From Parvicella tangerina (GTDB lineage Bacteria > Bacteroidota > Bacteroidia > Flavobacteriales_D > Parvicellaceae): a DNA stretch of 64,000 bases. Of the stretch, positions 1 through 64,000 are shown one piece after another. Below the pieces are notes generated by a model. The model had not been told where the DNA came from. It made no database searches and saw nothing but the letters and a program-made list of their open reading frames with translations. Where the stretch lies: the NCBI RefSeq assembly GCF_907165195.1, contig NZ_OU015584.1, positions 124,001 to 188,000 of the forward strand. The letters are read 5' to 3'. How positions within the stretch are numbered: the stretch's first letter is position 1; each line of letters starts with the position of its first letter. A program made the translations under genes and the position numbers.

Positions 1-281
<281 letters not shown>

Positions 282-375
282 TTATAAAGTTAATGATTTA
301 ATCTGTTTTTTCAATGCGAAAGCGGGCCATAACCTTACCACATCGCTCTAATTTGACTCATTAAAAACTTCATAG

Positions 376-1536
376 TTATTTATCTAACCAAGATTTAAAA
401 TAATTTTCATCAGCAATTTTCATCGCTTCTTCTGTTACTTTTAGTGGCTTGAAGGTATCCACCATAACCGCAAGTTCACACGTTTCTTTTTCTCCAATAC
501 TTCTTTCCATAGCACCTGGGTGTGGGCCATGCGGAATTCCTGCAGGATGCAGAGAAATATGACCAGGTCCGATGTCGTTTCGGCTCATAAAATCACCATC
601 AACGTAGTAGAGTACCTCATCACTATCAATGTTACTATGGTTGTATGGAGCGGGAATAGCATCTGGGTGATAATCATAAAGTCTAGGCACAAAAGAACAA
701 ACCACAAATGCATCCGTTTCAAACGTTTGGTGAATTGGAGGTGGCATGTGAATCCTACCTGTTAGTGGTTCAAAATCATGAATAGAAAAAGCGTATGGAT
801 AATTGTAACCATCATACCCAACCACATCAAAAGGGTGAGAAGCATAGATCATTTCAATGATCTCGTTCTGTTTTTTCACTTTCATTAAGAAATCTCCAGA
901 CTCATTATTTGTTTCCAATTCTTGAGGTTGGCGAATATCTCTTTCACAGAAAGGTGAATGTTCCAACAACTGTCCAAACCAGTTTCGATATCGCTTTGGC
1001 GTATATATTGGTGAATAGGACTCAACAATGAAAAGTCGGTTGTCTTCCGTATCAAAATCAATCTTGTAGATCATACCTCGAGGTATGATGAGGTAATCAC
1101 CATACTTAAAATCTAGATTTCCTAGCATGGTTCTCAACTTACCTGTTCCTTTGTGAATGAAGATCATCTCATCAGCATCAGTGTTCTTGTAAAAATAACC
1201 CTCTGTTGATTTTCTGGGAGCGGCTAAAATGATATTACAATCACTGTTCGTGAGTACGATTTTACGACTGTCAAGAAAATCATCCTCAGCTGGAACCTGA
1301 AAACCTCTAAATCTGTAAGATTGTATGTTGTTTCCCTTGGCAACTTTTGGAGCAACTGAATACTGCTTGAGTATTTCTTTCACCTGTGTTGGTCTTTGCT
1401 CGTGGTACATGTTGGTTGACATTCCGTCAAAACCTATCGTGCCAAATAGTTGTTCGTAATAAAAGTCCCCATTGGGCTTCTTAAAAATCGTGTGTCTTTT
1501 TGGTGGGATATTTCCCAACTTATGATAAAACGGCAT
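376..1536 (-). CDS. hmgA: Homogentisate 1,2-dioxygenase
   Basis: 386 residues, about the length of the shorter bacterial form. It opens the ring of homogentisate to maleylacetoacetate in tyrosine and phenylalanine catabolism. The N-terminus (GNIPPKRHTIF...GDFYYEQLFGTIGFDGMS) is typical of the family. The C-terminal cupin carries the His/Glu-rich Fe(II) region (HMPPPIHQTFE, then HPAGIPHGPHPGAMERSIG). It is followed at 106 bp by hpd on the same strand, which supports the assignment. The ATG at 1536 is the first in frame and fits the family N-terminus. Confidence 0.93.
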   Translation of the reverse strand: MPFYHKLGNIPPKRHTIFKKPNGDFYYEQLFGTIGFDGMSTNMYHEQRPTQVKEILKQYSVAPKVAKGNNIQSYRFRGFQVPAEDDFLDSRKIVLTNSDCNIILAAPRKSTEGYFYKNTDADEMIFIHKGTGKLRTMLGNLDFKYGDYLIIPRGMIYKIDFDTEDNRLFIVESYSPIYTPKRYRNWFGQLLEHSPFCERDIRQPQELETNNESGDFLMKVKKQNEIIEMIYASHPFDVVGYDGYNYPYAFSIHDFEPLTGRIHMPPPIHQTFETDAFVVCSFVPRLYDYHPDAIPAPYNHSNIDSDEVLYYVDGDFMSRNDIGPGHISLHPAGIPHGPHPGAMERSIGEKETCELAVMVDTFKPLKVTEEAMKIADENYFKSWLDK

Positions 1537-1616
1537 AATTCGAATAATTTGCTCGTAAAATTATCGAATAGAATACAAAAAGAAAATGATAAATATCAGA
1601 ATTATAAAAGGTGAGA

Positions 1617-2597
1617 TTAGAAAGAAGCCTTAACTCTCCTAACTCTGTTTCGCCCATATACAGTTCTTCTGCTCTCCAACTTGATATATAAAGAGGCTGT
1701 AAAAAACATGTAACCGTCATTATCGGTAGGGTCTCCTCTTTGCTGACCAGGAGCGGTTACTCTGTCCCAAAGGTTACCTAGTTCAGGATTACTGAAGTAA
1801 GCTGCTTGTGGACTAACGTTTGTTGCCAAATAATTTGGGTCATAGTACACTGTACTCACATCGTCAATGTAATCCGTAAAGGTAAATCGATGAGTAAGTT
1901 CAAGCTTAATACCTAGTGTTCGGTTGATTGATTTTCTCATTCCAAATCCGAATGGTATAGCAATTCCAAAATTACTGTATGGTTCAGCTCCGCCAGGAAA
2001 TCCTTGCCCTTCGGTACTCAATGGCTTTAAAGGAACCTTAGCCCCGCTTGGGTCAAGCCCCACTGGGTTGAAGTAAAAACCAGCAATACCCGTAGTTACA
2101 TAAAACCCAAGACTGAAAGAGCGCATACCTAGCTTCTTTCCTGTTGGACTTTTGACATTGTAGATGTTACCTATCTTTTCTTTCAGGAATTGATATTCGA
2201 TGCCAACACCACCTTCTAAAATTACAGATTCAAAATTCAAGTTTCTGTTATTACGAAAGGTTTCTTGAGTCAGTTTATCGTCTCCAGCTACTTTTCCATA
2301 GGTGAGTGAAGTCCTTAGTGCAACTTTTTCTCCCAAATAATAGAGGTAATTAAATCCTGCCGCAAATTTGGTCTTAGAAATCTCAAGATCCCAAATAAAG
2401 TTGGTTCCAACCTGATCTCTTCCTCCTACATCTCCTAGAAAGTTAGATACTCCCAAACTGAAGTTCAACTCATGTCTATGCTTTTTCCAAGCATTACGAT
2501 TGTAAAACCCCTGAGCGTGCACAGTCGAGGCAGATATAATGCACAATAGCAAGGTTGATGACAACCAAGATAATGTCTTTTTTGAGGGTATTCTCAT
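1617..2597 (-). CDS. Outer-membrane beta-barrel protein, DUF6089-like
   Basis: I start this at ATG 2597 (326 residues) rather than the longer frame from 2654, because the signal peptide (KKTLSWLSSTLLLCIISAS, cleavage after VHAQ) begins there. The mature protein has alternating beta strands rich in Gly and aromatic residues, a central GVGIEYQFLKEKIG segment and a Tyr/Arg-rich C-terminus. This resembles DUF6089-type outer-membrane proteins that are common in Bacteroidota. The molecular role is unknown. Its promoter region faces away from the response regulator at 2834. Confidence 0.7.
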   Translation of the reverse strand: MRIPSKKTLSWLSSTLLLCIISASTVHAQGFYNRNAWKKHRHELNFSLGVSNFLGDVGGRDQVGTNFIWDLEISKTKFAAGFNYLYYLGEKVALRTSLTYGKVAGDDKLTQETFRNNRNLNFESVILEGGVGIEYQFLKEKIGNIYNVKSPTGKKLGMRSFSLGFYVTTGIAGFYFNPVGLDPSGAKVPLKPLSTEGQGFPGGAEPYSNFGIAIPFGFGMRKSINRTLGIKLELTHRFTFTDYIDDVSTVYYDPNYLATNVSPQAAYFSNPELGNLWDRVTAPGQQRGDPTDNDGYMFFTASLYIKLESRRTVYGRNRVRRVKASF

Positions 2598-2777
2598 TGA
2601 GTTAGACTCATTTAAAATTGCGCACAAAGTTCTGACTTTTTCTTTAAATGCCAAAATTTGTTACCTAAAAAGCCTTTTCTTAAAGTTATTTTAACAATGG
2701 AAAGGGACTGCTGGTAACTCATTTGTGACTAAAGAATTAAATCAATTTTGGAGATCTTCCATTCTTTTTGAATTCCA

Positions 2778-2810
2778 TTTGCGTCTGAAATAGACAGAAT
2801 ATTATCTTTG
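2778..2810 (+). promoter_or_regulatory. Bacteroidota-type promoter of the response regulator
   Basis: TTTG at 2778-2781 and TATCTTTG at 2803-2810 match the -33 TTTG and -7 TAnnTTTG elements of Bacteroidota sigma factors, 21 bp apart. The regulator starts 24 bp downstream. This is a motif match only. Confidence 0.45.
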
Positions 2811-2833
2811 AAGACAATCATGTAGATAGTAAA

Positions 2834-3481
2834 ATGGATAAAAAACTTGTTGTTTTTATTGCTGATGACCATGAACTTGTTCGTCAAGGCGTATCAGGTA
2901 TTCTAGAAAGCTCTAAACATATTGAAACTGTAAGATCTTTTTCTGATGGAAGAGATTTGTACAAAGCAATATTGAATGAGAAGCCAGATTGCATTTTTCT
3001 CGATATTGAAATGCCTAATTGGGATGGATTGAAGACGTTAAGAGAGATTAAAACGAATTTTCCTGAGATACCTTGTATAATGCTCTCCATGCTTGAGGAA
3101 AGATCAGTTATTGAGGAATGTGTTGTAATCGGTGCTTCAGGGTATTTACACAAGGACTCTTCAAAAGAGGAGTTGGAGGAAGCGATTATTAAAAGTCTTG
3201 AAGGAAAGGTGTTTTTCTCAGAAGAAGCCAACAAAATTCTTACTGGACAACGTAATCGGGTCAGTAGCTCGGGAATAGAGCTCACGGAACCGCTAACTCA
3301 TCGAGAACTGGAGATTTTGGAGAAAATATGTGATGGACTCACTTCAAAGGAAATTGGTGAGCAGCTTTTTGTCAGTCATAGGACGGTTGAAGCACATAAG
3401 AAAAATCTCATGCAAAAGTTTAACGTAAACACCACTGGAAAGCTTATTGCACTGGCTTTAAAGAATAGAATTGTGAAGTAA
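2834..3481 (+). CDS. NarL/FixJ-type response regulator
   Basis: 215 residues. The receiver domain (1-120) has the acidic pocket (FIADDHE), the phospho-acceptor Asp in PDCIFLDIEMPNWDG and the conserved Lys in LHKDSSKEE. A LuxR-type helix-turn-helix (about 150-212) has LTHRELEILEKICDG and SKEIGEQLFVSHRTVEAHKK. It is a DNA-binding regulator controlled by phosphorylation. The two HisKA_3-type kinases that follow, on the same strand starting 51 bp and 2.06 kb downstream, are the obvious partners. Target genes cannot be read from the sequence. Confidence 0.9.
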   Translation: MDKKLVVFIADDHELVRQGVSGILESSKHIETVRSFSDGRDLYKAILNEKPDCIFLDIEMPNWDGLKTLREIKTNFPEIPCIMLSMLEERSVIEECVVIGASGYLHKDSSKEELEEAIIKSLEGKVFFSEEANKILTGQRNRVSSSGIELTEPLTHRELEILEKICDGLTSKEIGEQLFVSHRTVEAHKKNLMQKFNVNTTGKLIALALKNRIVK

Positions 3482-3532
3482 TTAGGTAATGTTACTTAGT
3501 TGAGAGTTGTAAAATTGACGGAATTTCGGAGC

Positions 3533-5500
3533 ATGAATTTTAAGTTTATTGAAGTTTTTGGTGTATTGTTAGCACTTATCTTTTGCTCAAAGCATCTGCC
3601 TGCTCAAAATCCTGAGGTAGTAGATAGTATTCTTATGGAGCTGCCAGATCTTGCTAAGAAGGATAAATCTCCTTACCTCACAGAACTCTCCTGGCAGTAT
3701 ATTCTCAGTGATATTGACAAAAGCTACAAGTATGCATTGCAGGCTCTGGAATGCGCTGAGTTTAGTAAAGACTCTAATCAACTTTCTGATGCCTACAATA
3801 CACTGGGGGCAGTTTACATGAAAAAAACGAACTACGATTCAGCAATCTTTTTTAATGAAAGGGCTTTGGAAATAAGAAAAGCCCAGAATGATATTAGAGG
3901 CATTGGCGGCTCTTATAGTAAGCTGGGAAATATTTATACGGATCAAGGTTATATGGACAAAGCGTTAGACTATCAATTGAAAGCTTTGAAACTTTTTATA
4001 GAATGCGAGGATCCTTATGCCGAGGCGCAAACGTATAACAATATCTGCCAAATCTACAGTTACTTGGATAATTTTGAGATGGCAATATTTTACTCCAACA
4101 AGTGCATCAGGATGTATGATGAGTTAGACTATCCCTATGGTGAGGCTACCGCAATTGCAAATTTGGCGCTCTACTATGAGGAAAAAAACATGTTGGACAG
4201 TGCGATCTATTTTACAAAGAAAAGCAGTGAGATTTTTGAATCAATAAACGATTGGGCTGACCTCGGGAATTCTGAGAATATGCTTGGAATCTATTTACGT
4301 AAGCAAGGGAAAGATCAGGAGGGGTTGCAACACTACCTCAAAGCTTTAAAGATTGCTGAAAAAAATGAAGATGGTTTTAGCATGGCCCAATTCAGAGCAA
4401 ATGCTGCGGCTGCTTATCTGGATTTAAACATGTTGGATTCGGCCTATTTGTTTTACACAGCGTCTCTCAAAAAAGCAAAGGAGTTTAACCTCCTTAGAGT
4501 TGAAAGACAGTGCTATGATGGGTTGGCTGACTACTTTGAACGTACTAATAACTATAAGCAAAGTCTTGAATACCGTAAATCTTACGAAAAACTAAACGAC
4601 AGTATAACGAACATTGAGATTCAAGAGTCAATGGCTTTGGCTGATGCTAAGTTTCAGTCTACGTATAACAAACAACTTGTTCTTGAAAAGGAAAACATTA
4701 TTCAAAAGGAGCAAAAGGAAAAGGCATTGTTGTCAAAACAGAATGCTGAAAAAGAAAGTCAGCTGCGAACCACCCAACTTGTGTTCACATTTATTGGCTC
4801 ACTTGTTATTCTAGCTGGAGTTGTGGTGTTTTTCTGGGTGAATAGAGTCAGACTTAACCGAGAAAAGCAGTTTGCCCAGAACCTTGCCAAAGAAAAGGAA
4901 AAAGGACTGCAAAAAATAATTCAGGCTCAGGAGCAGGAAAGATCAAGGATTGCCAGAGATTTGCATGACGGTATTGTTCAGGACATTGTGGCAATTAAGA
5001 TGAGTCTTAAAAGAAATGATGAAAATGCAGTTAGTGATTTGGCAGGCCGTTTAGACAAGGCGGCTTCTGAAGTACGTGCTATTTCTCACGCTATGATGCC
5101 CTATGCACTCAAGGAGCTTACGCTGGATGAAGCTTTGGGAGACCTTCTTAGTAAAGCGCTTTCAAATACTGGAATAGAGAAAGACTATGATTTTCTGAGT
5201 TACTCAGGCGCAACGCTCAATGATGAGCAAAAGGTAAATGTTTACAGAATTGTTCAGGAGTTGTTGAATAATACGATAAAGCACAGTGAAGCCAAAAAAG
5301 TTACGGTTATGGTATCTATCAGGAATAACTTCTTAACCTTGACTTATGAGGACGATGGAAAAGGGTTCGACAGAACTCAGAAAGAAGCAGGGTTGGGTGT
5401 GCTTAACATAGAGAGTAGAGTTGGCGTGCTAAGAGGCGAAATGAAATTTGAGTCGGAAAGGGGCAAAGGAGTTCTTTATATTTTGAAAATTCCACTTTAA
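3533..5500 (+). CDS. TPR-containing sensor histidine kinase (first paralog)
   Basis: 655 residues from ATG 3533; a longer TTG-started frame from 3500 would put 11 extra residues before the signal peptide (VLLALIFCSKHLPAQ). The order is: periplasmic TPR repeats (about 50-360, e.g. YNTLGAVYMKKTNYDSAIFF), coiled coil, one membrane helix (FIGSLVILAGVVVFFWV, about 430), HisKA_3 dimerisation domain with the phospho-His in RIARDLHDGIVQD, and HATPase_c with N box (QELLNNTIKHS) and glycine boxes (DDGKGFD, GLGVLNI). It probably senses a periplasmic cue through the TPRs and phosphorylates the upstream regulator. The signal is unknown. Confidence 0.88.
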   Translation: MNFKFIEVFGVLLALIFCSKHLPAQNPEVVDSILMELPDLAKKDKSPYLTELSWQYILSDIDKSYKYALQALECAEFSKDSNQLSDAYNTLGAVYMKKTNYDSAIFFNERALEIRKAQNDIRGIGGSYSKLGNIYTDQGYMDKALDYQLKALKLFIECEDPYAEAQTYNNICQIYSYLDNFEMAIFYSNKCIRMYDELDYPYGEATAIANLALYYEEKNMLDSAIYFTKKSSEIFESINDWADLGNSENMLGIYLRKQGKDQEGLQHYLKALKIAEKNEDGFSMAQFRANAAAAYLDLNMLDSAYLFYTASLKKAKEFNLLRVERQCYDGLADYFERTNNYKQSLEYRKSYEKLNDSITNIEIQESMALADAKFQSTYNKQLVLEKENIIQKEQKEKALLSKQNAEKESQLRTTQLVFTFIGSLVILAGVVVFFWVNRVRLNREKQFAQNLAKEKEKGLQKIIQAQEQERSRIARDLHDGIVQDIVAIKMSLKRNDENAVSDLAGRLDKAASEVRAISHAMMPYALKELTLDEALGDLLSKALSNTGIEKDYDFLSYSGATLNDEQKVNVYRIVQELLNNTIKHSEAKKVTVMVSIRNNFLTLTYEDDGKGFDRTQKEAGLGVLNIESRVGVLRGEMKFESERGKGVLYILKIPL

Positions 5501-5525
5501 ACTCAACCTGTTTTAGACGAAAAAT

Positions 5526-5533
5526 TAAATTTG
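5526..5533 (+). promoter_or_regulatory. Candidate -7 element for second kinase
   Basis: TAAATTTG matches TAnnTTTG, 10 bp before the ATG at 5544. No convincing TTTG -33 element is seen, so the gene may also be read through from the upstream kinase. Confidence 0.3.
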
Positions 5534-5543
5534 TAGTCTCATC

Positions 5544-7499
5544 ATGAGATTACAACTGCCCATATTGTTATTTCTCTTTGGTATTCTGCCTTCAATTACC
5601 TCTGCACAGAGTGTGTTGGATAGTTTGTTGAGCATTGACCAGTTTCATGAACCACCACGTAAAAATGTATTTACCAACATTAACATTAGCAGAGAGTACT
5701 TTGTGCTGGGAGAATATGACGCAGGGTTTTCCTACGGAAAAAAAGCAATGGAAATTGCCAATGAATTGGAAAATGACACTCTTCTAGGACAATCCGCTTT
5801 TTTTTCAGGGTTAAATGCTTTTGAAATGAATGCTGACTCTGGTTTCCGCTATTATAAGATTAGTGCGGAGTTATTGCTCGCTCTCAAACACGAGTGGGCT
5901 GCCTTTGCAATTAACAACCTTTGCACGGAATATACGGAGTTGAGTTGGTATGCAGAAGCGTTAGAGTATAGGTTGAAGAGCTTGGATTTCTTTAAGGAAC
6001 TTGCCGATACCACGATGATTGTCCATACGATGGTTCGGGTGGGATATATCCATGACCGAATTGGTGAATACGATGAAGCGTTAAGTTGGTATGAAAAGGC
6101 AGAGCCAATAGCAATTGCTCAAAGAGACACGCTGGGAATTGCTGATGTTTATGCCTATCGCGGAATTGCTTATGATGAACTTGAGCTTTATGACTCTGCT
6201 CATTATTACAATAAAAAGGCAATTCAGTTATTTAAGGCCATAGGGGAGATTTACGCGTATAGCATTTGGTGTTCAAATATTGGTAATACTTACCTTAAGC
6301 AAGAAAACTACGAAATGGCCGAGCAGTATCTATTAGAGTCTCTCGCCACTTCAGACGAAACCGATCAAGAAGATAAGTCAATTAAGTTAATCAATCTATC
6401 TAAGGTTTATTATCATGATGGGATGTATATTAAAGGAGATTCAACCTTGTCAAAGGCTCTCGAAATTGCAAAGAATTATTCACAATATAAGTTCATAAGT
6501 GAGGCCTATCTCACCTTTTCAGAATCGTATGAGGATAGAGGTCTAGAAGAGGATGCATTGTTGGCATATAAGAAATATAAAATCTACGAAGACTCTTCTT
6601 TTAATGAGGAAAAAGCGAACCAGATTGCTTACCATAACGCCAAGTTTAACATTCAGGAAAAGGAAAAGGAACTCCTGTTACATAAGAATAAAAGTCAGCA
6701 ACTAGAAAATGAAAAGCTTCAAATTGAATTAGAGTTGGCCAGCCGAAATTTTTGGATTACACTACTATTAGCGCTATTGGCTACCGGAGGGTTACTTTCC
6801 TTCTTTGTTTTTCAGCACAATCGCAGAAAACTAGAACGAGAAAAGAATCGCGCATTACTTGAAGAGAAAGATAAAGGCATAACAGCAGTGATTGCAGCTC
6901 AGGAGGCAGAAAGAACTAGAATTGCAAGGGAATTACACGATGGTATTGTGCAAGAATTAACACACCTCAAGACGCAACTTCAGAACATGACCGATGGTGG
7001 GACAGCAGTCAGTAGAAAGAGTATTCTTGCTGTTGCGGAAGAGTTAGATAGGTCGGCCCATGAGGTTCGTAATATTTCGCATGAACTAATGCCCTTCGCG
7101 CTTAAAGAGTTAGGTCTTGTAGCTGCACTAACCGACATGCTTGAGAAAGTTCTGCCCTCTAATAGTATTCAGTTTGATTTTAATGTGATCGGCATTCAGG
7201 AGCGGTTACCTGCAAAGTATGAAGTAGCTATTTACCGAATTGCTCAGGAGTTGATCAACAATGTGATCAAGCATAGTGGAGCTAACCAATTGGATATTTT
7301 GTTGTCTTATAGAAATAACAAGATCACCTTTAGGGTAGAAGATAATGGTGTTGGTTTGTCTGCAGCTACGGGCAAAGGAATAGGGCTCCAGAGCATTAAG
7401 AGCAGGTTGGATTTGCTAAATGGCGTATTCAAGTTTGAGAAGGAGGAGCACCAGGGTGTAGTCGCTATTATTCAAATACCATTTGAAATAGACCAATAA
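5544..7499 (+). CDS. TPR-containing sensor histidine kinase (second paralog)
   Basis: 651 residues with the same architecture as its neighbour: signal peptide (PILLFLFGILPSITSAQ), periplasmic TPR repeats (about 40-370), coiled coil, one membrane helix (ITLLLALLATGGLLSFFVF), HisKA_3 with phospho-His in RIARELHDGIVQE, and HATPase_c with QELINNVIKHSGA, DNGVGLS and GIGLQSI. The TPR part differs clearly between the two kinases while the kinase core is similar, which suggests duplication followed by change of sensing. All catalytic boxes look intact in both. It begins 43 bp after the first kinase ends. Confidence 0.88.
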   Translation: MRLQLPILLFLFGILPSITSAQSVLDSLLSIDQFHEPPRKNVFTNINISREYFVLGEYDAGFSYGKKAMEIANELENDTLLGQSAFFSGLNAFEMNADSGFRYYKISAELLLALKHEWAAFAINNLCTEYTELSWYAEALEYRLKSLDFFKELADTTMIVHTMVRVGYIHDRIGEYDEALSWYEKAEPIAIAQRDTLGIADVYAYRGIAYDELELYDSAHYYNKKAIQLFKAIGEIYAYSIWCSNIGNTYLKQENYEMAEQYLLESLATSDETDQEDKSIKLINLSKVYYHDGMYIKGDSTLSKALEIAKNYSQYKFISEAYLTFSESYEDRGLEEDALLAYKKYKIYEDSSFNEEKANQIAYHNAKFNIQEKEKELLLHKNKSQQLENEKLQIELELASRNFWITLLLALLATGGLLSFFVFQHNRRKLEREKNRALLEEKDKGITAVIAAQEAERTRIARELHDGIVQELTHLKTQLQNMTDGGTAVSRKSILAVAEELDRSAHEVRNISHELMPFALKELGLVAALTDMLEKVLPSNSIQFDFNVIGIQERLPAKYEVAIYRIAQELINNVIKHSGANQLDILLSYRNNKITFRVEDNGVGLSAATGKGIGLQSIKSRLDLLNGVFKFEKEEHQGVVAIIQIPFEIDQ

Positions 7500-7553
7500 T
7501 TTTATCCTTCAAAACCTCAGTTCTAAACTTTCTGTATTGTGCGCAGGAAATCT

Positions 7554-7561
7554 TACATTTG
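7554..7561 (+). promoter_or_regulatory. Candidate -7 element for pheT
   Basis: TACATTTG fits TAnnTTTG, 23 bp before the chosen pheT ATG. Its position inside the longer open frame that begins at 7537 supports the later start. Confidence 0.4.
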
Positions 7562-7584
7562 CAGATTCCAAAAACGAAAAGCGC

Positions 7585-10026
7585 ATGAAGATTTCTTTGA
7601 ATTGGCTAAAGGACTTTATTGATATATCTATTCCAGCAGAACAGGTGTCTGAAATACTTACGGACATTGGTTTAGAAGTAGAGAAAATGGCTGAGGTGGA
7701 TACGGTCCCAGGAGGATTAAAGGGTTTGCTTATCGGAGAAGTTGTATCCACTGAACTTCACCCAAATGCAGATCGTCTTAAAATCACTCAAGTAAGTTTA
7801 GGAGAAAATGAGATGGCGCAAATTGTCTGTGGAGCACCGAACGTTGCTGCGGGTCAAAAGGTAGTTGTTGCTGTTCCCGGAACGACCATTTACCCAACAT
7901 CAGGAGAGCCATTTAAGATAAAAAAATCCAAAATTAGAGGAGTAGAATCACTGGGAATGATTTGTGCTGAAGATGAAATTGGGCTGGGGCACTCCCATGA
8001 AGGCATTATGGTTTTAGACTCTTCGGCTCCCGTTGGAATCGAAGCTGCAAAGTATTTTAATGTTGAAAGTGATATCGTTTTTGAGATTGGGCTAACGCCT
8101 AACAGGGCAGATGCGATGAGTCACTATGGTGTGGCGAGAGACTTGATGGTTGCGTTTAAGCACAAAGGGGTTTTATCAGATGACGCGAAAATCTGTAGAC
8201 ATAGTGTAACAGAGTTCGCATGCGACTCCAAGGATTTGACAATACCAGTAGAAGTCGAAAATAAAGAAGCTTGTCCAAGGTATGCCAGCGTATCCATTTC
8301 TGGAGTGGCAGTAAAAGATTCTCCTAAATGGTTAAAGGATAGGTTGAATGCTATAGGTGTTAGACCGATCAACAACATTGTGGATGTTACGAATTATGTG
8401 TTGCATGAATTGGGTCAGCCCCTACACGCATTTGATGCTGATGTTGTTGGAGATAAAGTTTTTGTGGGTAATATGCCAGAGGGTTCCAAATTTGTTACCC
8501 TTGATGAGGTTGAGAGAGAGTTATCAGAAGCTGATTTAATGATCAAGAATGGTTCTGGAGGAATGTGTATTGCGGGTGTTTTTGGTGGAAATGAATCTGG
8601 AGTTACGGAAAAAACAACAAAAGTGTTTTTAGAAAGCGCTTATTTCGATCCCGTTAGTGTCAGAAAAACAGCAAAACGACATGGATTAAACACAGATGCA
8701 TCATTCAGGTTTGAGAGAGGGATCGATCCAAACATTACGGTGCATGCGCTTAAAAGAGCTGCGCTTTTGATTAAAGAGTTGGCAGGGGGACTAATTTCTT
8801 CAGAGATATCTGATATTCAGTCGAAAGTTTTTGAACCTTTTGAGTTTGACGTTAGCCTTGAAAAGTTATGTCGTTTGGTGGGAGTTGATATTCCAGAAAA
8901 GGTGGTTGTTTCTATTTTGAACAACTTATCCATTCAAACGACAAAAAAAGATGAGGATACTTATATGCTAGAAGTACCCCCGTATCGAGTAGATGTGCAG
9001 CGTGAGGCAGATATTGCCGAGGAAATCCTGAGGATATATGGATTTAACAATGTGTCTCTACCTGAAAAGCTAAATTCAAGCATCACTCACAGAGAAGAGC
9101 TGGACAAAGAAAAGGTGCAGCATTTGATTAGTGATTTGCTCGTAGACAAAGGCTTGGTTGAAGCGATGTCTAATTCACTTACCAAATCAAACTATAGTTC
9201 GCTGATTGAAACAAAAGAGGTTCGAGACGACTTTGAGGTAAGAATGCTGAATCCATTAAGTACAGACTTAGATGTGATGCGTCAAACATTACTTTTTGGA
9301 GGTCTGGAGGCGGTCCGTTTGAATCAAAATCATGGAAATGAGGATGTGGGATTGTTTGAGTTTGGTAAAATATACCAGAAATTTGAAAGTGACTTTTCTG
9401 AGCGCAAATTATTAGCCCTGTTTCTTTCTGGAAATCAAGAACCTGAGGCTTGGAACTCAAATAAAGGAGAGTTCTCTTTTTATACCCTAAAAGGTTTGGT
9501 AGAAGCTATTTTAACAAAACTCGGAATACTTAAGAACCATAATTATTCAGCCGTAAAATCTGCCTTCTTTGAGGATGGAATGGAATTGTCCATAGCAAAG
9601 AAACGAGTAGCAAGAATGGGCTGGGTGAATGGTAAACTGAAGGAGCATTTCGATTTGAGAAACGCGGTGTTCTATGCAGAAATTGATTGGGATGTTGTGC
9701 TAAGTTTGTTGAAGATGAATAAGGTGAAGTTCAAGGAGTTGAACAAATTCCCAGCTGTAACCAGAGACCTTTCGATGTTGGTAGATAAACCAGTGAAGTT
9801 TGAGGAACTGCTGGAAACTGCTGAAAAAGCAGAAAGGAAGCTGTTGAAGAGAGTTTCACTTTTTGATGTCTATGAGGGAAAAAACCTCCCTGAAGGTAAA
9901 AAGTCCTATGCGTTGAGGTTTGTCCTTCACGATGAAAGCAAGACCCTTAAGGATAAGGAAATTGAGAAGAGTATGGAGCGAATTCAGTCAGCCTTGGAGA
10001 AGTCCTTTAATATTCAATTGCGATAA
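7585..10026 (+). CDS. pheT: Phenylalanine-tRNA ligase beta subunit
   Basis: 813 residues from ATG 7585 (MKISLNWLKDFID is the family's normal N-terminus; the frame is open further up to 7537). It charges tRNA-Phe together with PheS, which is not in this window. Domains in order: B1, the OB-type tRNA-binding domain (LKGLLIGEVVSTELHPNADR, about 40-150), B3/B4 with the editing site (EIGLTPNRADAMSHYGVARD and the following part), B5 (about 400-475), the catalytic-like core, and the FDX-ACB anticodon domain at the C-terminus (NKFPAVTRDLSMLV...SYALRFVLHDESKTL). Length is normal for the bacterial beta chain. Confidence 0.95.
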   Translation: MKISLNWLKDFIDISIPAEQVSEILTDIGLEVEKMAEVDTVPGGLKGLLIGEVVSTELHPNADRLKITQVSLGENEMAQIVCGAPNVAAGQKVVVAVPGTTIYPTSGEPFKIKKSKIRGVESLGMICAEDEIGLGHSHEGIMVLDSSAPVGIEAAKYFNVESDIVFEIGLTPNRADAMSHYGVARDLMVAFKHKGVLSDDAKICRHSVTEFACDSKDLTIPVEVENKEACPRYASVSISGVAVKDSPKWLKDRLNAIGVRPINNIVDVTNYVLHELGQPLHAFDADVVGDKVFVGNMPEGSKFVTLDEVERELSEADLMIKNGSGGMCIAGVFGGNESGVTEKTTKVFLESAYFDPVSVRKTAKRHGLNTDASFRFERGIDPNITVHALKRAALLIKELAGGLISSEISDIQSKVFEPFEFDVSLEKLCRLVGVDIPEKVVVSILNNLSIQTTKKDEDTYMLEVPPYRVDVQREADIAEEILRIYGFNNVSLPEKLNSSITHREELDKEKVQHLISDLLVDKGLVEAMSNSLTKSNYSSLIETKEVRDDFEVRMLNPLSTDLDVMRQTLLFGGLEAVRLNQNHGNEDVGLFEFGKIYQKFESDFSERKLLALFLSGNQEPEAWNSNKGEFSFYTLKGLVEAILTKLGILKNHNYSAVKSAFFEDGMELSIAKKRVARMGWVNGKLKEHFDLRNAVFYAEIDWDVVLSLLKMNKVKFKELNKFPAVTRDLSMLVDKPVKFEELLETAEKAERKLLKRVSLFDVYEGKNLPEGKKSYALRFVLHDESKTLKDKEIEKSMERIQSALEKSFNIQLR

Positions 10027-10031
10027 ATTTC

Positions 10032-11336
10032 TTGAGAGTAAAGAATTGGAGCATATTATATACGCTGGGCTACGGAATTGTGGCCATCGGTGAGCGTGTC
10101 TTCTACAAAAAGGTACAGGTAGTAGGTTTGGAAAATATTCCTAAGGACAAACCCATCATTTTTGCCTCAAACCATCAGAATGCATTCATGGATCCAGTCC
10201 TTATTGCAGTTCATTTGACCAAGCCAACTTATTATCTGGTTCGGGCGGATGTCTTCAAAAAACCACTAGTTGCAAAGATCTTCGATAGCATTAACATGAT
10301 GCCAGTTTATAGGGAGCGGGATGGAGTAAACACCAAAGAGGCGAACATAGGTGTGTTTAATCGTTGCTATGACATTCTTAAAGAAAACAGACCAATCATT
10401 ATATTCCCAGAGGGAAATCATGGTAGACTGAAGACGCTAAGACCTTTGAAAAAAGGTTTTGCTAGGATTGCAGCGGGGGCTGAAGAAAAACATGGAAAGG
10501 AGATTGATGTTCAGATCGTACCTGTAGGTTTGAATTATAGCGATCATTATAATATGGGTGCCGAACTCTTGATCAACTTTAAAGAACCAATTAGAACGAA
10601 CGATTATTTAACAGAATTGGAAAATCCTGTTCAGATCAATGCGCTTAAAGGGAAACTCCATCAGGAGATGAGTGATGCGATTATTGACATCCAGTCCAAG
10701 GAGTATTATCATACCATTCATGAAATGATGATGATGTTTGAACAGGAGTTAGCATCTCCAGAAGCTTCGCTACACGATAAGTTCCTGAAGCAAAAGGCGT
10801 TTATTGCTAAGGCAGAGGATTATCTTGCAAAGCACCCAGATGAACTGTTGGAAAAAGAAATGATTGCGTTTAAGGAACAAGTATATAACAACGGACTCAG
10901 GTATTGGTTGTTTGCTTCTGCTAAGCACAAGACGCTGTTTTCTGTAGTGGGTTTAATTTTATTTGCTCCAATTCACCTTTATGGAGTGATAAACAATTAT
11001 TTGCCATATCGTATACCAGCTTGGTTTGCTGAGACCAAAATGAAAGATCCGCAGTTTCAAAGTTCAATGAAGATGGCAATGGGGGTGGTGTTGTTCTTTT
11101 TGTTTTGGTTGTTGCAGTCTCTAGTTGTTTCAATTTTCACAGAAGGTTTGGTTTGGTACTATCTGCTTTCGTTACCATTATCAGCCTGGCTTAGCTACCA
11201 TTATTGGGTGAGATGGTTAAAAACTCGCGGACAATTAAGGTACAAAAAAATGGTTAAAAGCCAGAGCTCAAAACTGCTGAAGATGAAGAAGAGTTATAAC
11301 AAATTCAAGCAACTCTTTATAGCTATCAATCAATAA
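10032..11336 (+). CDS. 1-acyl-sn-glycerol-3-phosphate acyltransferase-type protein (PlsC family)
   Basis: 434 residues. It appears to start at TTG 10032, 5 bp after pheT; no in-frame ATG precedes the first motif. The acyltransferase signatures are NHQNAFMDP (HX4D-like, here NHQNAFMD) and FPEGNHG (about residues 45 and 125). After the catalytic domain there is a long helical segment and at least two membrane helices (LFSVVGLILFAPIHLY and MGVVLFFLFWLLQSL). It probably acylates a glycerophosphate-type lipid at the inner membrane. It resembles the paralog at 28177 in overall layout. The first His of the motif is in NHQNAFMD, so the motif is intact. Confidence 0.8.
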   Translation: MRVKNWSILYTLGYGIVAIGERVFYKKVQVVGLENIPKDKPIIFASNHQNAFMDPVLIAVHLTKPTYYLVRADVFKKPLVAKIFDSINMMPVYRERDGVNTKEANIGVFNRCYDILKENRPIIIFPEGNHGRLKTLRPLKKGFARIAAGAEEKHGKEIDVQIVPVGLNYSDHYNMGAELLINFKEPIRTNDYLTELENPVQINALKGKLHQEMSDAIIDIQSKEYYHTIHEMMMMFEQELASPEASLHDKFLKQKAFIAKAEDYLAKHPDELLEKEMIAFKEQVYNNGLRYWLFASAKHKTLFSVVGLILFAPIHLYGVINNYLPYRIPAWFAETKMKDPQFQSSMKMAMGVVLFFLFWLLQSLVVSIFTEGLVWYYLLSLPLSAWLSYHYWVRWLKTRGQLRYKKMVKSQSSKLLKMKKSYNKFKQLFIAINQ

Positions 11337-12625
11337 TTGACAGGTTCCAGTTCTTTGAAGAATGTTTTAATCGTTTCTAGGTCTGTCAACTCATGTGAGT
11401 TATTATGAAAGGACCTCAATTCTCCACTAGTTGTATGGTATAAATACACCGTATTATATTCATCTTCTTTTTCTTGAAAGGCATAGAAACCAGCATCCTC
11501 AATGGACTCATCCAAAGGAAGTTTCTCGTAGGTATTGGTTGCTAATAACGAATTCCCAGAGAGATCAAACAAAGAGAAATAATCGTTTTCATAACCATAA
11601 ACAAAGTGTTCGTCTGCAACGATCTTTTGAAATGACTTAGTGGTTTCAAGCTGCAGAATAACGTTGCCTTTTTTATCCCTGATCGTACTGTTTTCGTACC
11701 CGTCAGTGGTGTAATAATAAGGCGTTTTGTTATTAATTTCTCCACCTGAATACAGCGAAGTATCGTTTAGTGGAAGAATGTTAGTAAAGTACTCCTTTGA
11801 AGAAAGTTTGTACAGCGGCATTTTCCATTTTCCTTTCTTTTTCTGAATGATGGTGAAAGAGTCATCAATATCACAAAACCCTTGTGCCAGAAGGATCGGT
11901 TGATTAGAATAAGGGCTAGTTCTAACTTCTACGATCCCATATCCACATTCATCAATGAATAGTATTTTACCCGTAGAATCAACAATTAAAGGGGCAGTCA
12001 TGTTGGTTTCTTTGTGGGTATGCCAACCCAAATAATCGTTTGGTCCTACTTGCTGATACAAGTCGAAGTTTTTGAGGGTTTTAATTGCTTCACCTTTTTT
12101 ATTGTAGAAGGTTTCATCTTCTTGATTACTTATAGTGTAATACCCTAAATCACACTTGCTGAAAAAAGTTCCTCGCTTAGTGAGTAGTGTATCGCCTAAT
12201 GATGATAATAGGAACCCCGAATGGTTTTCATAGTGATTTAGAATAATTACCTGATCTTCAGAGTGGTAAATAATGTCTTCTGGTTCTCCATGGACTTCAG
12301 CAATGCGTTTCCCGGTTGTCAGATTATATATGGCATAACGCTGCTCGTAGTTTTCATACTCGCTGCGAAGTAACACAAGGTCTTGACCGTTTTCGTCTTG
12401 TCCGACAAGTTCATAAGAACTCCCGTAATCAATGATGCTGTCATTGTTTTTGTCAGCGTTGTGTCGAATGTAATACGTGTAGGCTGAGTCACAAGACACC
12501 CCCTTATCTACAAGAATGTGGTATTCATTCAGGGCATAACAAGGATCCAATGGCACCCCTTGTAAAGTCTGAGCAAAAAGAAAACCAAACGGATATAAAA
12601 TGAAGAGAACAATTAAAAGCTTCAT
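11330..12625 (-). CDS. Secreted protein of unknown function, WG/beta-propeller-like
   Basis: 431 residues from ATG 12625, where a signal peptide begins (LLIVLFILYPFGFLFAQ); the frame continues upstream to 12670. The mature part has repeated short segments of the type 'value, then DSTGKILF / KKGEAIK / DKKGNVIL / DLSGNSLL', which recall WG-type or beta-propeller repeats. I do not recognise the family with certainty. Its 3' end overlaps the converging acyltransferase gene by 7 bp. Confidence 0.6.
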   Translation of the reverse strand: MKLLIVLFILYPFGFLFAQTLQGVPLDPCYALNEYHILVDKGVSCDSAYTYYIRHNADKNNDSIIDYGSSYELVGQDENGQDLVLLRSEYENYEQRYAIYNLTTGKRIAEVHGEPEDIIYHSEDQVIILNHYENHSGFLLSSLGDTLLTKRGTFFSKCDLGYYTISNQEDETFYNKKGEAIKTLKNFDLYQQVGPNDYLGWHTHKETNMTAPLIVDSTGKILFIDECGYGIVEVRTSPYSNQPILLAQGFCDIDDSFTIIQKKKGKWKMPLYKLSSKEYFTNILPLNDTSLYSGGEINNKTPYYYTTDGYENSTIRDKKGNVILQLETTKSFQKIVADEHFVYGYENDYFSLFDLSGNSLLATNTYEKLPLDESIEDAGFYAFQEKEDEYNTVYLYHTTSGELRSFHNNSHELTDLETIKTFFKELEPVNY

Positions 12626-12679
12626 GCGATAAATTTTCTTCAAATTTAACCGCAAAATTGAATCGTCCACTAGGCAGAA

Positions 12680-13111
12680 TTACGGATTTACAGAAAATTT
12701 ATATTCCAGCGGGATACACATTTCATCATTACATACCATGTAATAGATAGTTCCAGTAATATGTTCTTTAGCAGTGGATGCTAGAACCTGCTTGTAGTAC
12801 GTTTTATTCTCGAAGTACTTCACTTCAACACCAAAAGACTCATCCATTTCAACATGGCCTTTTGGTTCTAATATGCCACCAATAAGTTCGGGTGCGGGAT
12901 CGTCATAAACAATTTCAGTTGGAAGAGGACCTCCGGTTGGATCCGGCAGATTAGCAGCATATAAGTGCCAGCCAGACTCAATGTGGGCATCAAATACAAG
13001 GGTATCTCCGTGGGTAGAAGTCTGAAAGCTTACGGGATTATGTTGCGAATAGCTTGCAGTCCCGCAGGACAAGAAGAATAGGAATAAAAATAGCGTATGG
13101 ATCTTTTTCAT
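12680..13111 (-). CDS. Stand-alone DsbD N-terminal-domain protein
   Basis: 143 residues with a signal peptide (LFLFLFFLSCGTASYSQ, possibly a lipobox at LSCG). The rest matches the alpha (N-terminal) domain of the thiol:disulfide interchange protein DsbD: SGWHLYAANLPDPTGGPLPT near the start and a YYMVCNDEMC segment near the C-terminus that holds the two redox cysteines. In DsbD this domain passes electrons from the membrane part to periplasmic partners. It is the last of four such domains in a row and lies 2 bp after the previous gene. Confidence 0.8.
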   Translation of the reverse strand: MKKIHTLFLFLFFLSCGTASYSQHNPVSFQTSTHGDTLVFDAHIESGWHLYAANLPDPTGGPLPTEIVYDDPAPELIGGILEPKGHVEMDESFGVEVKYFENKTYYKQVLASTAKEHITGTIYYMVCNDEMCIPLEYKFSVNP

Positions 13112-13113
13112 AA

Positions 13114-13620
13114 CTAAGGTTTAATTGCTAGTTCAAAACTATAATCCGCAGGAGGCAAACACTTGGTTGCATTGCAGATCATGTAATTCACATTACCCTT
13201 TAGTACAAATTCCTCGCCAGAAATTGGCTTTATTTTTTGTTTGAAGATCGCCAGGTTTTTGAAATAGCCGATGTCACTCTCACTTTCTTGATCAAACTTC
13301 GTTTTTAGGCCTTCTTCTTCTATTTCACCAACCAACTCATAATGTTCATTTTTTTCAAAGGAGATGAGCGTGGGCAAAGGGCCAAGGAAGTTAGTGTTGT
13401 GAACAGAATAGGTATTCCAGTCAGTGTTTAACCATGCTTTCATGACGATAAAGTCACCTTCCCTAATTGCTTCCCAATGAATGAGTTCACCTTCTTGAAA
13501 CTGGTAAGAGTTTTCACTTTTAACTTCTTCAGAAGACATCACCTCTTCTTCAGAAATAGCACTACAAGAGAAGAGTACTAAAGCAAGGATAGCTAGCAGG
13601 TATGAACTGGCTCGAGTCAC
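13114..13620 (-). CDS. Lipoprotein with a DsbD N-terminal domain
   Basis: 168 residues. The signal peptide ends in a lipobox (LALVLFSC), so the protein is probably lipid-anchored. The DsbD alpha-type domain follows (DWNTYSVHNTNFLGPLPT), with the paired cysteines in YMICNATKC. It lies between two other copies of the same domain, 18 bp after the one upstream. It probably serves as an extra electron acceptor or delivery module for DsbD; the specific client is unknown. Confidence 0.78.
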   Translation of the reverse strand: MTRASSYLLAILALVLFSCSAISEEEVMSSEEVKSENSYQFQEGELIHWEAIREGDFIVMKAWLNTDWNTYSVHNTNFLGPLPTLISFEKNEHYELVGEIEEEGLKTKFDQESESDIGYFKNLAIFKQKIKPISGEEFVLKGNVNYMICNATKCLPPADYSFELAIKP

Positions 13621-13638
13621 GAAACGAATTTAGTGAAA

Positions 13639-14022
13639 TTACTTTAAATCAACTTCAAAAAACTCATCAAATAAGACACACTTTTCAGCATCACAAGTTT
13701 GATAGGTAATTTTTCCCGATAAGGTTTGAGGAAGTTCTCCGGTTACTTTTACTTTTTGAACGAAAATTGCTTGATCAGCAAATTGGGTGACATCCATTTC
13801 CCAAACAGGGTCATATTCGGTATAGAAACCTTCTTCAGATGCCTCGCCAATTTCAATATTTTCATTTTCATCAAATTGAAGCCAAGTTGGATACGGACCT
13901 GCTCCAACTTCCATAAATTGAGAATAAGTATGGTAGCCCTCTGCTAAGTCTGCAATCATCTTTATTTCGAACTCTCCATTTCCGAGACTCTCCACTTCAT
14001 AAGAGCAAGTGGCGGTTGTCAT
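13639..14022 (-). CDS. DsbD N-terminal-domain protein without signal peptide, in frame with dsbD
   Basis: 127 residues, an alpha-type DsbD domain very like the one at the N-terminus of the adjacent dsbD (GYHTYSQFMEVGAGPYPT against SWHTYSQFMEMGGPLPT), with cysteines in YQTCDAEKC. It has no signal peptide. dsbD ends with TAA, then one GAG codon, then this ATG, all in the same frame. It may therefore be exported only by readthrough as a DsbD extension, or be a domain cut off by a recent stop mutation. As a separate cytoplasmic protein its redox role would be hard to explain. Confidence 0.7.
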   Translation of the reverse strand: MTTATCSYEVESLGNGEFEIKMIADLAEGYHTYSQFMEVGAGPYPTWLQFDENENIEIGEASEEGFYTEYDPVWEMDVTQFADQAIFVQKVKVTGELPQTLSGKITYQTCDAEKCVLFDEFFEVDLK

Positions 14023-14025
14023 CTC

Positions 14026-16059
14026 TTAGAGCTCTACAGGTTCGTCTGCCGATGCTTCGATTTCTTTGAGCTCCTCTTCCGTTAGGTCACCTTTTTTAAG
14101 TTTTTCAAAAGCGTCTAAACCACATTTCAGCCAATCAGCATATTCTTCTGAATCAGGAGTGTAACCTACTGGATTATTCAGCAAAAACTCATCGGGAGAC
14201 AACAGTACGTAGAAAGGTTGAGAAACCTGACCAAACCTTATCGCTTCAAAAGTTGACCACTTATCACCAACAGTTTTCAGCATTTTTGTTTTAGTCTTTC
14301 CATCTGGCAATGGAATTTCAATCGGTTTTTGTTGTTCTGCTGGTAGCGCAACTTTATCATCCACATAAAGAGAAACAATAACGTATTCGTTCAGTAACGC
14401 TTCCACATCACTATCCACCCATACTTTCTCTTCCATTCTGCGACAGTTTACACATGCATATCCAGTAAAGTCCACTAGCAGAGGCTTGTTAACCTTTTTA
14501 GCATATTCCAGAGCTTCGTAATAATCAGTAAAGTGACGATTTCCTCCATACCAACTATACCAAGTAGAAGGCGGAAAACCACTAATCAAGTCAGTTCGCC
14601 ATGGTTGCTTTTCTTGAGGAAGGACACCAGGAAAAAGATATACTCCGAAAAGCAAAAAGACAACTGCAATAACTTTCCGAGTAGTACCAATTTTTGCTCC
14701 TTTCGAGTCGTGCGGAAACTTGATTAGCCCAAACAAATAAACAGTGGTAATAAGAGCAAGTAGGATCCAAACGAGGTAAAAAGTCTCTCTATGAACAATT
14801 CCAAAGCGATAAACAAAATCAGCATTGCTCAGGAACTTCAAGGCCATTCCTAACTCAACAAAACCAATAACCACCTTAACGGTGTTCAGCCAACCCCCAG
14901 ACTGCGGAAGGGATTTAAGTAAAGCGGGAAATGCCGCAAAAATTGTAAAAGGAAGACCAAGGCCTAAACCAAATCCGAGCATTGCAATAGTGACGAGCCA
15001 AGGATCAAAATCAGATGTTAATGATCCCGCTAACACTGAACCAAGCAGAGGTCCTGTACAAGAGAACGACACGATCGCTAAAACTAACGCCATAAACATG
15101 ATGCCAATTACACCACCAATGTCCGATGCTTTATCAGCCTTGTTAGCCCAACTTGAAGGCAGAGTAAGTTCGTAATACCCGAAGAATGAGAAGGCAAAGA
15201 ATAAGAAAATAGCAAAGAAAATGATGTTCAAGGTGAAGTTTGTACTGATGTTATTGAGAATTTCTGATTCTGCCCCAAAATGAAAAGGAATACTAAGCGA
15301 AACATACACTAAGACAATACTGAACCCGTAAAGTAAAGCTTTTGCAATTCCACTTTTATCTTTACCTCCTTTAGTGAAAAAACTCACCGTTAAAGGGATC
15401 ATAGGAAAAACACATGGCGTTATTAATGAAACTAATCCTCCACCTAGGCCGAGTAGTAAAATCCACCAATAGCTTTTTTTGTCTTCGTCATTAACCCCAC
15501 TTCCTCCGCAGTCATTTATAGGAGCATTGAGACTTAGGTTTTCGGGATCTGGGATCAAAGATAAAGCAGAACTATCGGCAATAAGAACACTTTCTTTTCC
15601 AGAGCCAGACTCAAGATCAAGGGTAAACATATAATCTACAGGACCAATGCATTTACCGTCAACGTCCGTACAGATTTGATAATTCACGTTTCCAGAAAGT
15701 GTTGTTGCATCTGGGTTTAGCCTTTTAACTTTCTGGGTGAAGGTTGCTGATCCGTCAAATTGTACAACTTCTATTTCAAAAATTTCATCAAAATAGGTGG
15801 TAGTCTCGCTTTCTTCTGCCACTCCAATCAATTCGAAGTCATCTCCCGTCTCAAAAGTTATCCAAGTAGGTAATGGACCACCCATTTCCATAAACTGAGA
15901 ATAGGTATGCCAAGATTCTGCAAGTTCTACTGATATTGTTATCTCAAACTCTTCGTTACCCAGGCTTTTTGATGTTGAACTCCACGACACAAACTCCTCT
16001 GCTTGTCCAAACCCAACTAATCCAAGTAATGTAACTATTGAAAAAATGACTCCTCTCAT
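14026..16059 (-). CDS. dsbD: Thiol:disulfide interchange protein DsbD
   Basis: 677 residues. It carries electrons from cytoplasmic thioredoxin to the periplasm. Order: signal peptide (IVTLLGLVGFGQA), alpha domain with YQICTDVDGKC (about 25-155), a transmembrane part of about eight helices (about 195-480; LLGLGGGLVSLITPCVFPMI and SFSCTGPLLG carry the membrane cysteines), and a C-terminal thioredoxin-like domain with the CxxC motif in TGYACVNCRRMEE. All three cysteine pairs are present. It heads a run of three further alpha-domain genes. The region upstream to 16266 separates it from a divergent transglycosylase. Confidence 0.93.
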   Translation of the reverse strand: MRGVIFSIVTLLGLVGFGQAEEFVSWSSTSKSLGNEEFEITISVELAESWHTYSQFMEMGGPLPTWITFETGDDFELIGVAEESETTTYFDEIFEIEVVQFDGSATFTQKVKRLNPDATTLSGNVNYQICTDVDGKCIGPVDYMFTLDLESGSGKESVLIADSSALSLIPDPENLSLNAPINDCGGSGVNDEDKKSYWWILLLGLGGGLVSLITPCVFPMIPLTVSFFTKGGKDKSGIAKALLYGFSIVLVYVSLSIPFHFGAESEILNNISTNFTLNIIFFAIFLFFAFSFFGYYELTLPSSWANKADKASDIGGVIGIMFMALVLAIVSFSCTGPLLGSVLAGSLTSDFDPWLVTIAMLGFGLGLGLPFTIFAAFPALLKSLPQSGGWLNTVKVVIGFVELGMALKFLSNADFVYRFGIVHRETFYLVWILLALITTVYLFGLIKFPHDSKGAKIGTTRKVIAVVFLLFGVYLFPGVLPQEKQPWRTDLISGFPPSTWYSWYGGNRHFTDYYEALEYAKKVNKPLLVDFTGYACVNCRRMEEKVWVDSDVEALLNEYVIVSLYVDDKVALPAEQQKPIEIPLPDGKTKTKMLKTVGDKWSTFEAIRFGQVSQPFYVLLSPDEFLLNNPVGYTPDSEEYADWLKCGLDAFEKLKKGDLTEEELKEIEASADEPVEL

Positions 16060-16266
16060 GATCCTCTTTATCTTGAAATTTTACGAAGTCAAAAATAAGG
16101 GAATATATCTTGAAATGGGTCGTATTTATTTAATTGTTCTTGGAATCCTAAAACAAGTTTTCCTTGCTTTCCACAACTCCTTGTGAGGTTTTCCTTATGA
16201 AAACGTAACTTTTCGCTTTGGATATAGTTAATTTAGTAGAGTCGTTTAGATTTAAATAGTCTTATT

Positions 16267-17226
16267 TTGAGATTTTTAGGAGTTATTATAGCACTTTTTT
16301 GGTGCGCGGTAAACTGGTCGCAGGAGTATCGGGTGATTGAAACATTTCATCTGGAAGATACCTCGCACAGGCTTTTTGTGAGTACAGATGAGCTGATTGA
16401 AGAAAGGTGGGACATCCTTGCTCAACCTAATTTTTGGAGAGAAGTAATGAATCTGCCGCCAGACTCTTGTATTATCAACATTGCTGCAACGCGCGAGATC
16501 TTGGGGAAGGACTCTTTTGTGGAATGGAAAAAACAAACAGAAGAAGAAAAATCATTGTATAAAGACAGCGTGCGAAAAGCATATAGCTTGGCAGACTCAG
16601 TGATGATCTATGTGACCTCTGGTAAAAATCACTTTTATAACGTAGAGAAGGTCGTTCCAAGTATCTCCAGAGCAATTGAGATCTTTCAGCAATACAATAC
16701 AGATCCTTGGTATGCTCAAGCAATTCTGTTGATTGAAAGCCCCGGAAAAATTGCATATAGTAGCGTAGGTGCCTACGGGCCATTTCAGTTAATGAAATCG
16801 GTGGCCAGAGATCATGGACTAACAGTTAATAGCAAAGTGGACGAGCGTAAGGACTTTGACAAATCTGCCATGGGGGCATCGAGTTTGTTGAGAAAGACGT
16901 GCATTCCAGAAGCAAGGCGAATTTTGGATGCTCACGACTTATCGTACAACGAAACAGATATCTGGTTCAGGTTATTCGTATTACATATTTATCATGCTGG
17001 TGCAGGCAATGTATCCGGTTTAATGAAAAGTATGGACCCTAAATGTGGCGGACAGGAGTTGATTACAGCAATGTGGCAAAATGAATGGGGTGGTTTTAAG
17101 AATGCTTCTCAAAATTATTCTCAGGTTGCACTTGCTTCCCTCCTCAGGTTGCATGAACTTATTTACAGAGATTGTGATGCCATGTTTGAGTGTACCTCTG
17201 AAGAAACGCTTAATGAACAACCTTAG
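16267..17226 (+). CDS. Lytic transglycosylase-type peptidoglycan hydrolase
   Basis: 319 residues. It appears to start at TTG 16267, because the signal peptide (FLGVIIALFWCAVNWSQ) follows at once and no ATG is available. The SLT-type domain (about 150-300) has the catalytic Glu in AILLIESPG, the GAYGPFQLM motif and the YHAGAGNV motif, all typical of family 1 lytic transglycosylases. It should cleave glycan strands in the periplasm. It is 9 bp before the phosphatase gene, so the two are probably co-transcribed. The N-terminal 130 residues are not recognised. Confidence 0.82.
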   Translation: MRFLGVIIALFWCAVNWSQEYRVIETFHLEDTSHRLFVSTDELIEERWDILAQPNFWREVMNLPPDSCIINIAATREILGKDSFVEWKKQTEEEKSLYKDSVRKAYSLADSVMIYVTSGKNHFYNVEKVVPSISRAIEIFQQYNTDPWYAQAILLIESPGKIAYSSVGAYGPFQLMKSVARDHGLTVNSKVDERKDFDKSAMGASSLLRKTCIPEARRILDAHDLSYNETDIWFRLFVLHIYHAGAGNVSGLMKSMDPKCGGQELITAMWQNEWGGFKNASQNYSQVALASLLRLHELIYRDCDAMFECTSEETLNEQP

Positions 17227-17235
17227 TCATCTGCT

Positions 17236-19200
17236 ATGAAAAGTGGAGTTCTTTTACTGATCTGGGTGGTTTTTGGCGGTGTTCTCTACGGACAAACAAA
17301 CGAAGAACTTAAAGCGCTGATCCAATCGTCTAGTGGCCAACAGAAGTCACAATATCTAATCCAATTATCAAATAACCTTAAGAAAGAAGCTCCCAAAGAA
17401 GCCTTTGATTATGCCATTCAAGGTTTGGATCTCGCTGAAGGGAACTCCAGTTTAATGGGTGCAGGCAACGCATTGGCTGGACAAACATCCCTTTATTTAA
17501 AAGACTATGGTAATGCAATTATTTATGCTTCCAAGGCGGCAGATATTTACAAGGGAAATGATGACCAGAACTATGCAGTAGCCGTTGCTGTAGTGGCAGA
17601 TGCCTATGCTGCAAAAGGGGATCATAAGAATGCTATAATTTATGACGAATTGGGTTGCTCAGCTTATCAGGCAATTGGCAATGAGAAGAGCGCAGGGTTT
17701 TGTGCGGTGGGTGTAGCTGAAGGCTATACCAAACAAAAAAATCAAAAAAAGTCAATTGAATGGTACCAAAAGGCGGCTGACTTATTTGCTAAAGGAAAAG
17801 ATGCAGTTAATCAAGTACAGTGCTTATCGACTATTGGTGCGCTGTATTCGAATTATGGTGATTATAACTCGGCTAAGACGGCCTTTGACAAAGCACTTGC
17901 AGAAGCGAATACGCATAACCTTTCCGCTCAAATTCAAAAGATCGAACAGCATCTCGAAACGGTGGCAAATAATGAAGAAAAGAGTCAAAAGACGACAGAC
18001 TTTGAAGCGGACAAAAAGCAGGAGACCAAAAACTACATTGAGTCGATGGAGTTGACGCAGTCGAAGTCACTCGAAGAAATTGAGCAGCTTAGCGAGGAAG
18101 TACAGTTAGCAGAACTTAAAATAAAAGCAAAACAAGACGAGGCAAATCTGTTAAAGATTAAAAATCAGAAGCTTAAATTACAAGCCGTTCAGGCTATTTT
18201 AGAAAAAGATCTGGCTAATGCTGAAACGGAAAGGGCTAATGCAGAAAAGGAAGCTGAAGCTGCAAAGTCGCAAAACTTATATATTATTATCGCAGCCCTG
18301 GCAATGGTCGTTATTTTTGTTTTTATCGGCTTTGTTTTTAAGAATAACTCCAATAAGAAACTACATGCAAAGAATAAGGAGATTTTAAATAAAAGCAACG
18401 AGATCTCCAGTCAGAGGGACGAAATACTTAAGCAAACTAAAAACATTGAACAGAGTTTAGATTACGCTAAGAAGATCCAACAGGCACTATTACCATCTTC
18501 AAATTTGTTTAAGGAAGTCGCTCCTTCTTCATTTGTTTTCCTGAGACCCAAAGACAATGTAAGTGGAGATTTCTTTTGGTTTCATGAGTTGGAAGATGGC
18601 TTCATAGCTGCCGCAGCAGATTGCACGGGTCATGGTGTGCCTGGGGCTTTTATGTCAATTATTTTTAGTAATTTCTTAGATAAAGTAGTGGTAGACGAAG
18701 GCATTCACGACCCTGCTGAAGTCCTCGAAAGTATTGGCGCCCGCCTAACTTCAAAAATGAAGGAAAGAAAAATTACCGAAAAAGAGTTTAAAGATGGGAT
18801 GGATGTTTCAATCATTCATTTGAACAAATACAAGGAGCTAACGTATGCAGGTGCAAGAAACCCGATATACATTGTTCAGGAAGGCAAACTCAAAGAACTT
18901 AAAGGAACAAGAAGGTCGGTTGGAATGATGGATGACCGATTCAAACTTCCCTTTGAGAATGAAAAGGTTCAGCTTTCAACGTCAGATAAGATCTTTATGT
19001 TTTCGGATGGTTTTCCTGATCAAAAAGGAGGCTCTAAAGGAAAGAAGTTTTACTACCAGCCGTTTAAGGAACTACTGTTGAAGATTAGTCAGCAACAGAT
19101 TGTTGGTGCAGACAAAGAACTCAATAAAGCATATAATGAATGGAGAGGTAAACACGATCAATTTGATGATGTATTGGTAGTGGGAATTGAAGTTTCATAA
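17236..19200 (+). CDS. TPR-containing SpoIIE/PP2C-family serine phosphatase
   Basis: 654 residues. Signal peptide (LLLIWVVFGGVLYGQ), periplasmic TPR repeats (about 30-235), a long charged coiled coil, a membrane helix (LYIIIAALAMVVIFVFIGFVF), and a cytoplasmic SpoIIE-type PP2C domain with metal-binding motifs (DNVSGDFFW, AADCTGHGVPGAFMS, FSDGFPDQKGG, DDVLVVGIEV). It probably dephosphorylates a Ser/Thr-phosphorylated partner such as an anti-sigma antagonist in response to an outside cue. The layout parallels the TPR kinases at 3533 and 5544 with a different output domain. No partner gene is visible nearby. Confidence 0.87.
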   Translation: MKSGVLLLIWVVFGGVLYGQTNEELKALIQSSSGQQKSQYLIQLSNNLKKEAPKEAFDYAIQGLDLAEGNSSLMGAGNALAGQTSLYLKDYGNAIIYASKAADIYKGNDDQNYAVAVAVVADAYAAKGDHKNAIIYDELGCSAYQAIGNEKSAGFCAVGVAEGYTKQKNQKKSIEWYQKAADLFAKGKDAVNQVQCLSTIGALYSNYGDYNSAKTAFDKALAEANTHNLSAQIQKIEQHLETVANNEEKSQKTTDFEADKKQETKNYIESMELTQSKSLEEIEQLSEEVQLAELKIKAKQDEANLLKIKNQKLKLQAVQAILEKDLANAETERANAEKEAEAAKSQNLYIIIAALAMVVIFVFIGFVFKNNSNKKLHAKNKEILNKSNEISSQRDEILKQTKNIEQSLDYAKKIQQALLPSSNLFKEVAPSSFVFLRPKDNVSGDFFWFHELEDGFIAAAADCTGHGVPGAFMSIIFSNFLDKVVVDEGIHDPAEVLESIGARLTSKMKERKITEKEFKDGMDVSIIHLNKYKELTYAGARNPIYIVQEGKLKELKGTRRSVGMMDDRFKLPFENEKVQLSTSDKIFMFSDGFPDQKGGSKGKKFYYQPFKELLLKISQQQIVGADKELNKAYNEWRGKHDQFDDVLVVGIEVS

Positions 19201-19272
19201 CGCTCGAGTGACTGATCATCTTAATAATTCTCCGTTTATAATTTTTTATGATTTTACCAGTGAAGAGTGTTT

Positions 19273-19280
19273 TACATTTG
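19273..19280 (+). promoter_or_regulatory. Candidate -7 element before outer-membrane gene
   Basis: TACATTTG fits TAnnTTTG, 15 bp before the GTG start at 19296. The -33 element is not clear. Confidence 0.38.
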
Positions 19281-19295
19281 CCCTAAAGAAAAAAT

Positions 19296-22028
19296 GTGAA
19301 AAAGCTACTTACGCTTGCAATATTTATACAGATCGCTTTTAGCCTTTCTGCCCAGGGAATAAGGTTGACGGGACAAGTTCAAGATACGTTGAATAATAGA
19401 GGCTTAGAAAGTGCTGTTGTGATGGCCGTTAGAGTAAGGGATTCGGTACTAACCAACTTTACTCGTACCAACTGGAAAGGAGAATGGGAACTAACGGTTC
19501 CAAGAGACACTTTTCAAGTTTATGTAACACACCCTGATTTTGAGGAACGCGAGTTTTTTGTTTTCGGTAATGACCAAACGAAAGACCTGGATTTTGGCGA
19601 AATTATTCTTCCAGCAAAAGGGGAGGAACTTAAAGAACTGGTGGTTTTCTCTAATAATGAGCCCATCTACTTTAAAGGAGATACGCTCGTCATGGTGGCG
19701 GATTCTTTTAAGACTTCTGCGAATGCTAATGTGGAAGATTTGTTTAAGAAACTTCCTGGTTTCGATGTGGATAATTCTGGGAAAATCATGGTTCATGGTG
19801 AAGAGGTTAACAAGGTATACGTAGATGGTGATGAATTCTTCGGAACAGATCCAACAGTCGCCACTAAGAACCTTCCTGCTGGAGCAATTGAGAATGTTCA
19901 GGTATATGAAGAGAAAGTGGAAGGAGACAACACAGAAGAAACGGAGAAAGTAATTAATCTAACGTTGAAGGAAGACGCAAAAAAAGGGTATTTTGGTAAA
20001 GTTAACGGAGCTTCGGATTTTAATCAGTTTTACGAAGGAGAGGTATTGGCGAATAAGTTTAATGGTAGTCAGAAGATATCGGTTTTTGGATTGTTTACGA
20101 ACACCCCAAGAAGTGAGTTCAACATGCGCGATCGTTTCCAATATGGATTAACAGAAGAGTACGGCTTAAGAGATGAGGACTGGAACTATGTTTATGAACC
20201 TCAAATAGGAAACCTTGGAGAAGGATTGCCTCGCAAAGCCAAAGCAGGGTTTTATTACACAGACAAATGGGGGAAAAACTTGGAGGTCTCTACGAATTTC
20301 ACGTATGACAACCAGTATGTTTTGGCTACGGAAGAGTCTTACACCCAATTTAATTTGACGGATACAACTTACTATAATGATCAGACGGATAGCACGATTC
20401 AAGAGCAGAATGCTTATGCCCTAAACTTCAAGTTCGAATGGAAAATTGACTCGTTAACTAAGCTAGATATTGTTCCACGTGTCAAACAGATTGAAAATCA
20501 AACGGAAGAGTTTTCGCAAAGTGATTTTTATTCGCAGGAGGGATCCTTGAACCGTTCTACCCAGAATGCTTATAGCGAGAATGTCGTTTTTCAAGAAAGT
20601 TCGGTATTGGTTAACCTGGAGAAAGACTTTAAAAAGAAAAACCGTGAACTTGATGCGACTTATCAGGTGAAGCATCAAACGAATGGGAGCAAGGATTTCC
20701 TCATAAACACTGATTTGAATGTGCTGGATAGCACATTATACTCATCGACTGATCAAACCAAGAACGGGAAGTCGGTATTCACGCAACACTTTGGTGAGGT
20801 TAGTTATACAGAGCCCTTGCATGAGAAATTGAAAGTGGAAGTTTCCTATACTTATCAAATGGCAACTGGTTTTAATAAGAAATATGCCTTTGATAGTGAC
20901 GGAGAGAGTTATAGTCTTCTGAATGAAACGTATACTAGTGATTTTGATAATGTAACGACCAACCAAAAGGCAGGTGGCCGCTTGATCTTTGGACATAAAA
21001 TTCATCAAGTGATTGGAGGAGCATATTATAACCATACAGACATTAATAGCATCGATAATTTTACAGATTCCAGCTTGAGAAAGACCTTGGGCAATGTTCT
21101 ACCGTATTTTAAATGGAGAATAAAATTCTCCCAAGCAAAACAGCTCTCTTTTAAGTACATTTCTAGTGTTAAGAACCCTACGGTATCGCAGTTGCAACCG
21201 CTTCCCAACAACAGAAACATAAACAACATTAAGTTGGGTAACATTAACTTGATAAGCGAGGTGTCTAATCAGGCGAATGTGAACTACTTCACCTACAAAG
21301 CCACAACCGGTTCGCACCGTTATTTAGGAGCCAGCTATACTTGGTTTAAGAACCCGCTTTCCAATGCGCTGTATTTTGATAATTTCGGACGAGCAATTAA
21401 TCAAACCATAAACGTTTCTGGAGGTGAGAGTGTGTCTGCTTACGCAGGAGGTTCGTTTCCATTTTTAAAACAACAATTCAAGTTTGATCCGAACTTGAAC
21501 TTCATCAGAACGCTCAGTGTTTCTGAAATCAACTTTGAAGAAACGACCAATGAGAACAACTCGGTTTATGCAAACTTAAACGTTAAATATATCAGTGATT
21601 CCTTAGAGATATTTGCAGGGACCGAGTTAGGTTTGAATTATGCTAAAGCTGCTCTTTCTGAAACGTATCAAAATTACTCTACACAAACGTATAAAGGAGG
21701 TTTTACCTGGAAGCTAAGAGGAAAGTTTGAAATCGCTTCGGATGTTAGATATATCCTCAATACGCAACGTGCTGATGGGTTTGATCTAAATTTCACCCTA
21801 ATAAATGCTTCGATTAGCAAAATGTTTCTTCCTAAGGAAAACCTCATCATCTCTCTAGAGGCAAAAGACATTCTTAATCAAAACATCAGTAACCGAAGAA
21901 GTGTTTACAACAACATGATCGTAGACAGTAAAACAAATATTATCGGAAGATATATTTTACTGCGTGCCGTTTATAAATTTAATGTACTAAAAAGTCAGAA
22001 AAATGAGAACGACCTGCTTGAGGATTAA
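19296..22028 (+). CDS. Outer-membrane beta-barrel protein with carboxypeptidase-like and plug domains
   Basis: 910 residues. The start is GTG 19296: the ATG two bases earlier is followed directly by a stop. Signal peptide (LLTLAIFIQIAFSLSAQ), carboxypeptidase-regulatory-like domain (about 22-115, TGQVQDTLNNRGLESAVV), a plug-like segment (VEDLFKKLPGFDVDNSGKIM then NKVYVDGDEFFGTDP), and a large OMP_b-brl-type barrel (about 230-900). It resembles TonB-receptor-like proteins that lack an obvious substrate. The GLPGLI gene overlaps its last 26 bp, a common pairing in Bacteroidota. Substrate unknown. Confidence 0.8.
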   Translation: MKKLLTLAIFIQIAFSLSAQGIRLTGQVQDTLNNRGLESAVVMAVRVRDSVLTNFTRTNWKGEWELTVPRDTFQVYVTHPDFEEREFFVFGNDQTKDLDFGEIILPAKGEELKELVVFSNNEPIYFKGDTLVMVADSFKTSANANVEDLFKKLPGFDVDNSGKIMVHGEEVNKVYVDGDEFFGTDPTVATKNLPAGAIENVQVYEEKVEGDNTEETEKVINLTLKEDAKKGYFGKVNGASDFNQFYEGEVLANKFNGSQKISVFGLFTNTPRSEFNMRDRFQYGLTEEYGLRDEDWNYVYEPQIGNLGEGLPRKAKAGFYYTDKWGKNLEVSTNFTYDNQYVLATEESYTQFNLTDTTYYNDQTDSTIQEQNAYALNFKFEWKIDSLTKLDIVPRVKQIENQTEEFSQSDFYSQEGSLNRSTQNAYSENVVFQESSVLVNLEKDFKKKNRELDATYQVKHQTNGSKDFLINTDLNVLDSTLYSSTDQTKNGKSVFTQHFGEVSYTEPLHEKLKVEVSYTYQMATGFNKKYAFDSDGESYSLLNETYTSDFDNVTTNQKAGGRLIFGHKIHQVIGGAYYNHTDINSIDNFTDSSLRKTLGNVLPYFKWRIKFSQAKQLSFKYISSVKNPTVSQLQPLPNNRNINNIKLGNINLISEVSNQANVNYFTYKATTGSHRYLGASYTWFKNPLSNALYFDNFGRAINQTINVSGGESVSAYAGGSFPFLKQQFKFDPNLNFIRTLSVSEINFEETTNENNSVYANLNVKYISDSLEIFAGTELGLNYAKAALSETYQNYSTQTYKGGFTWKLRGKFEIASDVRYILNTQRADGFDLNFTLINASISKMFLPKENLIISLEAKDILNQNISNRRSVYNNMIVDSKTNIIGRYILLRAVYKFNVLKSQKNENDLLED

Positions 22029-22731
22029 TATTTTGGTCTTCTTGTTAATAGGAGGATTGGGCTTTACTGATGGGTATACTCAGTATCGAGAAGGAAAAAT
22101 AGTGTTCCAACGGAAAACTAATTTGTACAAGAGATTTGGTGAGCGCGCGAAAGACTGGATCAAAGAAAAGGATAAGGTAAAAGTAGAGTTCTTTGAATTG
22201 ACTTTTACGGATTCATTAAGTGCCTGGAAGAATGTGCCGTCTGAGGTACCCGATCCAATGTCCTGGGGAACATCACGCCACGAAGTATATCGGAATTTTA
22301 ACGATCCAACCTATTACAGCATTAGAGACCTTTGGGGAGACAAAGTTCATGTAGAAGACACACTGCCAAATCGCCAATGGAAGATCACAGATAGCAAGAG
22401 AAATATTGCCGGTTTTTCTTGTAGGAAGGCTTTCTGGGAAGTAAACGACTCATTAACAATCTATGCATGGTACTGTGATGAGATCATCCCTTCCATTGGA
22501 CCAGAACGGTTTTATGGTTTGCCAGGAGCTATTCTCGGATTAGCTTCAGAAGATGGAGGAGTTGTATATTTTGCACAGGAAGTAAAGTTCTATCAACCAA
22601 AGGCAGAGGAGTTTGAGTTTAAAAGATCCAAGAAGGTACAGTCTATGGATAAAACCCGAGAAGAACTTGAGTTGGTGATGAGTAGAAGCAAATGGGGAAA
22701 CCCTGATGTGAGCTACTACTTTATTTGGTGA
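22003..22731 (+). CDS. GLPGLI family protein
   Basis: 242 residues with a signal peptide (INILVFLLIGGLGFTDG). It carries the family's name motif in ERFYGLPGAILGL, and upstream IAGFSCRKAFWEV and IYAWYCDEIIP with conserved cysteines. GLPGLI proteins are exported and of unknown function, often encoded next to outer-membrane barrel genes. Here it overlaps the barrel gene by 26 bp, implying translational coupling. It ends directly before the converging ald gene. Confidence 0.85.
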   Translation: MRTTCLRINILVFLLIGGLGFTDGYTQYREGKIVFQRKTNLYKRFGERAKDWIKEKDKVKVEFFELTFTDSLSAWKNVPSEVPDPMSWGTSRHEVYRNFNDPTYYSIRDLWGDKVHVEDTLPNRQWKITDSKRNIAGFSCRKAFWEVNDSLTIYAWYCDEIIPSIGPERFYGLPGAILGLASEDGGVVYFAQEVKFYQPKAEEFEFKRSKKVQSMDKTREELELVMSRSKWGNPDVSYYFIW

Positions 22732-23952
22732 TTAAAAGGCTGTGATTAATAAGTCCAGATCCTTATAAGGAAGATTAAACGACTCACCCAAAAAGCTGGA
22801 GGTCAAGGTGCCGTTGTAGATATAAACCCCATGTCTAAAACCTCTTTGACTTCTGATCAAGCGTTCAATGCCACCACCCTCTGCAATTTCTAACACCTGA
22901 GGAGCGAAAATGTTACTTAAGGCATAGCTTGCCGTCCTGGCAACGCGCGAGGCAATGTTAGGCACACAATAGTGAATTACTCCTTCTCGAACAAACGTGG
23001 GTCTTTCATGTGTGGTTACCTTCGAGGTCTCAAAACACCCTCCCTGATCAATACTCACATCAACAATCACTGAACCTTGTTTCATGTTCTCTACCATTTC
23101 TTGCGTCACCACACAAGGTGTTCTGCCGTGAGGAGCTCTAATAGCACTAATCGCAACATCTGCTCGCATTAAACTTTTGGCAAGAACCTTTGGCTGTATT
23201 ACTGAAGTATAGATTCTTGTTCCAAGATCATTTTGGAGACGCCTTAATTTAGCAACTGAGTTATCAAAAACCTTAACGTTTGCACCAAGAGCTAAAGCAT
23301 TTCTAGCCGCAAAGGATCCAACAGTACCTGCACCTAAAATGACCACTTCCGTTGGTGGTATGCCGGCAACACCTCCCATAATCATCCCTTTACCACCATT
23401 CACATTACTTAGTAATTCAGCTGCGATCAATACGCTTGCGTTTCCTGCAATTTCTCCCATCGATCGAATGATCGGGTAAACACCATGTTCATCTTTGATA
23501 TAATCCCAGGCAATTGCAGTAACCTTTTTGTTCATGAGCTCCCGAAGTGTGTCTTCTGGTTGCACCGTTAACTGAAGCGCAGAGAACAAGGTCTGCTTAT
23601 GCTTCATCAATTCAATTTCTTTTTTTGAGGGAGGTGTTACTTTCAGTATGATATCTGCTTCGTAAACTTTTTCGTGCGAAAAGGCAATTTCAGCACCAGC
23701 CTCGCTATAGTCTCTATCTGTAAAGTAAGCCCCTTTGCCGGCATTGGTTTCTACGATCACCCGGTGCCCATTAGCAACCAATAAGGCCACAGCCTGCGGC
23801 ACCAGCGCTACTCGATGCTCCTGGAACTCTGTCTCTCTGGGAATACCAATAAATAAACTGTGTTTTTTTCTGCTGATCTCCAGCATTTCTTCCTGCGGAA
23901 GCATGGCTGCTTCATGAGCAAGGGATTTCAACGCATCTCCTGACGACATCAT
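22732..23952 (-). CDS. ald: Alanine dehydrogenase
   Basis: 406 residues. It interconverts L-alanine and pyruvate with NAD(H). The N-terminal part has IGIPRETEFQEHRVALVP and the substrate-binding region, and the Rossmann part has VVILGAGTVGSFAARNALAL. The last part contains the family's PNIASRVARTASYALSNIF segment. It has about 30 extra N-terminal residues compared with typical family members. The start could be either of two consecutive ATG codons. It shares its 3' end region with the GLPGLI gene and follows tsaE on the same strand at 34 bp. Confidence 0.88.
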   Translation of the reverse strand: MMSSGDALKSLAHEAAMLPQEEMLEISRKKHSLFIGIPRETEFQEHRVALVPQAVALLVANGHRVIVETNAGKGAYFTDRDYSEAGAEIAFSHEKVYEADIILKVTPPSKKEIELMKHKQTLFSALQLTVQPEDTLRELMNKKVTAIAWDYIKDEHGVYPIIRSMGEIAGNASVLIAAELLSNVNGGKGMIMGGVAGIPPTEVVILGAGTVGSFAARNALALGANVKVFDNSVAKLRRLQNDLGTRIYTSVIQPKVLAKSLMRADVAISAIRAPHGRTPCVVTQEMVENMKQGSVIVDVSIDQGGCFETSKVTTHERPTFVREGVIHYCVPNIASRVARTASYALSNIFAPQVLEIAEGGGIERLIRSQRGFRHGVYIYNGTLTSSFLGESFNLPYKDLDLLITAF

Positions 23953-23986
23953 TTGGTTAGGTTAAAGTAGGTTTCTAATGCAGGTT

Positions 23987-24427
23987 TCAAACTATGTCTA
24001 TACTAATGTTTCTAATATCTCCATCTCGTTCGATGTCTACCTTTACGTAACTAGGGGGTAAAAGTTTCGAAATTCGATCTGCCCACTCCAAAAAACATAC
24101 TTTTCCACTATCAATGAGCTCATCCAAACCGCTTTCTAATGCTTCTTGTTCACCATCTAATCGGTAAAAATCAAAATGATAAACATCTCCGTAATTTGGA
24201 GATTCATAGGTGTTTACGATGGCATAGGTTGGACTGGAAACGTCTGTTATTCCCATCTTTTCACAAATAGCACGAATTAAAGTGGTTTTACCTGCTCCCA
24301 TTTCACCACGAAAACTAACTACTGGATAATTGTTCATTAGCAAAAGAAGCTCATCAACGATCGGACCATAGTCATTTAAGGTTAGCTGGGTATATTTTTT
24401 TTTCACAAGACTAAAAGTGTTTAGCAT
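23987..24427 (-). CDS. tsaE: tRNA threonylcarbamoyladenosine biosynthesis ATPase TsaE
   Basis: 146 residues with a P-loop (GEMGAGKTTLIRAIC), the TsaE-type SSPTYAIVNTY segment, HFDFYRL and FLEWADRI. TsaE works with TsaB, TsaC and TsaD in making t6A at position 37 of ANN-decoding tRNAs. Length and motifs are complete. It precedes ald on the same strand and is divergent from the RDD gene. Confidence 0.93.
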   Translation of the reverse strand: MLNTFSLVKKKYTQLTLNDYGPIVDELLLLMNNYPVVSFRGEMGAGKTTLIRAICEKMGITDVSSPTYAIVNTYESPNYGDVYHFDFYRLDGEQEALESGLDELIDSGKVCFLEWADRISKLLPPSYVKVDIERDGDIRNISIDIV

Positions 24428-24471
24428 TTAGAATTTCTATCTTGTACAAGAATAACTAAAAAAGTAAGAGT

Positions 24472-24912
24472 ATGGAAGATGAATTATTGGATTTTAATGA
24501 AGAGGAACACGATTATGCTAAGAATTTGGCTAGCGGTGGTGTTCGCTTTGGAAATTACATTTTGGATAGGATAATTTTTGCGTTGCCGCTTTCGTTTTTG
24601 TTGAATTACTTGATATATGGTGAATATATAGCAAAGGTTGGACGAATGGAAGAAACATTATTGCACCTTGGTCTGAGCTGGTTACTTTATGTGGCATACT
24701 ATATTTTCATGGAAGCTTCATTTGGAAAAACCATCGGAAAAATGATCACTGGAACTGAAGTTGTTGCAGTGGGTGGTGGAAAACCAACTTTAAATCAGAT
24801 AATTGGTAGGTCCTTTGCTCGGTTAATTCCTTTTGAACCTTTCTCATTTCTTGGAGAAAACGCAGTTGGTTGGCACGATAGTTTGTCAAAAACAAGAGTG
24901 GTTAAGAAATAA
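24472..24912 (+). CDS. RDD family membrane protein
   Basis: 146 residues with the RDD-type opening (GVRFGNYILDRIIFALPLSF) and three hydrophobic segments, followed by SFGKTIGKMITGTEVV and QIIGRSFARLIPFEPFSFL. RDD proteins are small membrane proteins of mostly unknown role, some linked to ion or osmotic stress. It ends directly against the converging methyltransferase gene. Confidence 0.85.
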   Translation: MEDELLDFNEEEHDYAKNLASGGVRFGNYILDRIIFALPLSFLLNYLIYGEYIAKVGRMEETLLHLGLSWLLYVAYYIFMEASFGKTIGKMITGTEVVAVGGGKPTLNQIIGRSFARLIPFEPFSFLGENAVGWHDSLSKTRVVKK

Positions 24913-25689
24913 TCACTCAGATTTTCTCACTACGTAAATCAGCTCATTAGGATCAAGCCGCATTCGTTCGTATTGTTCTTTAGGAAACTCTTCCCTGTAG
25001 TTATAGGGCTCTACTTCAAAACCAGCCGCTCTTAGCTTATCAGGATAATCCAATCCATACAGCCTTACATGATCATACTGCCAAAAGTGTTTTTCACGTT
25101 CTTCTGGAGAGGTAATTGAAGGATCTTCGTAGGTTTCCTTACGGCTATAGTCTATGGGTACCTGAAAAATTCCCCAACCGCCTGGTTTCATAATGCGATA
25201 AAGTTCCGTCATGCATTGGTGATCATCTTCTACATGCTCTAATACGTGATTGCAAAAGATGACGTCATACTGATTATCTTCCAAAGGAATGTTGTGAAGA
25301 TCAAAATGAAGATCAGCAATGGGAGACTCCAGATCCCCTGTGGTGTATTTAATGTTCTTCTGATGTTTGAAAAGATCTAAAAAGCATTGCTCAGGAGCAA
25401 TGTGCATCACATTAAGTTCATCGGTAAAGAAATTTGATTTATTCTTAAGATAAAGCCACATCAAACGATGTCTTTCCAGCGTGAGATCGTACGGACAAAG
25501 GACATTTTCTCGGTGGGCTACCTTACTTCCGTAGGAAAGAAACTTTCTGAATTTTTTTTCACAAACAGGACATTCAACATTATCTCCACGGTAGATAATT
25601 GGAGCAAATAGCCGGAAAACGTAACTCAATCTGATTAGCCATGGCCTTGGAATGGCACGCAACAAAAACTTGTAGATCTTCTTGAACAT
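24913..25689 (-). CDS. SAM-dependent methyltransferase, class I
   Basis: 258 residues. An N-terminal CPVCEKKFRKF zinc-like pair is followed by a methyltransferase core: the SAM-binding region around HIAPEQCFLDLFKH, TGDLESPIADLHFDL, and the motif IFCNHVLEHVEDDHQ. The C-terminal part (FPKEQYERMRLDPNELIYVV) is of the Methyltransf_11/25 type. The substrate cannot be told. It lies 5 bp after rbfA on the same strand. Confidence 0.78.
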   Translation of the reverse strand: MFKKIYKFLLRAIPRPWLIRLSYVFRLFAPIIYRGDNVECPVCEKKFRKFLSYGSKVAHRENVLCPYDLTLERHRLMWLYLKNKSNFFTDELNVMHIAPEQCFLDLFKHQKNIKYTTGDLESPIADLHFDLHNIPLEDNQYDVIFCNHVLEHVEDDHQCMTELYRIMKPGGWGIFQVPIDYSRKETYEDPSITSPEEREKHFWQYDHVRLYGLDYPDKLRAAGFEVEPYNYREEFPKEQYERMRLDPNELIYVVRKSE

Positions 25690-25694
25690 CTTGT

Positions 25695-26033
25695 TTAACC
25701 TTTAAGGAGCTTATCAATTTCATCTGCGTAGTCCAATGAGTCATCTAAATAGAACATAAACTCAGGCGTCTTCCTCAATTGATTTTTAACCTTTTGACTC
25801 ACTTCATAACGAATGGCCTTATCATTTTCTCGAATGTTTTTAAGCACCTCGTTTTTGTCTGGACCTGCAAAAATACTTAAGTAAGCTTTAGCGTTTGCCA
25901 AGTCAGGTGAAACCCGCACTGTAGTGACCGTTACCATTGCTCCTTGACAAAGTGTCCTCGCTTCTTTTTGAAAAACAAGACTTAATTCGCGTTTTAGCAA
26001 TTCAGCTATTTTTTCTTGTCTAATACTTGCCAT
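25695..26033 (-). CDS. rbfA: Ribosome-binding factor A
   Basis: 112 residues from ATG 26033 (MASIRQEKIAELLKREL is the family N-terminus; the frame is open upstream to 26129). RbfA binds the 30S subunit and helps 16S rRNA maturation and cold growth. KH-type features are visible: VTVTTVRVSPDLANAKAYLS and LRKTPEFMFYLDDSLDYA. The gene is followed by a methyltransferase on the same strand. Confidence 0.93.
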   Translation of the reverse strand: MASIRQEKIAELLKRELSLVFQKEARTLCQGAMVTVTTVRVSPDLANAKAYLSIFAGPDKNEVLKNIRENDKAIRYEVSQKVKNQLRKTPEFMFYLDDSLDYADEIDKLLKG

Positions 26034-26159
26034 AAGACCGCAAAGATAAACAATCCCAAGTATTATGGGTTTAAATGTTTTTTTAGGATTCCAATAGTTA
26101 AAAGGTTTGTCAATGGCAACCTCCTGCAATTGGCTCGTTTAAAGTAAAACTAGAAGAAG

Positions 26160-27404
26160 ATGAACAAGAGTATAATAGTCATTTTACTCCTAATGAGCAC
26201 ACAAAGTATTGTTGGCCAGAGCACGAAAAATGTATTGTTTTTGGGAAATAGTTACACGGGTGAAAATAACCTACCAACCTTAACACAGAACTTGGCAACT
26301 TCTCTAGGAGATAACCTGTCTGTTGATTCAAACACACCTGGGGGGCATACCTTTAATGGGCATAGTACGAATTCAACATCGCTGAGTAAGATTGCTCAAG
26401 GCGGGTGGGATTTTGTAATTCTACAAGAGCAGTCTCAAATACCTTCATTCCCTCCATCTCAAGTTGCAACAGACTGTTATCCTTATGCGGAGATATTGGT
26501 TGACTCGATAAGAAGTGCAGATCCCTGTACCATACCACTCTTTTACATGACTTGGGGAAGAGAGAATGGAGATCAAACGAATTGTGCATCTTATCCACCA
26601 CTCTGCACGTATGATGGAATGCAAGATCGTTTACGAAACAGCTACTTAGAAATGGGTTTTGACAATGAAGCAGAAGTCTCACCAGTTGGTGCTACCTGGC
26701 AATATGTTAGAGATAACCACCCATCGATTGATTTGTATAGTTCAGATGGAAGTCACCCCAGTATTTATGGGAGTTATCTGGCCGCATGTGTTCATTATGC
26801 CTCGATTTTTAAAAAGTCGCCTGTTGGAGCTTCTTTCACTTCAACACTGAGTGCATCTGATGCATTGATTCTTCAAACGGCAGCTGAAATGGTCGTTATT
26901 GATAGTATGGAGAACTGGAATTTTGGTGTGCGAGATGTTACCGCAGCGTTTAGCAGTTCAATTACCGACTTTGATGCCATATTTGATTATTCAGGAAACA
27001 ATGGAACAGATTTTAGCTGGGACTTTGGGGATGGCAATTCATCAAGCCTTGAAAATCCCTCAAATGCGTATTTGACAAATGGAACGTACACGGTAGAACT
27101 AATTGCTACGGATGGATGTACGTCAGATACCTCGATGGCTGATGTTGTCATCGCAGTTTCTACAGCTAATGTCACCGACTTGGAGGTGATTAGTAGTGTT
27201 GAACAATATAATGGTCGTTGTGTCGTGAGGTTTTCTGAGTTAAAGCATGGCACCTACTATTTATATAGCGCAGAAGGTAAGCTAATCAAACACAAGGTGT
27301 TTAATGGAGAGCAAATAAGCCTAGATCTTCCTAACACGTATCAATACTATATACTGACCATACAATCAGAGCATCTCACGCAATCGGTCAAGTTGGTGCG
27401 ATAA
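26160..27404 (+). CDS. Secreted SGNH-hydrolase-like protein with PKD domain and T9SS-type tail
   Basis: 414 residues. Signal peptide (VILLLMSTQSIVGQ), then a GDSL/SGNH-like domain (about 22-250: NVLFLGNSYTGENNLP as block I and SSDGSHPSIYGSYLAA as the Asp-His block), then a PKD domain (about 262-325, DFSWDFGDGNSSSLENPS), and a C-terminal beta-rich stretch ending SVKLVR that fits a type IX secretion sorting domain. The catalytic Ser is probably in GNSYT. It may be an extracellular esterase-like enzyme; the substrate is unknown. Confidence 0.68.
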   Translation: MNKSIIVILLLMSTQSIVGQSTKNVLFLGNSYTGENNLPTLTQNLATSLGDNLSVDSNTPGGHTFNGHSTNSTSLSKIAQGGWDFVILQEQSQIPSFPPSQVATDCYPYAEILVDSIRSADPCTIPLFYMTWGRENGDQTNCASYPPLCTYDGMQDRLRNSYLEMGFDNEAEVSPVGATWQYVRDNHPSIDLYSSDGSHPSIYGSYLAACVHYASIFKKSPVGASFTSTLSASDALILQTAAEMVVIDSMENWNFGVRDVTAAFSSSITDFDAIFDYSGNNGTDFSWDFGDGNSSSLENPSNAYLTNGTYTVELIATDGCTSDTSMADVVIAVSTANVTDLEVISSVEQYNGRCVVRFSELKHGTYYLYSAEGKLIKHKVFNGEQISLDLPNTYQYYILTIQSEHLTQSVKLVR

Positions 27405-27432
27405 TTGCTCCAAATCCATTATTTTTACCCTA

Positions 27433-28035
27433 ATGGATTTCAAAAGAATTGTCTTTATAGCGTTAATTATTTTTCTTGGTGTAATTGCCCGTTCTCAAGA
27501 AGAATGGAGCCAGGAGGAGCTAACTGCTGCAAAAACTGCAGATACTTGCGAATACCTATCAGCAATAGAGAAAGACGCTGTAATGTACCTGAACCTTGCT
27601 CGACTGTTCCCGCAAAAATTTAAAGAACTTGAATTAAAAGGTTACTACGGAACTGAGAAGTATGGGGATTACCTTAAGGACTCTCCTTGGATAGCCTCGC
27701 TAGACAGTACTTTAGATACACTATCAGCAATGGTGGCTTTGATTCCAGACACTGCGCTGTTCAATCATGCTAAATGCTTTGCCAAAGAAATGGGTGATGC
27801 AGGAACAACAGGACATGAAAGAGTTAATTGTCCAAAGAACAAAAAGTATGGGGAGTGTAGCTCTTTCGGCATGGAGAATGGTAAAGACATTGTAATGCAA
27901 ATGCTAATCGACCATAATATAGCTGGTCTTGGTCACAGAAAGCAATGTTTAGATCCGAAAAACAAATTTATTGGCCTAAGTATGCACACGCATACCGAAT
28001 GGGGTACTTGTTGTGTGATTAATCTGCTAAAGTAA
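27433..28035 (+). CDS. Secreted CAP (SCP-like) domain protein
   Basis: 200 residues, signal peptide (IVFIALIIFLGVIARSQ). The CAP-type core is visible: MYLNLARLFPQKFKE, HAKCFAKEMGDAGTTGHERV, FGMENGKDIVMQML and LGHRKQCLDPKNKFIGLSM. It has six or more cysteines, likely to form disulfides outside the cell. CAP proteins have been linked to protease or lipid-binding roles; the function here is unknown. It follows the SGNH gene on the same strand with a 28-bp gap. Confidence 0.8.
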   Translation: MDFKRIVFIALIIFLGVIARSQEEWSQEELTAAKTADTCEYLSAIEKDAVMYLNLARLFPQKFKELELKGYYGTEKYGDYLKDSPWIASLDSTLDTLSAMVALIPDTALFNHAKCFAKEMGDAGTTGHERVNCPKNKKYGECSSFGMENGKDIVMQMLIDHNIAGLGHRKQCLDPKNKFIGLSMHTHTEWGTCCVINLLK

Positions 28036-28088
28036 AATACGTTTTTGTTCGAAAAAACATTTGCTTTAACTGTTGTTTTGGGTCAAAA

Positions 28089-28196
28089 ATGACTAAAACA
28101 AAAGTACGTAAAAAACAAAACAAAGAAGATAACCCTCAGATTTCAGTAGTACGTTTGAATCATAAAAATCAAACTTATGGTTTACAAAGTGCTTAA
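28089..28196 (+). CDS. Possible small basic protein (35 residues)
   Basis: An ATG at 28089 opens a 35-residue frame, Lys/Arg-rich at its start (MTKTKVRKKQNKEDNPQ), that overlaps the start of the acyltransferase at 28177 by 20 bp. It could be a small peptide or a chance frame in the leader of that gene. No family is recognised. Confidence 0.2.
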   Translation: MTKTKVRKKQNKEDNPQISVVRLNHKNQTYGLQSA

Positions 28197-29484
28197 AGTA
28201 TTAGTCAAGTTGACAATGTATTTCTTTTTCAGAAAGCGAATTGTGTTGGGGGCAGATCACGTGCCTAAGAAAGGTCCAACAATTCTAGTTGCTAACCATC
28301 CCGTAACGTTTCTGGATCCACTTCTAGTGGCGGTTACTACAGGGAGACAAGTGCACTTTCTGGCAAAAGGAGCAATGTTCAAGAATAAATTGATTCGAGC
28401 TGTTTTCAAGGCGTTTAATATGATTCCCATCTATCGCGCACAGGATAACCCTGGTGACATGTCAAAGAATCAGGATACCTTTAAATATTGTTATGAACAT
28501 CTGGAGAAAGGAGAGATAATCTTGATTTTCCCTGAAGGCATAAGCGTAACGGATAGGACGCTTAAACCACTCAAGACAGGAGTAGCAAGAATTGCGCTTG
28601 GCGCAGAAGCAAGAAATGACTTTAAATTGGGCGTTCAAATTGTACCGTTTGGACTGACTTATGAGGCTCCACATCAATTTAGAAAGGATGTTCTGGTGAG
28701 CGTTGGTAAACCAATACGAGTAAATGACTACAGAAAGCTATTTCTTAAGAATGATCGTGATGCGGTGCATTCAATAATGGAAGAAGTTAAGGAGCGATTG
28801 GAAAGTCTGACACTGAACGTTAATCGTAAAACGTATGAACCTGTGGTTGATTTTCTCATCAACGAAAATGCGATACAACAAGTCCCTTTTGAGAAAAGTG
28901 TTGAAACCATAAAATCGGTGTTGCTTTCGATTGATGCAAGCGCAACGACTGTTGAGGCAAAGCAACTTGTGGTCAAAATGAACGCTATTCTGGAAAAAAA
29001 GAAGCAAGCTGGACTCCAGAAAGCAACTATTGGTGGACAAAAAAGAAGTTTGATGTTGGAGTCATTCGTATCGATTTTTACCTTGATAATAGGAGTCCCG
29101 ATGCTGCTGTTTGGTTTCGTGCACAACGCATTGCCTTATTTTTTGGCACCAAGATTAGCTAAATTGATTACCAAGGAGTATGAATACCAAGGACCCATCA
29201 TCATGACTGCAGGAATGGTGGTTTGTTTGATCACATACCCTGTTTTTTTCTGTACGATGTTGTCTGTGAGTGGAAGTGTGTTACTCTCCATTGTTTATCT
29301 GGTTAGTATTCCCATTATTGGAATAACCACTTATGGCTTTTTCAAGCAGTTAAGTTCATTGAAGTTGCAATGGAAGCTTTTGTTTTTATTCAACAAACGT
29401 AGTGACCAAATTGCTGAAATCATTATAGAGAAAAAGGAACTACTTAAAGAATTAGGAAGATTTGCAAATAAGCAGGTTGTTTGA
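28177..29484 (+). CDS. PlsC-family acyltransferase (second copy)
   Basis: 435 residues with acyltransferase motifs ANHPVTFLDP (HX4D) and FPEGISV, preceded by an N-terminal hydrophobic helix. The C-terminal part has a long helical region and three or four membrane helices (VSIFTLIIGVPMLLFGFVH; IIMTAGMVVCLITYPVFF; LLSIVYLVSIPIIGITTY). It has the same layout as the protein at 10032, so the two are paralogs. Expected to act on lysophosphatidate-type lipids at the inner membrane; which one supplies the essential activity cannot be told. Confidence 0.82.
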   Translation: MVYKVLKVLVKLTMYFFFRKRIVLGADHVPKKGPTILVANHPVTFLDPLLVAVTTGRQVHFLAKGAMFKNKLIRAVFKAFNMIPIYRAQDNPGDMSKNQDTFKYCYEHLEKGEIILIFPEGISVTDRTLKPLKTGVARIALGAEARNDFKLGVQIVPFGLTYEAPHQFRKDVLVSVGKPIRVNDYRKLFLKNDRDAVHSIMEEVKERLESLTLNVNRKTYEPVVDFLINENAIQQVPFEKSVETIKSVLLSIDASATTVEAKQLVVKMNAILEKKKQAGLQKATIGGQKRSLMLESFVSIFTLIIGVPMLLFGFVHNALPYFLAPRLAKLITKEYEYQGPIIMTAGMVVCLITYPVFFCTMLSVSGSVLLSIVYLVSIPIIGITTYGFFKQLSSLKLQWKLLFLFNKRSDQIAEIIIEKKELLKELGRFANKQVV

Positions 29485-29564
29485 CAAATTATCATGAATA
29501 AAAATGACCAAAGTCAGTTGATAATCAGCTGTTTTTGAATAATTTCGAGAAAAACTATATACTT

Positions 29565-30950
29565 ATGAAAATTAACTTTACCCTTTTATCGCTGTTTCTA
29601 GGATTTACTGGAGGCATTTTTGCTCAGCAGGGAAACATTCAGAATGGAGATTTTGAGAATTGGTCGAGCACCAACCTTTACGATTACCCCACACAATGGT
29701 TGAACTCTAACTCCAGTGAGTGGAGAGGTGTTGCTGGTTTGGAGAAGTCAACTTCCGCCTCAGATGGAACTTATTCCGTACTATTAAAGTCTGATACTAC
29801 CATGCAGGGAGATACCATCTTTGGGTATGTAACGCAGGGTACGGTTGGGGCTATGGGCCCGGATGGCGGAATTGCTTATACGGATACGTTTGATGAGGTG
29901 ACTTTTGACTATATGTCAGACATGGACCCTGGAGACACACTATACCTCTACATCATTAGATTTAATGGAGGGGCAATGACGGAGTTTTTATCGATCCCTG
30001 CAGCTTATGGAAATGTGTCAACCTGGACGGCTAACTCGATCAACGTACCTTCAACGGCTCAGGACGAGTTGTTTATCGGGTTTGTGCTTGGAGACCCGAT
30101 GAATGAAAACTATGCAACTCCAGGCGCGATGGCGCATGTAGACAATGTTAGCCTGAAGAATGGCGGATCAGCAGTAACGAACGTGCCAGACCCTAGTTTT
30201 GAGTCCTGGTCAACGCAATCGTTTGAAGGGCCAGATAATTGGTTTACTATTAATGACATACTTGCTGGGGCTAATGCAGAGAACTGCACGAAATCTACCG
30301 ATGCTCATACGGGTACTTATGCCGTTGAATTAACTACAGACACATTGCCTATGTTCGGTGGAGACACTATTCCAGGATACCTTTCTATGGGGCCAATCAA
30401 TATGATGGGAAATGGAGATCCTTTTCTACCCATTCCTTATGATGCAAACCCTACTAACTTTTCTGGGGCTTATAAATATACCCCTAGTAATGGCGATCAG
30501 GGAGTAATTTACCTCCAGTTTTTTAATAATTCAACATTGGTAGGTCAGCATGCAGAGTTCTTGAATGCCACAACGGGATATCAGACGTTTAATGCTACTT
30601 TAACCCTTTCAATGACGCCAGATTCTGTCTTATTAGTAATTGGTTCTGGAGAAAACCCGGGGTCAGTTTTACTAGTTGATAACCTTGCCTTTTCTGGAGG
30701 AAATGTAAGTGTTTTCGAAAATGATGTGGAGATAGAAATGTATCCAAACCCTGCTTCAGATTACTTTGTGATCAACATTGAAGAGGAATATGCCTATGAG
30801 ATCTATAGTATCGAGGGGCGTAGAGTAGGATCCAGAAATGGACTCTATGGTTGGGAAAGTGTAGATGTAAGTGAATTGGCTGCTGGAAAGTACATCGTAA
30901 AGATTGCCACAGCTGGTGAGTTGATCAATAGAGTGTTGATCGTAGAATAA
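29565..30950 (+). CDS. Secreted protein with T9SS type A sorting domain
   Basis: 461 residues from ATG 29565 (signal peptide FTLLSLFLGFTGGIFAQ begins there; the frame is open to TTG 29535). Two similar carbohydrate-binding-like modules follow: one opening IQNGDFENWSS and a second opening VPDPSFESWST, each about 180-200 residues of beta strands ending in VDNVSLKN and VDNLAFSG. The C-terminus (IEMYPNPASDYFVINI...SELAAGKYIVKI) is a clear type IX sorting domain. It is exported and probably cell-surface attached. No enzymatic motif is seen. Confidence 0.8.
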   Translation: MKINFTLLSLFLGFTGGIFAQQGNIQNGDFENWSSTNLYDYPTQWLNSNSSEWRGVAGLEKSTSASDGTYSVLLKSDTTMQGDTIFGYVTQGTVGAMGPDGGIAYTDTFDEVTFDYMSDMDPGDTLYLYIIRFNGGAMTEFLSIPAAYGNVSTWTANSINVPSTAQDELFIGFVLGDPMNENYATPGAMAHVDNVSLKNGGSAVTNVPDPSFESWSTQSFEGPDNWFTINDILAGANAENCTKSTDAHTGTYAVELTTDTLPMFGGDTIPGYLSMGPINMMGNGDPFLPIPYDANPTNFSGAYKYTPSNGDQGVIYLQFFNNSTLVGQHAEFLNATTGYQTFNATLTLSMTPDSVLLVIGSGENPGSVLLVDNLAFSGGNVSVFENDVEIEMYPNPASDYFVINIEEEYAYEIYSIEGRRVGSRNGLYGWESVDVSELAAGKYIVKIATAGELINRVLIVE

Positions 30951-30965
30951 AAGAACGAATAAATG

Positions 30966-31000
30966 AAAAAGCCCGTGTGGAAACATGCGGGCTTTTTTAT
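30966..31000 (+). terminator. Rho-independent terminator after T9SS gene
   Basis: A GC-rich stem, GCCCG with its complement CGGGC, is bordered by A and T runs (aaaaagcccg ... cgggcttttttat). The T run follows on the plus strand. The A run on the other side could also serve the converging gene at 30997. Confidence 0.8.
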
Positions 31001-31626
31001 TTAAAAGCATAGCCCAAACTAACTCCGAGATCGAGGCCGCCTTGTGTAAACCGAGGTAATTCTATTTGAGGTGTTTTGTTGAACCAGGTTTTTTTCCATT
31101 TCCCTGAACCGATGTCCAGCCCATAGAACGCATGAATCGACAAGGCAAATTTACCAAGTATCAGTCTGGGTTGAAATCCTAATTCTAGTCTATAGAATTG
31201 ATTTTTTTGATTCGCTCTTTTGTCTCCCCAAAGCTTCAGTCGGCCAGTTGATCCGCTCACTGAAGTAAGAACAGTAAAATGGTCAATTGGATCCCAATAA
31301 TAAAGCTCTCTTGAAATTCGAAATTTAAAACCTGATAGAGTCATATTCAGAGTATCATATAAATTTACTTTTTGAGGGATCATTTGTGAAAAAATAATGG
31401 AACCGTAGAATCCAAATTCGAAAGAACCTCCAGAAGCCATTGGCAAACGGTTTGAGATTATTCCTATCGATTGGGGAATGTAGTTTGGCTTATCACTGAA
31501 AGTGCTAAATAGATTATGGAAGCTCTTGTTGTAAATAGAGTTGAACCCTGCTACTTCATATGTAGTTTGACTCGAAGCAATTATAGTGCTAAATACGAAG
31601 AATTGGTTTGTAAATTGCTTGTACAT
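30997..31626 (-). CDS. Secreted protein of unknown function, probably outer-membrane barrel
   Basis: 209 residues from ATG 31626 (the longer frame starts at 31653). A weak signal peptide (FTNQFFVFSTIIASSQ) is followed by alternating beta strands with a C-terminal Gly/aromatic pattern (FTQGGLDLGVSLGYAFK) typical of small outer-membrane barrels. Family not recognised. Its stop lies inside the shared terminator. Confidence 0.55.
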   Translation of the reverse strand: MYKQFTNQFFVFSTIIASSQTTYEVAGFNSIYNKSFHNLFSTFSDKPNYIPQSIGIISNRLPMASGGSFEFGFYGSIIFSQMIPQKVNLYDTLNMTLSGFKFRISRELYYWDPIDHFTVLTSVSGSTGRLKLWGDKRANQKNQFYRLELGFQPRLILGKFALSIHAFYGLDIGSGKWKKTWFNKTPQIELPRFTQGGLDLGVSLGYAFK

Positions 31627-31667
31627 AACAGTAAAACAACTGAACCCTACCAAATGTTACAGCACAA

Positions 31668-31694
31668 AAAAAGGAGCTCATTTAAGCTCCTTCT
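31668..31694 (-). terminator. Rho-independent terminator of gdhA
   Basis: AAGGAGCT and AGCTCCTT form a stem with a short A/T loop. On the minus strand the stem is followed by a T run (the A run at 31665-31671 on the plus strand), just downstream of the gdhA stop at 31714. Confidence 0.8.
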
Positions 31695-31713
31695 AATTTT
31701 ATATCGATAAGAA

Positions 31714-33078
<1,365 letters not shown>

Positions 33079-33098
33079 TTAGTTTTAAATTGTCTTGA

Positions 33099-33106
33099 CA
33101 AATGTA
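33099..33106 (-). promoter_or_regulatory. Candidate -7 element for gdhA
   Basis: On the minus strand TACATTTG fits TAnnTTTG, about 36 bp upstream of the ATG at 33063. The -33 element is not clear. Confidence 0.35.
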
Positions 33107-33260
33107 TACAAATTTTAATACGAGACTCTTTTTTTAGATGGCTATTTAGCGTTTCATTTCTTGTGTAAAATGGAAATCTTAAAAAATCAAAAAAGAGAGG
33201 TAAGCCATGCAACAATTCAGTACCTTTATGTGTTAGAGTAAAGTCGGTTAAGCATTCTAC

Positions 33261-34571
33261 ATGAAAGAGCAGAAAAAAATCCCAACAAGTAAAGTTCAAA
33301 GAGCCGCCAAGCTTTTTACTACTGGAGCCAAAATGGGTGGCAATTATGTTAAATACATCGCCAAGACAGTTGCCGGAGATGAAAAGGCAAGGGAACAGCT
33401 TGATGAGGATAATGCGAACGATATTTATGAGTCGCTAAGTGAGTTAAAGGGAAGTGCTTTGAAGGTAGCTCAGATCATGAGTATGGATAAGAACATGCTT
33501 CCTCAGGCAATGCAGGATAAGTTCTCTCTGGCTCAATATTCTGCTCCACCACTATCATATCCTTTAGTGGTAAAGACCTTTCGTCAATTCTTTGGAAAAT
33601 CACCTGATCAACTTTTCGATACATTTACAAAAACAGCGGTTAATGCGGCTTCTATTGGTCAGGTACACAAAGCAACGCTTGGTGATAAGACCTTGGCTGT
33701 TAAAGTGCAATACCCAGGAGTTGCGGACAGTGTGCAGTCTGATTTGAAAATGGTGAAGCCAATCGCGATGAAAATTCTTGGATTGAGAGAGGGTGAGGTG
33801 AAACAATATTTTGAGGAGGTAGAATCTAAGTTGATGGAGGAAACCGATTATGAGCATGAGTTGAAGCAGTCTATTGAGATTGCTGAAGCAAGTAGAGACT
33901 TGGAAGGTTTTGTGTTTCCAAAATACTATCCCGAGTATAGTAGTAAGCGTGTACTAACGATGGATTGGTTGGATGGGATGCACTTAAAGGAGTTCTTAAA
34001 GACCAACCCATCCCAGGAATTGAGAAATCAAATTGGTCAGCGGCTTTGGAGGTTGTATGATTTTCAAGTGAATGAATTAAAAGCGATACATGCAGACCCT
34101 CATCCAGGAAATTTCCTAATTCAACAAAACGGGACTGTTGGTCTGATTGATTTTGGATGTGTGAAGCGTATCCCAGAGGATTTTTATAAAAAATACTTTC
34201 AGTTGATCAATTCGAGTGTAGTAAGTGATGATGCTAAATTGAGAGAGTTGTTTTTTGACCTGGAGTTTATTTTTAGAGACGAACCCAAGGAAGTCCAAGA
34301 CTTATTTTTTGAGGTTTTCAAGAGTTCGATGGAGTTACTGATTCGTCCGTTTATGGCTGAATCCTTTGATTTTTCCAACCAGAGCTATTTTGATGAATTA
34401 TACGCTATGGGAGAAGAGCTGAAGTCTCGAAAAGACATTCGGAAAAATGGAGTAGCCAGAGGTTCCAGACATATTCTCTACATTAACAGAACCTATTTTG
34501 GCCTGTTTGCACTTCTCAATGAATTAGGAGCTACTATCGAAACAAAAACTTCCTTTGAGTTTTCAGAATAA
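33261..34571 (+). CDS. ABC1/AarF (UbiB-like) atypical kinase
   Basis: 436 residues. It has the family's signature elements: the Ala-rich loop KGSALKVAQIMSMD (KxGQ-like region), NAASIGQVHKATL, LAVKVQYPG, and IHADPHPGNFL with the catalytic Asp and Asn, then GLIDFGCVKRIP as the DFG-like motif. Members support quinone biosynthesis or lipid homeostasis as ATPase-like kinases. Soluble, without membrane helices at the C-terminus, unlike UbiB. The ATG at 33261 is the first in frame and the N-terminus (KKIPTSKVQRAAKL) looks normal. Confidence 0.87.
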   Translation: MKEQKKIPTSKVQRAAKLFTTGAKMGGNYVKYIAKTVAGDEKAREQLDEDNANDIYESLSELKGSALKVAQIMSMDKNMLPQAMQDKFSLAQYSAPPLSYPLVVKTFRQFFGKSPDQLFDTFTKTAVNAASIGQVHKATLGDKTLAVKVQYPGVADSVQSDLKMVKPIAMKILGLREGEVKQYFEEVESKLMEETDYEHELKQSIEIAEASRDLEGFVFPKYYPEYSSKRVLTMDWLDGMHLKEFLKTNPSQELRNQIGQRLWRLYDFQVNELKAIHADPHPGNFLIQQNGTVGLIDFGCVKRIPEDFYKKYFQLINSSVVSDDAKLRELFFDLEFIFRDEPKEVQDLFFEVFKSSMELLIRPFMAESFDFSNQSYFDELYAMGEELKSRKDIRKNGVARGSRHILYINRTYFGLFALLNELGATIETKTSFEFSE

Positions 34572-34680
34572 CGTGAACTTACTTACTGTAATGATCCATT
34601 CACGAAGTCATTCGTTTAGTTCACTAAAGTTCATGAACGTTGCGTTACTTGATTGCGTACATTTACTCAAAACAACGGAT

Positions 34681-36000
34681 ATGAAAGCTCTACAATTCAT
34701 CAGATCAACTAAACGAGGAATAAGCATATTATTTCTTTTTCTGTTTTCGCTAAGTTTAAATGTTAAAGCAGATGTAAATGACCCCAACGTGAATGTTTTG
34801 CCCCTAGATGAAGCAGAATTACCTCCAGAAGGCGGAGTCATCAAATTAGCTTTACTTTTAGATACTAGTAACAGTATGGATGGGTTGATAGAACAGGCCA
34901 AGTCTCAGTTATGGAAAATTGTCAACGAGATCAATAAAGCAAAGTATAACGGAAAACCTGCCGATCTTGAAATTGCATTGTATGAATACGGTAATGATGG
35001 ATTGGAAGTGGCCGATAATTACGTCCACCAAATAACACCGTTTACTGCTGATCTTGACTTGATTTCTATGGAACTTTTTGACCTAAAAACAAATGGAGGT
35101 TCTGAATACTGTGGACATGTTATCTCAGATGCTTTGAATGATTTAGAATGGGGTTCGGATCAACAAAGTTTGAAGCTAATATTCATAGCTGGCAACGAGC
35201 CATTTAATCAAGCTCCAGTGGAGAATACTCCGAAGAATTCAAAGAAAACTAAAGCGATTAATCCGTATCAGTCAGTGAATGCACCGCAGCAAAACAATTA
35301 TCAGGCACAATACTCTCAAGCTTCTTTTAGTATTGCAGGCACGAGCGATTTTTACATCACCGCATGTCGAAATGCGCTGGAAAAACAGGTTTTTGTAAAC
35401 ACCATTTTTTGCGGAGATGCGGATGAAGGAGTTCAAACATTCTGGAAGAAGGGTGCTGATCTGGCAAGAGGAGAGTATATGAACATTGATCAGGATCAGG
35501 AGACATTTTATATCGAGACACCTTTTGATGACAAAATTGCCGCCTTAAATGAGAAGTTAAACAACACGTACATTCCTTATGGAGCTTCTGGAGGGTCAAT
35601 GAAATACAATCAAACAAAGCAAGATGCCAACGCTTCATTTTATGGCAAGGCAAATAGTGTTAACCGAATTGTTTCCAAATCATCCCATAACTACAAAAAT
35701 TCATCATGGGATCTTGTAGATGCTTATGGCTCTGACGATTTTGATCTTGCTGATATAGAAGATAAATTTCTTCCAAAGGAAATGCAGGGAATGAGTCTGG
35801 AAGAAAAAGAGGTATTCATTCAGGATAAGGCGAAAGAAAGAGCCGCTATTAAGCAAGAGATAAAAACCATCAATGTGGAGCGGGTTGCTTTTATCGATGC
35901 AAAGAAAAAAGAGATGGGTGATGATAGTGGCTCATTGGATGCAGCCATGATCCAAGCAATTCATGAGCAAGCAAAAACGAAGGGCTTTTTGTTTGACTAA
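34681..36000 (+). CDS. Secreted von Willebrand factor A-domain protein
   Basis: 439 residues from ATG 34681, where a signal peptide starts (GISILFLFLFSLSLNVKA); the longer frame from 34555 overlaps the upstream gene. The vWA domain has the MIDAS motif DTSNSMDG and the later segment LKTNGGSEYCGHVISDA. The C-terminal part is helical and charged (EKEVFIQDKAKERAAIKQEI). vWA domains bind metal-dependent ligands; the partner is unknown. It ends in its own terminator. Confidence 0.8.
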   Translation: MKALQFIRSTKRGISILFLFLFSLSLNVKADVNDPNVNVLPLDEAELPPEGGVIKLALLLDTSNSMDGLIEQAKSQLWKIVNEINKAKYNGKPADLEIALYEYGNDGLEVADNYVHQITPFTADLDLISMELFDLKTNGGSEYCGHVISDALNDLEWGSDQQSLKLIFIAGNEPFNQAPVENTPKNSKKTKAINPYQSVNAPQQNNYQAQYSQASFSIAGTSDFYITACRNALEKQVFVNTIFCGDADEGVQTFWKKGADLARGEYMNIDQDQETFYIETPFDDKIAALNEKLNNTYIPYGASGGSMKYNQTKQDANASFYGKANSVNRIVSKSSHNYKNSSWDLVDAYGSDDFDLADIEDKFLPKEMQGMSLEEKEVFIQDKAKERAAIKQEIKTINVERVAFIDAKKKEMGDDSGSLDAAMIQAIHEQAKTKGFLFD

Positions 36001-36012
36001 AGTGGTGAGCAA

Positions 36013-36054
36013 AAGAAAGCCCCTCATTCAAAAAATGAAGGGCCTTTAATTTTG
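36013..36054 (+). terminator. Terminator between vWA and PfkB genes
   Basis: The arms AAAGCCCCTCATT and AATGAAGGGCCTTT form an imperfect stem with an A-rich loop, followed by a T-rich stretch. It can act for the converging genes on both sides. Confidence 0.65.
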
Positions 36055-36065
36055 TATTCTAGTTT

Positions 36066-37010
36066 TTAGATTTGCTCTTCCTCCTGAAATGGGTATTCCA
36101 TGGTGAAGTTCGTCAATTCAGCAAATTGAGATATTCTATCTGCAATTTCTTCCATTGTTAAGTCTCGAAGTCTTTCGATTCCAAATTTTTCTACTGTAAA
36201 AGAAGCAAGTGCTGATCCCATGATAATGGCATTTTTCATGTTTTCCCATGAGATGTTTCCTGAGCTAGCTAAGTATCCTATAAACCCTCCCGCAAACGTA
36301 TCTCCAGCACCAGTGGGGTCAAACACTTCTTCCAAAGGAAGCGCAGGAGCAAAAAATACTCGCTCATCATTAAACAACAGCGCTCCATGTTCACCCTTTT
36401 TGATAATCAAATATTTGGGTCCCATGGTTAAGATTTTCTTTGCAGCTTTTCTAAGCGAGTATTCACCAGACAGTAAACGAGCCTCTTCATCATTGATGGT
36501 TAGTACATCTACTTCTTTGATTACAGTCAACAAATCGTCAAGTGCAACTTCCATCCAAAAGTTCATGGTATCCAAAACAATAAGCTTTGGTCTTTTCTCC
36601 AGGCGATCAATCACTTGAAGCTGAGCCTGTGGAGCAAGGTTCCCAAGCATTAAATACTCACAGTCTTGATAAGCGTCTGGAATGATTGGATCAAAAGTCT
36701 CAAGAACGTTTAATTGTGTATCGATCGTATCTCTTGAGTTCATATCAGCGTGATACTTACCCGACCAGAAAAAAGTTTTTTCTCCTTGTTTTACTTGAAG
36801 ACCTTCAGTTGAAATATCTCGATCGGAGAACATGTCAATAACATCCTGAGGAAAATCATCACCCACTACGGATACGATTTTTGCTCCTTTAGTAAAGTAC
36901 GATGCGGCAAGACTGATGTATGTACAAGCTCCGCCAATAATTTTATCGGTCTTCCCGAAAGGTGTTTCAATAGCATCAAAAGCTACTGTACCAACGTTAA
37001 CTAGGCTCAT
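36066..37010 (-). CDS. PfkB-family carbohydrate kinase
   Basis: 314 residues from ATG 37010 (MSLVNVGTVAFDAIETPFG is the usual N-terminus). The PfkB motifs are present: GGACTYISLAASYF near the start and FDPTGAGDTFAGGFIGYLA, with the catalytic Asp in the GAGD stretch, near the end. It phosphorylates a sugar or nucleoside; which one cannot be told. It lies opposite the tRNA-Asn gene, whose start is 87 bp away. Confidence 0.88.
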   Translation of the reverse strand: MSLVNVGTVAFDAIETPFGKTDKIIGGACTYISLAASYFTKGAKIVSVVGDDFPQDVIDMFSDRDISTEGLQVKQGEKTFFWSGKYHADMNSRDTIDTQLNVLETFDPIIPDAYQDCEYLMLGNLAPQAQLQVIDRLEKRPKLIVLDTMNFWMEVALDDLLTVIKEVDVLTINDEEARLLSGEYSLRKAAKKILTMGPKYLIIKKGEHGALLFNDERVFFAPALPLEEVFDPTGAGDTFAGGFIGYLASSGNISWENMKNAIIMGSALASFTVEKFGIERLRDLTMEEIADRISQFAELTNFTMEYPFQEEEQI

Positions 37011-37096
37011 TTTTGCGTTTTTATTTAATTTTTTTGGCAAAGATATTGTTTAATTCCAAACTTTAAATTAATATTGCACCCCGTTTCAAAAACGAT

Positions 37097-37170
37097 GCTT
37101 CTTTAGCTCAGTTGGTTAGAGCATCTGACTGTTAATCAGAGGGTCCTTGGTTCGAGCCCAAGAAGAAGCG
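37097..37170 (+). tRNA. tRNA-Asn (GTT)
   Basis: 74 nt fold into a normal cloverleaf: acceptor GCTTCTT/AAGAAGC, D arm TAGCTCAGTTGGTTAGAGCA, anticodon stem TCTGA/TCAGA with loop CTGTTAA (anticodon GTT at 37131-37133), T arm CTTGG-TTCGAGC-CCAAG, discriminator G. The CCA end is not encoded. The 3' part of the gene is repeated downstream three more times in 122-bp units. Confidence 0.97.
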
Positions 37171-37583
37171 CTAGAAAAGCAAGAAAAGCTGATCATTTTT
37201 TGGTCAGCTTTTTTTATGTGAAAGATTTTGTGGGCGAGAAGTTTATACCGAGAGAGGTGATAACCGAACCGAGGTGAGCCCAAGAAGAAGCGCTAGAAAA
37301 GCAAGAAAAGCTGATCATTTTTTGGTCAGCTTTTTTTATGTGAAAGATTTTGTGGGCGAGAAGTTTATACCGAGAGAGGTGATAACCGAACCGAGGTGAG
37401 CCCAAGAAGAAGCGCTAGAAAAGCAAGAAAAGCTGATCATTTTTTGGTCAGCTTTTTTTATGTGAAAGATTTTGTGGGCGAGAAGTTTATACCGAGAGAG
37501 GTGATAACCGAACCGAGGTGAGCCCAAGAAGAAGCGCTAGAAAAGCAGAAAAAGCTGATCATTTTTGGTCAGCTTTTTTGTTT
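37154..37583 (+). repeat. Tandem 122-bp repeat built from the tRNA-Asn 3' end plus terminator
   Basis: Units begin at 37154, 37276, 37398 and 37520 (the last partial, about 64 bp). Each starts with the last 17 nt of the tRNA-Asn gene (GAGCCCAAGAAGAAGCG), then CTAGAAAAGC, a stem-loop terminator (AAAAGCTGA...TCAGCTTTTTTT, first copy about 37184-37215), and a spacer ending ACCGAACCGAGGT. The first unit overlaps the tRNA itself. The three full units look identical; the last carries small indels. The layout recalls the repeats behind E. coli tyrT, which also begin with tRNA 3' sequence. Confidence 0.9.
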
Positions 37584-37622
37584 TAGGTCAGGTGCTAAGT
37601 TTTTATAATTACTTTTAGTCTC

Positions 37623-37904
37623 ATGAAAAAAGTAACAATTCTATTAGTTAGTGTGGCTATAGCACTATCCATGTCTAACTGCAAGGCCATGGCCAGAGCT
37701 GCGGCTAAGTACTGGACCAAAAAGCAGATCAAACAGTTTGTAAATAATTGCGAAGAGAAGTCTGCCAAATTTGTTGGAGAAGAAAAGGCTCATCAGTTTT
37801 GTGATTGCGCAGTTGATCAGGTGGCAGAAAAGTATAAAGACTACAAAACTGTGGAAGACGTATCTATTATGGAGGTTATTAAAATAGCCAATGACTGCAG
37901 GTAA
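37623..37904 (+). CDS. Small lipoprotein-like cysteine-containing protein
   Basis: 93 residues. An N-terminal signal (VTILLVSVAIALSMSNC) ends in Cys, a probable lipobox. The rest is helical and charged, with FVNNCEEK, HQFCDCAVDQVAEKY and NDCR, giving four further cysteines. These may form two disulfides in the periplasm. Family not recognised. It lies just after the tRNA repeats and 3 bp from the converging antiporter. Confidence 0.65.
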   Translation: MKKVTILLVSVAIALSMSNCKAMARAAAKYWTKKQIKQFVNNCEEKSAKFVGEEKAHQFCDCAVDQVAEKYKDYKTVEDVSIMEVIKIANDCR

Positions 37905-37907
37905 AAG

Positions 37908-40148
37908 CTAAAGTTCACTTTCCAACTTCTTCCTGCGCTCACTGATGTCTTGAATAAAGTGTCCAGCCTCCCCAACATCAATACGTCCTTTCTTTTGCAG
38001 ACGCTCTACCGTTTTTTCTTCATAATCAAGTAAGGTTCGTATCGCTCGCTGAGTAGAAAGCGTTTCATAAATGTTAGGGTATTCTGAACGAAGGTTTCTG
38101 ATAAAGGATTGACCAGCAATTTTATTTGCATTGATTTCTTCCTCAAGTTTTTCTAGCATCTCCATGCCCACATTTTCGTTTCTAGCAATACTTCCCAAGA
38201 GTGAAATACACTCATCTTGAGCCAAAACGAAACCAATAGCCGCATCATAACTCTCTGCCAGTCGGTTTACAGCTATTCGGTGCCTTAACTTTTTCAAAAA
38301 ACCTGATTGAGATAGACGTTTAACCCACCCCGGAATTGTCCAAAGATCTTCCAAGTCTTTTCGATGTGATAATGGTAACTTTCCGTTTTCATCAATTAAG
38401 TTGTTTATGCCTTCTGTGAGGCTAGGAATCACCTTACCGGGCAACATTCCCTCTTTGAATTGATGCCAATAACTACTTTTCTCTTTTTCAAGTAGCTTTT
38501 TCCGGAGTTCAGCAATTGTTTTTTCCTCGTGCTCATCACCTATCTTAACGTCTGATTCTGGTGGGAGAAATGATTCAACTGTATCCCAATCAGCCTTTTT
38601 CAAATAACGGTCTTGTTTACTTCGGTTTACTTTTTTCTCACCAGCCATTCGCAAGTAATGATTTACACTTGCCCGCATTTCTAATTTAGATTCACTTAGC
38701 TTGAGCAGTCCAAGTTTTTCAATGATCATTTTAATAGTTGTGGCATTTACAAGCAGCGTAAGTGTTACGGTTCCCGCAATCAAGAAAAGGAACTCTTCTT
38801 TTATCTCAATCGCCTGATCAAGGGTTACGCCCATTGTACTTACGAGGTCATTTGGATTAATATTTGCAACAATTAAAGCCAGCGCAAGTCCAATAGCTCC
38901 CCTTAACGCTCCGTACCAAACTACAACACCCTCTTTTTTAGTGAGTCCATAACCTGCATTCTTCATAATAGGGAAGAACATCGTAAGTACAATAGCTCGA
39001 ACAATATGAATACCAATATAAACAATCAATAGGATGACGAAGTCACTTGCCGTGAACTGAGTTCGTTGAGAAACTACTAACCCAACGATTAAGAAGATGA
39101 TACAGTTGGCAATGAATCCAGCTAACTCCCAGAATTCATGCATAAAGTGCTCAACTTTTGGTGAAATACTCGATCTTCCAGGACCTCCTAATACTAACCC
39201 CAAAGCAACTAGGGCAAGGACTCCAGAAACATGAAAAAAGTGTTCTGCCGTATAAAAAGTCAGGTAAGCTGCACCTACAACTAGTGTGATTTCAACCATA
39301 GCATCGGTGTAGATTCGACTTAACCACTTCACGCAAATCCACCCCATAAAAAGACCAATACCAATTCCGCCAAAAGAAACAATCACAAACTTAAGAATGC
39401 CGTTCATACCATCAGCTTCACCTGTTAATGCACCAAGGAAAACCATAAAGATCACAATAGCAGTTCCATCGTTTAATAAAGACTCTCCTTCTATGGTTGT
39501 TCCTAATTTCTTACTTGCACCAAGATCCTTGAGCAGCGCAACTACGGCAACAGGGTCGGTAGCACTGATTACCGCACCAAACATCAAAGCCAAACTCCAG
39601 TTTGCCCAACCTTCAAGACCGATGTCAAAATAATCGATCCCAATAACGATAAGTGCCGTAAGTACCAATGCAACAAGAATTCCAGGGACAGCAAGCAAGA
39701 CGGAGTTTACAGCGGTCTTTTTGAAGGTATGGAAATCCATGGCAAAAGCGGCTTCAAAAATCAATATCGGTAAGAAAATATATAAAAGTAAGTGCGGATC
39801 AATATGTGCTGCATTGTACAAAGAGTCCTTAATAAAGCTCACATCAAGGCTCCCCCAAGTCTCGAAATACCCCAACCGTGAAAAGCTTCCTAAAACAATC
39901 CCTATAACGAGTAAAAGAGCAGTAAAAGGAATTGGCAACTTCTTCAAAAGATGCCTGGTGGAAACACCGATAAATACAGCTACTATTATGAAAAAAAGCA
40001 TAGATGTGTCAGGGTGATGACCGTGTTCCACTTGCTCTACAGCAATTTCTTCTGCCACTTCAACACCATGATCTGTTGTAGGGTTGGCAAAAAGTGAAAA
40101 GTTTAAGTTAATTACGAGTGCAAGTAAAAGTGTGATAAGCTTAGGCAT
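37908..40148 (-). CDS. Na+/H+ antiporter, NhaP/CPA1 type
   Basis: 746 residues from ATG 40148 (an earlier ATG at 40169 is possible). After a signal-like N-terminus there are about 12 membrane helices (55-480) with the ion-site motifs SATDPVAVVALLKDLG and EGESLLNDGTAIVIF of the CPA1 family. A cytoplasmic tail of about 260 charged, helical residues follows, longer than in most bacterial members. It exchanges monovalent cations for protons. Regulation through the tail is a guess. Confidence 0.9.
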   Translation of the reverse strand: MPKLITLLLALVINLNFSLFANPTTDHGVEVAEEIAVEQVEHGHHPDTSMLFFIIVAVFIGVSTRHLLKKLPIPFTALLLVIGIVLGSFSRLGYFETWGSLDVSFIKDSLYNAAHIDPHLLLYIFLPILIFEAAFAMDFHTFKKTAVNSVLLAVPGILVALVLTALIVIGIDYFDIGLEGWANWSLALMFGAVISATDPVAVVALLKDLGASKKLGTTIEGESLLNDGTAIVIFMVFLGALTGEADGMNGILKFVIVSFGGIGIGLFMGWICVKWLSRIYTDAMVEITLVVGAAYLTFYTAEHFFHVSGVLALVALGLVLGGPGRSSISPKVEHFMHEFWELAGFIANCIIFLIVGLVVSQRTQFTASDFVILLIVYIGIHIVRAIVLTMFFPIMKNAGYGLTKKEGVVVWYGALRGAIGLALALIVANINPNDLVSTMGVTLDQAIEIKEEFLFLIAGTVTLTLLVNATTIKMIIEKLGLLKLSESKLEMRASVNHYLRMAGEKKVNRSKQDRYLKKADWDTVESFLPPESDVKIGDEHEEKTIAELRKKLLEKEKSSYWHQFKEGMLPGKVIPSLTEGINNLIDENGKLPLSHRKDLEDLWTIPGWVKRLSQSGFLKKLRHRIAVNRLAESYDAAIGFVLAQDECISLLGSIARNENVGMEMLEKLEEEINANKIAGQSFIRNLRSEYPNIYETLSTQRAIRTLLDYEEKTVERLQKKGRIDVGEAGHFIQDISERRKKLESEL

Positions 40149-40265
40149 AGCATGTAATTTGGTGAACAAGGTAAGGATTATTTCAATTTTGATGCTAAAA
40201 CTAAAGTCTTAAAAACTTCTTTTTTGATTCGTTTTTTGATCTATTGTACTACTTACTTTTGGAGA

Positions 40266-41426
40266 ATGGAAAGAGTGATAATAGCAATGGCCCTTATAGT
40301 TGTACTATTGTTGAGTTGTGGAATTGATCAAGAAAACACGGTTGATAAAGGAGAGAAAGTAGTAGAAATAGTTCCGGATAGTACGGCTTATTTTGATAGT
40401 GTCTATGCTCCTTATAAGATTAGTCTGGATACTTTTTTTAGGAACAAATTTGAGCAGACTCATTTTTATGGTACGGTTCTATTCGCCCAAAGAGGTCGCA
40501 TTATATTTGAGAATGTTTACGGGTATGCTAATCTGCAAACCAAAGATACACTAACACTGGATCACACTTTTCAGTTGGCTTCGGCAAGTAAACCTTTTAC
40601 CGCAGTCGCTATTCTGCAGCTCGTTGAACAAGGGAAAATTACGCTTTCAGATGAGATGCATAAGTTTTTCCCTTCTTTTCCTTACGATGGAATTACGGTA
40701 GAACAATTGCTTGCACACAGAAGCGGGATGAGTCAATACACGCATTTTTGCGATGCTCCAGATACGATTTGGCCAGACAAACACAAAACAATAACGAATA
40801 ATGATGTCATCAAGATCATGAGCGAGATCAAGCCGATGATCAACTATGCTCCAAACCAAACTCACTATTATTGCAACACAAACTATATGCTTTTAGCATC
40901 CATTGTAGAAAAAGTATCTGGAGTGTCGTTTTCTGATTATCTCAAAACTAACATCTTCCAACCTAGTGGTATGACGCACACGGTACTTTATACACGAGAT
41001 AATGATGACGAGTTGATTTTACCCACAATTGGCTACAACGGAGCATTCAACCCTACTATTGATATCTACTTGAATGGCGTAGTCGGGGATAAAGGAATCT
41101 ACTCGAATGTACACGATATGTTGAAATTTGATCAGGCGTTATATAACGGTACGCTACTACAAGACTCCACTGTTGCACTAATGATGACGGATCATAATGA
41201 ACTGCAAAGTAATGGGCAAAACTATGGATACGGGTTTAGAATTTATCCCGAGGAGTCTACAGAAGGCTTGGGAAGGATCGTGTTTCATACAGGTTGGTGG
41301 AAAGGGTTTAGAACCTATTTTATTCGAGTTCCGAAGCAAGAAAAAACAATAATAGTGCTGACGCATATTAAGAGAGGAAAGTTTTTAGACATCAAAGAAC
41401 TGGTTAGCTTAATAAAAAGTTTATAA
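40266..41426 (+). CDS. Serine hydrolase lipoprotein, beta-lactamase/class C type
   Basis: 386 residues from ATG 40266; the longer frame begins at TTG 40224. The signal peptide ends in a lipobox (LIVVLLLSCG). The class C fold is marked by SASK (SxxK, in FQLASASKPFTAV), YCN (YxN, in HYYCNTNYMLL) and HTG (in VFHTGWWKGF). Members are esterases, peptidases or penicillin-binding-like enzymes; nothing points to beta-lactamase activity itself. It ends directly at the next gene's ATG. Confidence 0.83.
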   Translation: MERVIIAMALIVVLLLSCGIDQENTVDKGEKVVEIVPDSTAYFDSVYAPYKISLDTFFRNKFEQTHFYGTVLFAQRGRIIFENVYGYANLQTKDTLTLDHTFQLASASKPFTAVAILQLVEQGKITLSDEMHKFFPSFPYDGITVEQLLAHRSGMSQYTHFCDAPDTIWPDKHKTITNNDVIKIMSEIKPMINYAPNQTHYYCNTNYMLLASIVEKVSGVSFSDYLKTNIFQPSGMTHTVLYTRDNDDELILPTIGYNGAFNPTIDIYLNGVVGDKGIYSNVHDMLKFDQALYNGTLLQDSTVALMMTDHNELQSNGQNYGYGFRIYPEESTEGLGRIVFHTGWWKGFRTYFIRVPKQEKTIIVLTHIKRGKFLDIKELVSLIKSL

Positions 41427-41618
41427 ATGGAAGGAACGGAGCGAAAGAATATCAAAGTTGGTATGACCGTAAAGGTGGTCCAAAAGCATCATCAGCGGAC
41501 AGGCGAACTCACGGAAGGTTTGGTAAAACAGTTGCTGACAAAGTCTCCAAAACACCCTCATGGAATAAAGGTAAGACTGGAGTCTGGAATTGTTGGAAGG
41601 GTCAAGAAAATAATTTGA
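41427..41618 (+). CDS. YwbE family protein
   Basis: 63 residues; IKVGMTVKVVQKHHQRTGEL and HPHGIKVRLESGIVGRVKKI match the short YwbE/DUF2196 family, whose role is unknown. It begins on the base after the hydrolase's stop codon, so the two are coupled. A small beta-rich, basic protein. Confidence 0.85.
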   Translation: MEGTERKNIKVGMTVKVVQKHHQRTGELTEGLVKQLLTKSPKHPHGIKVRLESGIVGRVKKII

Positions 41619-41666
41619 ACCAAACAAATTTAGTCGAAAAGTGTCGAGGCTTATCTCTTTTTATCG

Positions 41667-41681
41667 TAATATTGCAATGTA
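41667..41681 (+). promoter_or_regulatory. Candidate arsR promoter/operator
   Basis: TAATATTG (7 of 8 matches to TAnnTTTG) overlaps the short palindrome ATTGCAAT just before the arsR ATG at 41685. ArsR repressors commonly bind dyads over their own promoters, so this is a candidate operator; the dyad is short. Confidence 0.3.
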
Positions 41682-41684
41682 ATT

Positions 41685-42020
41685 ATGGGACTAACGAAAA
41701 CAGACTTATATTCTGCAGAGCAAAATGCATTTGCACAAATGGGAAAGGTATTTTCGCATCCGGCTCGTGTGGCTATTTTGCAATACTTGCTCAAGGCAAA
41801 TGCGTGCATTAATTCAGACTTGGTTCAGGAATTAGGACTTGCTCAAGCAACGATCAGTCAACATTTAAAGGAGCTGAAACAAGTTGGGATCATTCAAGGG
41901 ACCATTGAGGGGACGTCCATGAACTATTGCATTAACCCATCCAAATGGAAGGAATTTCAAGAATCATTTAACCAACTATTCGAGCAGCATCCTTGTTGCG
42001 GAGGAGAAGACTGTTGCTAA
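41685..42020 (+). CDS. arsR: ArsR-family metal(loid)-responsive repressor
   Basis: 111 residues, winged helix-turn-helix: FSHPARVAILQYLLKANACIN, LAQATISQHLKELKQVG. The C-terminus ends HPCCGGEDCC, a run of four cysteines that probably binds the metal(loid) sensed. The position before a phosphatase-fold reductase and an aquaglyceroporin points to arsenic control. Family members vary in where the ligand cysteines lie; here they are C-terminal rather than in the recognition helix, although one Cys is in NACIN. Confidence 0.87.
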   Translation: MGLTKTDLYSAEQNAFAQMGKVFSHPARVAILQYLLKANACINSDLVQELGLAQATISQHLKELKQVGIIQGTIEGTSMNYCINPSKWKEFQESFNQLFEQHPCCGGEDCC

Positions 42021-42072
42021 ACAACAATAGATAAACATCGCAGGATAATTTACTAGAAAAGGAACTGAAAAT

Positions 42073-42543
42073 ATGAAACTAAGTGAATTCAAAAACATCC
42101 TTAAAGATCAGTCCATGATCAGCTTTCGTTTACCGAATGGGCAATATGTTCCTGCACATTTTCATGTAACAGAAGTGGGGCAAATTTCTAAACATTTTAT
42201 AGACTGTGGTGGAACAGTAAGAACAGAGAATCGAGTAAATTTTCAACTTTGGGAAGCAAATGATTACGATCATAGGTTACATCCGGAGAAGTTAGTTTCC
42301 ATTATTGAATTGTCTGAAAGAACACTCCAGTTAAACGATGAGGAAATTGAAGTAGAATATCAAGGAGAAACGATTGGGAAATACGGTATTGACTGGGTGA
42401 ACAATGAGTTTGTCCTAACATCATTAGTGACCGATTGTTTAGCGAAAGATAAGTGTGGAGTTCCTCAAGAAAAAGTCAAAAAGTCCTTGGCAACGCTTTC
42501 AAAAAATGAAAACAAGTGCGTCCCAGGTTCGGGGTGCTGTTAA
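42073..42543 (+). CDS. DUF6428-like protein of the arsenic operon
   Basis: 156 residues without a signal peptide. The opening MKLSEFKNILKDQSMISFRL and the segment GQYVPAHFHVTEVGQISKHFIDCGG resemble DUF6428 proteins found beside arsR in Bacteroidota. It ends with CVPGSGCC, so like the adjacent ArsR it has a paired-Cys tail; Cys residues also occur in TDCLAKDKCG. A metal(loid)-binding or chaperone role is inferred only from these cysteines and the neighbours. Confidence 0.72.
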   Translation: MKLSEFKNILKDQSMISFRLPNGQYVPAHFHVTEVGQISKHFIDCGGTVRTENRVNFQLWEANDYDHRLHPEKLVSIIELSERTLQLNDEEIEVEYQGETIGKYGIDWVNNEFVLTSLVTDCLAKDKCGVPQEKVKKSLATLSKNENKCVPGSGCC

Positions 42544-42553
42544 AACCAAGTCC

Positions 42554-43159
42554 ATGTTTGATAAGCTTAAGAAAGTTGTTGATTGTATTGATTTTGAAAC
42601 GGTCAGTGATGCGAGAAAGGAGACACTACAAGTTTTGATTGCCTTTATAAGTCAGAAGATCGAAGAGGGTTTTCCCATAGCACTTAACTTCATTTGTACG
42701 CATAATTCACGCAGAAGTCAATTTTCTCAGTTATGGGCGAAAGTCGCAGCTGATTTTTACGGAATTGATGCAGATTGTTTTAGTGGGGGAGTGGAAGTGA
42801 CAGCATTCAATAAAAACGCTGTCGACTCCCTAATAAGATTTGGTTTTAAAATGACCAAAGAAGGTGTTGAAAATCCAATTTATGCTATTCGCTGGGATGA
42901 CGTTCATGAACCCATAAAAATGTATTCGAAGTTATATGATGACCCACTAAACTCGAGAACTCATTTTGCGGCCATTATGACTTGTGCACATGCCGATGAA
43001 AATTGCCCTGTTGTAATGGGATGTGAACAAAGAATTCCGATTCGATATAGTGACCCCAAAAAATATGACAATACACCTTTGCAAAACACAATGTATGATC
43101 ATTGTAGCTTTCGAATAGCTACTGAAATGTTCTATGTTTTTAGTCAGATAGAAAAATGA
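42554..43159 (+). CDS. Low-molecular-weight phosphatase-fold protein, probable arsenate reductase
   Basis: 201 residues from ATG 42554, 10 bp after the previous stop; the frame is open upstream and an alternative start would overlap. The P-loop CTHNSRRSQ (CX5R-S type) matches the LMW protein tyrosine phosphatase/arsenate reductase group. Further cysteines lie in MTCAHADENCPVVMGC and could serve as resolving thiols. It should reduce arsenate to arsenite in the cytoplasm. It overlaps the aquaporin start by 4 bp. Confidence 0.8.
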   Translation: MFDKLKKVVDCIDFETVSDARKETLQVLIAFISQKIEEGFPIALNFICTHNSRRSQFSQLWAKVAADFYGIDADCFSGGVEVTAFNKNAVDSLIRFGFKMTKEGVENPIYAIRWDDVHEPIKMYSKLYDDPLNSRTHFAAIMTCAHADENCPVVMGCEQRIPIRYSDPKKYDNTPLQNTMYDHCSFRIATEMFYVFSQIEK

Positions 43160-43911
43160 AAGCTTTTCTTGGAGAGCTCATAGGGACAATGATCCTCGTA
43201 ATCATAGGCTGTGGAACGGTGGCTATAGCCGTTTTATTTGGAGCTTTAAATTTATACGGTGTTGCTCTGTTTTTTGGAGCAGGTGTTACGGTGGCAATTT
43301 ACGCGTCAAGGTCAATGTGTCCAGCTCATCTGAATCCAGCGGTAAGCTTCGCATTTATGCTTCGAAAGGCACTTAATTTCCGTAGGTTTTTTGAGTTTGT
43401 AGGTGCCCAGTTAATTGGAGCCATGCTCGGAGCGATTGTTTTGCTATTAATTTTCAACGGATTCATTGAGGAGTATGAATCTGCCAATGAAATTGTGAGA
43501 GGCAGCGAAGGATCTTACCATTCCGCTGCGATGTTTGGAGAGTATTTTCCTAACCCTGGTTTTGAGAGTGAACTCCAAGTTTCGCATTATCAAGCCATTT
43601 TTTGGGAAGGTATCGGCACGTTTTTCTTGATGCTGTCCATTCTCTACGTGCAACGAATTCAGGAGATAATCAAAATCCCAGCTCCGGTAATTATTGGACT
43701 AACGGTTGCCCTACTTATAATTCTCATTGCTCCCTACACGCAAGGGGGGTTTAACCCAGCAAGAGATTTCGGACCACGAATCATAGCCTATTTTGGAGGG
43801 TGGGAAAAAGCAGCATTTCCTGAAGTTTCGTTTGGGTTTTTAACGGTCTATATACTAGGGCCAATTTTAGGAGCGAGTTTGGCTACCCTAATCACTAAAC
43901 TTAGGCGTTAA
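43156..43911 (+). CDS. Aquaglyceroporin, probable arsenite channel
   Basis: 251 residues, six membrane helices plus two half helices carrying NPA motifs (AHLNPAVSFAFM and GGFNPARDFGPR). The Asp after the second NPA (NPARD) is the glyceroporin type, allowing glycerol-sized solutes such as arsenite. It overlaps the reductase by 4 bp and no arsB or acr3 pump gene is in the operon. An aquaglyceroporin replacing the pump is known from Sinorhizobium meliloti (aqpS), so arsenite efflux by this channel is a fair inference. Confidence 0.87.
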   Translation: MKAFLGELIGTMILVIIGCGTVAIAVLFGALNLYGVALFFGAGVTVAIYASRSMCPAHLNPAVSFAFMLRKALNFRRFFEFVGAQLIGAMLGAIVLLLIFNGFIEEYESANEIVRGSEGSYHSAAMFGEYFPNPGFESELQVSHYQAIFWEGIGTFFLMLSILYVQRIQEIIKIPAPVIIGLTVALLIILIAPYTQGGFNPARDFGPRIIAYFGGWEKAAFPEVSFGFLTVYILGPILGASLATLITKLRR

Positions 43912-43924
43912 GGAACTGCGCTAA

Positions 43925-46900
43925 CTAGTGCTTTACGCATTTTAATAGGACTGATTCAGGACTAGTTGTTACCACTTTAATGAAGTAAACACCTGATTCT
44001 TTTGGTAAGGAAACCTGAACACTATTATTAGACGTTTCGATGTCTGGTGTGCCGACCACTCTTCCTGTTGCATCCAATACGATTAACTCACTGACTTCAA
44101 TTTGTTGTGGGATCACTAAGTGCAAGTAATCATAGGTAGGGTTTGGGTAGATGGATAGATCTGTAGTTTCTAATGGCCCTAATCCTACTCCCTCTACAAC
44201 ATAGCACGCAGAGGTATCCGTACATCCATTATCGCTTATAATAAGAGCATATTCTCCATCAGCTATCGGTGAAAATGACTGGTTATTTTGACCAGCAATA
44301 GGAGAGAGTCCCGTAAGGCAATCTGCCCATTGATAGTTACCTGTATTACTGACAGCATTTAATACAACACCTGATTGTATCACAGAAGTGTCTACATTAT
44401 TTACGGTTAAACTAACTGTAATGACACTATCACAGCCCATTGCGTTTGGAATGGTGTCCATATAGTTGCCGGTGCTGGTCCAATTGTACTGACCACTAGG
44501 CGAGGTGTATTCGTCACATACCGTCTCTGAAAAATTAGAATAGCTAGCGTTGATAGACAGATCAATCGTTATAATGCTATCACATCCATGACTATTCGTG
44601 ATGGTGTCCAGATACGTACCGCTAGTGTTATAAGTAGCACTCCCGCTAGGTGAAGTATAGGAATAACACTCATTCACGCTGAGATTTCCGAACGTTTTAT
44701 TTACCGTTAAGTTCAACGTCATAATACTATCACACCCAGAATGGTTTGGAAGCGTATCATAGTACGTTCCAGTGGTATCATAGGTAATCCCGTTCCAGTT
44801 GTAACCATCACAAACGGTAATTGCCTCTGTAGAAGATGATGAGGTGCCAACGGTGAGCGAAAGCGATTTGATGGTATCGCAACCAGATCCATCTAAAATA
44901 GTATCCTTGTAGGTTCCTGAAACCGAATAATAAGTGCCTTCCCACAGAACACTATCACAAACATTCATAGATTCAAATGTGTAGTTGTATTCCGCTGGAC
45001 CCTCAATTACGATTCGTTTACTCAATGTGTTTCCTAGTGCATCTGTTACGGATACAACATAAACGCCCTCTGCTAATCCATTTGCAGATGAGCTGGTGCT
45101 GACGGATGGTAGCCAGGTATAGTTATATGGTGGGGTTCCGTTAAAAGCCTGAACGGTAGCGGATCCTGTATTCGGGCCTGTACATTGTACATTTTCTTGA
45201 TGGGTAATTGCTAGAGCAAAGTTCTCTGCATGCGCAACATATCCATTGTTTCCTCCAACATAACCCTGTCCTTGAGGAGAAAAATGAATGGTGTTGAACC
45301 CATTAGTTGAGGTAAGTTGATTCGTTTCCCAGGTAGCTCCGCCATCCGTAGTTTTGTGAACAAATCCACTTGTGTTAGCTCCAGATGAGAATGTCGCACT
45401 TGTGCCTCCTGCCACAAAGCCAGTCTGATCGTCCATGAAATACATTGATGTTATGTCTGACCCATTCAATGGTGAAACTGATGTCCAATTTGTGCCGCCA
45501 TCGGTCGTTTTTAACAACGTATTTAGTTGTCCTGCCACATATCCTGTATCCGCATCCCAGAAAAAGACATCAAACATGCTAACACTCACTCCAATATTAT
45601 AGTAATTATAGGAAGAGCCACCGTCATTTGTGTTGACCACTAATCCATTGTCACCCACAAAATAGACAGTGTCTTTAGAGAGCGCATAACTAGCTCTGAT
45701 TTTAGAGGGGCCAGGTGTGCTGACATCCGTCCAGTTATCACCACCGTCAATTGTTTTAAGAACAACTCCATTATCACCAGCAATGTATCCGTTGAGTGAA
45801 TCGGTGAAGACAACGGTATTCAGGTAACCATGTGGAACGGATTGATAACTCCAACTTTCACCTCCATCCAATGTTTTCATAAAATAGCAATACGCAGAGG
45901 AGTAGTGTTGTAAGCGATAGCCATGAAGCGTGTCGATGAAACAAGCATCGATTATTCGATATGTTCCACGTTTTTTTACGTCCCAATTTTCTCCTTGATC
46001 AATTGTTGAGCACATTGCAGATTGTTCTCCAAATGAGTGCGCTTTATTTTCCGTTAAGCTAATAATCGATCTAACTGCACTTCCTAATCCGTTGTTGATT
46101 TGATCCCATGTTTCGCCTCCGTCTTGAGTTTGCATGATAACACCTCCAACTCCAACTACATACCCAGTGTATTCATCAATGAAAAAGATGTCTTTGAAGT
46201 CAACTGATCCAAGAGATTGGGGCACCATTGTGAGTACAGAGTCCTCAATATTAACCTTCATAATCATACCACCAGTCCCTGCAATAAAAAGAGTTGAATC
46301 GGTATTGAATGAGAACTTGTTTGGCCCTAGGCTAGATAAGACTTCAATATATCCTGGATAGTCCTCAAAGCTTAATTCCCAGATTGCTCCATAATCACTG
46401 GATTTGAAGATATTTAACTGAGTGTTAGGGAAAGTATTAATGGTGTGCCCTAGCAAGTAATAGGTTGAGTCATTGATAAAGTAGATGTCTGAAAGAATAT
46501 CCCACTGAAAACTACCTACTGAATACCAATTATCACCTCCGTTAGTTGTTCGATACAATTTGCCGTCATAGGTGTTTGACTTTCCTACAGCGAACCCTAA
46601 TGTATCGTTTACAAAATCAACCGTGTATAGGAATGCGGAACTGTGCGATTCATATACAGGAGCAATTGACCATGTTACACCACCATTCTGTGTTCTGAGA
46701 ATCCTATGGTGACGCCCTACTGCAAAGGCAACAGTGTCATTAATAACTTTAACTCCGTAGAGATCTTCAGAGTTACTCGTTGTTTGCTGGTTCCAACTCG
46801 CTCCATCCGTTGTTTTAAAGATTACTCCATCTTCTCCAACAGCATATCCAATCGTGTCGTTTAAAAAGTCAACGCCAAAAAGTTTCTTATTTGTGATAGA

Positions 46901-47107
46901 TGATTCCAGCATCCAATGCTGTCCAGAATCCGAAGTACTACAGAAATTACCTGAGAAATTCACGAGATAACCCACAGAATCGTTCGGAAAGTCAATGCAG
47001 GTATTGGTATTTGTTGATGGGTGGGTGGCTTGTTTTATCCAGGTATTGGTTTGTCCTGTTAATAGAACTGAACAAAAAATCAGAGGGAGTAAGAGGTAGT
47101 TTTTCAT
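43925..47107 (-). CDS. Large secreted YCF48-like repeat protein with T9SS tail
   Basis: 1060 residues, signal peptide (LLLPLIFCSVLLTGQ). The first two thirds consist of YCF48/BNR-type repeats of about 45 residues, with the pattern TxDGGxxW recurring at least ten times (e.g. KTTDGASWNQQ, KTIDGGDNWTDV, KTTDGGTNWTSV). A SprB-like repeat follows (YTWLPSVSTSSSANGLAEGVY), then four or five copies of a CDS...SGTYxDTIxNxxGCDSI module, and a type IX sorting tail (LSIYPNPTYDYLHLVI). Probably a beta-propeller on the cell surface. Ligand unknown. Confidence 0.8.
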   Translation of the reverse strand: MKNYLLLPLIFCSVLLTGQTNTWIKQATHPSTNTNTCIDFPNDSVGYLVNFSGNFCSTSDSGQHWMLESSITNKKLFGVDFLNDTIGYAVGEDGVIFKTTDGASWNQQTTSNSEDLYGVKVINDTVAFAVGRHHRILRTQNGGVTWSIAPVYESHSSAFLYTVDFVNDTLGFAVGKSNTYDGKLYRTTNGGDNWYSVGSFQWDILSDIYFINDSTYYLLGHTINTFPNTQLNIFKSSDYGAIWELSFEDYPGYIEVLSSLGPNKFSFNTDSTLFIAGTGGMIMKVNIEDSVLTMVPQSLGSVDFKDIFFIDEYTGYVVGVGGVIMQTQDGGETWDQINNGLGSAVRSIISLTENKAHSFGEQSAMCSTIDQGENWDVKKRGTYRIIDACFIDTLHGYRLQHYSSAYCYFMKTLDGGESWSYQSVPHGYLNTVVFTDSLNGYIAGDNGVVLKTIDGGDNWTDVSTPGPSKIRASYALSKDTVYFVGDNGLVVNTNDGGSSYNYYNIGVSVSMFDVFFWDADTGYVAGQLNTLLKTTDGGTNWTSVSPLNGSDITSMYFMDDQTGFVAGGTSATFSSGANTSGFVHKTTDGGATWETNQLTSTNGFNTIHFSPQGQGYVGGNNGYVAHAENFALAITHQENVQCTGPNTGSATVQAFNGTPPYNYTWLPSVSTSSSANGLAEGVYVVSVTDALGNTLSKRIVIEGPAEYNYTFESMNVCDSVLWEGTYYSVSGTYKDTILDGSGCDTIKSLSLTVGTSSSSTEAITVCDGYNWNGITYDTTGTYYDTLPNHSGCDSIMTLNLTVNKTFGNLSVNECYSYTSPSGSATYNTSGTYLDTITNSHGCDSIITIDLSINASYSNFSETVCDEYTSPSGQYNWTSTGNYMDTIPNAMGCDSVITVSLTVNNVDTSVIQSGVVLNAVSNTGNYQWADCLTGLSPIAGQNNQSFSPIADGEYALIISDNGCTDTSACYVVEGVGLGPLETTDLSIYPNPTYDYLHLVIPQQIEVSELIVLDATGRVVGTPDIETSNNSVQVSLPKESGVYFIKVVTTSPESVLLKCVKH

Positions 47108-47174
47108 AAATGATATTTTTCTTCGACAAGAAATGTAAGAAAAATTTATTTCCGTGAAATATTTTTACTATCAA

Positions 47175-47402
47175 TGCCAACCGTTAGTTGACTAGTGCAT
47201 TTGTAACCATGTTGAACCGGTAATTCACAACCTTATTGGTAACCGATTGATTATAGCTGATTGTTTGATAATTCTATAACAAACGATTTGGAGAAAAATA
47301 AAAGCGGAGCTTTGGCGCTTGGTAGCAGTAAATTTAGTATTTAGTTCAACTGTCCGCACCTGCCTGCCGGTAGGCATGGTTTTTTATAGCTATTGTTGGC
47401 AA
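47175..47402 (-). repeat. attC-like site 1, left arm degenerate (distal end of cassette array)
   Basis: The right core is GTTGGCAA at 47395-47402. The body from about 47300 (AAAGCGGAGCTTTGGCGCTT, then a stretch ending ATTTAGTTCAACTG) and right arm (TTTTTTATAGC) closely match the site at 52125-52325, but the matching left arm is missing; TGCCAAC at 47175-47181 is the only candidate left core. A 21-bp palindrome at 47359-47379 interrupts the right arm. Otherwise the 300 bp between the flanking genes show no gene. Confidence 0.6.
47359..47379. repeat. Short palindromic insertion in attC arm
   Basis: CCTGCCTGCCGGTAGGCATGG is a near-perfect palindrome. The sister site at 52300-52311 reads CCGCA directly joined to TTTTTTATAGC, while here the 21 bp separate these two halves, so it looks like a clean insertion. 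Confidence 0.7.
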
Positions 47403-47413
47403 TAGTTACTTTT

Positions 47414-47845
47414 TCAATTCGTTATCAGTCCATAGATCGTTTTATCTACTGAATTATTGATAATATGCCAACGATCGAATTTGCGATATATCAGTTCTTC
47501 GTTATTCATTGTCCCTAGATCAATGAACCAGTCTGGTTTAACCTCCGAGTGTTTTTCAATCGCTTGAAGCATATCTGAAAACTCAATTTTAGCGTAATCT
47601 TTAGTGTTTAAAATTGAGTCATAGAACTTCGCATCGATATATTCAAATTTCGAGAAACCATATAGAGGATCGAGGTCAGACACACTTTTGAAATTAAAAG
47701 CATCGCTACCTACACAGTCCGGAAACCAACCCTTTGCTCGGAGGCTAGCTTCATCAAACTCTTCAAATGTTTCATACTCTTGTCGGAATCCGCCAGAACA
47801 AGAAGCAAATCCTATCAATAATATCAGAAGAATGAGGTTTTTCAT
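47414..47845 (-). CDS. Cassette-encoded lipoprotein of unknown function
   Basis: 143 residues from ATG 47845; the longer frame starts at 47857. The signal ends in a lipobox (LILLILLIGFASC). The mature part (FRQEYETFEEFDEASLRAKG, WFPDCVGSDAFNFKSVSDLD) is acidic and not recognised. The start lies 4 bp from the cassette boundary TATTGCCAAC (47849-47858), which is the reverse complement of the sequence GTTGGCAATA at the other end (47395), as in integron cassettes. Confidence 0.75.
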   Translation of the reverse strand: MKNLILLILLIGFASCSGGFRQEYETFEEFDEASLRAKGWFPDCVGSDAFNFKSVSDLDPLYGFSKFEYIDAKFYDSILNTKDYAKIEFSDMLQAIEKHSEVKPDWFIDLGTMNNEELIYRKFDRWHIINNSVDKTIYGLITN

Positions 47846-47848
47846 AAT

Positions 47849-47945
47849 TATTGCCAACGCTTAGGCTAAAATAAGCAGAAACGGTTTGGTACCTTGTCTA
47901 CCGAAGCAGTTTATGTGAAGGTAGAGGTGTAAAGCTTCAGCATAA
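47849..47945 (-). repeat. attC site 2, left half only, cut by IS element
   Basis: The left core TATTGCCAAC (47849-47858) is followed by an arm GCTTAGGCTAAAATAAGC and about 70 bp of body. The right half is absent: the sequence runs directly into the IS element at 47946. Confidence 0.65.
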
Positions 47946-48036
47946 TGTTTACCACTAGAGGTTAAAGTTAACTGATAGTTTATTAACTTGAAAGCATACT
48001 TTCAAGGAATTATTAAAACCTTAAAAAGTAAACAAA

Positions 48037-48399
48037 ATGGCAAGACCAGGAAGACCAAAGAAAAAGACAGCTGAAGCAGTTGTTAAAGACATCAAAAGAC
48101 AAACACGTAGAAAGTTTAATGCAGAAGAAAAGATCCGTATTGTTCTAGAAGGACTCAAGGGAGAAGAATCTGTTGCTGAGATATGCAGAAGAGAAGGCAT
48201 TGCTCCAGCTCTATATTACAAATGGAGTAAAGACTTCTTAGAAGCAGGAAAGAAGCGTTTAAATGGGGATACAGATCGCGAAGCAAACACCACAGAGGTT
48301 AATGAGCTTCGTAAAGAGTCTGACAACCTGAAAATGCTTGTAGCTGAACAGGCGCTTAGAATCCGAGTGTTAAAAAAAGACTTGAGTGGTCACGCATAA
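48037..48399 (+). CDS. IS3-family transposase OrfA
   Basis: 120 residues: a basic N-terminus (ARPGRPKKKTAEAV), a helix-turn-helix of the transposase_8 type (RRKFNAEEKIRIVLEGLKGE, IAPALYYKWSKDFLEA) and a C-terminal leucine-rich coil (NELRKESDNLKMLVAEQAL). It binds the terminal repeats and controls transposition. The slippery run A AAA AAA at 48372 shifts ribosomes by -1 into a frame that stays open into orfB, giving a fused OrfAB transposase. Confidence 0.88.
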   Translation: MARPGRPKKKTAEAVVKDIKRQTRRKFNAEEKIRIVLEGLKGEESVAEICRREGIAPALYYKWSKDFLEAGKKRLNGDTDREANTTEVNELRKESDNLKMLVAEQALRIRVLKKDLSGHA

Positions 48400-48413
48400 A
48401 GTTCAAGAAGTAT

Positions 48414-49391
48414 ATGCGTTTTAGTCAAGAAGAAAAATACGAGATCATCCGACTAGTAGAAGACTCTGATCTGGGGGTAAATCGTACGCTGAAAGAGTTG
48501 AAGATACCCAAGCGAACGTTTTACAACTGGTATGGCAAATACAAGGATGGAGGCTATGAAGCTCTTGCTCCTAAAAATAGAGCAGCTGAGAGTCAGTGGA
48601 ACCGTATTCCTGACAAAATCCGTAATCAGGTGGTAGAATACGCCTTAGAACGGCCAGAATTATCTCCTAGAGAGCTTGCGCACAGCATTACAGATCACAA
48701 AGATTACTTTATCTCTGAAAGCAGTGTGTATCGCATCTTAAAAAGTCGTGGATTAATTACATCTCCTGCTTATATCGTAATGCAGGCAAGTAGCGAGTTC
48801 AAGGATAAAACTACCCGACCGAATCAAATGTGGCAAACCGATTTTACTTACTTCAAGATTATCGGTTGGGGATGGTATTATCTATCCACAGTTTTAGATG
48901 ATTATAGCCGTTATATTGTCCACTGGGAGTTATGTTCCAACATGAAAGTAGACGATGTAACCAGATCAATAGATCATGCTTTAGAAAAGGCTGGATTAAG
49001 CAAGAAAAATGCTCCAAGACTCTTGAGTGATAACGGCTCTTGCTATATCAGTTCTGAACTATCAGATTATATCCAAGACAAAGGAATGAGTCATGTGAGA
49101 GGAAGACCTAATCATCCGCAAACTCAAGGAAAGATAGAGCGATATCACAGATCTATGAAGAATGTTGTAAAACTTGAAAATTACTTTTTCCCTGAAGATC
49201 TCGTTCAGAGATTAGAAGAGTTCGTTGAGTATTACAACAATCATAGATACCATGAATCGTTGAATAATCTGACTCCTGCTGATGTATATTACGGAAGAGA
49301 AAAAAGTATCTTAGGACAACGAAAATTAACTAAAATCAAAACAATGAAAAGAAGAAGAAAAGAACATCTATTGCAATCATTAAATCTATAA
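48414..49391 (+). CDS. IS3-family transposase OrfB (DDE catalytic part)
   Basis: 325 residues. A helix-turn-helix region (VNRTLKELKIPKRTFYNWY) precedes an rve integrase core with the catalytic residues in WQTDFTYFKI, LSDNGSCYI and GKIERYHRSM (D, D, E spaced as in the family). The frame is open upstream to the slippery A run in orfA, so it is probably expressed mainly as OrfAB. The element looks intact. Confidence 0.9.
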   Translation: MRFSQEEKYEIIRLVEDSDLGVNRTLKELKIPKRTFYNWYGKYKDGGYEALAPKNRAAESQWNRIPDKIRNQVVEYALERPELSPRELAHSITDHKDYFISESSVYRILKSRGLITSPAYIVMQASSEFKDKTTRPNQMWQTDFTYFKIIGWGWYYLSTVLDDYSRYIVHWELCSNMKVDDVTRSIDHALEKAGLSKKNAPRLLSDNGSCYISSELSDYIQDKGMSHVRGRPNHPQTQGKIERYHRSMKNVVKLENYFFPEDLVQRLEEFVEYYNNHRYHESLNNLTPADVYYGREKSILGQRKLTKIKTMKRRRKEHLLQSLNL

Positions 49392-49404
49392 CTTAATTTT
49401 GAAC

Positions 49405-49524
49405 CTAATTAGTAAACATTGTTTGAAGACTTACAGCTGAATCTTCAATTGAATTCTCACTGATAGATTCTGTGCAAGAAGAGAACATTAGAACCGTCAG
49501 GAGATATATGTAATACTTTGTCAT
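49405..49524 (-). pseudogene. Lipoprotein gene truncated by the IS element
   Basis: The ATG at 49524 opens a lipoprotein signal (YIYLLTVLMFSSC), followed by TESISENSIEDSAVSLQTMF. After base 49419 the frame enters the IS and stops at 49405. Only about 35 native codons remain, and the 3' part and its attC are gone. The ATG lies 11 bp from the cassette boundary CCACACAAC at 49535-49543, typical of the other cassette genes here. Confidence 0.75.
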
Positions 49525-49534
49525 CTCTTATATG

Positions 49535-49735
49535 CCACACAACGCCTCGTATAAAACACGTAGGGTAGTGGAAAGTTACAATTTTTGTTTTTAGTACTGA
49601 GCCAAATCAGCGCATTTTGCTTTTAACTTTTAGTTGATCAAAAGCCAAATCGGGGATTTGGCGTTCACACTTGGTTAGTTCCAATTACCCTTTTTAGTTA
49701 CTAAACCCTATGTGATTTTATATCTTGTTAGGCAC
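49535..49735 (-). repeat. attC site 3
   Basis: Left core CCACACAAC, right core GTTAGGCAC (49727-49735), about 200 bp. The arms TCGTATAAAACACGTAGGG and CCCTATGTGATTTTATA pair with one unpaired A on the plus strand. An inner hairpin GCCAAATC/GATTTGGC tops the structure. The body is closely related to the site at 53445. The right core and GTGCCTAAC at 50180 are reverse complements and bracket the next gene. Confidence 0.82.
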
Positions 49736-49740
49736 AGCTA

Positions 49741-50169
49741 TTATTTTTTCGATTGGTTAATCATCTCTTCAAGCGCAGGCTGTTCGATGACCTGAAGGAC
49801 ATTTTTGCAAATTGAAGATGTTGCGCGAAACTTGTCGTTGATGTTTGAAAGGTTTGCCCCTTTAGATTTCACTGTGTTCCATAGTCCTTTTACAATACCA
49901 GCGATTGGAGCAAGTCTGGTTATTGCACCGTCTTTATCTCGGTCTAAATAAACATCTACTTCCTTGGCAGAAAATTGAGGGAATTCGTCCAACTTTTCTT
50001 TCATATAATTGCTTGAGGTACTTTCAGCTCTCTGCGAAATTCGATGTAGCACATCATTATAGATCTCCATAAAATTTTCTCCTGTTCCAATGTTCTGGGA
50101 ATAGTCGCACAAATAATGCAGAGACTTCAATGAGTTTACCAATCTGTTTTCTTCAGTTTCTTTGTCCAT
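49741..50169 (-). CDS. Cassette-encoded protein of unknown function
   Basis: 142 residues, no signal peptide, mostly helical and charged (LVNSLKSLHYLCDYSQNIGT, FPQFSAKEVDVYLDRDKDGA, IAGIVKGLWNTVKSK). Not recognised. It lies between attC sites 3 and 4: the stop is 6 bp from the right core and the ATG is 11 bp from GTGCCTAAC. It thus fills one complete cassette of about 450 bp plus attC. Confidence 0.7.
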   Translation of the reverse strand: MDKETEENRLVNSLKSLHYLCDYSQNIGTGENFMEIYNDVLHRISQRAESTSSNYMKEKLDEFPQFSAKEVDVYLDRDKDGAITRLAPIAGIVKGLWNTVKSKGANLSNINDKFRATSSICKNVLQVIEQPALEEMINQSKK

Positions 50170-50179
50170 TTTTTAAGTT

Positions 50180-50308
50180 GTGCCTAACGGTCTCGGTTAT
50201 CGCCAGTTGGCGGAGTAAGGGACGCGGATTTGTCGGTTAGTATTGGTTCGTTGGTCAAGTTAATTATTTTCTTACTAACGGTGCCGCTTATTGGCGATGA
50301 ACCGTTGT
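50180..50308 (-). repeat. attC site 4, interrupted by a group II intron
   Basis: Left core GTGCCTAAC (50180-50188). Arms CGGTTATCGCCA and TTGGCGATGAACCG pair with one unpaired G on the plus strand, the position and base expected for the extrahelical G of attC bottom strands when the minus strand is the top strand. The right core is split: TTGT (50305-50308) is followed by the intron, and TGTAGCAAG resumes at 50965. Joined, they give GATGAACCGTTGTTGTAGCA, close to the site-5 right arm. Confidence 0.82.
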
Positions 50309-50964
50309 GTGTGCCCTGCATGAGCAGGACACACCCGTTTGAATTTTGTTTTTGATATCAATAATGCAAATTATTGATTAGAAACGAAAGAAAAGCGGGT
50401 GTTATTTTTCTAGAGGGTTAAAGTCCCTTGTGGGTTAGGGTCGTTCCTATAACCATTAGTAAGCTGCAAGGTTGTTAGTTGTGAAGCTAGGACTGAAGGA
50501 AGCAGGACTACAAAAGTCGGTACTGACGAACAGGAATCGCATACAGAGGCATAGCCAATTTGGGTAAGCAAGCACATCATTGTAACGCCCACAAGAAAAG
50601 GTTGGTTATGTAGATGCGGCAGTTATTGACGGGAAGAAAAAGCTCTTACCGGGGGAGGTCTCCTTAGCTACGCGTTAGCATAGAGGAGAAGTCAGCAGAG
50701 GTCATAGTACATACAAGCAACGAGTCGGTGACCTAAGGGATAAGCATCGGAGGACTCACAGCGTATGGAAGGACCGAACGATACTCTTCTAGAAATTCGC
50801 ATAGGAATACAAAAGTATAGCCTATGCTTAAAGTAAAAAGGAATAGCTACAAGGGTGAAAAGAGCTTTGTATTGATGAGTATCGAACCGCCCAGTACGAG
50901 AACCGTACGCTGGGTGGTGTGAGAGGCGCACTCCGTCAATTTTTGGCGGAGCCGTCTACTCGAT
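50309..50964 (+). mobile_element. ORF-less group II intron inserted in an attC core (IIC-attC-like)
   Basis: 656 nt. It begins GTGTGCCC (GUGYG type) and ends CTACTCGAT. Domain V is at about 50884-50919: ACCGCCCAG pairs with CTGGGTGGT around the inner stem GTACG/CGTAC, with a CGC triad as in group IIC introns and a two-base bulge. A domain VI-like stem follows (ACTCCGTC ... GGCGGAG). No reverse transcriptase frame is present; open frames on the other strand are chance. Insertion at TTGT/T on the attC bottom strand is the known IIC-attC target. Splicing would need a maturase from elsewhere. Confidence 0.8.
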
Positions 50965-51043
50965 TGTAGCAAGTTTTTCTCTATTATTTTCCAATTTTTA
51001 AAATTTATTTATACTTGCAACCTAGTTTTTTATCCGAAACAGG

Positions 51044-51492
51044 ATGAAATATTACTATTTTTTTGCTCTATTAATCGTATTTCTTGGAAGTTGTTCTAAA
51101 AGTGAAGATCAAGTCGAATCTTATATTTATTCTGAAAATGTTGTAGAAGGTGAATTTTTATCTGAACAATATCCAGAATAGGAAGGTTTTTATGTTTTAA
51201 AGACTCAAAGTGAAATTGATAATTTAGAAAACACTAAATATTTAGATATCCCTTTAAGTGAAAATTTCCAGGATTTAGATTTCGATTATGAGGTGATTAT
51301 TGGAATTATTGGTGAGTCAAAAATTGATCAGGTTAAATTAATTTTTTATCAAATTATAGAGTCTGATAAGTTAGTTGTTAAATGGTATGAAATTTCAAAC
51401 CATATCCATCCAACTTAGCTAGAGAGGTACAGCCGTATCTTATTACTGCAATTAAAAGGTCAAATAAAGAAATTTCTTTTGGGCGTAAATAG
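51044..51492 (+). pseudogene. Degraded lipoprotein gene, inverted within the array
   Basis: On the plus strand, ATG 51044 opens a lipoprotein signal (FFALLIVFLGSC). An in-frame TAG occurs at 51179; reading through it, the frame continues (GFYVLKTQSEIDNLE, FDYEVIIGIIG) to a second stop at 51416. Shifting frame there gives PYPSNLAREVQPYLITAIKR up to 51492. So it has at least one nonsense and one frameshift change. It is one of the few plus-strand genes in the array, besides the IS. Family not recognised. Confidence 0.7.
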
Positions 51493-51508
51493 GATAAACT
51501 TCTATTCC

Positions 51509-51615
51509 AAAATTTGCTAAAATTCGTTTCATAAAAGTTTTTACTATTCTTTTTGAAATGACACCTTTTCTGCGATAGCCGTAATTTCCGATGAACCGAT
51601 GTTGTAGCAAATTTT
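51509..51615 (-). repeat. attC site 5
   Basis: The left arm AAAATTTGCTAAAATTCGTTTCAT at 51509-51532 pairs imperfectly with the right arm ATGAACCGATGTTGTAGCAAATTTT. The right core is GTTGTAGCAAATTTT (51601-51615). The left core has lost the canonical AAC. The right core extends into a 15-nt exact reverse complement of AAAATTTGCTACAAC at 52125-52139, bracketing the next gene. Confidence 0.7.
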
Positions 51616-51674
51616 GTTGCTAGACTCTAATTTCGAACATATAAATGAAATATTGATTTTTTAAACAAATTCTA

Positions 51675-52064
51675 TTATTCGTAAAAGCTATTTTCATATT
51701 TGATCCAGATTTCCTGTTGCAGTTTTAAATCACCATTTTGTAAAATTTCGAAAACTAAATCTTCAGGAATACCGCTAGTAGATTCTATAATTAGCTTATT
51801 ATTGTTTATATAAAAATTGGCTCTGTGGACTATATCGGTGAATGCGATATCAACTTGTGAGTCATTTAAGATTTCTAATCTATAAGCACACGACTGTTCC
51901 GCTGGTCTAGCTTCACATTCTTCTTTAGTATCAATAAGTAAATGAGCATATTTATTACCAATCAAATTTTTTGCATTTGATTTTTCCATTATTGAATCGT
52001 CACTAGAACATCCAATGATTAACAAAGTCATTAAAAATAATAGAAATGTTTGTTTTAACCTCAT
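51675..52064 (-). CDS. Cassette-encoded lipoprotein of unknown function
   Basis: 129 residues. Lipobox signal (FLLFLMTLLIIGCSS). The mature part (NLIGNKYAHLLIDTKEECEA, YRLEILNDSQVDIAFTDIVH, LKLQQEIWIKYENSFYE) is probably beta-rich, as in small lipocalin-like lipoproteins. It lies between attC sites 5 and 6, with the 15-nt complementary cores at its two ends. Confidence 0.75.
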   Translation of the reverse strand: MRLKQTFLLFLMTLLIIGCSSDDSIMEKSNAKNLIGNKYAHLLIDTKEECEARPAEQSCAYRLEILNDSQVDIAFTDIVHRANFYINNNKLIIESTSGIPEDLVFEILQNGDLKLQQEIWIKYENSFYE

Positions 52065-52124
52065 AATTTAAATATTGTTGATTTATATTTATTAGATGTG
52101 AATGTACCGAAAAGGTTGCGTGTA

Positions 52125-52325
52125 AAATTTGCTACAACGGTCTGGCTATGAAAAGTGCGGAATTGAGAAGCGATAGTTCTCAATTGAGCACGTGTGTAAG
52201 CCAAAGCTGCGGTTTGTGTTTAGTTTATTTTTACAAAACGTCAAAGCGGAGCTTTGGCGCTTGGTAGTAGTAAAGTTAATATTTAGTTCAACTGCCCGCA
52301 TTTTTTATAGCCCTTGTTAGTAACC
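52125..52325 (-). repeat. attC site 6
   Basis: Left core AAAATTTGCTACAAC, right core GTTAGTAACC (52316-52325). Arms GGCTATGAAAAGTGCGG and CCGCATTTTTTATAGCC pair over 17 bp with one mismatch position. Inside are ATTGAGAA/TTCTCAAT and AAAGC/GCTTT hairpins. The body from about 52235 matches site 1. The stop codon of the LRR gene (TAA, 52317-52319) lies within the right core. Confidence 0.85.
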
Positions 52326-53438
52326 GTATATTTTACAGTTAGGCATTAATTTTTTTAGTTTATTTATTTTGCTTACTGGAATATCATTATAGGATAATTC
52401 TAGATAAGTAAGACTCGTCAATTTTGAAATTGATTTGGGGATTTTCTTCAAGTAATTAGATTTCAAATTTAAATGAGTGATACTTAGTTTTTTTATTGAT
52501 TTCGGAATTTTGTTAAGAGAATTGTGAGAGGCATCAAGAATTGTTAGATTGATTAGTTTGCCAATGTTTTTTGGTAATGATTTTATGCTATTTCCACTAA
52601 CCAATAGTTGATTGAGATTTGTGAGATTTAAAATTGATTCAGGAATATATCGAATGTTATTATTAGAAATACCGAGATATGTCAACTCTTGTAAATTACC
52701 AATGTTATCTGGTAAAGAGTACAATTGATTATTATGCAATGAGATTTTTTTAAGCTGTACAAGGTTACATATTGAATCTGTTATTTTGTTTAAATTATTG
52801 ACGGATATTTGGAGGTCTTTTAACTCCTTTAATTCTCCGACTTCATCGGGAATATTATGTAAATTATTGTTAGAAAGGATTAGGGTTTCTAATTTGGATA
52901 GATATTTTAATTTGTCTATTCCATACCAACCTTCAATGTTATTTAGGTCAAGATTAAGGTACTTCAAACAGGACTCTTTATTCACAAAAGAAAAATTGAT
53001 TGTAGATATATAGTTCTGGGATAAAGAAAGCTCTTTAATACTCGGTAAACTAATCAAAATTTGAAATCCTTCATTTAACAGATTGTGTTCGATAAAAAGA
53101 AATTCAAGGGATTTAAGTTGCTCAAAATTTCTCGGTATTTCTTTAATTGAATTATAGCTTAAATCAAGTGTTTTTAGTTTGGATAAGTCTCCAATCCAAT
53201 TTGGTATTTCATAGATTTGGTTATCTGACAATGAAAGTTGTTGAAGATTTTGGAATTCCTTGAGTTCTTTTGGAAATTCTGTAAGTTGAGAACCAGTAAG
53301 GTCAAGTATTCTGACAGAATCTGGTGTAAGCATTGCTTTTTCAAGGTCAGAGTATCTATGATGGTTCTGAGAGAAAACATTCTGCAAGCATAGGCATAGC
53401 AAAATACTTAATACTACATATGTTATTTTTTTAATCAT
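52317..53438 (-). CDS. Cassette-encoded secreted leucine-rich-repeat protein
   Basis: 373 residues, signal peptide (ITYVVLSILLCLCLQNVFSQ). It is nearly all leucine-rich repeats of 23 residues (LQQLSLSDNQIYEIPNWIGD, LKTLDLSYNSIKEIP, LTYLGISNNNIRYIPESILN and so on), about 14 copies. LRR proteins bind other proteins; the partner is unknown. The stop codon sits in the attC core GTTAGTAACC, and the ATG lies 6 bp from GGTTACTAAC at 53445-53454, its exact complement. Unusually long for a single cassette gene. Confidence 0.85.
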   Translation of the reverse strand: MIKKITYVVLSILLCLCLQNVFSQNHHRYSDLEKAMLTPDSVRILDLTGSQLTEFPKELKEFQNLQQLSLSDNQIYEIPNWIGDLSKLKTLDLSYNSIKEIPRNFEQLKSLEFLFIEHNLLNEGFQILISLPSIKELSLSQNYISTINFSFVNKESCLKYLNLDLNNIEGWYGIDKLKYLSKLETLILSNNNLHNIPDEVGELKELKDLQISVNNLNKITDSICNLVQLKKISLHNNQLYSLPDNIGNLQELTYLGISNNNIRYIPESILNLTNLNQLLVSGNSIKSLPKNIGKLINLTILDASHNSLNKIPKSIKKLSITHLNLKSNYLKKIPKSISKLTSLTYLELSYNDIPVSKINKLKKLMPNCKIYGY

Positions 53439-53444
53439 CTTAAT

Positions 53445-53648
53445 GGTTACTAACGCCTCGTATAAAACACGTAGGGTAGTGGAAAGTTACAATTTTTGTT
53501 TTTAGTTCTTAGCCGAATCACTGCATTTTGCTTTTAACTTTTGGTGGATCAAAAGCCAAATCGGTGATTTGGCGGTCATTCTTTGCAAGTTAGGATTATC
53601 CTTTTTTAGTTACTGAACCCTATGTGATTTTATACTTTGTTAGGGGTA
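53445..53648 (-). repeat. attC site 7
   Basis: Left core GGTTACTAAC (53445-53454), right core GTTAGGGGTA (53639-53648), about 204 bp. The arms TCGTATAAAACACGTAGGG and CCCTATGTGATTTTATA are the same as in site 3, with the same unpaired A, and the body is closely alike. The right core matches TACCCCTAAC at 54814, so the cassette appears to run over both following genes. Confidence 0.83.
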
Positions 53649-53649
53649 G

Positions 53650-54177
53650 TCATTTTTCATTTTTTAAAATTCCATAATTCTCGAATACAGATTTAAGTTC
53701 TGTATATCCTTCGACATTGAGTTGAGGCAATTTAGGTATATCCGATTCACTTTTCATTGTTGAACACTCGAAACAGATTTCTATATAACCAATCCTAATG
53801 CCGAATGAATTATATAGGATTATCGCATTTCTTGGATAATAACAGATGCCTTGCACATAATCAACCTTATCTGAGTAAACCAAATCAATAATTTTATCCT
53901 TATTCCCCCCTTTTAAGATTTGAGAATCTTCAAAATCTGATTTTTTTATTCCATCTGGATTGGAGTATATCAGAGTGCTCATTCCTTTATAAACAACAAT
54001 CTTTATTTTTTTTACTTTTTTCTTTAATGCTTCTACATCCTCTTTCGGGGCTCCTTTAGATTGCTCCAAAAGTCTTGCCTCAAATGCAGCGGTATCAATT
54101 TCATTTTGAGTATAATGACTATTTAATAAGAGAAGGAAAACTAAAGTTAAGCAATATTTTAGAGAATTATTTTTCAT
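53650..54177 (-). CDS. Cassette-encoded secreted protein of unknown function
   Basis: 175 residues, signal peptide (LKYCLTLVFLLLLNSHYTQ). The mature part is charged (RLLEQSKGAPKEDVEALKKK), then beta-like (IKIVVYKGMSTLIYSNPDG, GICYYPRNAIILYNSFGIRIG), with CFECS as a paired cysteine. Not recognised. It ends 2 bp from the attC site 7 right core. Confidence 0.7.
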   Translation of the reverse strand: MKNNSLKYCLTLVFLLLLNSHYTQNEIDTAAFEARLLEQSKGAPKEDVEALKKKVKKIKIVVYKGMSTLIYSNPDGIKKSDFEDSQILKGGNKDKIIDLVYSDKVDYVQGICYYPRNAIILYNSFGIRIGYIEICFECSTMKSESDIPKLPQLNVEGYTELKSVFENYGILKNEK

Positions 54178-54182
54178 AGATT

Positions 54183-54255
54183 ATCCCTAGCTTCTAGGCT
54201 AATATAGGTAAACGTTTTGGTAAATAAGGAATTTAGTTTAGTTCTATGTTGTAGC
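54183..54255 (-). repeat. Decayed attC-like site 8
   Basis: ATCCCTAGC at the left and GTTGTAGC (54248-54255) at the right have the layout of attC cores, and CTTCTAGGCTAATATAGG resembles the left arm of site 2 (CTTAGGCTAAAATAAGC). The cores do not match any cassette end in the window. It is probably an inactive remnant between two genes now inside one cassette. Confidence 0.4.
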
Positions 54256-54262
54256 GAGTTAT

Positions 54263-54802
54263 TTAAAAGTCACCTAATCCTGTAACTCCAATCGTAATAT
54301 TATGAACGTGGTTATCATTGTTGTTCGAAATAATTGTTAAGCCATAGCTAAATCTAAGTAATGACTTTTCAGAAACTCTAATAGTCAAAGAGGTTTCTGG
54401 ACACCAACCGTGATAAGTCTGTACATTTTTATTGAACTTATTTAAGTTGAAGTCATAGTTTAAAGAGAATTGGAGTCCAACTGGAAAGTCAGTCTTTAAT
54501 CTATCATTGATACCAATAGTGAGGCCGGCTTTTGCACCAGTTGTTAGAAAAAAGAAAAAGCCTAGTTTGCCGTAGATGTTTGGAGAAAGACTTATTAGGT
54601 CCCTTTTATCGGTTAAATTATAATCTACTCCGAACTGCATTACAAATAATGAAAAATCTCTTTTGCTGATGGTATCGTTTGAATTCATTGATCCACGGAA
54701 TTGCAATCCTATGTGTGGTCGAAAAATATCTTTATAGCCATCGTTTTGCGAATAACAGCAAATGGACATTAACATTATTACAATTACAAGATTTGTTTTC
54801 AT
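54263..54802 (-). CDS. Cassette-encoded secreted protein, beta-rich, unknown function
   Basis: 179 residues, signal peptide (LVIVIMLMSICCYSQ). The mature part alternates strands (HIGLQFRGSMNSNDTI, LFVMQFGVDYNLTD, FPVGLQFSLNYDFNLN) and ends GVTGLGDF, like a small outer-membrane barrel. Not recognised. It is the second gene in the unit bracketed by GTTAGGGGTA and TACCCCTAAC; its ATG is 12 bp before that boundary. Confidence 0.68.
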   Translation of the reverse strand: MKTNLVIVIMLMSICCYSQNDGYKDIFRPHIGLQFRGSMNSNDTISKRDFSLFVMQFGVDYNLTDKRDLISLSPNIYGKLGFFFFLTTGAKAGLTIGINDRLKTDFPVGLQFSLNYDFNLNKFNKNVQTYHGWCPETSLTIRVSEKSLLRFSYGLTIISNNNDNHVHNITIGVTGLGDF

Positions 54803-54813
54803 TTTTTTTAGAT

Positions 54814-54872
54814 TACCCCTAACGGTTTGAATAAACAGTCGTTTTAATGCTGGTTATTTTTTGTTGTAACAT
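54814..54872 (-). repeat. attC site 9 (short)
   Basis: Left core TACCCCTAAC (54814-54823), right core GTTGTAACAT (54863-54872), about 59 bp, within the length of classical short attC sites. Arms GAATAAACAG and CTGGTTATTTTT pair. The right core is the reverse complement of ATGTTACAAC at 56262-56271, bracketing the protease gene. Confidence 0.75.
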
Positions 54873-54873
54873 G

Positions 54874-56259
54874 TTAGTTGTTAATTAGATTAATTAATTC
54901 GCTTGCCGTATGTAAAGATTCTGGTAAATCTATTCTAATATCAGGCTTAACACCTTCATAGTTTTTTGGAGGTTCCAAAATTTGAATTCTCCTAGTAGGG
55001 ATTAACACTTTTATTTTTGTATTTGGCAAAATTACCTGTTCAATTGGAGAGCCAGTTATAATCGCCTTACTACCTCCTGTCTCTTCTCCAACTATAAGAC
55101 CTCTATTATAAGCTTTAATTGCTGAAGTAAAAATGGCTGCTGCTGAACAAGTCCCTCCATTGGCAAGAACTATCAATGTCCCTTTGTAAGACTTCTTCTT
55201 AGGGTTAAGTATTCCCTTATTTGTTATTCGCTGCTCTTTCAGTCTCTTATCTAGGTCATCACCTCTTTTACGGTCAACGACATAGTCTGCGTGTTTAATT
55301 TTTACAGGTTCATCAAATAAATATGATAACAATTCTTGCATGTTAATTGAAGTACCTCCTAAATTATTCCTTACATCAATAACTAGAGTGTCGACTTTAT
55401 AGTTGTTAACCAAATGAAAATAGGCTGAAATGGTTTTGTTGAAATTTTGCCCATATTTGGAGATGAGATCATCTTCGAAGACTCCCACTTTCATGAAAGA
55501 ATTTTGCTCTAAGGAGTCAATTCTAATGTTCAAATAAGGTCCTGTTGAATCAGTAAGTTCATTTTTATAGTAATTAGAACAAGGTTGGAATTCTTTCATT
55601 GAAGGCATAGTTTCACCATCTAATTTAATGGTGACTACAGAGTCATTCTTTACATAGTTTATATTGAAAGTTTTAAAGGAACCAAACAAACTGAAATACA
55701 TGATTGGGAAATTCGAATTCACACTATAATTAAAATATGTTGTGTTGTATCCATCCGCAGGCCATCGTAGTCTCATATAGTCTATCAACTCACTAATTTC
55801 CATCCCATTTATAGAAACTATTGAACAACCGATGGGGACATTGCTTTTATCTGTACAGTTGTTAATTACCGTTAGATTGGTTCCATTCCATTTTGTTTTA
55901 AGAGGAAATAACATTGCAGTATTGAAAGCAGCGATAAAAGTTTCCTCGTCAGGAATAAATACTGTGTGATTATCCCTAATAATGCTAGAAATCGAAGAGA
56001 TAGTTGAAAATGCTTCAAAGGTTGTTGAGCTGTCACCTATTGAATTCAGAACTGAGTCATACTTATTATGAAAAAGGTTATAATCGTTATATAAATAAAT
56101 GTTTGGGTGTTTATTAACGAGTTCATTCTTTAAATAGATTATGTCTGATTCGATTTCTTGTTTAGAAAATACTTTGCTGCTTTGACTCAATAAAGAGAAA
56201 GGCAAGCATACCAGTAAAATCAATTTAGCAATAGGGGGTATGTTTCTTTGTCGAGTCAT
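54874..56259 (-). CDS. Cassette-encoded secreted S41-family (tail-specific-like) protease
   Basis: 461 residues, signal peptide (LILLVCLPFSLLSQ). The S41 core is visible: DTLVIDVRNNLGGTSINMQE, then GTLIVLANGGTCSAAAIFTS with the catalytic Ser, and GLIVGEETGGSKAI; the C-terminal GVKPDIRIDLPES is typical too. A PDZ-like part may lie at 150-200 (VPIGCSIVSINGMEISELID). It should cut exported proteins at their C-termini. The ATG is 2 bp from the cassette boundary ATGTTACAAC. Confidence 0.85.
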   Translation of the reverse strand: MTRQRNIPPIAKLILLVCLPFSLLSQSSKVFSKQEIESDIIYLKNELVNKHPNIYLYNDYNLFHNKYDSVLNSIGDSSTTFEAFSTISSISSIIRDNHTVFIPDEETFIAAFNTAMLFPLKTKWNGTNLTVINNCTDKSNVPIGCSIVSINGMEISELIDYMRLRWPADGYNTTYFNYSVNSNFPIMYFSLFGSFKTFNINYVKNDSVVTIKLDGETMPSMKEFQPCSNYYKNELTDSTGPYLNIRIDSLEQNSFMKVGVFEDDLISKYGQNFNKTISAYFHLVNNYKVDTLVIDVRNNLGGTSINMQELLSYLFDEPVKIKHADYVVDRKRGDDLDKRLKEQRITNKGILNPKKKSYKGTLIVLANGGTCSAAAIFTSAIKAYNRGLIVGEETGGSKAIITGSPIEQVILPNTKIKVLIPTRRIQILEPPKNYEGVKPDIRIDLPESLHTASELINLINN

Positions 56260-56261
56260 AT

Positions 56262-56331
56262 ATGTTACAACGGTTTGGCTAAAAATAAGCGATAGCGACC
56301 CGTAGGGTTATTTTTAGGTTTTGTTAGCACC
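56262..56331 (-). repeat. attC site 10 (short)
   Basis: Left core ATGTTACAAC (56262-56271), right core GTTAGCACC (56323-56331), about 70 bp. Arms GGCTAAAAATAAGC and GGTTATTTTTAGG pair closely around an inner hairpin GACCCGTAGGGT. The right core is the reverse complement of GGTGCTAAC at 59138. The stop codon of the gene at 56314 lies inside this site. Confidence 0.85.
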
Positions 56332-56784
56332 TTTTTTTTCTATATCAATCCTTATAACCTTGTTCTTGTCGGATAGGTATTTGTTGTTAAGAAAAAGCAC
56401 TTTATGTTTTTTCTTTTTAATAAACTTCATTTCTGGTAGGTCACTAACTCTAATTTCAAAAATCGAATACCCCTCTTCGGTTTTACAGCAGAAAGCGAGG
56501 ACATTGAATCCTACATTTTGCTCTGTTACATTCTTAAAAGTAATTTTATATTCCCCTTTTTTATTTGCAGAGCGATATTTTATTTGAATATTATCTTTTC
56601 CGCGAACAGCGTCATATCCCTTTTGTGAAGCAGAACATTTTTCCGCTCCTAATTCATCACAAACAAGAGTTTCAATGATATCTCCCACAAAATTTTTTGT
56701 GGAAATTAATTTCATGTCTTTAGCTCTTGCGACAATTTTTTCATATTCATCGAGCAATTCAACTATTTCTGTAGTTCTTTTCAT
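56314..56784 (-). CDS. Nuclease-fold-like protein, DUF6998-like (PD-(D/E)xK type)
   Basis: 156 residues, cytoplasmic. The region ISTKNFVGDIIETLVCDELG followed by QKGYDAVRGKDNIQIKYRSA has the Glu, Asp and Q-x-K spacing of the PD-(D/E)xK nuclease fold and resembles DUF6998. Catalytic residues would be the Asp in GYDAV and the Lys in QIKYR. It starts on the base after the stop of the upstream partner (56785), so the two are one operon in one cassette. The C-terminus reads into attC site 10. Confidence 0.65.
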   Translation of the reverse strand: MKRTTEIVELLDEYEKIVARAKDMKLISTKNFVGDIIETLVCDELGAEKCSASQKGYDAVRGKDNIQIKYRSANKKGEYKITFKNVTEQNVGFNVLAFCCKTEEGYSIFEIRVSDLPEMKFIKKKKHKVLFLNNKYLSDKNKVIRIDIEKKGANKT

Positions 56785-59121
56785 TTAATAATCTATATGA
56801 ATGCCAGTGATTTTCTTTACCTCTTTCAACGCTTTCTTTGTCAGCTTTTCAATTGGCACTATTATTTCTGTTTTTAAGTCTTTATCTGTTAAGGCACGTA
56901 GCTTCCTGTTTTCCCCAGCAGCATTGCCTTTTGGGGTTAAAACAACGACTTTTTTATCAAATAATTCTTTGAACTGATCCTGAATGTCTAGAACAGTAAG
57001 TGATGATGAAAATCTAATAAAGGTTGAATCTGAAGCTTTCGATTTTATTGATTCAGTTTCTTTAGGGACTTGCTTTTTTACTTCTTTTGAAGGCTTTTTT
57101 GTAGATGACTTAGACTTGGAATATTTAAGTTTCTCAACAGGTTTAAAGCCATTTGATTTACTAAACTGCATATTATGTGCAAATCCTTCTATCGCATCCG
57201 AAGGGTCAATCAAGTCAAGGTTTAAGTTGTCGAATTTAATTTTATCAATAATCACACTCACGAGCACACCATCTTCTAAGTTGCCTGTAGCTGTATTTAA
57301 TACTTGGTCGATTGCGTGCACAATAATTTTTTTTGTAGACAAAGCGGTGAAAATCTCTTTAGAGATTCTAAGAATTGAACTACAAATATAATCCTGTATA
57401 ATATCGTTGTGTTCAGATGTTGTGAATGTTTTTGTAGATAGTTTACGGGCTTGAGTTATAGTTTTCTTCTGAGTTGGAACAACATCATTAATACTAACAT
57501 AAAAGTCTATTTCACAATCATCACCAGTAAACGTTATTGATAGACTTGAACCAAAATCTTCAACGAAATCTAATCTATCAACCTGTTTTAAAGCAACTGA
57601 ATAAACCGATTCGTCTTTATTTATAACTTTTGAGGCTATTTCATGCTGATGAATTCGATCTCGAAACTTTCCAAGTTCCTTAATCCATGTTTCATTCCAA
57701 TATGATACAGATTCATTAGATTCTTGCTCTAATTGTTTTTCAAGATCATTAAGTAATTGGATGTGCTCGGCTATTTCAGTTTTTTCATTTTGAGTTTTAC
57801 TGAGAGTTGCTTTTTCTTTATCAAGACGAGCGATTTCATTTTTTGCAGTTTCTATTTTTTTCTTAAATAATAAATTACTAATGAAAGAATCATCCTTTTT
57901 AGTTTCATGATGCATTAATAATTGATCATCTACAAGTTCAATTCGTTGTCTATAGTCAATATCAATCCAATTTTCACCATACTTTTTGTTACCATCTTCG
58001 ATTAAAGTGTCAATATGTTGTCTTAAAGGTGAAGTAATTGCTTTGTTATGTTCTTCATTAAAAAAGGAATCATACTTATCTGGTCTAGTTTGAGGGATTT
58101 CTTTCCAATTATTTATCTCTTCAAAAGGAAATTGAGCTTTTAAAACAAAATCTAAAGACTTGTCTACATAACTTTTTTTATGAGATAAACGAAGAAGATT
58201 AAACGGTATCTGTAATTTTTCGGAAGTGGTTTTAATGAAGTCCCACTCTAAATCAGACATATTGTTGGTTTCATCATCTTCCTGCGAAGCCCAAGCCATT
58301 TTTTTCATGTAGCCTAGCGCTTTCATTTTATAAATCATAGGGGATTTGGAAAGTGCTCTAACGCATTTATCTAATATTTGATCATGGTCATTGTCTAATA
58401 TTTTACGGTTGGAGTTAAAACTTTCCCAACTAATCTCAAAATTTTCGTTTTCAGCAATAGAATCTAAATATTGATCCTCTTCTTTAGTTGCATACTTTTC
58501 ATCGGAATCAGCCTTGTCGATAGTTGCAACCAACCATGCTAAATGCAGAATAGCTTCTTGGTAATTGAATATATGGTCATTAAGAACTTCATATTGATAG
58601 TGCCACTTGAAATCTTCTATGAAGTCATCATGCCAGATTAAAAAATCTTCCCAATTAACATCATCAACGGGGACTTTATGAATAGATTGTATTGCTTCTA
58701 TATAATTAATAAAAGCGTCATATTCATTCTGATTTTCTTCAAGTTCGGCTTCTTTCTCTAACCTTTCCTGTTCCTTTAACCATCTTTTATATTCTCTTTC
58801 TTCTTCTTTTTGCGCTTTTAAATCTGCTCTGAGTTTTTTCCTTTCCTTAATTTCTGCCCTTTTCTGTTCTCGTTCATATTCGCGCTGTTGCCTTTCTTGT
58901 TCCCTTTGTTCGCGTCTTAATTCTTTTTCAAATTCTTTTTCAGCTTTTATAACCTCTCGCTCTTTTCTTCTTTCTTCCCGCTCTTTTCTTCTTTCTTCCC
59001 GCTCTCGTTGTATAGTTACTTTATGTTTGGAAGCGTGTTTATCCCCAAATACAGCATTAGCAACTCTTCTTCCTGTTGCCTTACCTAACTCTTTTTTGAA
59101 TGATTTACCAAAGTCTCCCAT
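56785..59121 (-). CDS. Large coiled-coil protein of unknown function, partner of the nuclease-like gene
   Basis: 778 residues, no signal peptide. A short start (MGDFGKSFKKELGKATGRRV) precedes about 100 residues of highly charged Glu/Arg/Lys coiled coil (EREERRKEREERRKEREVIK). A helical domain (about 140-330) and a second coiled coil (about 415-480) follow. The C-terminal 80 residues form a separate small domain (STFIRFSSSLTVLDIQDQFK, LFDKKVVVLTPKGNAAG). Not recognised. Tight coupling to a nuclease-like gene in a mobile cassette makes a defence or conflict role possible but unproven. Confidence 0.7.
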   Translation of the reverse strand: MGDFGKSFKKELGKATGRRVANAVFGDKHASKHKVTIQREREERRKEREERRKEREVIKAEKEFEKELRREQREQERQQREYEREQKRAEIKERKKLRADLKAQKEEEREYKRWLKEQERLEKEAELEENQNEYDAFINYIEAIQSIHKVPVDDVNWEDFLIWHDDFIEDFKWHYQYEVLNDHIFNYQEAILHLAWLVATIDKADSDEKYATKEEDQYLDSIAENENFEISWESFNSNRKILDNDHDQILDKCVRALSKSPMIYKMKALGYMKKMAWASQEDDETNNMSDLEWDFIKTTSEKLQIPFNLLRLSHKKSYVDKSLDFVLKAQFPFEEINNWKEIPQTRPDKYDSFFNEEHNKAITSPLRQHIDTLIEDGNKKYGENWIDIDYRQRIELVDDQLLMHHETKKDDSFISNLLFKKKIETAKNEIARLDKEKATLSKTQNEKTEIAEHIQLLNDLEKQLEQESNESVSYWNETWIKELGKFRDRIHQHEIASKVINKDESVYSVALKQVDRLDFVEDFGSSLSITFTGDDCEIDFYVSINDVVPTQKKTITQARKLSTKTFTTSEHNDIIQDYICSSILRISKEIFTALSTKKIIVHAIDQVLNTATGNLEDGVLVSVIIDKIKFDNLNLDLIDPSDAIEGFAHNMQFSKSNGFKPVEKLKYSKSKSSTKKPSKEVKKQVPKETESIKSKASDSTFIRFSSSLTVLDIQDQFKELFDKKVVVLTPKGNAAGENRKLRALTDKDLKTEIIVPIEKLTKKALKEVKKITGIHIDY

Positions 59122-59137
59122 TGTGTTTTATTTAATT

Positions 59138-59272
59138 GGTGCTAACGGTCTCGGCTATGCGTAGTGCGGGATTTCAAGGCACTTACCTTTCAATTTAGCA
59201 CTTGTTTTATTTAGTGTAATTACCTTTCTATCTGCACTTTATCCCGCATTACGTATAGCCATTGTTGTGCGG
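59138..59272 (-). repeat. attC site 11
   Basis: Left core GGTGCTAAC (59138-59146), right core GTTGTGCGG (59264-59272), about 135 bp. Arms GGCTATGCGTAGTGCGGGAT and ATCCCGCATTACGTATAGCC pair over 20 bp, with G-T wobbles only. The expected partner of the right core, CCGCACAAC, is not found before 64000, so the next boundary would lie beyond the window. Confidence 0.83.
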
Positions 59273-59378
59273 TCGTACTTTCTTTTTTTCTGTCTGTCTG
59301 TCAGCGTTGGCAAAGACATACTCTTTTGCAATTTTTGGCTTGTGTGTCGGCTGGTGCGAATTGCAAATGTGTATGGCT

Positions 59379-59690
59379 TTAGCGTTGGCTTTTCGTTCTA
59401 TTCACAATCAAACTTCCAATTAATCCAATTCCGACAATTACGTCAACTATGTTCCAAATTTCTCTTCCAAGTGCTAATTTAAAAAATGGTTGAAAGAGTA
59501 GGGCAAGTCCACCGTAAATAATCATTTCTGTTTTCTGATTCTGTTCATTTGCTTTGTATGCTAAAATTCCGAAACCAATTAAGGCAACAAAACGGACAAA
59601 TTGATAAAATCCGTATGGCATATCCAATAAACAAAGAAAAAGCAGTGTTGCAAGAACTATCTTAATTATCGCTTGTAAACTCAATTTCAT
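59379..59690 (-). CDS. Small membrane protein, DUF6804-like
   Basis: 103 residues from ATG 59690, overlapping the TerB-like gene by 29 bp; the frame is open to 59729. Four hydrophobic segments (IIKIVLATLLFLCLLDMPYG, VRFVALIGFGILAYKA, MIIYGGLALLFQPFFKLA, VDVIVGIGLIGSLIV) indicate a four-helix membrane protein of the DUF6804 type. Role unknown. It is the last gene of the Hsp70 operon. The 106 bp between it and attC site 11 hold no gene. Confidence 0.72.
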   Translation of the reverse strand: MKLSLQAIIKIVLATLLFLCLLDMPYGFYQFVRFVALIGFGILAYKANEQNQKTEMIIYGGLALLFQPFFKLALGREIWNIVDVIVGIGLIGSLIVNRTKSQR

Positions 59691-60129
59691 CTGTAAATTC
59701 TTCGTGTAAACCATAATTGTGAAAGTCAATTAGATATTTCATTTGTTGAGGAAACTGAGTTATGATTGTTTCTTCTGATACACTTAGTTTTGACTTAACC
59801 ATTTGAAGAAACTTTATTTCACTATCTTCAATTTTATTATCTGACTCGATTGTCCTAATCAATACTTCAATCAATAGAAGTTCTTGTTTAGAATTTAACT
59901 GGTGTTGATTTAATTCGTTCAGATATTCATTGATTGCATTTTTACCATTTTCTTTTATATAGCCTAATGTTTCTTCGAAGGGCTTTTCAATGTCAAAGCC
60001 CATAAAATAGATTTCATTGTCAGCCATATTTCTTATTTCTGCGATTTCAGAATCATCAATAGATCCATCACAAGCCATTACGGAAATGGCAGACTTCAAC
60101 AATAAATTTTGAAATGCTTCTGTTTTCAT
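59662..60129 (-). CDS. TerB-like protein
   Basis: 155 residues, all helical. Two similar halves, each with an acidic metal-loop-like segment: VMACDGSIDDSEIAEIRNMA and IESDNKIEDSEIKFLQMV, typical of TerB/TerB-like domains. TerB-like domains occur in tellurite resistance and phage-stress systems, often next to chaperones. It overlaps the Hsp70-like gene by 4 bp, implying translational coupling. Confidence 0.75.
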   Translation of the reverse strand: MKTEAFQNLLLKSAISVMACDGSIDDSEIAEIRNMADNEIYFMGFDIEKPFEETLGYIKENGKNAINEYLNELNQHQLNSKQELLLIEVLIRTIESDNKIEDSEIKFLQMVKSKLSVSEETIITQFPQQMKYLIDFHNYGLHEEFTDEIEFTSDN

Positions 60130-62618
60130 AATCCAAATCCAATTTTAGTTGATATTTCATCTTTTGATCCTTTTGGCATCAGGTCAAAAAGACCAAAATT
60201 TATTTCACGTAACCTATCCCAATTCTGACTTTCAACAGCAAACTTTCCCGCATCAATAAGACTTTTTGCTTGGGATTGGTCGTTCATTTTTGCTTGATTT
60301 TCTACTAAATAAGCGAAGATTCCTTTAAGAAACTCAGGTGTTCTCCATCTAATTTGACCAATTATGGCTTGAAGTTCATCTGATTTTTCCTGTATTTTCA
60401 AAGGGCTTTTAGTTGCCATAAAAGCACCTTCTTGAGAAACAATATCATTATAGGTTTTACGCTCGTGGTCGTTACCTGAGGCTTCAATCAATTCTTCACA
60501 TTCAGACTTTGTTTCGTAATATAGGTCAGTTGCTTTTTGAAGACGTTTGTTTTTGGTTGCACTATCTATTTCTTGTGCAATCTTCCTTTTTTTGTCTTCC
60601 AACTGGTATCGCTTATCAGTGACATCATCATCAGAAAGTTTATCAGCTTCTTCCGATACAGTTTCCATTTCCTTTTTCACTTTTGATAGAGCACTAGCAG
60701 TTTCATAATCTTCCTTTTCTGTTGCTAATTCTATTTCTTCATCTAATTTGGAAGACAAATCAGTCACTTGTCCTTTTAACAAAGAAATATTTGTGTCTCT
60801 TTCTTTAGGATTGAATACGTTTTTAAATTCTTGATCGGACATATTCAAGTAACCTGCTACTGTAACATCTCTGCTCTCAGAAATCATAATTGTAATTTCA
60901 AGGTCAGATCCTTTTGCAATGTCTCTAGAAACTTGTTTACCTGAAATTTCTATAACTCCAATGAGTTTATTTGCTTCAGGAAGCGAGGTCTGTGGACCTT
61001 CATAAACATTAATCCAAAGTCTATCTGTGGAGTTACCTTTTAAAATCGGCTTATTTATTGGAAATGTGAGCGTGCGTTTAGTAGGAAGGACTGAATTCCT
61101 TTCAAAAATAAGTGCTAATCGGGTATGACCTGGGTTGTCATAATCGTCAACTTCTAAGCAAATATCTTCTGGAAGAGGTTGTCCGCTAATCCCAAAGCCA
61201 CTATTTATGCCAATAGGTTCAATATCAGTTTCTATTACATTGTTTTCATCGTCATAAACTGTCAATGTAAAGAAGTTATATGCATTTTCGACTAGGGGCA
61301 AATCTTCATTTATTCTTTCTGTAAGAGGTTTCAACCCTGAATCAAAGCCACCATCTTGTCTTGTGATTTTATAGAATAGACCTTCCGTATTACCTTTGAT
61401 TCGAGCTGCAAAAAGTTCATCAGATTCTTTTGATGCTTTATTATAGCTTGCTTTTATAGAAATTGTGGACTGCTTTTTTTCACCCTTCTCTTTAGCTACT
61501 TCTTTTTGTTTTGTTGCAGCATAGTAGGCAGCACCAACTGCTACAGCAGTTGTAGGGTCTATTTCGCAATTTGATGGGATTTGTAAAACTTCTTCAACAC
61601 GTTGCCTTACATAGGGTATAAATGTTGAGCCACCAACCATCAGATTAAACTGAATGTCATTTGACTTTAGCGAATTTCTAGTTAGTATGGTTTTAATCAT
61701 TTCGATCGTACCATCTATTGATTCTTTAATAAGATCATTGAATTCCGATTTTGTTATTGTTATTTCCATATCAACATCATTCCCTTCTTCATCTTCCATT
61801 CTTTCTACAATGATTTCTGCAGATGAGACAGCAGATAACCTGATTTTTGCTTCTTCTGCTTGATTTAAAAGAGAATAGTATTTTGCATTATACTTTCCTG
61901 AAGCACTCTTCATTTGATTTTCTAAATCGTTGAAAGTGTATTTTTCTGAAACTTTTGGAATGATTAATTTCTCTACAATCAAGCGGTCAAAATCTGAGCC
62001 ACCTAGAAAATTATCGCCTTCGTGGTCAACAACTTTCATTTCTCCATCTTTGATTCGTACTAAAGCAACATCAAAAGTTCCACCACCCAAATCGTAAACA
62101 AGCCAATTTCCATCGGCTAATTCTTTCGACTTCTTCATATTTGCATAAGCTAAACTAGCGGCAATCGGCTCTTGTAATAGAACTACCTGCTTAAAACCTG
62201 CTTGCTTACCTGCTTCTTTTGTTGCGTTTGATTGAATTGAATCGAATGAAGCTGGAATTGTAATTACTACAGATTCCAAAGAGTCTCCTGTATTTACAAA
62301 AGTTTTTAATTCTTTTAAAACCTGTGCTGAAAGCTCAACAGGCGTTTTTGATTCATTAATCGATTTGATTTGAAAGCTCTCAGAAGTACCCATTTTGCGC
62401 TTAAATAGGCCGACAACATTTTTCGGGTCTCTTTCTAAGTATTCCTTGGCTTTATTACCAACGACAATTCTGTCCTTTTTGTAATAAACTACGGATGGTA
62501 ATGTAGAACGTCCATAATCTAATGGGTTATTAAAAACGACTACGTCACCTTTAACAAATTTTGCTATTGCTGAGTTGGTTGTACCCAAATCAATTCCGAA
62601 GTTGATAGTATTCTCCAT
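60126..62618 (-). CDS. Hsp70 (DnaK)-family protein with extended C-terminus
   Basis: 830 residues against about 630 in DnaK. The ATPase domain (1-375) is intact: FGIDLGTTNSAIAKF, YDLGGGTFDVALVRI, FNLMVGGSTFIPYVRQ. A substrate-binding-like beta domain follows (about 400-590), diverged from DnaK, and then about 230 residues of helix and coiled coil (LSSKLDEEIELATEKEDYET) not found in DnaK. It overlaps the TerB-like gene and follows the GrpE-like gene by 2 bp. This is not the housekeeping DnaK but a specialised Hsp70 with its own co-factors. Confidence 0.87.
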   Translation of the reverse strand: MENTINFGIDLGTTNSAIAKFVKGDVVVFNNPLDYGRSTLPSVVYYKKDRIVVGNKAKEYLERDPKNVVGLFKRKMGTSESFQIKSINESKTPVELSAQVLKELKTFVNTGDSLESVVITIPASFDSIQSNATKEAGKQAGFKQVVLLQEPIAASLAYANMKKSKELADGNWLVYDLGGGTFDVALVRIKDGEMKVVDHEGDNFLGGSDFDRLIVEKLIIPKVSEKYTFNDLENQMKSASGKYNAKYYSLLNQAEEAKIRLSAVSSAEIIVERMEDEEGNDVDMEITITKSEFNDLIKESIDGTIEMIKTILTRNSLKSNDIQFNLMVGGSTFIPYVRQRVEEVLQIPSNCEIDPTTAVAVGAAYYAATKQKEVAKEKGEKKQSTISIKASYNKASKESDELFAARIKGNTEGLFYKITRQDGGFDSGLKPLTERINEDLPLVENAYNFFTLTVYDDENNVIETDIEPIGINSGFGISGQPLPEDICLEVDDYDNPGHTRLALIFERNSVLPTKRTLTFPINKPILKGNSTDRLWINVYEGPQTSLPEANKLIGVIEISGKQVSRDIAKGSDLEITIMISESRDVTVAGYLNMSDQEFKNVFNPKERDTNISLLKGQVTDLSSKLDEEIELATEKEDYETASALSKVKKEMETVSEEADKLSDDDVTDKRYQLEDKKRKIAQEIDSATKNKRLQKATDLYYETKSECEELIEASGNDHERKTYNDIVSQEGAFMATKSPLKIQEKSDELQAIIGQIRWRTPEFLKGIFAYLVENQAKMNDQSQAKSLIDAGKFAVESQNWDRLREINFGLFDLMPKGSKDEISTKIGFGL

Positions 62619-62620
62619 TT

Positions 62621-62992
62621 TTATTTTGTGTTTTTTGATTCAACGACAACTACGCCTTTTCTGGCAATTAAAGTGCTTGCACCACTTTTGTATCGTATGA
62701 TTGGTTTAATTACTTCTGTTACTACAAGATTTTCGCTTGAGTTACCTGCGATACTCGCTTCTAAATCTAGGCGAGTTTCATTGTACTGCTCACCTATAGG
62801 GTCGTGATAAGTAAAACCAACTTCTGACCCTGATGAATTAGAAAATAAGTTCTCGAAAATGTCTTTCATCTTATTTAAGTTTCGGGGTATACTGTTGGCT
62901 TCTTGAATCTTATCAATTTTTCTTTCCACTTCAAAGAGTTGATCTAGAAGTTCGAAATACGGTTTGTATTGTTTAAAATTTGGCTCTATCAT
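62621..62992 (-). CDS. GrpE-like nucleotide exchange factor
   Basis: 123 residues from ATG 62992; a longer frame from 63031 would overlap the next gene. An N-terminal helical region (YFELLDQLFEVERKIDKIQE) is followed by a GrpE-type beta region: GFTYHDPIGEQYNETRLD, NLVVTEVIKPIIRYKSG and LIARKGVVVVES, in the order of the GrpE head domain. It would release ADP from the adjacent Hsp70. Divergent and short, so the call rests on pattern and context. Confidence 0.65.
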   Translation of the reverse strand: MIEPNFKQYKPYFELLDQLFEVERKIDKIQEANSIPRNLNKMKDIFENLFSNSSGSEVGFTYHDPIGEQYNETRLDLEASIAGNSSENLVVTEVIKPIIRYKSGASTLIARKGVVVVESKNTK

Positions 62993-63003
62993 ATTTTTTT
63001 GTT

Positions 63004-64000
63004 TTATGCGGTGGGTTTTGAAAATGTCCATCCACTTTTTGTACGTTCAACTAATAAAGGATGACTTGCTAAGGTCGAATCTGAAGAGTCTTTAATTCCA
63101 CCTTTTTTGACCTGATTTCCTTCAATTATCTTTCCTACTATCCAACCCGCAACAGCACCGATAATTCCGCCAGTAATGAAATGTTCTCCTTCAGTTGCAG
63201 CACCGATTATAACACCTAGAATCAACAAACCAAAAAAGACTAAATAGTAATTATTACTGCCCTTTGAATGAACTACTTTGCAATTTCTGCATCTTGGGAT
63301 TGTGATTTCTGAATAAGTGTATTGAACAGATCTTCTTGGGAACCAACTTCTGCTTGTTTCCTTGTAAATAGTAGTATTTATCTCACAGCCTTTATCTGGT
63401 GTATTGCTTTCACAAAAATGACACAAAAGCACTCCTTTGTACTTCTTCTCTAATTCTTCAAGTTCTGTCCTGTCTTGAATAAACTTTTCTTTAGCACTCT
63501 TATTCACATTGATTTTTAAAGCATAATCAATCAGAGCTAAAGAATTCTTAATGTCACTCTGCTTATTCCAACTCGCAATTGACATACTACGAATTGAATA
63601 TCCAATTTGAGTTCTAATTTCATCAGCAAATTGAGGCAAACTGTTGAGTTTATCTAAATCGAAGGTCGATTTTACGAAATTGAGAGCATCAGTTGCACTG
63701 AACGTTTCATTTTCAACATCTTCAACTTTTTCTTGAATTGAAATAAGAATCTTCGCCCATTCCTTAAGAAGCGGTGCATTTTTTTCTTGTTCGAGACGTT
63801 CTTGGTGCTTTTTCTTAACGATAGAATAGTTTTTCTCAAAAGTTGGCTTTGATACACTTTCAATGTTTAATTCAAGCAAATGCTCTAAGAGACTTACAGG
63901 CACATAGGTTGTGTTGTATTCATTCCAAATATTTAATTGCAGAAAATTTATTGATGCAGCAATTTTATTGATCTGACTTTGAAAGAATATTGGCAGTTTG
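63004..64000 (-). CDS. Zinc-ribbon, membrane-anchored protein of the Hsp70 operon (runs off window)
   Basis: The frame stays open from 63004 past an internal GTG at 63903 to 64000, so the start is outside and at least 331 residues are coded. A helical region comes first (KPTFEKNYSIVKKKHQERLE), then a zinc-binding pair (LCHFCESN and IPRCRNCKVV), two hydrophobic segments (YYLVFFGLLILGVIIGAAT and a Gly-rich stretch GGIIGAVAGWIVGKIIEG). It may tether the system to the membrane. Function not recognised. A J-domain, if present, would be upstream outside the window. Confidence 0.65.
   Translation of the reverse strand, partial: KLPIFFQSQINKIAASINFLQLNIWNEYNTTYVPVSLLEHLLELNIESVSKPTFEKNYSIVKKKHQERLEQEKNAPLLKEWAKILISIQEKVEDVENETFSATDALNFVKSTFDLDKLNSLPQFADEIRTQIGYSIRSMSIASWNKQSDIKNSLALIDYALKINVNKSAKEKFIQDRTELEELEKKYKGVLLCHFCESNTPDKGCEINTTIYKETSRSWFPRRSVQYTYSEITIPRCRNCKVVHSKGSNNYYLVFFGLLILGVIIGAATEGEHFITGGIIGAVAGWIVGKIIEGNQVKKGGIKDSSDSTLASHPLLVERTKSGWTFSKPTA

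Follow-up and report, generated by a model that had tools for sequence, protein, structure and literature searches.

The tRNA genes are a favorite landing site of bacterial mobile DNA, which usually enters them through integrases. Integrative elements that carry a tyrosine integrase restore the 3′ end of the tRNA gene, and a duplicate 3′ end flanks the element. At Escherichia coli tyrT, rtT RNA is said to be a proposed small RNA with a tRNA-like 3′ end that is freed by tRNA processing, and in the mitochondrial atp6 gene of Allomyces an endonuclease ORF has reportedly been inserted together with a replacement 3′ part, the displaced 3′ part lying downstream. The closest precedent for the locus described here is SegB of the T-even phages, a GIY-YIG nuclease whose gene, like those of the family described below, lies beside tRNA genes (PMC13096335, PMC2988022). 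According to the passages of the principal source available to us, SegB is a free-standing homing endonuclease that cuts inside tRNA genes, has its motif RAWTSGAAC at 23 of 83 sites, causes segmental or tandem amplification by recombination, and has homologs near tRNAs of many isotypes in phages, with homologs also known from phages of Bacteroidota hosts (PMC13096335). The reverse complement of this motif, GTTCSAWTY, is in our reading the T-loop consensus of tRNAs, although the text available contains neither “T-loop” nor “T-arm” (PMC13096335). Here we describe a tandem array behind a tRNA gene of Parvicella tangerina that we interpret, with a probability of about 0.56, as tandemly amplified units without an ORF, derived from a small homing-type mobile element that has tRNA genes as its target.

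The DNA analyzed (hereafter, the window) comprises 64,000 nucleotides, bases 124001 to 188000 of a complete genome assembled as a single contig of 3.98 Mb, and its sole tRNA gene is an intact tRNA-Asn(gtt) at 37097 to 37171 on the + strand (ARAGORN, Rfam), which is also the sole Asn tRNA found in the genome tRNA lists. From the 3′ tail of this gene (tRNA nucleotides 58 to 75; 37154 to 37171), a tandem repeat extends to 37579, with a period of 122, 3.5 copies, 99% matches, and a score of 831 in TRF. A BLAST search of the 3.98-Mb genome with the 122-bp unit recovered three full copies that are 100% identical and a partial copy with 93% identity over 43 query bases, with no further full or half copy; the other rows were short partial matches, the best spanning 39 bases round the terminator at 83%. 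Together with RNA folding, which places an intrinsic terminator in each unit, these searches bear out an initial annotation made from the sequence alone, which had described three identical 122-bp units and a partial fourth, each with the tRNA-Asn 3′ end and a terminator. The repeated piece is indeed taken from the tRNA 3′ end, but it measures 18 nt rather than the 17 first given.

All parts of the array lie on the + strand. The tail is followed by the terminator of the tRNA itself in unit 1 (37181 to 37215, by RNA folding) and by a third component, overlooked in the initial annotation, the core (core 1, 37227 to 37286), which runs into tail copy 1 (37276 to 37293). Unit 2 then brings an identical terminator copy (37303 to 37337), core 2 (37349 to 37408), and tail copy 2 (37398 to 37415), and unit 3 another (37425 to 37459), with core 3 (37471 to 37530) and tail copy 3 (37520 to 37537); each tail copy matches the tRNA at 18 of 18 positions. 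A diverged terminator copy (93%; BLAST, TRF) at 37538 to 37579 constitutes the partial fourth unit. The core is a hairpin, GGGC-GAGAAGTTTATACCGA..GAGGTGA-GCCC, that leads directly into the tail copy, and its layout, GGGC-GAGAAGTTTAT-palindrome-AGCCC, is continuous with that copy. Because its GGGC forms base pairs with the T-arm sequence GCCC, the hairpin occupies the position of the T-loop, so that a T-stem-like arm, GAGAAGTTTA, a palindrome, and the start of the tail copy stand where the loop would be. All three cores were located with a covariance model, R1 (core 1 at E 2.8e-10, and in alignment A1), which was built on 42 sequences, the window sequence included. The whole unit folds well (z = −3.3; none of 200 shuffles equally good), and the core folded alone does so only slightly better than expected (z = −1.75; 9 of 200 shuffles equally good). 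Elsewhere in the window, 13 kb from the array, Rfam matches group II intron domains RF02001 and RF01998 at 50475 to 50774 on the + strand.

Perfect repeats can raise the suspicion of an assembly artifact, and the identity of the units would fit one; against this, the genome is a single 3.98-Mb contig, the array measures about 430 bp, and homologous units occur in a congener and in unrelated genomes, so that we give such an artifact hardly any credence. The likeness to E. coli tyrT drawn in the initial annotation is a good one. In strain K-12, tyrV is trailed by three copies of the tRNA-Tyr 3′ end (18 of 18 nt), 178 bp apart, the identity of the tail copies begins inside the T-loop, at the same breakpoint as in the window (L377), and RttR is annotated at the tyrT/tyrV repeats. 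Like the window, E. coli has tandem units containing tRNA 3′ sequence; unlike the window, it has no GAGAAGTTTA core in the stretches inspected before the tail copies. Set beside integrative elements, the 122-bp units differ in being too small for an integrase and in that one core serves many tRNAs; set beside the Allomyces atp6 element, the element proposed here would have what is reportedly the same layout, but the Allomyces element lies in a protein gene of a mitochondrion.

The initial annotation had also called for a check of the other tRNA genes of the genome, and this yielded two more cases, one of them with a GIY-YIG nuclease gene. When 900 nt downstream, or as far as the retrieved stretch extended, were searched behind the window's tRNA and 34 others, a copy of the gene's own 3′ end at 12 of 16 positions or better was found for 3 of the 35: tRNA-Asn, tRNA-Ala(ggc) (16/16), and tRNA-Phe (12/16). 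The tRNA-Tyr gene, with a tail match of 11/16 that none of 50 shuffles equaled, was left out of the three. Behind tRNA-Ala(ggc) (L239, G000:C1:748142-748400) the exact 16/16 copy lies 144 nt downstream, and neither core nor GIY-YIG ORF was seen in the 760 nt at that locus. At the tRNA-Phe locus (L257, G000:C1:355954-356600) the tRNA is succeeded by a terminator, then by a GIY-YIG ORF with a frameshift, and then by a partial tRNA-Phe whose T-loop contains a palindrome. The window's own units contain no GIY-YIG ORF; the genome's nine PF01541 matches lie elsewhere, the one behind tRNA-Phe among them.

Comparison with close relatives indicates that the array is changeable. At the same pfkB–tRNA-Asn site the window's genome (G000) carries three units, the congener G001 one, and G003 none in the stretch read, and the G001 unit copies G001's own tRNA, whose T-stem differs from that of the window. 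Unit number therefore differs among close relatives, and each copy fits the local tRNA. BLAST of window positions 35901 to 39500 against 1.4 kb of G001 and G003 aligned only up to the tRNA, giving no precise empty site. Redundant termination, one of the functions first suggested for the repeats, now looks like a side effect, because tRNA and core are separated by a spacer of at most 25 nt at 19 of 89 listed core loci, which we judge too small for a terminator, and because the second terminator in G001 has apparently decayed.

The core is not peculiar to this genus. Two genomes from other families of the same taxonomic order (L031, L040) have a tRNA-Asn followed by the same core and that gene's own tail, and scanning named genomes with the pattern GGGCGAGAAGTNTATNCCGA yielded at least 120 stretches, with 159 cores among those listed; 31 of the listed stretches carry two to four cores, and the record titles seen for 80 of the 120 are mostly of Bacteroidota. 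A tRNA on the same strand lies within 700 nt upstream of the core in 89 of the 120 listed stretches, and within 90 nt in 83. Counted as same-strand tRNAs, these 89 loci comprise Lys-TTT (25), Gln-TTG (16), Met (11), Asn (10), Gln-CTG (6), Ala (5), Leu-TAG (4), Lys-CTT (4), His (2), Arg (2), and four singletons, a distribution in which tRNAs with GCCC or GTCC are favored because the exact pattern fixes GGGC. Thus, among the matches listed, the core stands behind 14 tRNA species (anticodons). The tail that follows it is usually that of the local tRNA: among the 119 tRNA-linked cores listed, 3 of which had too little sequence to be scored, the tail matches its own tRNA at 13 of 16 positions or better in 90 and at all 16 in 65, and the mean match is 13.6 for the own tRNA vs. 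8.8 for other tRNAs. Of the 31 listed stretches that lack a near tRNA, 15 have their core no more than 150 nt from where the available sequence ends on the upstream side, and by our reading many of the 31 still have a tRNA-like tail; two of the 120 (L147 and L150) look to us like chance matches in coding sequence. The covariance model found the core in 15 of 99 genomes of the class, with a same-strand tRNA within 700 nt at 25 of the 30 loci retrieved, three of which are the window's own, and the strict pattern found it in 12 of 299 genomes of the order.

Several further occurrences were recorded. The motif is present in metagenome-assembled genomes labeled Neomarinimicrobiota, Delongbacteria, Chlorobiota, and Magasanikbacteria (L089, L098, L108, and L118), through misbinning or transfer. 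At L111, two core sites with Met tails (2213 to 2270 and 7221 to 7280) lie 5 kb apart behind a tRNA-Met, and several ORFs, located in front of the first site and between the two and including a pair that look Fic-like by eye, are possible cargo, an arrangement that brings to mind a cassette or integron; one contig, G747:C161, has two core matches at 9800 and 17081, 7.3 kb apart. A phage origin of the core was considered and rejected: none of 27 viral contigs with the bare 16-mer has a same-strand tRNA within 700 nt upstream, and these viral matches look protein-coding in our reading.

The simplest account of the array is plain slippage, which would have duplicated the tRNA 3′ end and terminator with no element involved. 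The three identical units are in keeping with it, as are the homologous trailers found on both sides in the window itself and at 17 of 60 core loci, which plain local duplication would also explain. The trailers behind the tRNA and behind the last tail copy are, however, without detectable relation in 43 of the 60 loci; only at spacers of at least 30 nt does the test have power, and there 28 of 42 are unrelated despite matching tails, as expected if the 3′ part is of outside origin. Slippage leaves these unrelated trailers unexplained, together with the recurrence of one non-tRNA core in many genomes and next to 14 tRNA species, and we consider it quite improbable; as the full story, local duplication is ruled out by the recurrence of the core behind many tRNAs. 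Simple target-site duplication as a general rule was likewise rejected, with related trailers in only 17 of the 60 loci.

The hairpin itself shows covariation. In an alignment of 41 of 63 distinct short units listed, together with the window (A1, 42 sequences), in which part of the core stems had been fixed beforehand by the search pattern, the covariation score of the hairpin is 0.205 vs. 0.101 when shuffled (0 of 500 as high) and at most 0.095 when the structure is slid, and the cells changed on both sides of the stems number 58 vs. 30.6 in shuffles (0 of 500). The count of stem pairs with two-sided change (6 vs. 5.5) is not above chance in these 42 sequences. In 72 of 82 units the outer pair of the palindrome, which the pattern leaves free, is C:G; 8 units have a different standard pair there, and in 2 the bases do not pair. 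Among relaxed-pattern matches, moreover, the arm of the core varies with the tRNA, with ggag accompanying CTCC at Leu-CAA and ggac accompanying GTCC at Thr. At the covariance-model loci the palindrome varies by locus and GAGAAGTTTA hardly varies, some loci having GAGAAGTTCA; the palindrome types behind GAGAAGTTTA are TCCCGA/TCGGGA, TCCCGC/GCGGGA, TCCGCC, and CCCTGAGCGCAG. Dispersed TCCCGA..TCGGGA palindromes are also encountered, with at least one in 29 of 40 relatives' genomes; relative to a reversed control they are enriched in some genomes, such as G038 (25 vs. 2) and G000 (11 vs. 2), and not enriched in others, such as G023 (1 vs. 4).

Conservation of this kind could reflect a structured RNA, tRNA processing freeing small RNAs with a tRNA-like 3′ end. 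Such a role would account for the covariation and for the conserved unpaired GAGAAGTTTAT/AA, for the position of the units on the same strand as the upstream tRNA, and for the similar tail copies in the E. coli tyrV repeats. It sits poorly with the patchy distribution of the core (the 15 of 99 and 12 of 299 genomes given above, the latter by strict pattern), with the presence of 3, 1, or 0 units inside one genus, and with the location of many units beyond a terminator. In addition, Rfam gave only tRNA at the array, with no other RNA family at gathering score, and only tRNA at 15 related loci. We therefore regard a conserved small RNA as improbable.

The tRNA-homing interpretation draws further evidence from a family of tRNA-linked GIY-YIG genes. 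Matches to PF01541 were collected from the window's own genome, from eight genomes selected for carrying cores or nucleases, and from 60 genomes drawn evenly from the class; for the 60, only those of the listed matches with short open frames were retrieved. Among the matches listed for the evenly drawn genomes, a tRNA on the same strand is found no more than 400 nt upstream at 23 of 89 retrieved loci, and three more have a tRNA directly downstream (L324, L327, and L373). Over all sets the upstream figure is 31 of 115 small GIY-YIG loci listed (the overlapping L270 and L277 both counted), compared with 1 of the 115 for an opposite-strand tRNA within 400 nt; 27 of 32 tRNA-linked ORF pieces, among the matches listed, lie within 82 nt of the tRNA. 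From 34 tRNAs in 3.98 Mb, simple arithmetic puts chance linkage well under 1%. Behind the ORF, 15 of the 31 linked loci listed carry a tail copy at 13 of 16 positions or better, and 30 shuffles of each locus gave no score above 12; the other 16 have no tail copy at 13/16, with shorter fragments in some.

The partial tRNA copies inspected at these loci are broken in the tRNA loops, whereas the intact tRNA keeps its T-loop. Palindromes split them in the T-loop (L266, L339, L326, and the Phe locus of the window's genome), in the anticodon region (L268, L340, L342, L349, L357, L369, L279, L359, L367, and L326), or, in mirror-image elements, in the D-arm (L270, L324, and L327). The mirror-image arrangement was observed at L270, L324, L327, L373, and L082, where 5′ partial tRNA copies with palindromes are followed by a GIY-YIG ORF and an intact tRNA. 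The same tRNA is interrupted at the same site in different genomes: Asn at L268 and L340, Met at L357 and L369, and Arg at L270 and L324.

The nucleases also cluster by target. In a protein tree of 117 rows and 79 columns, which has many unresolved forks, a 62-row clade (SH-aLRT 98) contains no tRNA-linked protein; the 37 linked rows all fall within the remaining 55, where seven or more rows scored as unlinked have tRNA fragments as well. The isotype of the linked tRNA changes 15 times on this tree, compared with a shuffled mean of 23.9 (minimum 18; 0 of 500 as low). Asn, Ala, and Met account for 20 of the 37 linked rows, and four Met-linked proteins from four families of the class lie in one clade (L306, L308, L357, and L369), a fifth, L272, being placed elsewhere. 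The nuclease genes thus sit at their presumed target, in target-specific lineages, as judged from the tRNA neighbors and the isotype clustering. The proteins have roughly 80 to 100 residues, the presumed autonomous relatives score over the curated cut-off of PF01541, and one each of G, R, H, E, and K is invariant in the 37 proteins, which suggests that these are working nucleases. NCBIfam has no family for four of them at E 0.01, and a PDB search with one returned weak relatives only (UPF0213 protein EF2693, E 0.019). Judging by titles and the beginnings of abstracts, none of the papers listed in our literature search gives an account of tRNA-linked GIY-YIG genes in bacterial chromosomes, and the letters of the core, searched as text, gave no relevant match.

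Whether the core units belong to these nucleases is a separate matter, and we infer that they do from shared anatomy and from five mixed loci with core and GIY-YIG ORF (L188, L050, L051, L082, and L268). The only locus uniting both in one unit is L188, where tRNA-Lys, a GIY-YIG ORF, and a tRNA-like fragment stand in succession, and the core sits exactly in the T-loop of the fragment and is followed by the Lys tail. Elsewhere the two are seldom together: a GIY-YIG ORF occurs in 4 of the 120 listed core stretches, a frequency that does not clearly exceed the background for such genes near tRNAs, and one of the four, L054, has it behind a different tRNA. The partial copies inspected at the GIY-YIG loci lack GAGAAGTTTA, which is found only in that of L188, and the core units favor Lys and Gln tRNAs (51 of 89 listed loci), unlike the nuclease family with its Asn, Ala, and Met.

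Given this rare co-occurrence, the missing GAGAAGTTTA, and the differing tRNA preferences, the core units may represent an element of their own that is aimed at the same site. They would then be an independent REP-like palindromic element entering tRNA T-loops by another enzyme, with GIY-YIG elements sharing only the target, and an exchangeable palindrome behind a nearly constant GAGAAGTTTA would be in character for it, as would the TCCCGA..TCGGGA palindromes dispersed in some genomes such as G038 and G000. Yet the GIY-YIG units share the plan of the core units, with an intact tRNA, a tail copy, and a palindrome in a tRNA loop, and L188 has nuclease and core in one unit. We hold an independent element to be unlikely, though it deserves to be taken more seriously than the other alternatives.

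If the units do derive from a GIY-YIG homing element, their history might be as follows. The presumed autonomous relatives would consist of a single-domain GIY-YIG endonuclease between an intact tRNA and an interrupted partial tRNA. The nuclease would cut an uninterrupted tRNA gene, and repair from the donor would copy the element in, together with the tRNA 3′ part that it carries; because the sequence adjoining the tRNA body provides a complete 3′ end, the tRNA would remain whole. The old 3′ part, displaced or duplicated, would persist downstream, leaving a second tRNA 3′ end in which the T-loop has been swapped for a hairpin and which, because the hairpin interrupts its loop, would no longer be a target. 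Recombination between identical tails could then amplify or delete units, giving the three seen here, the one in the congener, and the zero in another genome. Of the functions proposed in the initial annotation, whose interpretation is thus partly supported, a role in integration comes nearest, but the evidence favors units left by a tRNA-targeting element over bait for integration.

Two features set the present system apart from SegB: the SegB survey concerns virus proteins and the present family bacterial chromosomes (PMC13096335), and the passages on SegB available to us mention neither tRNA 3′-end copies nor tRNA-loop palindromes like those of the present units. We tentatively suggest, at somewhat less than even odds, that Bacteroidota chromosomes harbor a new class of mobile element, GIY-YIG “tRNA homing cassettes” that would enter through tRNA loops, restore the 3′ end, and close off the remaining tRNA half by means of an exchangeable palindrome, their ORF-less core units (T-stem arm, GAGAAGTTTA, palindrome, and tail) being mobilized in trans and amplified into arrays. 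There is a fair chance that the system deserves a class of its own beyond free-standing homing elements. Many different tRNA genes are apparently used by a small nuclease, which would face the same problem as integrase-borne DNA, that of entering an essential gene without destroying it, and which would leave behind a scar that can be read. If this is true, homing of the SegB type extends from phages to bacterial chromosomes, and interrupted and uninterrupted alleles provide a natural target set for GIY-YIG specificity. Furthermore, a class of tRNA 3′-end repeats would be explained, and the E. coli tyrT repeats may be touched as well.
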